Origin: a virus
Reading direction: 5' to 3' (one strand)
IMG/VR virus record: IMGVR_UViG_3300043331_001615
Span: 1 to 23,818 of that record
Length of the DNA: 23,818 nucleotides
Below, piece by piece: positions 1-23,818 of this stretch. The notes under the pieces are model-generated. The model saw only the letters and a list, made by a program, of their open reading frames with translations, did no database searches and was not told the DNA's origin. A program made the position numbers and the translations under genes. Each line of letters begins with the position of its first letter. Position 1 is the stretch's first letter.

Positions 1-1
1 C

Positions 2-31
2 GCGAAGCTCAACGCCCTCGCCGAGCGCTGA
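2..31 (+). CDS. C-terminal end of a gene truncated by the window edge
   Basis: Frame 2 reads AKLNALAER and then stops at TGA 29-31. A strong hairpin follows within 5 bases, as expected after the end of a gene. Too little is present to suggest a function. The reading frame is inferred from the position of the stop relative to the hairpin and the next ribosome-binding site. Confidence 0.45.
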   Translation, partial: AKLNALAER

Positions 32-35
32 CCGT

Positions 36-60
36 CGCCCCGAGCGTGATGCTCGGGGCG
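36..60 (+). terminator. Perfect 10-bp hairpin, terminator-like
   Basis: The arms 36-45 and 51-60 are exact inverted repeats (core GCCCCGAGC / GCTCGGGGC) around a 5-nt loop. There is no T-tract, so it may act as a weak or factor-assisted terminator or as an RNA-stabilising element between transcription units. Confidence 0.6.
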
Positions 61-88
61 GCTGTGAACGCTACGGAAGGAACACCTC

Positions 89-367
89 ATGTACACCGAA
101 GAAATCAAGACGCTCAAGGCCGATCCGAGGCTGCAGCGTCTCGCCGACCGGATGGCCACGGGCGTCGAGCCGTGGCTCGTCCGGGAGCTGTGGACCGGCG
201 TCGACGACCCGATCGAGTGGTTCGCCGTCTTCGCGGTGAAGTACTGGCGCAAGGAGCGACCGCCCTACCTGTTCCCGCTGGAGGAGAACAAGGAGGAAGC
301 AGTGGCCAGGGCGATCATCGCCCTCTACAAGGAGAAGCGCGAGCGGGTTGAGGCCCGCTCGCGCTAG
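89..367 (+). CDS. Small hypothetical protein, 92 aa
   Basis: I do not recognise this protein. The ATG at 89 is preceded by a good Shine-Dalgarno sequence (GGAAGGAA), which fixes the start. The product is soluble and highly charged. It has a Trp-rich centre (EPWLVRELWTGVDDP) and a basic C-terminal helix (KEKRERVEARSR). No signal peptide, membrane segment or cysteine motif is visible. It is flanked by hairpins on both sides, so it may be its own transcription unit. It is typical in size and character of actinophage orphan genes. Confidence 0.75.
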   Translation: MYTEEIKTLKADPRLQRLADRMATGVEPWLVRELWTGVDDPIEWFAVFAVKYWRKERPPYLFPLEENKEEAVARAIIALYKEKRERVEARSR

Positions 368-368
368 C

Positions 369-395
369 GCGGCCGGTGACGTCGAACCGGGCCGC
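369..395 (+). terminator. GC-rich hairpin after the 92-aa gene
   Basis: GCGGCCGGT (369-377) pairs with ACCGGGCCGC (386-395), forming 9 bp with one bulged G around an 8-nt loop that itself contains GACGTC. It starts two bases after the stop codon at 367. No T-run follows. Confidence 0.4.
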
Positions 396-417
396 AGCAG
401 TGAACTCGTGACCATCG

Positions 418-423
418 TATAAC
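418..423 (+). promoter_or_regulatory. Candidate -10 box TATAAC
   Basis: TATAAC sits 13 bases before the GTG start at 437, in an otherwise GC-rich gap and after a hairpin. No convincing -35 hexamer is visible at 16-18 bp. The call rests on the -10 match and context alone. Confidence 0.3.
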
Positions 424-436
424 AGGAAGGGCGTTC

Positions 437-856
437 GTGGTTAAGCCGAAAGGGCATGGAGCGGATCGGATCTTCGCGGTCCTGGCCGATGCGGCCGGAG
501 ACGGGGAAGTCGAGCTGCGGCAGGTACTGACCTGGCCGAGCGTGGACGCGTTGCGTCAGCAGCTGCTGGCGCGAGTGCCGATGACCTCCAAGGAGGTGGC
601 CATTGGAGCGACGAACGCACCGGTGCGAGTGGGGGTGCGCCTGCCGTGGGGGTCGGAAGAGTCGTGGCTGGTCAAGCTGGGCTTCGACCGTCCAGTGCCG
701 CCGCTGGTCGAGCACGTGCGGCTGGTGGTGCTGGAGTCGCGGTTCCGGGGGGAGGGCAACGCACGGGTGTGGCAGCTGCGGCCCCGAGCGTGCGAGACGT
801 ACGTGATCACCCGGACGGCGATGGGCCTGGCGCTGGAGACGGCGTCCTCTGGGTGA
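437..856 (+). CDS. Hypothetical protein, 139 aa
   Basis: Not recognised. It starts at GTG 437, with AGGAAGG at 424-430 and a 6-nt spacer. The N-terminus is basic (MVKPKGHGADR). It is followed by an acidic/helical part and by a mixed hydrophobic body that looks like alternating beta strands (VRVGVRLPWG, RLVVLESRF, TYVITRTAMG). There are no membrane segments, and the single Cys (in RACETYV) argues against a zinc ribbon. A 183-base non-coding gap with a hairpin follows. It is probably a small alpha/beta protein of unknown role. Confidence 0.7.
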   Translation: MVKPKGHGADRIFAVLADAAGDGEVELRQVLTWPSVDALRQQLLARVPMTSKEVAIGATNAPVRVGVRLPWGSEESWLVKLGFDRPVPPLVEHVRLVVLESRFRGEGNARVWQLRPRACETYVITRTAMGLALETASSG

Positions 857-983
857 TGGACGGGGGAAGGGCGGCGCTTCCTGCGGTGACGGCTCTGGAG
901 CAGGCACCACGAGGCGCAACCCGAACCTGAAACAACACACAATCTTCCACTTGTGAGGCTTTACTACCTTATTGTCGGTTATT

Positions 984-1016
984 GCCGCCGGTGCACGGAT
1001 GTGCGCTGGCGGCTTT
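984..1016 (+). terminator. 13-bp hairpin with TTT tail in the 857-1039 gap
   Basis: The arm 984-996 pairs with 1001-1013: 11 Watson-Crick pairs plus 2 G-T wobbles, with a GGAT tetraloop. TTT follows immediately. It resembles an intrinsic terminator placed directly upstream of the gene at 1040. The rest of the 857-1039 gap is non-coding. It contains a lower-GC stretch around 930-983 that could hold a promoter, but I cannot pair a convincing -35 and -10 there. Confidence 0.6.
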
Positions 1017-1039
1017 CGCATACCGGAAAGGGGAACATC

Positions 1040-1282
1040 ATGTACACCATGCTGCCGTCGTGGCTGCGTGAGGACAACGATTACCTCGTCGACCGACCGG
1101 AGATCATCCAACTCGCCTGCTGGGCGCTGGGCGTCTACGACAAGGAGGAGTGGTACTCCGGCGAGATCCCCGACGACGTCTGGGACCTCGACAACGCCGA
1201 CCTCGTCGAAGAGGTCACCGCCCTGATCGAAAAAGGGGCGAGCGGGGAGGACGCGTTCGACCACGTGAAGGATCGCCTATGA
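1040..1282 (+). CDS. Small acidic hypothetical protein, 80 aa
   Basis: Not recognised. The ATG at 1040 is chosen over the in-frame upstream codon at 953 because GGAAAGGGG precedes it at the right distance and the upstream stretch contains a hairpin. The product is acidic, with short helices (WLREDNDYLVDRPEIIQL, DLVEEVTALIEKG) and no Cys pair or membrane segment. Its end overlaps the next start by ATGA (1279-1282), so the two genes are probably translationally coupled. Confidence 0.75.
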   Translation: MYTMLPSWLREDNDYLVDRPEIIQLACWALGVYDKEEWYSGEIPDDVWDLDNADLVEEVTALIEKGASGEDAFDHVKDRL

Positions 1283-1638
1283 CCGACACGAACGAGCCCG
1301 AGGCTCCGTTCTACACTCGCATCACCGTCGTCGGCGGCGCGTTCCGCGTCGGCTTCTACGAAGGCGTGGACCGAGCGGACATCATCGACGCCGAGGGGTG
1401 GGTGGCGGACGAGCTGCGGGTTGCGGAGGGCACGTGCGAGGAGATCCGCGCCGAGGCCCACCGCATCATCGACCTAGTGGTCGAAACCGGGCGCTACCCC
1501 GGCTACTCGCCGAAGGAGGGTGCCGCCGAGTGGAAGCGGTCGTTGACGCGCTGGTGCAAGTCGGCGCAGACCACCCACCATCCTGGGTGGAGGTCGGGCC
1601 GCCGCTCCTCCCGATGGGGCGGCGACCCGAGAAGGTAG
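1279..1638 (+). CDS. Hypothetical protein, 119 aa, with an odd basic C-terminus
   Basis: Not recognised. The ATG at 1279 overlaps the preceding stop. Residues 1-85 look like an ordinary acidic alpha/beta protein (FYTRITVVGGAFRVGFYEG and a helix around EIRAEAHRIIDLVVETG). After about residue 85 the sequence becomes rich in Arg, Ser, Trp and Gly and looks less like a folded domain, while the +1 frame there looks more protein-like. The stop TAG at 1636-1638 lies at the foot of a perfect hairpin, which supports this frame as the true end. Confidence 0.65.
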   Translation: MTDTNEPEAPFYTRITVVGGAFRVGFYEGVDRADIIDAEGWVADELRVAEGTCEEIRAEAHRIIDLVVETGRYPGYSPKEGAAEWKRSLTRWCKSAQTTHHPGWRSGRRSSRWGGDPRR

Positions 1639-1658
1639 GCACCGGCTGTCCGGTGCCT
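1637..1658 (+). terminator. First of three tandem hairpins (9 bp)
   Basis: AGGCACCGG (1637-1645) and CCGGTGCCT (1650-1658) are perfect inverted repeats around the loop CTGT. It begins within the stop codon of the 119-aa gene. Confidence 0.55.
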
Positions 1659-1666
1659 GGAGGTCT

Positions 1667-1690
1667 GGGCTGGCGGTGAGATGCCAGCCC
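1667..1690 (+). repeat. Second tandem hairpin (8 bp)
   Basis: GGGCTGGC (1667-1674) and GCCAGCCC (1683-1690) are perfect inverted repeats around an 8-nt loop. It lies 8 bases after the first hairpin, in a non-coding gap. Confidence 0.5.
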
Positions 1691-1720
1691 TGATCGACTT
1701 CCACCCATTGTAAGTCTATC

Positions 1721-1740
1721 GCCCCCATCTGGGGGCTTTT
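1721..1740 (+). terminator. Third tandem hairpin with TTTT tail, intrinsic terminator
   Basis: GCCCCC (1721-1726) pairs with GGGGGC (1731-1736) around ATCT and is followed by TTTT. This is the most typical rho-independent terminator of the three. A TATATG that could act as a -10 box lies just after it (1745-1750), upstream of the next gene. Confidence 0.65.
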
Positions 1741-1762
1741 GCGATATATGCGAGGAGATACT

Positions 1763-2272
1763 ATGCCTGACCACCCCAACCGGTTCGCGGTCAACGAGCC
1801 GGTCCTGTTCCGCACCGCTGACTCCCGGGTCCCCGAGTGGACCGAGGGCACCGTGAGGATCGTCGAGGCCTACGCAGAGCCGCGACGCAAGACCCACTAC
1901 GGCGTCTACGAAAGCGATCGCCACACCGACGCCTGCGACGGCGTGTACTACACGATCACCGCCAAGAACGGCAACGGCATCGACGAGGACTACAGCACGA
2001 TCTGCGTCTGCAAGGACGTGATCAGCGACCTCAGCACCACCGCGCGCTGGGCCGGTCAGATGCTCACTGATCTGCAGGACTACAAGCTCTGCTGGCTCGA
2101 CCACGTCATGGCCGGTCGGCCGCTCACCGCCGTGCCCCAGCCGGGCAACGACCGCGTGGCCCTGTTCAGCGGCAAGGACATCGCCGCGTACGCCCACATC
2201 GACGATATGCTCGCGTGGGCGGTCGGCCTCGAACGTCACCCCCAGCACGAGAGCGCCCCGCAGGACGCCTGA
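1763..2272 (+). CDS. Hypothetical protein, 169 aa
   Basis: Not recognised. The ATG at 1763 has AGGAGA at 1753-1758; an in-frame ATG at 1748 lies before that site and is rejected. The first half (about residues 5-75) is beta-rich: NEPVLFRTADSRVPEWTEG, then a segment around YGVYESDRHTDACDGVYYTI. This resembles small SH3- or Tudor-like barrels that begin by describing a 'value and modification' strand, but no family can be named. The second half is helical (TARWAGQMLTDLQDYKLCWL). It is soluble. The 83-aa gene follows after 13 bases. Confidence 0.75.
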   Translation: MPDHPNRFAVNEPVLFRTADSRVPEWTEGTVRIVEAYAEPRRKTHYGVYESDRHTDACDGVYYTITAKNGNGIDEDYSTICVCKDVISDLSTTARWAGQMLTDLQDYKLCWLDHVMAGRPLTAVPQPGNDRVALFSGKDIAAYAHIDDMLAWAVGLERHPQHESAPQDA

Positions 2273-2285
2273 TAGACACGACCGC

Positions 2286-2537
2286 ATGGCCTACCCGTTC
2301 GCCATCACCTGCCTGGAATGCCGCCAGATCGCGCCGCTGCTGTCAATCGACGAGGTCGACGGCAGCGGCGAGGCCTGGATACGCCTGACCATGGGCTGCG
2401 GCCACGCCCCGAGCGTGCCCGAGCGGCATCGCATCAAGATCGAACGCCTCGCCATCGGGTCCACCGGCGGCGTCGCTCTCTACGACCCCGACGGGCGCCC
2501 CATCTACCTGCTGCGCGGCGACCCTACTGAATCCTGA
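2286..2537 (+). CDS. Small zinc-ribbon-like protein, 83 aa
   Basis: An ITCLECRQ knuckle near residue 10 and MGCGH near residue 38 give three Cys and a His that could bind zinc. The rest alternates short beta strands (ERLAIGSTGGVALYDPDGR). Start at ATG 2286; there is no strong Shine-Dalgarno sequence, and it lies 13 bases after the previous stop, so it probably depends on coupling. Function unknown. The metal-binding idea is inferred from residue spacing only. Confidence 0.7.
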   Translation: MAYPFAITCLECRQIAPLLSIDEVDGSGEAWIRLTMGCGHAPSVPERHRIKIERLAIGSTGGVALYDPDGRPIYLLRGDPTES

Positions 2538-2553
2538 AAGAGGAACCCACCGA

Positions 2554-3012
2554 ATGAAACCTGTCCTGATCGCGGCGGCCGGTGCCGCCGTACTCGCTGT
2601 CGGCGCCGCGTGCAGCGCCTCCGACTGGGAACCCCCGGAGCCTCGTGCGGGCACCGTCACCGAATTGGAGTACGAGCCCGGGTACTGGAAGGAGGACTGC
2701 TACACCCAGTCGGTGTACAACTCCCGTACGCGCACCTACGAGAGCAAGCAGGTGTGCAGCGACCGCTGGGTGTCGGAGTGCAACGAGGTCGACTTCGTGA
2801 CCCCTGAGGGGGACGAGCTGGAGGAGTGCGCCGACGAGGAGGTCTTCGAGGGCCTGGCGGTCGGCGACGTGTACATCGAGGGGATGGACGAGGCCGCCAC
2901 GCACACGCCGTGGCTGACGCCGTCGCCCTCTCCGTCGACCTCGCCGTCTTCTTCCGGCAGCCCGTCCCCGTCGCCGACGGTCGCGCCCTCGGCATCGGCC
3001 AGCGCGGCTTAG
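2554..3012 (+). CDS. Secreted lipoprotein with Ser/Pro-rich tail, 152 aa
   Basis: The N-terminus MKPVLIAAAG AAVLAVGAAC is a short signal peptide ending at Cys20, fitting lipid attachment on the outer face of the membrane; the -3 residue is Gly rather than the usual Leu. After the Cys comes a domain with about eight Cys and the pattern GTVTELEY...C...C...AVGDVYIEG. The last 30 residues are a low-complexity Ser/Pro/Thr tail. It is a paralogue of the lipoprotein at 14940-15248 (shared G-x-[VI]-T-x-LE start and VGD-x-Y end). Phage-encoded surface lipoproteins are known to block superinfection, and that role is inferred here. AAAGAGG precedes ATG 2554. Confidence 0.75.
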   Translation: MKPVLIAAAGAAVLAVGAACSASDWEPPEPRAGTVTELEYEPGYWKEDCYTQSVYNSRTRTYESKQVCSDRWVSECNEVDFVTPEGDELEECADEEVFEGLAVGDVYIEGMDEAATHTPWLTPSPSPSTSPSSSGSPSPSPTVAPSASASAA

Positions 3013-3752
3013 GCGCCCAGCAGCGCGGCCCAGGAGTTGTCGCCGAGGATGCCGTCGCCCTGTCCGTTGGGCAGGATGCTGTTACGGACCTTGCGCGCCA
3101 CCTGGAAGCGTTTGAGTGCGGCCTCTGATCCCGGCCCCCACTGCCCGTCGGGTTCGCCTCGCGAGTTGAACGAGTTCGCTGGTGGGAAGCCGTTCGCGGC
3201 GAGGAGGGACTGGGCGCGTTTTTTGTCGGCCGTTGGCGCGTTGTTGTTGTCGATGGTCGGGAGCGCCATGATGATCTCCTCGATCAGTCGGGGGCGGCTG
3301 GGCACCGACGGTTTCGGTGGGGTCGGTGCGCCGGTGGCAATGCCCCACGGGCTGGTGTCGTCGTAGGGGCCGGTGGAGTGGCCGTCGGGTCCGCGTCCCA
3401 CGGAGACGTGCATGTGTTTGGTGTGGGGGTTGGAGCCGGAGTAGCGGCGCCAGCCTTCGGAGGCGCGGGCGCGCGACCAGATTTGGCGGTTCCAGATGAC
3501 GTATTTGAGTGCCGGTGGGGCGACGGCGACGATGCGGCGGGAGATGCGGTGCATGTCCGCTCCGTCGTCGGGGTCGTGTGTGAAGTCGCGGGCGCAGACG
3601 ACGCCCTGGTCGTTGGGGTTGTGGTCGGAGTCGGATGCGGCATGGGCCGCGTCGCCGATAGCGCCGTCGGAGGCGGTGCTGCGACTGGGTGCGACCTGGT
3701 TGATCTCGGCCCTGAGGACTTCGAGACTTCGCGCCACCCGCCAACCAGACAT
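3009..3752 (-). CDS. Endolysin: M15-like peptidase plus peptidoglycan-binding domain
   Basis: Cleaves the host cell-wall peptide to release progeny. Residues 1-135 form an M15/VanY-like zinc peptidase: SDHNPND with His44, ARDFTHDP with Asp56, and HTKHMHVSV with His113 and His115, giving the expected His-Asp-His metal site. Residues 140-160 are a Pro-rich linker. Residues 165-247 match a PG_binding_1 domain (helical, ending GDGILGDNSWAALLGA with DGQWGPGSEAALKRFQ). The 247-aa length is normal for actinophage lysins. There is no signal peptide, so it needs the holin. It is one of only four minus-strand genes and overlaps the preceding lipoprotein gene tail to tail by 4 bases. The mRNA appears leaderless, since TAAACT lies 6 nt before the ATG and no Shine-Dalgarno sequence is present. 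Confidence 0.9.
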   Translation of the reverse strand: MSGWRVARSLEVLRAEINQVAPSRSTASDGAIGDAAHAASDSDHNPNDQGVVCARDFTHDPDDGADMHRISRRIVAVAPPALKYVIWNRQIWSRARASEGWRRYSGSNPHTKHMHVSVGRGPDGHSTGPYDDTSPWGIATGAPTPPKPSVPSRPRLIEEIIMALPTIDNNNAPTADKKRAQSLLAANGFPPANSFNSRGEPDGQWGPGSEAALKRFQVARKVRNSILPNGQGDGILGDNSWAALLGA

Positions 3753-3758
3753 ACGGGA

Positions 3759-3764
3759 AGTTTA
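3759..3764 (-). promoter_or_regulatory. -10 box TAAACT of a leaderless endolysin transcript
   Basis: On the minus strand TAAACT is followed by 6 bases and then the endolysin ATG (3752). That places the predicted transcription start at or next to the A of the ATG. The 3753-3832 gap is the divergent promoter region between the endolysin and the gene at 3833. A + strand promoter should also lie there (TTGAAC at 3795-3800 is a possible -35), but no well-spaced -10 is clear. Confidence 0.5.
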
Positions 3765-3832
3765 CCGCACAAAACGGACATATCGTAACGTCAGTTGAAC
3801 GTGAGAGAATATCCCGAAACGAAAGGAGCACT

Positions 3833-4321
3833 ATGCCCAAGCAGCAGACCACCATCGTGATCACCGAAATCGACACCCGAGGTGAGGCCGACTTCGGCCA
3901 CTTCTACTTCAGCGACGGCGTCCGCGTCGGCTACCGACGCCTGGGAGAGGGCTGGCAGACCTTCGGCGGCGGCAAGTACTGGCCCGAACCGACACCGCTG
4001 CGCCTGCAGGTCGTCAGCCACTACCTGCGCACCCACGGCCCGGTCGAGCTGGAGCGCACCATCGACATCAGCAACGAGGGCACCCCCGAGCGGCCGTGGG
4101 GCGTCATCCGGATCTCCGACGGGACCGTGGCCGACTTCGACATCACGCGCCCGGGAGAGACCGACGCCGTCACGGTGGCGCCCCGGCATCAGCGGGAGAA
4201 CACCCCCGACTACATCAGGTGGCTCGTGGACGAACTCACCCAGGCACTCGTCGAAACCGACTGGAGTGCTCTTCCCGCCGCAAGCAAAACGGTGCCGGTC
4301 GACCAGGCGGTGGCCGCGTGA
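3833..4321 (+). CDS. Hypothetical protein, 162 aa, with a two-copy repeat domain
   Basis: Function not recognised. AAAGGAG precedes ATG 3833. Residues 18-70 (GHFYFSDGVRVGYRRLGEGW, then WPEPTPLRLQVVSHYLRTHGP) align with the next gene's product. A second, partial copy starts near residue 85 (RPWGVIRISDGTVADFDI). Each unit reads as a few beta strands followed by a helix. The GTG of the next gene overlaps its stop. This is likely a small family expanded by local duplication and may form a complex with the neighbouring paralogue. Confidence 0.75.
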   Translation: MPKQQTTIVITEIDTRGEADFGHFYFSDGVRVGYRRLGEGWQTFGGGKYWPEPTPLRLQVVSHYLRTHGPVELERTIDISNEGTPERPWGVIRISDGTVADFDITRPGETDAVTVAPRHQRENTPDYIRWLVDELTQALVETDWSALPAASKTVPVDQAVAA

Positions 4322-4545
4322 AGGTCGTCTCCGTCGACAACCGAGCCCACGCCGAACCGCCCTGGGGGTTTATCCACTTCGACGACCGCAACAGCGCCGC
4401 CTTCGCCGTCGCGAAAGATAGCTCGTGGGAAGTCGGGGAGGGTGGACCGAACTGGCCCACCGCGACCACGCAGGCCCACCTCGACGCCGCCCTGGCGCAC
4501 CTGCAGCGGTACGGCCCCAAGATGCCCGAGAACACCACATCCTGA
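4318..4545 (+). CDS. Small paralogue of the preceding gene, 75 aa
   Basis: The GTG start (4318-4320) overlaps the previous stop as GTGA, so translation is coupled. The product carries a single unit of the repeat seen twice in its neighbour: PPWGFIHFDDRNSAAF, then SSWEVGEGGPNWPTATTQAH and AALAHLQRYGP, matching WGVIRISDG..ADF and WPEPTPLRLQVVSHYLRTHGP there. Function unknown. A terminator follows 16 bases after the stop. Confidence 0.75.
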   Translation: MKVVSVDNRAHAEPPWGFIHFDDRNSAAFAVAKDSSWEVGEGGPNWPTATTQAHLDAALAHLQRYGPKMPENTTS

Positions 4546-4560
4546 ACATCCTGACCAGTG

Positions 4561-4592
4561 AAGCCCCGGACGCATGCGCGTCCGGGGCTTTC
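4561..4592 (+). terminator. Strong 13-bp intrinsic terminator
   Basis: AAGCCCCGGACGC (4561-4573) and GCGTCCGGGGCTT (4578-4590) are perfect inverted repeats with the loop ATGC, followed by TCGTTT. It closes the 3833-4545 two-gene unit. The ATG within the loop is not a real start for the next gene. Confidence 0.8.
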
Positions 4593-4609
4593 GTTTGAGA
4601 GGCAACCAC

Positions 4610-5290
4610 ATGTCCGCATCCGAGACCACCTTCATCGACCCCGGCAAGTGGCCACGCCTGATCGTGGCCGGTGCGCCGGTCACCGAGGCGCAGGCCGACG
4701 AGATCCTCATCCGCACGGCCGCCCTCTACTACCTCCACTGCAACGACCACGAGTGGGACCACATCGTCGCGCGCATCGTCTTCCGAGACGAGCGCGCCGC
4801 CGAGCACGACTTCCCGTTCCAGCGAGCGCTCAAGCGCGCCGAAGAGCTGCGCAACCTCAACCTGGAGTACCTGGACAACTACCGGATCTCCTCCTCCTGG
4901 ATCGGCGGCCCGCGCGGGTGGTGCGACTGGGACGGACACATCGGGACAGCGAACTACAACATCGGCAAGTGGCCTTCCATAGAGGAGGTCGGCAGCGAGT
5001 GGTCCCAGATCGCCGCCGCGTTCCCCTACCTGGACCTAACGGCGCAGCTGATCAGCGATGGCACCGCCGACCAGGTGTGCGGGCAGTGGCGCGTCAAGAA
5101 CGGCGTGGCCACCGAGGAGCCGCCCGGCGCGCTGCTGGCGCAGCACGAGCCCCACGCGACCCCCGTCGATCGTTTCGTCGAGCAGCTGTTCAACCCCGGC
5201 AGCGAGCGCGGGGTCAGCCCCGAACGGCTGCAGCAGGCGGTCGCCCGAGTCGAGGCGAAGATCGCCACAGCGACGCAGGGCGACCAGTAA
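4610..5290 (+). CDS. Hypothetical protein, 226 aa
   Basis: Not recognised with a function, although the opening PRLIVAGAPVTEAQADEILIRT resembles orphan proteins I recall from other actinophages. ATG 4610 is preceded by GAGAGG; the in-frame ATG at 4574 lies within the terminator loop and is rejected. Residues 15-75 are helical with a His/Cys-rich patch (YYLHCNDHEWDHIV). Residues 95-130 are aromatic and Gly-rich (WIGGPRGWCDWDGHIGTANYN), and the C-terminal 60 residues form a helix (SPERLQQAVARVEAKIATA). It is soluble. The holin gene follows after 67 bases. Confidence 0.75.
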   Translation: MSASETTFIDPGKWPRLIVAGAPVTEAQADEILIRTAALYYLHCNDHEWDHIVARIVFRDERAAEHDFPFQRALKRAEELRNLNLEYLDNYRISSSWIGGPRGWCDWDGHIGTANYNIGKWPSIEEVGSEWSQIAAAFPYLDLTAQLISDGTADQVCGQWRVKNGVATEEPPGALLAQHEPHATPVDRFVEQLFNPGSERGVSPERLQQAVARVEAKIATATQGDQ

Positions 5291-5315
5291 CACCTACCAG
5301 AAAACCCGACATAGT
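5287..5315 (+). promoter_or_regulatory. Candidate holin promoter
   Basis: GTAACA (5287-5292, 4 of 6 to TTGACA) and CATAGT (5310-5315, 4 of 6 to TATAAT) are 17 bp apart. A transcript starting 7 bases later would begin just before the hairpin that covers the holin ribosome-binding region. Confidence 0.35.
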
Positions 5316-5323
5316 GGGACAAT

Positions 5324-5355
5324 TGACCTGTAGGCCCTTCAAGGGAAGCAGGTCA
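5324..5355 (+). promoter_or_regulatory. Hairpin sequestering the holin ribosome-binding site
   Basis: TGACCTG (5324-5330) pairs with CAGGTCA (5349-5355), and CCCT (5335-5338) pairs with AGGG (5342-5345) inside it. Both purine-rich candidates for the Shine-Dalgarno sequence (AAGGGA near 5341 and AGG at 5350-5352) are paired, and the ATG is at 5358. This geometry suggests that translation of the holin is held down by RNA structure. It is inference from pairing alone. Confidence 0.5.
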
Positions 5356-5357
5356 TC

Positions 5358-5573
5358 ATGTTCACGAAGGAGTTCTGGAAAGACACCTCCGAAAGAGCTA
5401 TCCGCAACGCCGCGACCTCATTCGTCGCCGCCTTCGGCGCCGAAGCCCTCCTGTGGGACCTCGGCTGGGAAGTCGTCGTCGGCATCCCACTTACCGCCGC
5501 CGTCCTCGAAGTCGCCATCGCCCTCTCGGGCTCAAAAGTCGGCCGCAAGGGGACAGCCAGCCTCACCGACTGA
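5358..5573 (+). CDS. Holin, r1t-like, 71 aa
   Basis: The opening MFTKEFWKDTSERAIRNAAT matches the start typical of actinophage r1t-type holins (MFTK.FWKD..ERAIRT). It is followed by two hydrophobic stretches, about residues 21-35 (SFVAAFGAEALLWDL) and 38-56 (WEVVVGIPLTAAVLEVAIAL), and a short polar C-terminus. Holins form membrane lesions at a set time and let the endolysin reach the wall. The gene lies 1.6 kb from the endolysin and on the other strand, rather than adjacent to it. Its length is at the short end of the family. A hairpin covers its ribosome-binding region. Confidence 0.8.
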   Translation: MFTKEFWKDTSERAIRNAATSFVAAFGAEALLWDLGWEVVVGIPLTAAVLEVAIALSGSKVGRKGTASLTD

Positions 5574-5599
5574 ACTCCACCCGACTCCCTACACGCTGT

Positions 5600-5629
5600 T
5601 GCCCGGCGCATCCATCATCGCGCCGGGCA
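5600..5629 (+). terminator. 10-bp hairpin after the holin
   Basis: TGCCCGGCGC (5600-5609) and GCGCCGGGCA (5620-5629) are perfect inverted repeats around a 10-nt loop. No T-tract follows. Confidence 0.5.
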
Positions 5630-5678
5630 CTGGCATGTCACCCCTTCACCGTAAGCTGAGAATCTTCCTCGCACTCTG

Positions 5679-5698
5679 CCGGGCACCGGTGCGCCCGG
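5679..5698 (+). repeat. Small hairpin upstream of the 281-aa gene
   Basis: CCGGGC (5679-5684) pairs with GCCCGG (5693-5698), with the palindromic ACCGGT inside the loop. It lies a few bases before the AAAGGA ribosome-binding site of the gene at 5716. It may be a 5' leader structure rather than a terminator. Confidence 0.35.
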
Positions 5699-5715
5699 AC
5701 TGAAAGGAACACCAC

Positions 5716-6561
5716 ATGGACCGACCCCATCTAGATGACCAGCCCCTGACCATCATCGACGCCATGTCCCCGACGCACGGCATGTTCACCGTGGCGAATC
5801 GCGTTGCCGCCCACCTGGGCCCCTCCTGGGAGGTGCGCATCGAACACCAGCCGCTGGCCATGGTGCTCCACGACAACAGTGGCCGTCGCCTGCGCATGCA
5901 CTACGACTACAAAAACGAGCAGCACCTGGTGGCGCTGTTCGCGCTCGACCACCACGGCAAAGCCGTCCTCGACGCCAGAATGAACCTTTTCCAGCTGCCC
6001 TCGCACATGGCCGCGCACCTCAAAGAGCACGTGCTGCCCAAGTACCGGCGACACCTCGACCGCATGCAGCACGAACAAGACTGGGCGAAAGCCCAGCGCG
6101 AGGCCCAGCGCGGCCACGCCGCAGCCGTCGCCGAACGCCTCGGAGGGGAATGGCAGGTCGCCAACAACCTCGGCGGCCTCAGGGTAGAACGAGCCGCTCG
6201 CGGGCGCCGGGTCTTCGGCGAGATCAACTGGTGGGTCGATGGGCACCTCTCCATCGAGTTGGGCCACATGACCCCCGAGCTGGTCGAGCACCTCATCGAC
6301 GGCCTCGCCGAGCACCTGCACCGCCACGAGACGAACCGCACCCCCCTGGGCAAACGACCGAAACGCCTGAACTACCTGCTGGAGCTGATGGTCGCCGCCG
6401 GTTACCGTATCGACAAGCTCGGCCTCGAACACCAGAAACTGTTCGGTGACCACCTGTTCAAGATGGACAACCACGCGGGGGTGGGCTACCCGCTGGTGCA
6501 GTACCTGTTCGAACGGCCCGGCACCATCGATACCGCCATCCGCACATTGGAAGAAGGATGA
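5716..6561 (+). CDS. Hypothetical protein, 281 aa, internally duplicated
   Basis: Function not recognised. CTGAAAGGA precedes ATG 5716. Two copies of one fold are visible. Copy 1 is about residues 26-118 (VANRVAAHLGPSWEVRIEHQ ... HLVALFALDHHG ... MAAHLKEHVLPKYRRHLDRM). Copy 2 is about residues 137-204 (AVAERLGGEWQVANNLGGLR ... HLSIELGHMTPELVEHLIDG ... LAEHLHRH). Each reads as strands followed by a long amphipathic helix. The C-terminal 70 residues are basic, then aromatic. Its stop overlaps an ATG of the next reading frame (6558-6561), so the two are likely co-expressed. Confidence 0.75.
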   Translation: MDRPHLDDQPLTIIDAMSPTHGMFTVANRVAAHLGPSWEVRIEHQPLAMVLHDNSGRRLRMHYDYKNEQHLVALFALDHHGKAVLDARMNLFQLPSHMAAHLKEHVLPKYRRHLDRMQHEQDWAKAQREAQRGHAAAVAERLGGEWQVANNLGGLRVERAARGRRVFGEINWWVDGHLSIELGHMTPELVEHLIDGLAEHLHRHETNRTPLGKRPKRLNYLLELMVAAGYRIDKLGLEHQKLFGDHLFKMDNHAGVGYPLVQYLFERPGTIDTAIRTLEEG

Positions 6562-6566
6562 CCTGC

Positions 6567-7042
6567 ATGCCCGACACCGACACCGACGAACAGGACGATC
6601 CCACCTGGCGCCTGATCTCCATGTGGAGTGGCGCCGTGGGGCACTACACGACCGAACGCACTCCGGGGGCCCCGCCGCCGAAGACACCCGCGAGCTCGGC
6701 CACTACTTCGGGGAGACCCTCTACCGCGTCGCCCTCAACGGCCTGGAGCTTACGGGACCGGCCGGAAAGCGCGAGCAACACGAGTTCGCCCAAGGGGTGA
6801 GCATGGAATGGTTCGACATCGTGCGCACCGACCCCGACCAGCAGACTATGGCTGCGCTGGCGTTGCTGGCCGAGATGCTGCACGCCGCGATCGACGGGTT
6901 GCGCATGGCCGGGAAGGATGTGAACCATGCGCATGAGCTGGCGGTGAAACTGGAGGAATACCTGGATGCGTGCGCGGGTCGTACGGGTCTCGTCACTGAC
7001 CTGCGGCAGATGCTCATCGAGAGCGCCGGAACCGAGGAGTGA
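6567..7042 (+). CDS. Hypothetical protein interrupted by an apparent -1 frameshift
   Basis: The ATG at 6567 follows AAGGA (6554-6558) at 8 nt. This frame gives MPDTDTDEQDDPTW, then a plausible stretch to HYTTERT near 6660, after which it turns into low-quality Ser/Pro/Thr sequence and stops at 6800. From about 6665 the -1 frame reads GPAAEDTRELGHYFGETLYR and then a well-formed helical protein to the stop at 7042 (MLHAAIDGLRMAGKDVNHAH, KLEEYLDACAG). The crossover falls in CCGGGGGCCCC (6663-6673), where GGG can slip to GGG. Either one base is missing (mutation or sequencing error) or this is programmed frameshifting. The combined length would be about 158 aa. Function unknown. Confidence 0.6.
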
Positions 7043-7083
7043 CCGCGCTGTGGCCACAGGCCACGATATGGTTCAGAATTGAA

Positions 7084-7117
7084 CGACCGGCTCGGCGTTC
7101 ACGTGTCGAGCCGGTCG
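7084..7117 (+). repeat. 11-bp hairpin just upstream of the tRNA
   Basis: CGACCGGCTCG (7084-7094) and CGAGCCGGTCG (7107-7117) are perfect inverted repeats around a 12-nt loop. The tRNA starts 2 bases later, so the hairpin may terminate upstream transcription or mark a processing site for the tRNA 5' end. The nearby TGTGGCCACA (7049-7058) is a further palindrome. Confidence 0.55.
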
Positions 7118-7118
7118 A

Positions 7119-7194
7119 GCGCCGCTAGCTCAGCTGGCAGAGCCGCTTCCTTTTAAGTTGCAGGTCCTGGGTTCGATTCCCAGGCGGCGCACCA
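7119..7194 (+). tRNA. tRNA-Lys (anticodon TTT) with encoded CCA
   Basis: A 76-nt cloverleaf. The acceptor GCGCCGC / GCGGCGC has 7 perfect pairs. D-stem GCTC / GAGC. Anticodon loop CTTTTAA with TTT at 7152-7154. T-arm CTGGG-TTCGATT-CCCAG. Discriminator A, then encoded CCA (7192-7194). The anticodon stem GCTTC / GTTGC carries two adjacent T-T mismatches at its 2nd and 3rd pairs from the loop, so only three of five pairs form. The other arms are intact, so it may still be functional. A73 fits lysine identity. Phage tRNAs can match codon use or replace host tRNAs cut by defence nucleases; lysine tRNA is the classic PrrC target. Confidence 0.9.
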
Positions 7195-7219
7195 GACCAA
7201 CCGATTAAGAGGGCACCGC

Positions 7220-7225
7220 TATACT
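7220..7225 (+). promoter_or_regulatory. -10 box TATACT of a leaderless HNH transcript
   Basis: TATACT is followed by 5 bases and then GTG 7231. No spaced Shine-Dalgarno sequence is available (GAGG abuts the start codon), so transcription probably begins at the start codon. No good -35 is visible. Confidence 0.5.
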
Positions 7226-7230
7226 GAGGT

Positions 7231-7728
7231 GTGCCCAATAGCAACGAATACATGCGGCAGTACATGCTGCGCCGGTACCACGCTCGGCGCAGCCACGCCG
7301 TGGCCCAGCTTGGAGGGGCCTGCGTGGAATGCGGAACCACCGAAGAGTTGGAGATCGACCATGTCGATCCGTCCAGGAAGACGATCAACTTGGCAAGGCT
7401 ATGGTCGGTATCCCAGGCTCGATTCGAGTCTGAGCTAACTCTCTGCCAGCTTCTCTGCCGGAAGCATCACCAGGAGAAATCCAGGCGAGAGCTCTCGGTC
7501 GGGCATGGCGAAGGAGCAACCGGCAAGAAAAACTGCCGCTGTGAGCTGTGCGCACCCCTGAAGAATGCCTACGCGGCGAGGCGGCGAGCCACCATCAAGC
7601 GTAACCGCCGCCCCGCACCGCGCTTACTATTCGATGACGAAAGCGCCGATCCACTGGCTGAGCCTGTCGGATTCGTCGCGGGTGAGGTCGTCGGGCAGGT
7701 TGAGGCCGACGATGACCCCGGGGCGTAG
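7231..7728 (+). CDS. HNH endonuclease
   Basis: A metal-dependent DNA nuclease, probably homing-type. Cys31 and Cys34 (CVEC) with Cys72/Cys76 (LCQLLC) form a zinc knuckle. The HNH motif runs from Asp43-His44 (EIDHVDPSRK), with Asn53, to RKHH (His79/80). Residues 102-108 add another Cys cluster (CRCELC). The N-terminal part (YMRQYMLRRYHARR) is basic and likely binds DNA. It lies 36 bases after a tRNA gene, a common site for such elements. Its last 34 codons overlap the convergent gene at 7627-8670 and look non-functional (acidic tail), so the original stop may have been lost. Start at GTG 7231; ATG 7252 is an alternative. Confidence 0.8.
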   Translation: MPNSNEYMRQYMLRRYHARRSHAVAQLGGACVECGTTEELEIDHVDPSRKTINLARLWSVSQARFESELTLCQLLCRKHHQEKSRRELSVGHGEGATGKKNCRCELCAPLKNAYAARRRATIKRNRRPAPRLLFDDESADPLAEPVGFVAGEVVGQVEADDDPGA

Positions 7729-8670
7729 GAGGAAGGTGTATTCGGCCAGCGCCGCTTCATCCTCGACTGCGGTCTCAGCGCCCAATGCCGCTTCGGTTTG
7801 CGCGCGGGCGACCTCAGCGGCTGCCGCGATTCGTGCGGCTTCGATCTTCGCCGCCGTGCGCTCCTCAGCTTCAGCAGCTTCTTGCGCCTGGCGTGCTTTG
7901 CGTTCGCGGGTGAAGGCAAGGGACCGCTGGCGTCGCTCTTCGGTGTCGATCGGCGTGTAGGGGAAATGGCGGACTTCGCAGTAGTGCTCCAGGGCCTTGC
8001 GGAAGCAGCCCTGGTAGTGCCGCATGGTGCTGATCTTGATGATCGGGGCGCGTTTGAGGGCCTCAGCGGCGGCGTCGTCGTAGTCGATGGCTTTGGCCGC
8101 CGCCTTGGTGGCCTTGGCGTCGATCGCGATCTTGCCGAAGTTGGTGAGGATCTGCTCGGTTGTCTCAGGGTCGATGTGCTCTTCGGCCGCGTCGGGTACG
8201 CGCAGCATCACGGCCTTGTAGGCACCGGCCCAGCGCTTCGCCGTTTCGTCTCCGGGGTTGTCCTCTTGGTAGGCGACGAGGTATTCGCCGAAGTCGTCGT
8301 AGATCGGCTTGCGCTTGGGCGCGACGCGGATCTCCGGTGCGGCCGGGACGGTCTCCTCACCGGCGGGTTCGACGTCGAGGCTGCCGGTGAGTTCGACGTG
8401 CTGGAGCATGAACGCGAGGCCGCGCCGGAAGTCACTCGAATAGGTGTTGATCGTTGATTCTTTGAGTTCGGATTGGGCGTTCTCAGCGAACTGCCGGAGG
8501 ATTTTATCGGTGGCCTCGTCGCTGATGGTGGTCGCCGCCAGTCCCGGTACCCGGTGGGCAAAGGCGTTCCAGGCGTTGTAGACGCCCGCGATCTTCTTGT
8601 CGTGCTTGTCGGCGATCCGCCGGTTGTTGACGTAGACGCCTAGGTCGCCGTAGGAAAGTGCGCGCTTCAT
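7627..8670 (-). CDS. Protein with two core-binding-like repeats, no recombinase catalytic domain, 347 aa
   Basis: Function unknown. Residues 29-90 (VYNAWNAFAHRVPG ... TDKILRQFAENA ... STINTYSSDFRRGLAFML) and 147-231 (WAGAYKAVMLRVPD ... TEQILTNFGKIA ... STMRHYQGCFRKALEHYC) are two copies of a helical domain like the N-terminal SAM-like DNA-binding domain of tyrosine recombinases. No catalytic Arg-His-Arg-Tyr domain follows. Residues 243-310 form an Ala/Glu-rich coiled coil, and the last 37 residues (LLRPGVIVGLNLPDDLTRDE) are a compact tail. ATG 8670 has GGAGA upstream; an in-frame TTG at 8709 does not. It may be a DNA-binding architectural or regulatory protein. Confidence 0.8.
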   Translation of the reverse strand: MKRALSYGDLGVYVNNRRIADKHDKKIAGVYNAWNAFAHRVPGLAATTISDEATDKILRQFAENAQSELKESTINTYSSDFRRGLAFMLQHVELTGSLDVEPAGEETVPAAPEIRVAPKRKPIYDDFGEYLVAYQEDNPGDETAKRWAGAYKAVMLRVPDAAEEHIDPETTEQILTNFGKIAIDAKATKAAAKAIDYDDAAAEALKRAPIIKISTMRHYQGCFRKALEHYCEVRHFPYTPIDTEERRQRSLAFTRERKARQAQEAAEAEERTAAKIEAARIAAAAEVARAQTEAALGAETAVEDEAALAEYTFLLRPGVIVGLNLPDDLTRDESDRLSQWIGAFVIE

Positions 8671-8769
8671 GTGGTTCTCCAACGAAGGTCGGTTCTGATA
8701 GCGGCTCAAAGAGCCGTGGTTGAGCAGGGTCAGCGCGTCCCGGCGTGTACCAGCACCCGCAGCAGAACA

Positions 8770-8794
8770 GTCAGTGTAAACCCTGTCACTGTAA
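8770..8794. repeat. Two direct repeats, GTCASTGTAA, 15 bp apart
   Basis: GTCAGTGTAA (8770-8779) and GTCACTGTAA (8785-8794) differ at one base. They lie in the 135-base gap (8671-8805) between the two minus-strand genes, where they could be an operator for the gene starting at 8670. On the minus strand the repeats read TTACASTGAC. Nothing else is recognised in this gap. Confidence 0.45.
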
Positions 8795-8805
8795 GCGTGG
8801 TCTCC

Positions 8806-9228
8806 TCACACTGGCACATGGGCCAGGGTGATGACGGGGATGCCCGCTCGCTCGGCGGTGTTGCGGCAATTGCGTGTGCCGCCGCCGCCGGGGAATGCGA
8901 TGCAGATCGCGGCCCCGAGGCTGACCATGTGTGCGTTGCGTCCGCGCCCGGCCGCACTGTACTGGCTTGGGGGGATGCTGTCCCAGTCCACGGGGTGGTC
9001 TTCGGTCTGCCAGCCCCGTTTGGTGGCTTCCTGCTTGGCGAGCTGGTCGGCGCTGCGGTCGTAGTCGATGGTGCCGTCGGCGCGGCGGTACTTGCAGTCG
9101 CCGTGGACGAGTACGAAATCGCCGGGTGCTGTATGGGGGAAGAGCCCTTCGACGTGGGCCAGCGCTCGGGCGACTGCGGCGCGCCCTGGGAAGCCACGCC
9201 CGCCGGTTGCCAGAACTCGCACTGTCAT
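8806..9228 (-). CDS. SLOG-family (DUF2493/YspA-like) nucleotide-binding protein
   Basis: 140 aa. The features are those of the DUF2493 branch of the SLOG superfamily: MTVRVLATGGRGF at the start, VHGDC (residues 41-45) with DGTIDYDRSADQLAKQEA, HPVDWDSI, then GRGRNAHMV (94-102) and AFPGGGGT (111-118). SLOG folds bind nucleotides or nucleotide-derived signals, and several act as sensors in phage-defence systems. The ligand here is unknown. Translation begins at ATG 9228, 6 nt after a TATTCT box, so the transcript is probably leaderless. It is divergent from the gene at 9269. Confidence 0.8.
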   Translation of the reverse strand: MTVRVLATGGRGFPGRAAVARALAHVEGLFPHTAPGDFVLVHGDCKYRRADGTIDYDRSADQLAKQEATKRGWQTEDHPVDWDSIPPSQYSAAGRGRNAHMVSLGAAICIAFPGGGGTRNCRNTAERAGIPVITLAHVPV

Positions 9229-9234
9229 TGTGTA

Positions 9235-9240
9235 AGAATA
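9235..9240 (-). promoter_or_regulatory. -10 box TATTCT of a leaderless SLOG transcript
   Basis: Minus-strand TATTCT is followed by 6 bases and the ATG at 9228. No Shine-Dalgarno sequence is present. The 9229-9268 gap is the divergent promoter region shared with the + strand gene at 9269. Confidence 0.5.
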
Positions 9241-9268
9241 CCGATTCACGAAAGGCACTCTCACTCTG

Positions 9269-9517
9269 ATGAACACTATCCGCGATCTGATCGATACCCT
9301 TGAAGGGTTCGCTGCTGCCACTGGGGACGAGACTCCGGTGCGCGTGGCAACGATGGGCGTGAAGAAGCCCATGGAATACGCCATCGGCGACATCGACGTG
9401 GTCGAGGTCGGCATCGAGGGCGCGGAGGTGTGGGACACCCGCAGCGTCCTGTACGTGCTGGCCGCCGACAGGGGCCAGCAGCTCGCGCACGAGGCCCGCG
9501 TCAACTTCGCGGGGTAG
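9269..9517 (+). CDS. Small hypothetical protein, 82 aa
   Basis: Not recognised. ATG 9269 has GAAAGG 13 bases upstream, a longer spacing than usual. The product has an N-terminal helix (NTIRDLIDTLEGFAAATG) followed by beta strands (PVRVATM, IDVVEVGIEGAEVWD, VLYVLA). It is soluble and acidic. It is followed after 10 bases by the methyltransferase-like gene and probably shares its transcript. Confidence 0.7.
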   Translation: MNTIRDLIDTLEGFAAATGDETPVRVATMGVKKPMEYAIGDIDVVEVGIEGAEVWDTRSVLYVLAADRGQQLAHEARVNFAG

Positions 9518-9527
9518 GAGGCGGATC

Positions 9528-10187
9528 GTGGAAGCACACTGGAACCCGTACTGGGATGAGGTCAAGGACCACATCGGATGGGACCGCCTCATGCGCCAGC
9601 ACGCCGTGCTTCCACCCCATCCTGACCATCCTGACGACCCCGACATGGTCTGGTCCATCTCGGCCTCCACGAGCCTGCGTAAGCAGCTGGTCCCGCGTTA
9701 CGCCTGGACGGTCTCCGATCCGGCGACGGTCGATTTCGTCCTTCGGTTCTGCGGCGACACAGTGATCGATCCGATGGCCGGAAGCGGCTACTGGGCGCGG
9801 CTGCTCACCGAGCGCGGCGTATTCACCCTCGCCTACGACCGGCACGCAGCCACACCGCAATGCAACGACTGGCACCGAGGTGTGGAGCACTGGACGCGGG
9901 TCCTCCCCGGTGAAGCGGCCGACACCGTCGCCGCTGCCGGGTCCGGCGTGACGCTCCTGCTGTCGTGGCCGCCCTACAACACCGCCGACGGGGCCGACGC
10001 CGTCCGTGCCTATGCCGGGCAGCGGATCATCTACATCGGCGAAGGCGACGGCGGGTGCACCGGCGATGAGGCGTTCCACAAGATCTTGGAGACGGAGTGG
10101 GTTGAGGTCGAATACCACGTGCCGGTGCAGTGGTGGGGCATACGCGATCTCGTCTTCGTCTACGACCGCATCCCCCCAGAGCAGTGA
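9528..10187 (+). CDS. Class I SAM-dependent methyltransferase-like protein, 219 aa
   Basis: The SAM-binding motif VIDPMAGSGYWARLL (residues 79-93) and a SWPPY motif IV (146-150) mark a Rossmann-fold methyltransferase of the N-methyltransferase type. LAYDR (101-105) is the expected acidic motif II. The C-terminal half ends with beta strands (RIIYIGEGDGGCTGDEAF, RDLVFVYDR). SPP/SWPPY replaces the usual NPPY or DPPY, so activity on an amino group in nucleic acid is possible but not assured. No target-recognition domain is present. Start GTG 9528 has TAGGAGG at 9515-9521. It could modify phage DNA against restriction, or RNA. Confidence 0.7.
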   Translation: MEAHWNPYWDEVKDHIGWDRLMRQHAVLPPHPDHPDDPDMVWSISASTSLRKQLVPRYAWTVSDPATVDFVLRFCGDTVIDPMAGSGYWARLLTERGVFTLAYDRHAATPQCNDWHRGVEHWTRVLPGEAADTVAAAGSGVTLLLSWPPYNTADGADAVRAYAGQRIIYIGEGDGGCTGDEAFHKILETEWVEVEYHVPVQWWGIRDLVFVYDRIPPEQ

Positions 10188-10197
10188 AAGGCCTGCC

Positions 10198-11277
10198 ATG
10201 ACCACCTACCCCCGCTACAGTCCCACCGCCACCGCCTACCTGCGCAACGTCCTCCTCGGGGAGCACCCGATGCGGCCGGGCACGACGGTGCCTATCGAAG
10301 AGCTGTCCGGGCTGGCCACCGAACGGCAGCTGCTGCGCCCCGTCGAAGCCGTCGGCGCGACCCCGTTGGACATCGGCGACCCGCTGCTGGACGACGCCGC
10401 GAGGCGCCTGGCCGCGTGGCACCGGCGCATGATCACCCGCGCCGACCTCTACCACTTGTCCGGGCCGCTCGTGGCCCACGCGTGGGCGTGCGAGGAGCAG
10501 TTCGGGCCGTGCCGGTTCGACGACGCCTTCCCCTCCGACTACGGTTTCTGCGTGTTCGGTCAGGCGCTGAAGCTGCCGTTGAACGATCGCGGGGACTGGA
10601 CGCCGATCTGCGCCGCCGCGTGGGGGCCGATCGACGACTGCGGGTTCCTCCCCGCCGTCTCCGGCCCGTTCACCGAGCACCTCGGCCAAGCGGGGGAGCA
10701 CCAGACCATCGTCATCCGCGAGCGCCCCAGCAAGCAGATGCACCTGCGGTTGTTCACCTACGCCACCGCCATGCACGAAGGGGTCAGGGGGGAGTACCCC
10801 GAGATCATCGAGGAACTCGACCACATCGTCAACTGCAACACCGACATCGCCGAGCTGCCGCATGTGGGCCGATCCAACCGGTACGCCGTTCCCCGGATGC
10901 TGCGCATCGCGTTCATGATCGCGACCGCCCGTTCCCTCGGCAGCGACGAACACCAGCCCGTCTCGCAAGGGCTGCGGAAACGGGCCGCGCGCCTGGGCGC
11001 CCGACCCGACCAGCAGGTCCGGGTCATGAGCCTGCGCCCGCGCGCGCAGCAGCTGTTGCACGAGGAAAGCCAGCACACCAGCAGCGACGGCGTCATCGAG
11101 CGCCCGTCGCGCCGCTACACCCTCCCGCTGTGGGAACGCCGCCCTACCCGCGACCCCGAGACCGGCGTGATCACGCGCCGGGGCACCACCTGCTACCGCC
11201 ACCCCGAACTGCTGTCCGACGAGGACCGCGACACCGTCCAATCAGGTACATTGCCAAGGGCATCCAGGGGAAACTGA
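10198..11277 (+). CDS. Hypothetical protein, 359 aa
   Basis: No function assigned. GAAAGG precedes ATG 10198. Residues 60-100 are helical. Residues 105-170 contain a Cys-rich section (CEEQFGPCRF, YGFCVFG, CGFLPAVSG). The C-terminal part (232-360) has MLRIAFMIATARSL, a basic helix RKRAARLG, VRVMSLRP, and a basic tail with RRYTLPLWERRPTRDPETG. The helix, basic helix and VRV..LR order resembles the C-terminal part of the 383-aa protein at 13074 and orphan actinobacterial plasmid/phage proteins that I recall being listed as AcrVA2-like. That family link is weak and from memory. Confidence 0.75.
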   Translation: MTTYPRYSPTATAYLRNVLLGEHPMRPGTTVPIEELSGLATERQLLRPVEAVGATPLDIGDPLLDDAARRLAAWHRRMITRADLYHLSGPLVAHAWACEEQFGPCRFDDAFPSDYGFCVFGQALKLPLNDRGDWTPICAAAWGPIDDCGFLPAVSGPFTEHLGQAGEHQTIVIRERPSKQMHLRLFTYATAMHEGVRGEYPEIIEELDHIVNCNTDIAELPHVGRSNRYAVPRMLRIAFMIATARSLGSDEHQPVSQGLRKRAARLGARPDQQVRVMSLRPRAQQLLHEESQHTSSDGVIERPSRRYTLPLWERRPTRDPETGVITRRGTTCYRHPELLSDEDRDTVQSGTLPRASRGN

Positions 11278-11280
11278 ACC

Positions 11281-11421
11281 ATGCGAAACGAACCATCCGA
11301 CAAGTCCGAACCCACACGCGAGCCGAGCCTGTCACGCGGCATCGGCGCGCTCGCCGCCATCCTGGCCCTCGTGCTGGGATTCGCGTGGGGCCTCGCGGCC
11401 CTGTTCAAGTGGGTGCTGTAA
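11281..11421 (+). CDS. Tiny single-span membrane protein, 46 aa
   Basis: ATG 11281 lies 3 bases after the previous stop, with AGGGGAAA upstream. The first 18 residues are polar (MRNEPSDKSEPTREPSL). Residues 20-46 form one hydrophobic segment (GIGALAAILALVLGFAWG and LAALFKWVL). Predicted topology is N-terminus in the cytoplasm or outside, undecided. Small phage membrane proteins can affect entry exclusion or lysis; nothing here selects between these. The next gene starts 3 bases after the stop. Confidence 0.7.
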   Translation: MRNEPSDKSEPTREPSLSRGIGALAAILALVLGFAWGLAALFKWVL

Positions 11422-11423
11422 CC

Positions 11424-11675
11424 ATGACCAGCAACCATCAGGGCACACCGCCGGTAACCAACCCGCGTGACCCGCGCGCCATCATTGCCGCGACCATGCG
11501 CGAAGTTGCCCAGTGGTATCCCGATGCGCTATCCCCGGACGAGCTGGAAGAGGTCGCGTACGCGGTCGAACGCGACGACGGCTACTCCCAGTGCCCGGTG
11601 TGCGAGGAGGACCCGTGCGATGCGGGCTGTCCGCTGGAGCCGTTCCGGCCCGAGTACGCCGACCCCGTCCGTTGA
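11424..11675 (+). CDS. Small Cys-rich hypothetical protein, 83 aa
   Basis: Starts at ATG 11424, right after the membrane-protein stop. A helix with acidic residues (SPDELEEVAYAVERDDG) is followed by CPVCEEDPCDAGCPL, whose four Cys could hold one zinc ion. No other domain is visible. It is co-transcribed with the two genes before it on spacing. The 87 bases that follow (11676-11762) hold the promoter region of the PadR-like gene, with no clear hexamer pair. Confidence 0.7.
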   Translation: MTSNHQGTPPVTNPRDPRAIIAATMREVAQWYPDALSPDELEEVAYAVERDDGYSQCPVCEEDPCDAGCPLEPFRPEYADPVR

Positions 11676-11762
11676 GTGCATCTCCCTGTCGGTGGGGGCC
11701 ATTACAGTGTTTCTACTGCATCGACGTGAGATCCTGTCGTATCCCATTGTGAAGGAGCCGCC

Positions 11763-12074
11763 GTGAGCGCGCCGCCGTTCGCCCTCAACCGCACCAACCG
11801 TTCGATTCTGCGCCTGCTGTTCGACCATGACGACGGCCAGATGTACGGACTCAAGATCGCCAAGTCCCTCCCGCGCCGGTGGGGCTTGTTCCGCATCCCC
11901 TCGGGAAAGGTACACATCGAGTTGATGAGGCTCGAACGTCTCCAATGGGTAGCCAGCAGCTGGGAAGAAGTCCAGCCTCGCGACGGCGGCGGCTGGCAGC
12001 CTCGCCGCCGGTTCTACCGCATCGCCGCCGCCCACCGCGAAGACGTGCGACTCGTACTGGGCACCGGCCGATGA
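11763..12074 (+). CDS. PadR-like winged-helix regulator, 103 aa
   Basis: GTG 11763 follows GAAGGAG at 5 nt. The product matches the PadR DNA-binding core: LNRTNRSILRLLFDHDDGQM, then YGLKIAKSLPRRW, then IPSGKVHIELMRLERLQWVA as the recognition helix and wing start, and RRRFYRIAAAHRED. It lacks the C-terminal dimer helix of full-length PadR proteins, so it is a minimal form. It overlaps the XRE-Mrr gene by ATGA and may control that unit or the palindromes at 12956-13003. Confidence 0.7.
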   Translation: MSAPPFALNRTNRSILRLLFDHDDGQMYGLKIAKSLPRRWGLFRIPSGKVHIELMRLERLQWVASSWEEVQPRDGGGWQPRRRFYRIAAAHREDVRLVLGTGR

Positions 12075-12946
12075 CAGGCCATATCGAGCACGAGTACCTG
12101 TCCACCGGCTGCCTGCACGGCGACATGATGCTTCCGGATGGTCGCACCGGCCACGAGTACTGCCAAGGCGACACCGGCCACGCCGGGTCCAAGCGGCCAG
12201 CCGAATGCAAGTTCTGCGGTACCCGCTGCATCTGCGGGTGCCATCCCTGGAACCGCGTACTTTCTCTGGACACTTTCGGCACCCAGATCCAGGACGCCCG
12301 CCGCCAGCTGGGATGGTCCCAGCAGGATCTCGCCGACGTGGTCGGCGTCGGACAGCAGGCCGTCAGCGGGTGGGAGCGAGGCCGCACCACCGCACAGGGC
12401 GCCGACCTCGAACGTGTGCGGCAAGCACTGGGGTTCACCTCCGTCGCTGCACCCACATCACCCGAGGAGACGCATGAGGCTGCAACGTTGCCGCCGCCGA
12501 GACGCTTGCCGTTGATGCAATTGGAGCAGAGCGACTTCGTCAACTTCGCAGCGAGTCTGCTGCGCGCCTGCCATCCCGGAGCGATCATCGACCACGAGCC
12601 GCGCCAGCAGCGGCAGCGTACCTCTGTTGACGTGCGCCTGGTATTGCCCGGCGGTGAGCGGGTCGCCGTGAAATGCGAACGTCTCCGCAAGTTCCACCCG
12701 ACGAGCTTCGAACGGGTGATGCGCGAAACCGCCCATGTTGACGCAGACATCTGCCTGCTGCTCGTGGCCACCTCAATGAGCGAAACCGTCAAAGCGCGCG
12801 CCGCAGGGACCCCATGGAGCATCTGGGACGGCGACAAGATCAACGAGCAGGTCCGCGCGCTCGACCCCGACGTCGCGGCACCACTGGTGCAGCATTACTT
12901 CCCCGACCTAGGGGCGTCCTTCATCCCGGTCGCGCCCGAACACTGA
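12071..12946 (+). CDS. Fusion of Cys-rich motif, XRE HTH and Mrr-like nuclease-fold domain, 291 aa
   Basis: Three parts are visible. Residues 6-60 are a Cys/His-rich motif (YLSTGCLHGD, HEYCQG, CKFCGTRCICGCH) known from many small actinophage proteins. Residues 68-122 are an XRE helix-turn-helix (QIQDARRQLGWSQQDLADVV, QQAVSGWERG). Residues 150-265 resemble the Mrr/REase fold: DFVNFAASLLRACHPG, VDVRLVLPGGERVAVKCER, then DADICLLLVATSMSETV and IWDGDKINEQV. The usual E-x-K is read here as K-x-E (VKCER, Lys201/Glu203) after Asp187, so the catalytic centre may be dead or rearranged. It could be a DNA-binding sensor or a regulator built from a nuclease fold. Translationally coupled to the PadR-like gene. 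Confidence 0.75.
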   Translation: MTGHIEHEYLSTGCLHGDMMLPDGRTGHEYCQGDTGHAGSKRPAECKFCGTRCICGCHPWNRVLSLDTFGTQIQDARRQLGWSQQDLADVVGVGQQAVSGWERGRTTAQGADLERVRQALGFTSVAAPTSPEETHEAATLPPPRRLPLMQLEQSDFVNFAASLLRACHPGAIIDHEPRQQRQRTSVDVRLVLPGGERVAVKCERLRKFHPTSFERVMRETAHVDADICLLLVATSMSETVKARAAGTPWSIWDGDKINEQVRALDPDVAAPLVQHYFPDLGASFIPVAPEH

Positions 12947-12955
12947 CCACATCGT

Positions 12956-13010
12956 GTGGCCACGGACATGGCCTCAGCCCGTGAGTTCGACGCTCGTGGC
13001 CACCTATAAG
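12956..13010. promoter_or_regulatory. Two GTGGCCAC palindromes, 40 bp apart, followed by a TATAAG -10 box
   Basis: GTGGCCAC is present at 12956-12963 and 12996-13003, and TATAAG follows at 13005-13010. The 40-bp spacing places the two sites on one face of the helix. The -35 position is unclear. An operator bound by the neighbouring PadR-like or XRE protein is a possible reading. A 6-bp hairpin (GCGTCG / CGACGC, 13042-13056) precedes the AAGGAG of the next gene. Confidence 0.4.
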
Positions 13011-13073
13011 CGACAGCAACAACCACCCTAAGAGCTGATCCGCGTCGCCTCGACGCAAGAAGGAGTGCACCCC

Positions 13074-14225
13074 ATGAACGCCGATCCCGCGCGCCCTGAG
13101 GTACCACACGTCAGTGTGGACCCCACTAGCGCCGACTACTTTCAGTACTTCACGACCATGGGTCCGACGGCGTTCGCACGCGAACGGGCCCTGATGTGCA
13201 AGAGCGCTTTGGGCATCAACGCGGGACTGCTGCGCTCGATCCTGTTCAGCCTCTTCGGCGAAGACGCCGACGCCGTCAGCCCCGAGCAGATGATCGCCTG
13301 GGCGGACTACATGCGCGAACGCATGCAGGCATGCGACCTGCTGATGTTCAAACACGACCTCCTCAACCGCAGTGAGCATGCGTGGGAAAGGATGAGCAAG
13401 GAGCAGCTGGAGCAGCTGCCCCCGTTGCCGACAGACACGATCTTCGGGTTCGAGCGACCCCGTTTCCTCGACGTCGTCAACCGTGCCACCGGCGAGGTCG
13501 TCTCCCGACCCGTGTCCATCGTGGTCAGGTACGAATCGCAGGGAATGCCCTTCGAGGACGTCCTGACCGACGGCACGCCCTTCCACGGCTACACCGCTTA
13601 CTCGCGCCTCATCGACCAGGAGCAGTTGTACTCCAACCCCAACACCCGATACCTGTTCGAGATGCGCGATGCCAAGAACGAACCGGTCGACCCGGCAGGC
13701 GCGTTGAAGCAGATCGCCCACATGCGCCAGCAGACCCTGATGTGGCCGCCGACACTGATCGACGAGCTGGAAGCGCCGCTTGACGAAGAGGGACGCACGC
13801 TCGGAGACTTCCTGCGCGTCGCGCTCGCGCGGGCGGCCGAAGGCAGGGCCGAACCGATCCCACGCGAAGTCCAGCGCAAGGCCAAATCGGCCGGTGTGAA
13901 GCGCTGGTACTTCCCGCCGGTGCGCACGCTGGAGCTGGAAGTCGAAGACCCCCCGGCGCCTCAGCGTGCTTCTGGTGAACCGACCGAGCGCACCATCAAC
14001 TGGGAGTTCAAGGTGGGTCACACCTGGGACTGGGCGCCGGACGAACACGGCGAACTGGTGTGGCAGCCGGGCCACTGGCGCCGCTACCGCGATGCCGACG
14101 GCAACGTGGTTAAGCGCGTCTTCATCAAGCAGTACACCAAAGGCGAAGGCAAACCGCCCAAGCCCAAGGTCGAAACCGTCACCATCGCCCGCGAGCCCGA
14201 CGCCACCCCCGGAGACAGTGCCTGA
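13074..14225 (+). CDS. Hypothetical protein, 383 aa, with GHWRR C-terminal region
   Basis: Function unknown. AAGGAG (13059-13064) sets ATG 13074. Residues 30-118 are helical (FARERALMCKSALGINAGLL). Residues 120-200 are beta-rich and contain a run like FGFERPRFLDVVNRATGE. The C-terminal part has FLRVALARAA (246-255), a basic helix, VRTLELE, and INWEFKVGHTWDW with QPGHWRRYRD and VFIKQYTKGEG (310-359). This tail resembles a recurring domain of actinobacterial plasmid/phage proteins that databases sometimes place near AcrVA2-like anti-CRISPRs; that resemblance is from memory and unverified. The helix-basic-VRxxxL order is shared with the gene at 10198. Confidence 0.75.
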   Translation: MNADPARPEVPHVSVDPTSADYFQYFTTMGPTAFARERALMCKSALGINAGLLRSILFSLFGEDADAVSPEQMIAWADYMRERMQACDLLMFKHDLLNRSEHAWERMSKEQLEQLPPLPTDTIFGFERPRFLDVVNRATGEVVSRPVSIVVRYESQGMPFEDVLTDGTPFHGYTAYSRLIDQEQLYSNPNTRYLFEMRDAKNEPVDPAGALKQIAHMRQQTLMWPPTLIDELEAPLDEEGRTLGDFLRVALARAAEGRAEPIPREVQRKAKSAGVKRWYFPPVRTLELEVEDPPAPQRASGEPTERTINWEFKVGHTWDWAPDEHGELVWQPGHWRRYRDADGNVVKRVFIKQYTKGEGKPPKPKVETVTIAREPDATPGDSA

Positions 14226-14300
14226 GATCCACCTTCCAGCGCCGCAAAGCCGATCGTGTCGGCCCCTTCAACTGATCCCCGCACCTCCCGAGAGGCAACC

Positions 14301-14912
14301 ATGGTCTGGTACGACATTCACCACTCCTGCGGCCACACCCGCCAGCAGCAGATCTACGGCACCAACGTCAACGGCGAGCGCGAACGCAAGGCCGACGGGC
14401 TCGGTGAGCGCCCGTGCTCCGACTGCCTGCGGCAGGCGAACGACGAACGCAACCGGCTGGCGGCCGAGCGGTCGGCAGCCGAAGGCTGGCCCCCGTTGCA
14501 GGGATCGAAGCGGCAGGTGGCATGGGCGCACGCGATCCGCGCTGACGCGGTCGACGTTGTCACTGCCCGGGTGAGGGACGCGTACGTGTCCACGCCGGAG
14601 TTGGAGCAGGCGGCCGTGATGGGGATACTGGCCCAGTCCCGGGAGGCGTCCTGGTGGATCGACCACCGCGACTTCCGGGTCTGGTTCTTCCTGGTCGAAA
14701 AGCGCCGATCGTGGGCCGAAGCCCTCGCGCAGATCCCGGCGGGGGCCACGCTGGCGCAGATCCAGCAGGAGTTCGCCGACAGCGCGACGCGCGTCGAACT
14801 CGACCAGGCGATGTTCCGCGCCGACGTCGCCCACGACGCCGGGCAGATCACCGCTGAGCAGTTCGACGCCTTCGAATCCCTGTGGCTCAAGCGTTGCGAC
14901 GAGCTGCAGTAA
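14301..14912 (+). CDS. Hypothetical Cys/His-motif protein, 203 aa
   Basis: Starts at ATG 14301 after GAGAGG. The N-terminus carries SCGHTRQQQIYG and CSDCLRQANDERNRL, a four-ligand zinc-like arrangement (two Cys pairs including CGH). Then comes LQGSKRQVAWAHAIRADAV (residues 71-89), a sequence motif seen in several unrelated phage and plasmid proteins and of unknown role. The rest is helical. The 75-base gap before it is non-coding and without clear signals. Not recognised further. Confidence 0.75.
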   Translation: MVWYDIHHSCGHTRQQQIYGTNVNGERERKADGLGERPCSDCLRQANDERNRLAAERSAAEGWPPLQGSKRQVAWAHAIRADAVDVVTARVRDAYVSTPELEQAAVMGILAQSREASWWIDHRDFRVWFFLVEKRRSWAEALAQIPAGATLAQIQQEFADSATRVELDQAMFRADVAHDAGQITAEQFDAFESLWLKRCDELQ

Positions 14913-14939
14913 CCAAACACGACTAGCGAACGGAACCCG

Positions 14940-15248
14940 ATGAAAACGAAAGCCACTGCCATCGCCGCCTACGGCACTGCCATGCTCGCCCTCGGGGCAT
15001 GCGGGATCAGCGGCCCCAAGGAGGCCACCGGCGAGATCACCCGCCTGGAGCACCACCCCGACGGCTGGATCGAGACCGACTGCGTCGTCGACTCCGACGG
15101 CCCCAGCTGCACCGCCGACGTCGAGGAGGACTGCTACCTCGTCGTCTTCGAAGACGACACCTACGAGTACTCCGACTGCGTCCCCAAGGCCGACTGGGAC
15201 AAGCTCAAGGTCGGTGACGCTTACACCGACGGCGACGACAACGACTGA
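14940..15248 (+). CDS. Short secreted lipoprotein, 102 aa
   Basis: MKTKATAIAA YGTAMLALGA C is a signal peptide with an LGAC lipobox (lipidated Cys21). After it come GPKEATGEITRLEHHPDGW, C...C pairs (CVVDSDGPSC, EEDCYL) and KLKVGDAYTDGD. The order matches the 2554 lipoprotein: GxxTxLE near the N-terminus, then Cys pairs, then VGD-x-Y. It is shorter because it lacks the Ser/Pro tail. It sits 23 bases before rtcB. Role unknown; surface exclusion of other phages is the inferred guess. The start was chosen at ATG 14940, although no strong Shine-Dalgarno sequence is present. Confidence 0.75.
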   Translation: MKTKATAIAAYGTAMLALGACGISGPKEATGEITRLEHHPDGWIETDCVVDSDGPSCTADVEEDCYLVVFEDDTYEYSDCVPKADWDKLKVGDAYTDGDDND

Positions 15249-15271
15249 CCGGCACGATCGAAAGGAACCTA

Positions 15272-16441
15272 ATGGAAGAACTCACTGACAAGGCGAAGAG
15301 CTGGGCGTCGATCCTTGAAGAGGGCGCCCGCGAGCAGGTCGAGCGGACGGCGTCGATGCCGTTCGTGTGGCCGCACATGGCGGTCATGCCCGACGCCCAC
15401 CACGGCAAGGGCGCCACCGTCGGGAGCGTCATCCCCACCGACGGCGCGATCATCCCCGCCGCCGTCGGCGTCGACATCGGCTGCGGCATGGCCGCCGTCC
15501 GCACCCGCCACCACATCGACCAGATCGCCCACCTGGATCTGTCGGTGGTGCGCCAGGCCATCGAGCAGGCCATCCCGTTGGGGAAGGGCGGCATCAACAC
15601 GCACCTGACCGAGACGGCCGAGCAGGCGATCGAGTACCTCGAAGCCAAGGCCGTCACGGCCCGCTTCACGCCCTCCTCCTACCTGGGGAACTGGCAGATG
15701 CACCTCGGTTCCCTAGGATCGGGCAACCACTTCTGTGAGCTTTGCGTAGACGAGGAAGGGTTTGTCTGGTTGTTCCTGCATTCGGGCAGCCGAGGCATCG
15801 GCAACCGCATCGCCCAGCACCACATCAAGGTCGCACAGCGACTGTGCGAGCAGTGGTGGATCGACCTGCCCGACAAGGATCTCGCCTACCTCGCCGAGGG
15901 GACGCCCGAGTTCTGGGACTACATCCGCGAAATGATGTGGGCCCAGGATTTCGCCGAACAGAACCGCGTGGAGATGATGCGCCGCATGATCACCGCGTTC
16001 GAGGCGTGGAGCGACTCCGAGATCGTGGTGGACCAGGAGATCAACTGCCACCACAACTACACCGCCAAGGAGCAGCACTGGGGCAAGCAGTTGTGGGTCA
16101 CCCGCAAGGGCGCCATCAACGCCGAGGCGGGCCGCATGGGACTCATCCCCGGCTCGATGGGCACTGCCTCTTACGTCGTGGAAGGCAAGGGGAACGCGGT
16201 CGCGTTCAACTCCAGCCCCCACGGCGCGGGCCGCAACTACTCGCGGACGAAGGCGAAAGCCGCGTTCACCCACGAGCAGCTGCGTGAGCGCATGATCGGC
16301 ATCGAATGGCGTGACAGCGCGGCGTTCCTGGACGAGATCCCCGACGCGTACAAGCCGATCGACCAGATCATGGAAGACGCGGCCGACCTCGTGAGCGTAG
16401 TGCACAAACTGCGCCAGATCGTCAACGTCAAGGGGGAGTAG
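15272..16441 (+). CDS. rtcB: RtcB-type RNA ligase, intact
   Basis: RtcB joins RNA 2',3'-cyclic-phosphate (or 3'-phosphate) ends to 5'-OH ends, using GTP and Mn2+. It repairs or splices tRNA and other cut RNAs. All the key residues are present: GVDIGCGM with Cys71, GSLGSGNHF with His153, LHSGSRGIGN with His170, NCHHNY with His261, and SSPHGAGR with His317, the nucleophile that receives GMP. These match E. coli Cys78, His168, His185, His281 and His337. The length of 389 aa is close to the family norm of about 400. AAAGGA precedes ATG 15272. No RtcA or archease partner is adjacent. A strong hairpin follows the gene. Confidence 0.95.
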   Translation: MEELTDKAKSWASILEEGAREQVERTASMPFVWPHMAVMPDAHHGKGATVGSVIPTDGAIIPAAVGVDIGCGMAAVRTRHHIDQIAHLDLSVVRQAIEQAIPLGKGGINTHLTETAEQAIEYLEAKAVTARFTPSSYLGNWQMHLGSLGSGNHFCELCVDEEGFVWLFLHSGSRGIGNRIAQHHIKVAQRLCEQWWIDLPDKDLAYLAEGTPEFWDYIREMMWAQDFAEQNRVEMMRRMITAFEAWSDSEIVVDQEINCHHNYTAKEQHWGKQLWVTRKGAINAEAGRMGLIPGSMGTASYVVEGKGNAVAFNSSPHGAGRNYSRTKAKAAFTHEQLRERMIGIEWRDSAAFLDEIPDAYKPIDQIMEDAADLVSVVHKLRQIVNVKGE

Positions 16442-16449
16442 TCCCCACC

Positions 16450-16478
16450 GGGCCGCCCAGCGCGGCGCTGGGCGGCCC
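16450..16478 (+). terminator. 12-bp hairpin after rtcB
   Basis: GGGCCGCCCAGC (16450-16461) and GCTGGGCGGCCC (16467-16478) are perfect inverted repeats with a 5-nt loop. It starts 9 bases after the rtcB stop. There is no T-tract. Confidence 0.65.
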
Positions 16479-16505
16479 TGCGAACATCGAAACGGAGCCT
16501 GGCAC

Positions 16506-16964
16506 GTGAGCGTCCCATGGCGGTTCACCGACACCTACTGGCATGACGACATACCCGACTATGTCGTGGTGGTCTCCTACTGGAGGCGCCCATGGAAGGA
16601 GCTGTTCGACGACCACCGGCGTATCCGACGCGGCGAGGACCCGGTCGACCACGACCGGCACCGACCGTGCACGGTGCGGCTGCGCCGCCGCTGGTTCATC
16701 TGGCACGGCCGCACTGTCGGGCTCGTGTTCACCGTGCACGGGCTGGTTCCCGCGCGGAAGAAGGCGCGGGAGCTGCTGGCGATAATGGCTGACCTGGCCA
16801 GTCCGACTATCCTGGCCTCTGCCAGGGTGAACGAAGGCATCGCGCCGCTCACCGGCTGGGGTGCCCTTCCTGCGCACTACATGGATTTTCTGCGGTATGA
16901 CCTGTCGCTGCCCGCATCCGATTGCGGGTGCGAGGGCCAATGCCGCTGCACCGTCCGAGGATAG
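16506..16964 (+). CDS. Hypothetical protein, 152 aa
   Basis: Not recognised. GTG 16506 has ACGGAGCC upstream. The N-terminal half is Trp- and Tyr-rich (VPWRFTDTYWHDDIPDYVVV), then strongly basic (RPCTVRLRRRWFIWHGR), with VGLVFTVHGLVPARKKAREL. The C-terminus carries DCGCEGQCRC, a compact four-Cys knot that could bind zinc or form a disulphide. No obvious membrane segment. The stop TAG is within TAGAAT (16962-16967), a -10-like box for the next gene. Confidence 0.7.
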   Translation: MSVPWRFTDTYWHDDIPDYVVVVSYWRRPWKELFDDHRRIRRGEDPVDHDRHRPCTVRLRRRWFIWHGRTVGLVFTVHGLVPARKKARELLAIMADLASPTILASARVNEGIAPLTGWGALPAHYMDFLRYDLSLPASDCGCEGQCRCTVRG

Positions 16965-16982
16965 AATGTGAGGAGACCTATC

Positions 16983-17252
16983 ATGCCGCGCCACTTGAAG
17001 CCTGTTCGCACCGCTGCGCAGTTCCAGAAGGCATACGACACCCTCCTGGAGCGCCTGCAGGAAGGCGAGGGCATGTACGCCCCTGGTGAGGCGATTCCGG
17101 CCGCCAGCACCCTGGGCGCTCAACTGGGAGTCAGTACCGCCACCGTCGGGCGTGTCATCAAAGCGCTCATCGCCGAAGGCTGGCTCGTCTCCGGGGGCAA
17201 CGGCTATCCGGCCCGCGTCCGCTACCGGGCGCCGCAGGAAGGGCCCCGGTGA
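16983..17252 (+). CDS. GntR-like winged-helix DNA-binding protein, 89 aa
   Basis: AGGAGA (16971-16976) with a 7-nt spacer sets ATG 16983. Residues 13-89 match the GntR DNA-binding core: FQKAYDTLLERLQEGEGMYA, then PGEAIPAASTLGAQLGVSTA, TVGRVIKALIAEGWLVSGGN. There is no effector-binding domain, so it is a minimal regulator or an accessory DNA-binding protein. A TAGAAT box lies 15 bases before the start and may be its -10 element. No nearby operator pair was seen. Confidence 0.75.
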   Translation: MPRHLKPVRTAAQFQKAYDTLLERLQEGEGMYAPGEAIPAASTLGAQLGVSTATVGRVIKALIAEGWLVSGGNGYPARVRYRAPQEGPR

Positions 17253-17318
17253 CCGTCACGACCTAACTCCACCATCCCCCCGACCGACACCTCCATCCAC
17301 CACTGAGAGAGAGCTATC

Positions 17319-18098
17319 ATGCCGATCACCCCCGACGCCGCTTCCATGCCCGACATCCGCCCCGACTTCTTCGAGCTCCACCCCGAACCCGCCTACCAAT
17401 CCCGGTACGGCACCACCACCCGCTTCCACTCGCCCGACACGGGCCAGCAGGTCATCCACCACGTCCACAAGCAAGACCTCACACCCACTTGCGAGGGCGG
17501 CTACGGCCTCGCCAGCGTGCTCTCACCGCAGCCGGGCGCACACGTCGTCATCAACGTCATCGGCTGCCCGCCGCCCGAAGAAGGCTTCCTCGAAGACCTC
17601 GAAGCCCACTGCGGACCCGGCATCACCTACACCCTCATCACCGAAAAGCGCCAACGCGAAGACGCATGGCTGCGGGAGGAAGCCACCCGCCTCAGCATCT
17701 TCAGCGCCCTCCTGGACGACACCAACCTCACCCACGTCATCGGCGCCGACCTCATCAACCCCTGGGCGGCCGAAGAGCAGGGATTCGCACTGGCGACGAT
17801 CACCGGGGACCTGACGGGTTCGGCGTACATGCTCAACGAGCACTTCGACGGGCGCGTCGCCGAGGGCTTTGCGCAGATCTGGGAGGCTGAGGAAGGGGAG
17901 ACGGTCGACAAGCTGGATCGGCTGCGGGACCTGGCTCAGCCGGTGCAGTGGGCGCTGGAGGGCATCATCCGCGAAGGCACCATCGGCGACGCCGACCACG
18001 AGCTGCTGCACCGGCAGATCCGCGACATCGAGGCAGCCGTCAAGCAGCTGCTCGGAGCGCTGGACACGACCGCTGCCCGAGAGTCGCAGGTGTCGTGA
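17319..18098 (+). CDS. Hypothetical protein, 259 aa
   Basis: Not recognised. GAGAGAGAG precedes ATG 17319. The N-terminal half is beta-rich with His and Thr (TRFHSPDTGQQVIHHVHKQD, PGAHVVINVIGCPPPEEG). The middle has helix-like RQREDAWLREEATRLSIFSA and a segment around DLINPWAAEEQG. The C-terminal 90 residues form a helical region ending in a coiled coil (LLHRQIRDIEAAVKQLLGAL). It is soluble. It overlaps the next gene by GTGA, so the two are coupled. Confidence 0.75.
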   Translation: MPITPDAASMPDIRPDFFELHPEPAYQSRYGTTTRFHSPDTGQQVIHHVHKQDLTPTCEGGYGLASVLSPQPGAHVVINVIGCPPPEEGFLEDLEAHCGPGITYTLITEKRQREDAWLREEATRLSIFSALLDDTNLTHVIGADLINPWAAEEQGFALATITGDLTGSAYMLNEHFDGRVAEGFAQIWEAEEGETVDKLDRLRDLAQPVQWALEGIIREGTIGDADHELLHRQIRDIEAAVKQLLGALDTTAARESQVS

Positions 18099-18397
18099 AC
18101 CGCAACGAATACGGGTGGGACGACCTGGGCAAGGATCTGGCGTACTCGACGCCGTTGACCTTGATGCAGACCCACCATCTGCTGTGGCCCCTGCAGGACC
18201 GAAGCGAGCACCCCGAGGCGCCCGTCCTGCACCCCTACGATCTGTACCGGCCGCTCGTGGACCTGCTCACCGCCGAGAGCGACTACCGCATCATCGGCCG
18301 CGCCCTCCAGCAACTGACTCAGCTGGTTCCCGAAATGGCCCACCGGGAAGGTCTCGGTCTCTGCCCCGAACAGGAACGATCACATGACCAGAGCTAA
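18095..18397 (+). CDS. Small hypothetical protein, 100 aa
   Basis: Not recognised. The GTG start (18095) overlaps the previous stop. The product is helical and acidic (YGWDDLGKDLAYSTPLTLMQ, DLYRPLVDLLTAESDYRIIG, LQQLTQLVPEMAHREGLGL). It has one Cys and no membrane segment. Its 3' end overlaps the start of the next gene by 14 bases, so three genes (17319, 18095, 18384) are likely one translational unit. Confidence 0.7.
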   Translation: MNRNEYGWDDLGKDLAYSTPLTLMQTHHLLWPLQDRSEHPEAPVLHPYDLYRPLVDLLTAESDYRIIGRALQQLTQLVPEMAHREGLGLCPEQERSHDQS

Positions 18398-18839
18398 CCA
18401 GCACCTCCTCAACCTGCACCGCGAAGGCGCCCTCGCACCCGGCGAATGCGACCAATGCGGCCAGGACGACTGGAACCCCGGCTACGACCGGGGCGACGAT
18501 CCGACCTACATCGGATTCCAATGCCGAGGATGCGGACACATCACCAGCGTCGAGCACCCCGAACCCGAAACACCGGCTGATGCCCCCGACACCACCCCGT
18601 CCACCGCGTACGTGATCGCCGAACTCAAGGCCATCCGTGCCGATCTCAAGAGCTGCGCTCGCGACACCGAGGGCCTGATGTACGAGAGAGGGCCCGACGG
18701 ATTGCAGCAGCGCGAGTTCCTCGCCGCAGCCGACACCAACGGCCCTCCCGACCGGTGCGACGAGCGCATCTGGGCGGCCAGGGGCCGCGTCACCGCCCTG
18801 CTGGACCTGCTCGACCCCACCCACCCGAAGGCACCCTGA
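18384..18839 (+). CDS. Zinc-ribbon protein with helical C-terminus, 151 aa
   Basis: ATG 18384 lies inside the preceding gene with AGGAA 10 bases upstream. Residues 22-52 form a typical zinc ribbon: CDQCGQDDWNPGYDR, then FQCRGCGHI. The rest is a helical part (AYVIAELKAIRADLKSCARD, RIWAARGRVTALLDLL). DNA or RNA binding is possible from the ribbon alone. Its stop overlaps the next gene's start (TGATG). Confidence 0.75.
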   Translation: MTRANQHLLNLHREGALAPGECDQCGQDDWNPGYDRGDDPTYIGFQCRGCGHITSVEHPEPETPADAPDTTPSTAYVIAELKAIRADLKSCARDTEGLMYERGPDGLQQREFLAAADTNGPPDRCDERIWAARGRVTALLDLLDPTHPKAP

Positions 18840-19405
18840 TGGCACTACGACGACCCTCGTTCATCTGGAGCCGCGAGCGCGTCTTGATCGCGGAGTTCCT
18901 GCTGGCCAGCGACGTCCCGCGCACACCGATGTCGATCGCGCGGGCGCTGCATCTGCTGCGCGCCAACGTGCAGGCGTCGCTCGAACGGATGGAACAAGAA
19001 GGATTCATGGAGGCTGACCGACCCTACGACCCCGAACGGCTGGGTGCGGAACGGACGTTCACCGTCGCCTGCGAGCAGCGCGACTACGTCCAAGCGCGCG
19101 TCGACCGCTTCCGCCAGCGCTACCCGCTGCAGCAGTGGTACGTCGAGATCGAGGTCCCCACGGCCCCTCTCACGGCAGACGAGGAGCAGACGCTGCGGCA
19201 GGCGATGCCGAACCTCATCCGCTGCAAGCAGCCGCCTCAGGGGTGGCTGTACCTGGCCATGAAGATCACCACCGAGCACCGGTACGAGGCATTCGATGTG
19301 GCCTACAGCGAGTTCGTCGAGGTTTGGGAGCATACCCTCAAACGGGGCGACCTCCCAAACTTCGGTGTCAGCCATACCGCCCCCTGGCGCGAGAGCACCG
19401 AATAG
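18839..19405 (+). CDS. Winged-helix-like protein, 188 aa
   Basis: ATG 18839 overlaps the previous stop. Residues 13-60 (RVLIAEFLLASDVPRTPMSI, ARALHLLRANVQASLERMEQ, EGFMEADRPY) match an MarR/ArsR-style winged helix. The second half is a mixed alpha/beta domain containing WYVEIEVPTAPLTADEEQTL and GWLYLAMKITTEHRYEAF, not recognised. It may be a transcription regulator with a ligand-binding domain. No cognate operator is evident. The next gene starts 20 bases after the stop. Confidence 0.7.
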   Translation: MALRRPSFIWSRERVLIAEFLLASDVPRTPMSIARALHLLRANVQASLERMEQEGFMEADRPYDPERLGAERTFTVACEQRDYVQARVDRFRQRYPLQQWYVEIEVPTAPLTADEEQTLRQAMPNLIRCKQPPQGWLYLAMKITTEHRYEAFDVAYSEFVEVWEHTLKRGDLPNFGVSHTAPWRESTE

Positions 19406-19425
19406 GACGAGAAGGGCGCGAATCC

Positions 19426-19845
19426 ATGGACGAAGAAGAGCACCTGATCAACCGGGACCTGATCTGGGCCCCTGGCGCCGACGATCTCACCCGCACTCAG
19501 ATGGACGCCATCCGCATGCGCGATGCCAACGCGATCCGGCCCATCCCTTCACGGACCGCCCTCGGATACGACCACCTCATGGCCGACGCCGACCGGCGTG
19601 CACTCATCGCCCATGTCGACCGGCTCGAAGAACAGCTGGTGGCCACCCGGAAGTTCGCTGAGCGGTGCGCGGCCGAGCGCGAGCAGTACCGCGCCTGGCG
19701 CGACGAGGCGGCCGATGAGCTGGAGAACCATCACGACAACGCTCTCACGGCAGCATTCGCCCTGGCCGACATCGCAAAAGCGGCAATGGCTGAGCGTGAT
19801 GAGCTGGCGGATCGTCTTACCGATTCTGGCGCCGACGACCACTGA
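19426..19845 (+). CDS. Coiled-coil hypothetical protein, 139 aa
   Basis: Not recognised. ATG 19426 has GAGAAGGG upstream. The N-terminus is acidic (MDEEEHLINRDLIW). Residues 50-139 are almost continuous helix with heptad-like spacing (VDRLEEQLVATRKFAERCAA, AAMAERDELADRLTDSG). This is typical of coiled-coil dimers. No membrane segment. It ends before a hairpin and a convergent gene. Confidence 0.7.
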   Translation: MDEEEHLINRDLIWAPGADDLTRTQMDAIRMRDANAIRPIPSRTALGYDHLMADADRRALIAHVDRLEEQLVATRKFAERCAAEREQYRAWRDEAADELENHHDNALTAAFALADIAKAAMAERDELADRLTDSGADDH

Positions 19846-19854
19846 ACAAGGTGC

Positions 19855-19882
19855 TGCCGGGGGCATGCGCCCACCCCCGGCA
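19855..19882. terminator. Bidirectional hairpin between convergent genes
   Basis: TGCCGGGGG (19855-19863) and CCCCCGGCA (19874-19882) are perfect 9-bp inverted repeats around a 10-nt loop. It lies between the ends of the + gene at 19845 and the - gene at 19900, so it may stop both transcripts. No T-tract on either side. Confidence 0.55.
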
Positions 19883-19899
19883 ACCACGAGCCTTCACCC

Positions 19900-20172
19900 C
19901 TACGGGGCGGTGATCTTCCAAGACCCGCTGTCGACGATCGTAACGACCGCGAACAGGGCGCCGTCGTTGCCCAACCCCTCGTCGTCATCGGCCTCGTCAT
20001 CCTCGAACCGCTCCGAGATCCCGTCATCGTCATCGTCATCGTCATCATCATCATCGTCGTCGCCCATGGCGCACGCGATGGCGACGGCGGCGACAACGGC
20101 GGCGAGCGCAATGACCCACGGGCGCCGGTACCAGGGCTTCGGGTGCTCCTCGGGGGAGGATGGGATTGGCAT
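19900..20172 (-). CDS. Small membrane protein with a 13-residue Asp run, 90 aa
   Basis: ATG 20172 follows GAAGGAG at 5 nt; an in-frame ATG at 20190 lacks this. Residues 1-18 are polar and basic (MPIPSSPEEHPKPWYRRPW). Residues 19-36 form one membrane segment (WVIALAAVVAAVAIACAM). Then come 13 consecutive Asp (38-50), coded by mixed GAC and GAT codons, and an acidic stretch (FEDDEADDDEGLG). The last 20 residues are beta-like (ALFAVVTIVDSGSWKITAP). Acidic tail outside or inside is unknown. A TATTAT box (20203-20208) is a good -10. Role unknown. Confidence 0.8.
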   Translation of the reverse strand: MPIPSSPEEHPKPWYRRPWVIALAAVVAAVAIACAMGDDDDDDDDDDDDDGISERFEDDEADDDEGLGNDGALFAVVTIVDSGSWKITAP

Positions 20173-20202
20173 GGCGACTCCTTCAGTCACGGATACGAAC
20201 CC

Positions 20203-20208
20203 ATAATA
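20203..20208 (-). promoter_or_regulatory. -10 box TATTAT for the poly-Asp gene
   Basis: The minus-strand TATTAT lies 30 bases before the start codon, leaving a short leader that contains the GAAGGAG ribosome-binding site. No clear -35 hexamer was found. Confidence 0.5.
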
Positions 20209-20293
20209 GAGTGGACCTCACTACCGTCTTGCGAGCGCTGCTGCCGTCTGACCCCTGGTGGAACCCGCAAGCCATATCGAACGGAACTCCCGA

Positions 20294-20722
20294 ATGCCAA
20301 CCCTGAAATCACCTTACGGCCAATACCTCGAATACCTTCGCGACCGCCTGCAAGCCGTCAAAGGCGACGCCGACCTCACGCGGTCGGCCCGCAGCAGCGC
20401 CATCAGGGAACTCCACGGGGCCGCACTCCAGTTCATCACCATAAACCAGCTCATGACGGTGCAGGAAAAACCGGGGAAACGCCATCGACTCGCCACTGAA
20501 GAAGAAATCCGGGAGCGCGTCGCGGCCTGCGTGGATGGCGTCTCCATCGAGCGGTTCGTTGCCGACATGGTCGACTGCGGCGTGATTGAAGAGGAGGCCT
20601 GGGATGCCGCCTCGGATGCAGGATACGGCGACATCGAATTGTGGGGCATGACCTACGCCGAAGCAATCCGAGCCGGTGGGAGCCTTGGCATTTCCTACGC
20701 CCCGATCCTCGCCCGCGACTGA
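20294..20722 (+). CDS. Hypothetical protein, 142 aa
   Basis: Not recognised. ATG 20294 was chosen for its GGAA upstream; GTG 20258 in the same frame is an alternative. The N-terminal 70 residues are helical (GQYLEYLRDRLQAVKGDADL, RSSAIRELHGAALQFITINQ). The rest carries acidic helices (EEEIRERVAACVDGVSIERF, VADMVDCGVIEEEAWDAASD). There is no membrane segment. Flanking gaps of about 120 bases (20173-20293) and 50 bases are without clear features apart from the promoter on the other strand. Confidence 0.7.
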   Translation: MPTLKSPYGQYLEYLRDRLQAVKGDADLTRSARSSAIRELHGAALQFITINQLMTVQEKPGKRHRLATEEEIRERVAACVDGVSIERFVADMVDCGVIEEEAWDAASDAGYGDIELWGMTYAEAIRAGGSLGISYAPILARD

Positions 20723-20772
20723 GACACGAGCTACCGGCAGGCAACCGCGAACAACGAGGAGGAAAGCACAGC

Positions 20773-21267
20773 ATGATCGAAATGACTGCAACCGCATTGG
20801 ATGTGCTCCGTGCCGGTCTTGACTGGCTGTACAGCACCGAGCAGACCGACAACGAATCCATCGTAGACCACCACGGGGTCAGCGCTCCCGTGGTGGACGA
20901 GCGTCGGTACCGGTTCATCCCCTCGGGGTTCCACCGCTCGCCGGTCGTCGTGGTCGATGTCTTCCACCCCCGCTACACGGGGCCGCTTGGCAACCAGACG
21001 CTCGTCAACCCCCTGGAGCCCGGCGAGCTCGCCAGGCTCCAGGCCCAGATCGAGCAGTGGGGTCACGAGGTCCGCTCCACGTGGAATGGCCAAGGGGAGA
21101 CCGGCAGCGTCGGACTGGCAACACCCGCGCACCCGAGCCTGCTGGCGGCGCTGCAACGCCAGCGCGAGGGGTGTCCCGAGCACCGGCCGCAGATCCTCTG
21201 CGGCTGGGACGGCTGCCCCTGGTACCGCACGAACATCGCTAAACTCCAGGTCCCGGAGGGCTGGTAG
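20773..21267 (+). CDS. Hypothetical protein, 164 aa, with C-terminal Cys/His motif
   Basis: Not recognised. GAGGAGGAAAG is the ribosome-binding site of ATG 20773. The N-terminal part is a helix followed by strands (RYRFIPSGFHRSPVVVVDVF). The C-terminal 25 residues carry CPEHRP, CGWDGC and PWYRTN, which give three Cys and a His, possibly a zinc-binding knuckle. Its stop overlaps the next GTG start by one base (21267). Confidence 0.7.
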   Translation: MIEMTATALDVLRAGLDWLYSTEQTDNESIVDHHGVSAPVVDERRYRFIPSGFHRSPVVVVDVFHPRYTGPLGNQTLVNPLEPGELARLQAQIEQWGHEVRSTWNGQGETGSVGLATPAHPSLLAALQRQREGCPEHRPQILCGWDGCPWYRTNIAKLQVPEGW

Positions 21268-21461
21268 TGGACTCGCGCCTCAAGTCTTGGTTCGACGACG
21301 ACGGCCAGCTGTGGGTCCTCTGCGAGCACTGCACCAAGAAGACCCGCGAAGAAGACCTGGCTATTGACCCGACCGACGGGCTCCGCTGGAATGTGTGCGC
21401 TCCATGCAAGCAGAAAGAAACCGAACAGCTCAACATCCACGAAGAAGAGGAAAGCACATGA
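21267..21461 (+). CDS. Small zinc-ribbon protein, 64 aa
   Basis: GTG 21267 overlaps the previous stop by one base. The product contains LCEHCTKKTREEDLAIDP and VCAPCKQKETEQL, that is CEHC and CAPC 28 residues apart, a typical four-Cys zinc ribbon. The C-terminus is acidic (NIHEEEEST). The stop overlaps the next ATG as ATGA, so it is coupled to the ArdA-like gene. Confidence 0.75.
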   Translation: MDSRLKSWFDDDGQLWVLCEHCTKKTREEDLAIDPTDGLRWNVCAPCKQKETEQLNIHEEEEST

Positions 21462-21880
21462 ACGGACCTACGCGAGGCGAGCACACCCTGACCGCTGAAG
21501 TCGGAGCCGACGCCGTGGCGAAACTCGTAGAGAAGTACGGCAAAGACGCCGTTCCGGCAGTCTTCGGCTTCATCGCCAACCACAGGGACTACTCCGTCGC
21601 CGAAGCCTACAAGCGCACCATGGAGTACTACCGAGGCACCTGGGAGGATCTGTCCGAATATCTCGCCCACGCCTTCGCCCCCAAGATGCAGGAAGCATCG
21701 AACACGTACGCTGTGAAACACCAGCTCACCTGGCCATTGCCGGTAGATGACTTCGTCGGCTGCATGAACTGGGACGAGGTCGCGAAGTACGCAACAGACC
21801 ACACCCACGAAGCCTTCCTCACCCACTTTGCCGACCCTGAGAAGGCGTACTTCGTCTTCGAGATTCCCTCGTACAAGTAG
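21458..21880 (+). CDS. ArdA-like antirestriction protein, 140 aa
   Basis: ArdA proteins mimic B-form DNA and block type I restriction enzymes. The match is in the C-terminal half: YRGTWEDLSEYLAHAF (58-73), then WPLPVDDFVGCMNWDEVAKY (92-111) and a closing AYFVFEI (130-136). This follows the order of known ArdA sequences: an acidic helix, a 'yiDw-x-x-Ar' helix and a final beta strand. The first 50 residues fit the middle domain. A full ArdA is about 165 aa, so the N-terminal domain may be missing. Net charge is moderately acidic. The call rests on remembered pattern, not on a search. Confidence 0.6.
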   Translation: MNGPTRGEHTLTAEVGADAVAKLVEKYGKDAVPAVFGFIANHRDYSVAEAYKRTMEYYRGTWEDLSEYLAHAFAPKMQEASNTYAVKHQLTWPLPVDDFVGCMNWDEVAKYATDHTHEAFLTHFADPEKAYFVFEIPSYK

Positions 21881-21897
21881 AAGCAGGAACAGCGCTG

Positions 21898-22317
21898 ATG
21901 GAGTTTTTCTTTTACGAGACATGGTTCCCTGCCGACTACAGCGGCAACGACGCCATTCAGGAAGCGGCGATGGACTGGATCGGAAAACACAACGACCGGT
22001 CCCTGCTAGTGCTGAACCAAGCCACACTGATCGTTCAAGGATTCATGCAAAACGAAACCAGAGAAGGTGCTGCGGAGCAAGCGGCCTACGTCGCCTCCGA
22101 CCTGTACTGGGCCATCGACGGAGGGAACCGGGACGATCTCAAGATCACGGTAAGGGACGTCGCAGAGCAGCTCGAATTCGTGAACTCCGGAATCGTTCCC
22201 GAGCACCAAGTTTCTCACCTTCATTCCAACATCGTGATGGAGCTGGGAGCGGCATCCATCATACGATCCAGTGGAACCACTGAGGCCCAACTGTACAAAG
22301 GGCGGCCGCCCGCGTGA
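21898..22317 (+). CDS. Hypothetical protein, 139 aa
   Basis: Not recognised. ATG 21898 follows AGCAGGAAC. Its base composition is less GC-rich than most neighbours, which hints at recent acquisition. The N-terminus is aromatic (MEFFFYETWFPADYSG). The middle is helical with QATLIVQGFMQNETREGA and EQAAYVASDLYWAIDGG. Beta-like strands and a possible helix follow. No membrane segment or Cys motif. Confidence 0.7.
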   Translation: MEFFFYETWFPADYSGNDAIQEAAMDWIGKHNDRSLLVLNQATLIVQGFMQNETREGAAEQAAYVASDLYWAIDGGNRDDLKITVRDVAEQLEFVNSGIVPEHQVSHLHSNIVMELGAASIIRSSGTTEAQLYKGRPPA

Positions 22318-22336
22318 AAAACAACGAAAGGAAGCA

Positions 22337-22954
22337 ATGGGCACTTGGCATGTCACCATCATTTTGCAAGCACCTCGCGGCGCCGTCATCACCGACGACA
22401 CCGTTACCAGCATCCACGACGCGCGACCTGAATTCACCATGGTCTCGCATCTGGCAGACAACCTACTGGAATTCATGGCCGACGCCGACCACTCTTCCAG
22501 CGACGTTCTATTCGCTACCGCTTGCCGCCGTGCCGCCGAAGCCAGCACTGATGTGCTCGGGTTCCCAGTGGAGTTCATTCGCGGCGAGGTCATCCGACAC
22601 GATCACTGGCTGGATCAGATCGATCCGAATCGAAACATCCGGGGCTGGACAGAACCGGGCAATGAAATTAGATGTGGCGCTTGTGATGACACGGTGCCGA
22701 AAGTGTCAGCGGTAATTACCGGATGGCGAATTGTCGTCGACACTCACTACGACGAGAAACGTGGGGAGGCGATTCTTATGCAGGAGTGGCAGTGTCGCAG
22801 CTGCGCGTCCGGGGCGCACTCAGAGAACGCTCCAACCAACGGCACCTTCGGCGGTGTCGAGCTGACCGACGATCTCGTTGCGAAGCTCGCACAAGAGGCC
22901 GAAGCGGGATATCCGACTGAACAGCTCCGACCGCGACCGAAAGAAGGATCATGA
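22337..22954 (+). CDS. Hypothetical protein with central zinc ribbon, 205 aa
   Basis: AAAGGAAGC precedes ATG 22337; an earlier in-frame ATG at 22271 overlaps the previous gene and is rejected. Residues 1-110 are alpha/beta (GTWHVTIILQAPRGAVITDD, VSHLADNLLEFMADADHSSS). CGACDDTVPK (115-124) and CRSCASG (154-160) form a four-Cys zinc ribbon across a strand-rich part (SAVITGWRIVVDTHYDEK). The C-terminus is acidic. Function unknown. ATGA overlap with the next gene. Confidence 0.75.
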   Translation: MGTWHVTIILQAPRGAVITDDTVTSIHDARPEFTMVSHLADNLLEFMADADHSSSDVLFATACRRAAEASTDVLGFPVEFIRGEVIRHDHWLDQIDPNRNIRGWTEPGNEIRCGACDDTVPKVSAVITGWRIVVDTHYDEKRGEAILMQEWQCRSCASGAHSENAPTNGTFGGVELTDDLVAKLAQEAEAGYPTEQLRPRPKEGS

Positions 22955-23295
22955 AAGCAAAAGCTTCAACCATCTCTCAGAACCGAGGCCCCAAGGGGGG
23001 CGACATGCGCACCCACAACGACCTCGGCGCGAAAATCCGGAAGTTGCACCGCGACTACAAGATAGCGCTGGCAATGACCTTGGCGGGCAAGAGCGACGCC
23101 GAGATCGTCGCCAAGCTCGCCCTCCCCGAGGTCGACGAGGCGAAGCTCAAGGAGAACATGCAGCGCCTGCTGCAGCACCTGCGGCTCGACAGTTTCGACG
23201 ACGTCGCCCTTCACGGACGCCCGGTCCGACGTGCCCTAGCGCAGTTCGCCCCCGAAGCAGCGATCGCAGCCGAGGGAACGGAAGGAGACGCGTGA
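22951..23295 (+). CDS. Small helix-turn-helix-like protein, 114 aa
   Basis: ATG 22951 overlaps the previous stop; AAAGAAGGA lies upstream. MRTHNDL at 23005 is an alternative start. Residues 35-85 (IALAMTLAGKSDAEIVAKLA, EVDEAKLKENMQRLLQHLRL) resemble a LuxR- or sigma-like HTH (A.GKSD-x-EIA-type helix, then a second helix). No effector domain. Overlaps the next start as GTGA. Confidence 0.65.
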   Translation: MKAKASTISQNRGPKGGDMRTHNDLGAKIRKLHRDYKIALAMTLAGKSDAEIVAKLALPEVDEAKLKENMQRLLQHLRLDSFDDVALHGRPVRRALAQFAPEAAIAAEGTEGDA

Positions 23296-23818
23296 AGGAA
23301 CTCGAACGCGATATTCGCCGGGCGATGCTGGGGTTGGTGCGCTGGAGCGGCGAGGCCGCCATGGAGCCGGTGTATCGGCTCTGCAAGCAAGACCAGTACG
23401 GGGAGGCCACTGCAGCGCTGATGCGGATGGCGGCCGAACGCACCGTCGTGGTGCACCGCTGGCACGAGCACGTGCTGCTTCGCGCCGCTGTTGCCTACGG
23501 CATTGACCCTGCGCCGCTACGCGATGCGCAGACGCTTCCCGACTGGCCCGTCTTGGAAGACTTCGGATTCCTGATCGACCATGTCATCGACTGGCTCGAA
23601 GACCGCCTGCCGGACGGTGCAGCCGAACACATGCGGGAAACCCACCGTTGCGGCGAGGGCGGCATCGTCGTCGGGGAGCTTGTCGCTTACGTCCAGGACG
23701 GCCGCATCGACGTCACGAGAGCTGAGAAGCAGGCACTCCAGATGCTCCGTTACGAAGCCGACACCGACTGGTTCAAATACCGGATCGCCGTAGATCCACC
23801 GCCGCCGCAAACCAACAT
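23292..23818 (+). CDS. Hypothetical protein, cut by the window edge (at least 175 aa)
   Basis: GTG 23292 overlaps the previous stop as GTGA and the frame stays open to the last base, so the gene runs out of the window. The visible part is helical: an N-terminal VKELERDIRRAMLGLVRWSG, then AAMEPVYRLCKQDQYGEATA and AALMRMAAERTVVVHRWHEH. Later there is FLIDHVIDWLEDRLPDGAAE. It looks like an all-helical soluble protein and is not recognised. The window-edge truncation prevents any statement about its C-terminus. Confidence 0.75.
   Translation, partial: MKELERDIRRAMLGLVRWSGEAAMEPVYRLCKQDQYGEATAALMRMAAERTVVVHRWHEHVLLRAAVAYGIDPAPLRDAQTLPDWPVLEDFGFLIDHVIDWLEDRLPDGAAEHMRETHRCGEGGIVVGELVAYVQDGRIDVTRAEKQALQMLRYEADTDWFKYRIAVDPPPPQTN

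Follow-up and report, generated by a model that had tools for sequence, protein, structure and literature searches.

A phage protein with two recombinase-type core-binding domains and no catalytic domain, a probable DNA-binding regulator

The window analyzed here, a whole stretch of 23,818 nucleotides of viral DNA (IMG/VR record IMGVR_UViG_3300043331_001615, positions 1 to 23,818), harbors a gene for a 347-aa protein that, as far as sequence comparison can tell, is best read as a two-domain variant related to the unnamed protein group PHROG 2602 and its relatives. The protein carries two core-binding (CB) domains, and since a catalytic domain is absent, it should be unable to cut and rejoin DNA. 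With two DNA-gripping copies and no cutting part, it probably controls genes rather than recombining DNA. At a probability of roughly 0.6, we consider it a non-catalytic, recombinase-derived, sequence-specific DNA-binding regulator. The features of the locus are compiled in Table 1.

Table 1. Features of the 347-aa protein gene and its surroundings, in window positions.
Feature	Position	Strand	Basis or remark
347-aa tandem CB protein gene	7627..8670	-	ORF with ATG and SD; gene under study
Ribosome-binding site GGAGAA	8675..8680	-	upstream of ATG 8670; sequence reading
CB1, residues 5-95, four-helix core-binding (SAM-like) domain	8386..8658	-	predicted structure, structural match, profile similarity
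CB2, residues 121-236, second core-binding domain	7963..8310	-	predicted structure; homologous to CB1
Helical insertion in CB2, residues 184-212	8035-8121	-	between helices 3 and 4; predicted structure
Predicted long helix / coiled coil, residues 241-299	7774..7950	-	model helix 243-299
C-terminal beta-beta-alpha tail, residues 308-347	7630..7749	-	common to PHROG 2602
Conserved block, end of upstream gene and intergenic region; candidate promoter/operator	8768..8814	-	invariant bases, imperfect repeats
Upstream co-directional gene, 147 aa, YspA/YAcAr-type SLOG protein	8806..9249	-	PF10686 E 2.5e-6, just under curated cut-off
tRNA-Lys(ttt)	7119..7194	+	ARAGORN; convergent with 347-aa gene
HNH endonuclease gene	7231..7728	+	phrog_4234 E 5e-35; between tRNA-Lys and 347-aa gene

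The gene lies on the minus strand, with its ATG start codon at 8668-8670 and its stop codon at 7627-7629; an alternative 360-aa ORF begins at a TTG further upstream. Orthologs are present in three phage records of 138-142 kb, i.e., G001 (141 kb), G002, and G003, at 100, 79, and 77% identity, respectively. The frame is intact in all three genomes, the ribosome-binding site reads GGAGGA in G002 and G003, and the gene occurs as a single copy set among small genes. Judged by dN/dS ratios of ~0.17 for all three genome pairs, and of ~0.13-0.20 for the CB domains, this double-CB variant is under purifying selection, and the ratio of ~0.17 led us to reject a pseudogene. The location of the gene is conserved as well. 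The tRNA-Lys, called as a complete gene, keeps its position in G002 and G003, where it lies ~20 bp past the stop codon. The HNH ORF and the 347-aa gene overlap at the 3' end of the latter; an HNH gene is absent from this locus in G002 and G003, and the gap between stop codon and tRNA is too small to hold one in L003 (by reading) and L004 (from ARAGORN coordinates). In G001 to G003, the upstream neighbor is the YAcAr-type gene and not a CI-type gene; its orthologs in G002 and G003, at 88 and 90% identity, respectively, keep this place, and it is a possible operon partner.

The initial annotation had described two recombinase-like CB repeats and ascribed them to domain duplication. All motifs on which this reading was founded are present at the residues given, in half-specific versions: RVPG (40-43) vs. 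RVPD (157-160), DKILRQFA (55-62) vs. EQILTNFG (172-179), and YSSDFRRGL (77-85) vs. YQGCFRKAL (219-227). When the two halves were aligned, a local BLOSUM62 score of 65 was obtained, which none of 2000 shuffles reached (mean 25.7, sd 4.6). A profile of the second half (M) retrieved the first half (N) at E 4.5e-7 to 1.8e-4, the reverse search succeeded at E 2.8e-5 to 1.8e-3, and hhalign aligned N and M over 83 columns with a probability of 95.9 (E 5.9e-9). The three comparisons agree, and CB1 and CB2 are, on the strength of their sequences, products of an internal duplication with a similarity beyond chance.

An AlphaFold2 model built from four close sequences (mean pLDDT of the five models 76, 66, 65, 40, and 38; pTM 0.46) predicts helices at residues 7-20, 25-40, 51-65, and 71-95 in CB1 and at 124-137, 142-157, 168-183, and 213-234 in CB2. 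The chains ranked highest by Foldseek were re-aligned with VIA-align, and tyrosine-recombinase CB domains came out on top for both halves: the titles of thirteen of the best 14 rows refer to integrases, recombinases, lambda excision, or integron recombination, that of the remaining row, 2kob, gives no function, and XerH, archaeal Xer, and Cre appear in rows 16, 17, and 20. Modeled CB1 aligned with the CB domain of lambda Int (1z1b) over 86 positions (residues 4-93; Z 7.7, rmsd 3.2), CB2 with 2kob over 88 (Z 9.2, rmsd 3.0) and with XerA (5hxy) over 84 (residues 125-240; Z 6.4, rmsd 3.7), and residues 120-267 with a fragment of integrase IntS (2kj8; Z 7.2), a VIA Z of 6-9 being within reach of helical models through a common arrangement. 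Foldseek alone yielded no match at E <= 0.001, and the row that it ranked first in the PDB (E 0.15) was a designed repeat protein. Pfam left the protein unmatched even at E 10. A phmmer search of the PDB at E <= 10 had one hit, 2KEY, a fragment of a phage integrase (E 1.9, weak). Altogether, the model strongly indicates a tyrosine-recombinase-type CB fold for both halves, so that the proposed SAM-like fold was recovered by comparison with lambda Int and Xer, in two halves that are related to each other.

The claim that a coiled coil and a compact tail follow the repeats in place of an Arg-His-Arg-Tyr domain also held. In the model, CB2 is succeeded only by the long helix (243-299), a linker modeled with low confidence, and a beta-beta-alpha module of ~40 residues, and a catalytic-like domain was seen neither in the sequence of the 347-aa protein by Pfam nor in its model. 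The catalytic domain PF00589 was found in none of the three phage records carrying the gene (0/3), as opposed to 14 of 14 controls, and the same three records lacked a serine recombinase match (0/3). A split integrase was rejected, as PF00589 is missing from all three records.

Lambda Int, XerA, and Tn1549 Int resemble the window protein in the four-helix CB fold modeled for both of its domains; tyrosine recombinases, however, possess a catalytic domain, whereas the window protein lacks it, has its CB domain duplicated, and ends in a different C-terminus. MrpR (YopR), the master repressor of the Bacillus prophage SPbeta, has a tyrosine-recombinase fold without recombinase function (PMC10516654, PMC8612738; structure PDB 8A0A, PMC10516654) and binds the element SPBRE at several places (PMC10516654, PMC8612738). 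The window protein would resemble it as a phage regulator of tyrosine-recombinase fold devoid of recombinase function, its DNA binding being predicted. MrpR combines one CB domain with another domain positioned where recombinases have the catalytic one, whereas the window protein has two CB domains and no such domain, and SPBRE is multiple, whereas the sole candidate element of the window gene is single-copy in G001. A serine-integrase-like gene without a catalytic domain (PMC5559632) is a different case. The literature that we covered, which includes few subscription papers, described no tandem-CB protein and no function for PHROG 2602.

The C-terminal tail provides the link to PHROG 2602. 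Folded alone from its single sequence, it reached a pLDDT of 82, with strands at 308-316 and 319-326 and a helix at 331-345. It matched positions 131-170 of phrog_2602 (E 0.0016) and was aligned by hhalign with the single-CB family described below at probabilities of 95.1 and 96.8 (the latter E 2.4e-10), and the A5 tail profile scored 36.8 bits on the 347-aa protein (0/2000 shuffles). As several relatives were found through the tail itself and the PHROG library was made by others, only the PHROG match is fully independent. Fold searches with the tail model led to no fold assignment (best VIA Z 3.7, best Foldseek E 1.5). The same tail also ends three small plasmid proteins (P0001, P0002, and P0003), where, as in the window protein, it follows an N-terminal domain that may bind DNA; in these proteins, however, an HTH or other fold replaces the CB domains. 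The N-terminal part of P0001 weakly matched HTH_26, while those of P0002 and P0003 had no Pfam match and are winged-helix-like by reading only. Apart from the tail, residues 189-322 matched the major head protein family phrog_617 with a better score than that of the phrog_2602 match (E 0.0011 vs. 0.0016); we took this match to reflect the Ala/Glu-rich composition of the helix.

Ten sequences were gathered as members or distant relatives of PHROG 2602, five from enterobacterial phages or elements and five actinobacterial, and all ten consist, by reading, of one CB-like domain and the tail without a catalytic domain. They share with the window protein the beta-beta-alpha tail, a CB-like N-terminal domain, and the missing catalytic domain, but have one CB-like domain in ~163-205 aa instead of two in 347 aa, and no predicted long helix was seen in them, whereas one precedes the tail of the window protein. 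Their CB-like domain is more clearly similar to CB1 than to CB2: a profile of the ten scored 17.4 bits against CB1 (0/2000 shuffles) and 7.1 bits against CB2 (4/2000), and local profile-profile probabilities were 67 and 5, respectively, which is weak. CB2 alone was not significantly similar to the first six family members (94/2000 shuffles), hhalign of whole proteins against the family aligned only the tails, and the phrog_2602 profile itself matched only the tail of the 347-aa protein. Pfam SAM cut-offs were not reached by the family; Phage_int_SAM_1 matched one of the ten members (P0009), weakly (E 0.047) but over nearly the whole model, and for single members, unrelated Pfam models reached equal or better scores (CagZ at 0.0055 in P0010).

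As to genomic context, close PHROG 2602 relatives occur in 19 viral contigs, and all 19 have, on the same strand and 175-591 bp upstream of the relative, a gene for a CI-type repressor (18 identified by tblastn, one by reading). These contigs represent one lineage, with 9 to 11 distinct sequences in five clusters. In Salmonella phage vB_SosS_Oslo, the PHROG 2602 protein AMBK_51, a 'hypothetical protein', is likewise encoded downstream of cI. The window gene, in contrast, does not follow a CI-type gene. In Yersinia phage YP3, a single-CB relative, found with the L028 protein at E 0.2 and an architectural match on reading, lies immediately downstream of a gene whose product, by reading, is a tyrosine integrase; this gene in turn follows an annotated excisionase. 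A search of 394 Actinomycetes-class genomes with A1 gave eight matches at E <= 0.1, and the ORFs of two were read: L028 encodes a CB-plus-tail protein, and L033 showed none.

With the window protein, tblastn gave no match among phages and plasmids at E <= 0.01, nor among phages at E <= 10. In genome contigs, 88 stretches fitted a pattern in the A1 search, none of them a relative, and no viral contig fitted a degenerate DNA pattern derived from the tail. The tail profile A4 produced matches at E <= 1 in 237 of the 394 genomes; among the matches listed, only G343 matched over the whole tail (72.7 bits), being itself a query row, and the others were weak and mostly short. The L028 protein gave one weak match in 197 genomes (L036, taken as chance), only itself in 35 genomes of its order, and none in plasmids or viral contigs; L027, read as lying within a histidine-kinase-like protein, was likewise taken as a chance match. 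Tail tblastn in phages returned 28 records (E 2-9), from which YP3 was retained; the other matches, 26 in Lactococcus phages, for the most part to prohead protease, and one to a membrane protein of an Arthrobacter phage, were put down to chance. All six plasmid tail matches were examined and two were dropped, one in Cupriavidus pauculus, where the annotated protein lacks the tail, and one in C. metallidurans, where no gene is annotated. Two of five matched E. coli records were examined.

The reading as a regulator is favored because the tail is common to small CB- or HTH-bearing proteins and because CI-type genes lie upstream of relatives. One tyrosine-recombinase-type CB domain would have been duplicated internally to give CB1 and CB2, each of which would clamp one face of the double helix. 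Joined on one chain, they would recognize two segments that together form a composite site. Multimerization of the protein, or its connection to a partner, is probably due to the long helix (243-299) and the tail. Occupied sites would then control transcription, and they may include the conserved block before the gene itself, in which case the protein would be autoregulated. Several observations speak against this reading: the whole protein is acidic (pI 5.3, net charge about -12; CB2 5.8, CB1 9.05), the window gene has no CI-type neighbor, the candidate operator is single-copy in G001, and the 19 CI contexts represent one lineage.

The conserved block contains imperfect repeats at 8768-8794, TTACAGTGACA / TTACACTGACT, two 11-mers that are identical at 9/11 positions and 15 bp apart. 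Repeats at 8770-8794 had been put forward as a possible binding site; they are real as sequence but not beyond chance, as an equally good pair occurred in 75 of 400 dinucleotide shuffles of the 135-bp intergenic region. A repeat finder at default settings reported none at 8768-8794. The 141-kb record contains no further copy of either 11-mer at 0-1 mismatches. Because of this and of the shuffle result, we rejected the repeats as a demonstrated operator. Positions 8780-8814 form a run of 35 consecutive bases invariant across the three genomes, a length equaled or exceeded by nine further invariant runs within the same 10 kb. No sigma-70-like site was found in the block.

A k-mer scan of intergenic regions in G001 likewise revealed no multi-copy element linked to the gene. 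This would suit a protein whose task is the bending, bridging, or compaction of phage DNA and not the control of specific genes, its CB domains forming a double clamp and its helix and tail a bridge, and so would two DNA-clamp folds on one chain with a predicted long helix. Such an architectural role had been suggested initially along with the duplicated CB domains; the duplication stands, but the role is not established, and we consider it unlikely, given a single-copy gene among small genes, an acidic protein, a tail common to small HTH- or CB-bearing proteins, and single-CB relatives near CI-type genes. Quite unlikely, in our view, is an accessory or competitor in recombination, which would occupy core- or arm-type sites (e.g., host XerCD/dif or the att site of another element) and block or shape a recombinase of the host or of another phage. 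tRNA genes are frequent attachment sites, and the gene adjoins tRNA-Lys; the recombinase type of the CB domains and the place of the YP3 relative behind an integrase-like gene are also consistent with this role. The tRNA-Lys is called as complete, however, no tyrosine or serine recombinase was matched in the three phage records (0/3 each), and the upstream neighbor of relatives is CI-type in 19/19 contigs.

Two further explanations concern the domains themselves. Generic four-helix bundles for protein-protein contacts, as in an anti-host protein, with a convergent likeness to recombinases, would agree with the indecisive Z of 6-9, the silence of Pfam, the acidity of the protein, and the PDB sequence searches topped by unrelated proteins (a carboxypeptidase with query A1, E 0.76; a catechol dioxygenase with L028, 0.17; eL14 with A5, 0.89). 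We nevertheless regard them as very improbable, since 13 of the best 14 structural rows belong by title to one superfamily, two of five PDB sequence searches were topped by phage-integrase fragments (2KEY, E 1.9; 3nrw, E 0.19; both weak), and P0009 weakly matches Phage_int_SAM_1. A decaying integrase remnant without function, as the missing catalytic domain and the neighboring tRNA and HNH genes might suggest, is barely credible for an intact frame (3/3 genomes) under the dN/dS ratios given above, with a pair of CB domains in place of a single truncated integrase and with a CB-plus-tail architecture that recurs.

The regulator reading of the 347-aa protein suggests that viruses and bacteria have a group of such proteins that has gone unnoticed. 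Tentatively, and at somewhat less than even odds, phages and bacteria would possess unrecognized, recombinase-derived DNA-binding regulators free of a catalytic domain and made up of one or two CB domains and the beta-beta-alpha tail. In lambdoid-type phages, these would be co-expressed with CI-type immunity and modify it, and a large actinophage would use a duplicated form whose single chain reads a composite site. If this is true, the DNA-clamp half of an integrase was detached from its cutting half, joined to a distinct tail, and doubled in one large phage lineage. MrpR of SPbeta would then be one case of a wider conversion of recombinases to regulators, and the gene after the repressor gene in lambdoid-type prophages would gain a testable role.

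The gene under study belongs to a 141,154-bp IMG/VR virus record (G001), whose positions 29,752–53,569 (reverse complement) match the 23,818-base window at all but one base. As a single copy, it is also present in two related phage records, G002 (142 kb, 79% identity) and G003 (138 kb, 77% identity), and the gene order around it is conserved in their loci (30 of 31 query genes in L003, 31 of 31 in L004). Pattern-based scans of viral contigs revealed no viral copies beyond these three records, and no relatives of the window protein were found in phage records, plasmid records, or genome contigs. The dN/dS values of 0.17–0.175 in all three genome pairs indicate that the gene is not a relic; for the two putative tyrosine-recombinase core-binding (CB) domains, values were 0.13–0.20 (CB1, residues 5–95) and 0.15–0.16 (CB2, residues 121–236). 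As the large terminase of G001 is closest to those of Saccharomonospora phage PIS 136 (42% over 90%) and Gordonia phages, the host is probably an actinobacterium. Regarding the gene's other flank, its stop codon lies ~20 bp from the tRNA in L003 and L004; the HNH gene in the window looks like a homing insertion. Coordinates of these and further features are listed in the table.

Coordinates of the gene under study and of other features in the window, in G001, and in phage YP3 (locus L068)
Feature	Coordinates	Strand	Remarks
Gene under study (347 codons)	window 7627–8670	−	ATG at 8670, stop at 7627; GGAGAA at 8675–8680
Candidate site block	window 8768–8814		35 invariant bases among three phages; overlaps end of upstream gene
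HNH endonuclease ORF	window 7231–7728	+	7195–7626 interval between tRNA-Lys and tandem-CB gene
Invariant run	window 9229–9282		54 consecutive invariant bases in three phages; divergent promoter region between 8806–9249 (−) and 9269–9517 (+)
RtcB RNA ligase, phage-encoded	window 15272–16441		DNA ~72% identical over ~640–670 bp to Corynebacterium/Rhodococcus phage versions
ParA-like partition ATPase	G001 119,563–120,279 (reverse-complement 20,876–21,592)		phrog_164, E 3.8e-12; small genes follow
Cluster of CCACACAG-containing repeats	G001 ~80,629–80,858 (reverse-complement 60,297–60,526)		Long intergenic stretch
Five-tRNA cluster	G001 reverse-complement ~134.3–134.8 kb		Val, Leu, Arg, Gly, Pro; single Met, Tyr, Lys tRNAs besides
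Frame ACK3TE_00033 (YP3)	L068 4547–5839		Annotated hypothetical; immediately upstream of CB-plus-tail gene

The initial annotation had proposed two recombinase-like CB repeats that arose by duplication. When the two halves were aligned to each other, none of 2000 shuffles reached the score. Their profiles retrieved one another (E 4.5e-7 to 1.8e-4 from the second half to the first, 2.8e-5 to 1.8e-3 in the opposite direction), and hhalign yielded a probability of 95.9 (E 5.9e-9), bearing out the duplication. AlphaFold2, run on four close sequences only and with five models spanning mean pLDDT values from 76 to 38, predicted two four-helix domains (block pLDDT mostly 80–93), the second with inserted helices at 185–206, followed by a long helix (243–299) and a poorly modelled protein end. 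Foldseek returned no match to this model at E ≤ 0.001. The top 1000 chains from Foldseek were re-examined by VIA-align, and tyrosine-recombinase CB domains ranked first for either half, in agreement with two CB-like repeats: lambda Int for residues 4–93 (Z 7.7, rmsd 3.2, 86 aligned) and 2kob for residues 121–240 (Z 9.2, rmsd 3.0, 88 aligned), with IntS (2kj8) and XerA also recovered for the second half. Z-scores of 6–9 are by themselves indecisive for helical bundles, and the weight lies in the concentration on one superfamily: in 13 of the 14 top rows, the title refers to an integrase, a recombinase, lambda excision, or integron recombination, whereas that of 2kob is silent on function. By sequence, the sole PDB match of the window protein was weak (2KEY, phage integrase, E 1.9), and a profile search (A1) retrieved an unrelated carboxypeptidase (E 0.76).

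The absence of a catalytic domain after CB2, likewise claimed at the outset, was confirmed. Moreover, the tyrosine recombinase domain PF00589 was absent from all three phage records, which are possibly incomplete (controls 14/14), as was the serine resolvase domain PF00239 (controls 13/14). Because a ParA-like ATPase is present and neither type of integrase was matched, a plasmid-like prophage state is possible for this phage.

The C-terminal tail (residues 311–345) matches phrog_2602 (173 aa, function unassigned) at E 0.0016. Predicted by itself from the single sequence, it forms a beta-hairpin plus helix (pLDDT 82), for which no solved fold was prominent in a fold search. Three small plasmid proteins end in the same tail, namely P0001, with a weak N-terminal Cro/C1-type HTH match, and P0002 and P0003, whose N-terminal parts are without assignment. 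On Polymorphobacter plasmid p29334-4 (L016), the P0001 gene lies downstream of a pair of genes annotated as tyrosine recombinases, a small gene intervening. In ten further proteins, the N-terminal ~95 residues read as a single CB domain and the tail forms the C-terminus. These are P0005 (Yersinia phage YP3), P0006 (Salmonella element with phage genes), P0008 (Salmonella phage Oslo), P0009 (Escherichia phage phi-8), P0010 (E. coli prophage), L028 (actinobacterial genome), and four proteins from those 4 genomes, among 396 in L028's phylum, that phrog_2602 matched at E ≤ 0.001 (control genomes 0/14). P0005 and P0008–P0010 belong to phrog_2602 proper (E 1.7e-64 to 3.5e-102), which also matches P0006 (E 1.6e-19) and most of the length of L028 (E 3e-6). 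None of the ten matched Pfam Phage_integrase at E ≤ 10; Phage_int_SAM_1 weakly matched one (P0009, E 0.047, below cut-off), and unrelated models score equally for other members (e.g., CagZ, 0.0055 for P0010). In the PDB, the top match of the ten-member profile was a weak one to a fragment of a phage integrase (3nrw, E 0.19); earlier searches with L028 alone and with six members had unrelated top matches. A CB profile of the ten proteins scored 17.4 bits for CB1 (0/2000 shuffles) and 7.1 bits for CB2 (4/2000), the latter not being significant with the six-member profile (94/2000). Comparison with the ten relatives by hhalign was strong only across the tails (probability 96.8, E 2.4e-10), a test that is not independent since several relatives were found via the tail; this selection affects the PHROG match and the CB scores to a lesser degree. 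With respect to the PHROG 2602-type CB-plus-tail group, the window protein is most readily viewed as a related form with two CB domains and a helical extension.

Several single-CB relatives are encoded close to repressors and on the same strand. The gene immediately follows cI in phi-8, is separated from cI by one tiny ORF in Oslo, and follows an XRE-family repressor and a DUF3024 gene in two E. coli prophages with identical proteins. A search from P0009 yielded 19 viral contigs (73–100% identity) that represent one close lineage, with 11 of 19 proteins identical and 9–11 distinct upstream sequences, which fall into 5 clusters. Of these contigs, 18 have a same-strand CI-type gene upstream, whose product is 28–100% identical to one of four CIs used as references, and the HTH protein upstream in the 19th (L078) is CI-like by reading; distances range from 175 to 591 bp. 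Across these contigs, CI varies and the CB-plus-tail gene is constant. In YP3, the order is excisionase, a frame annotated as hypothetical that reads as a P4-type tyrosine integrase, and the CB-plus-tail gene, with CI farther upstream. The Salmonella element (P0006) has no CI annotated within 8 kb, and a RepA-type helicase is encoded near the CB-plus-tail gene.

CB domains are DNA clamps. Two of them on one chain, lacking a catalytic half, would allow DNA binding without recombination chemistry, and the block upstream of the gene would be the candidate site of such a regulator. Its 35 invariant bases stand in a 10-kb three-phage alignment of which ~60% of the columns are invariant. However, the block overlaps the end of the upstream gene, nine other runs in this region are as long as or longer than the 35-base run, the block's internal repeat is equalled in 19% of shuffles, and, unlike for SPBRE of the MrpR system, a second copy is missing from the genome (G001). 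Because of these points and because the protein is acidic overall, we only infer DNA binding. Elsewhere, the 54-base invariant run is possibly a regulatory element, and the repeat cluster of G001 may consist of replication- or partition-site iterons.

While the CB nature and the duplication held, the "architectural" role put forward initially is less favoured and unproven. A precedent for a recombinase-fold phage regulator is MrpR of SPbeta, described as a phage master repressor (PMC10516654, PMC8612738). Taken together, two CB domains without a catalytic half, a tail otherwise found on small CB-like or weak-HTH proteins, and relatives encoded near repressors suggest that the window protein is a sequence-specific regulator.
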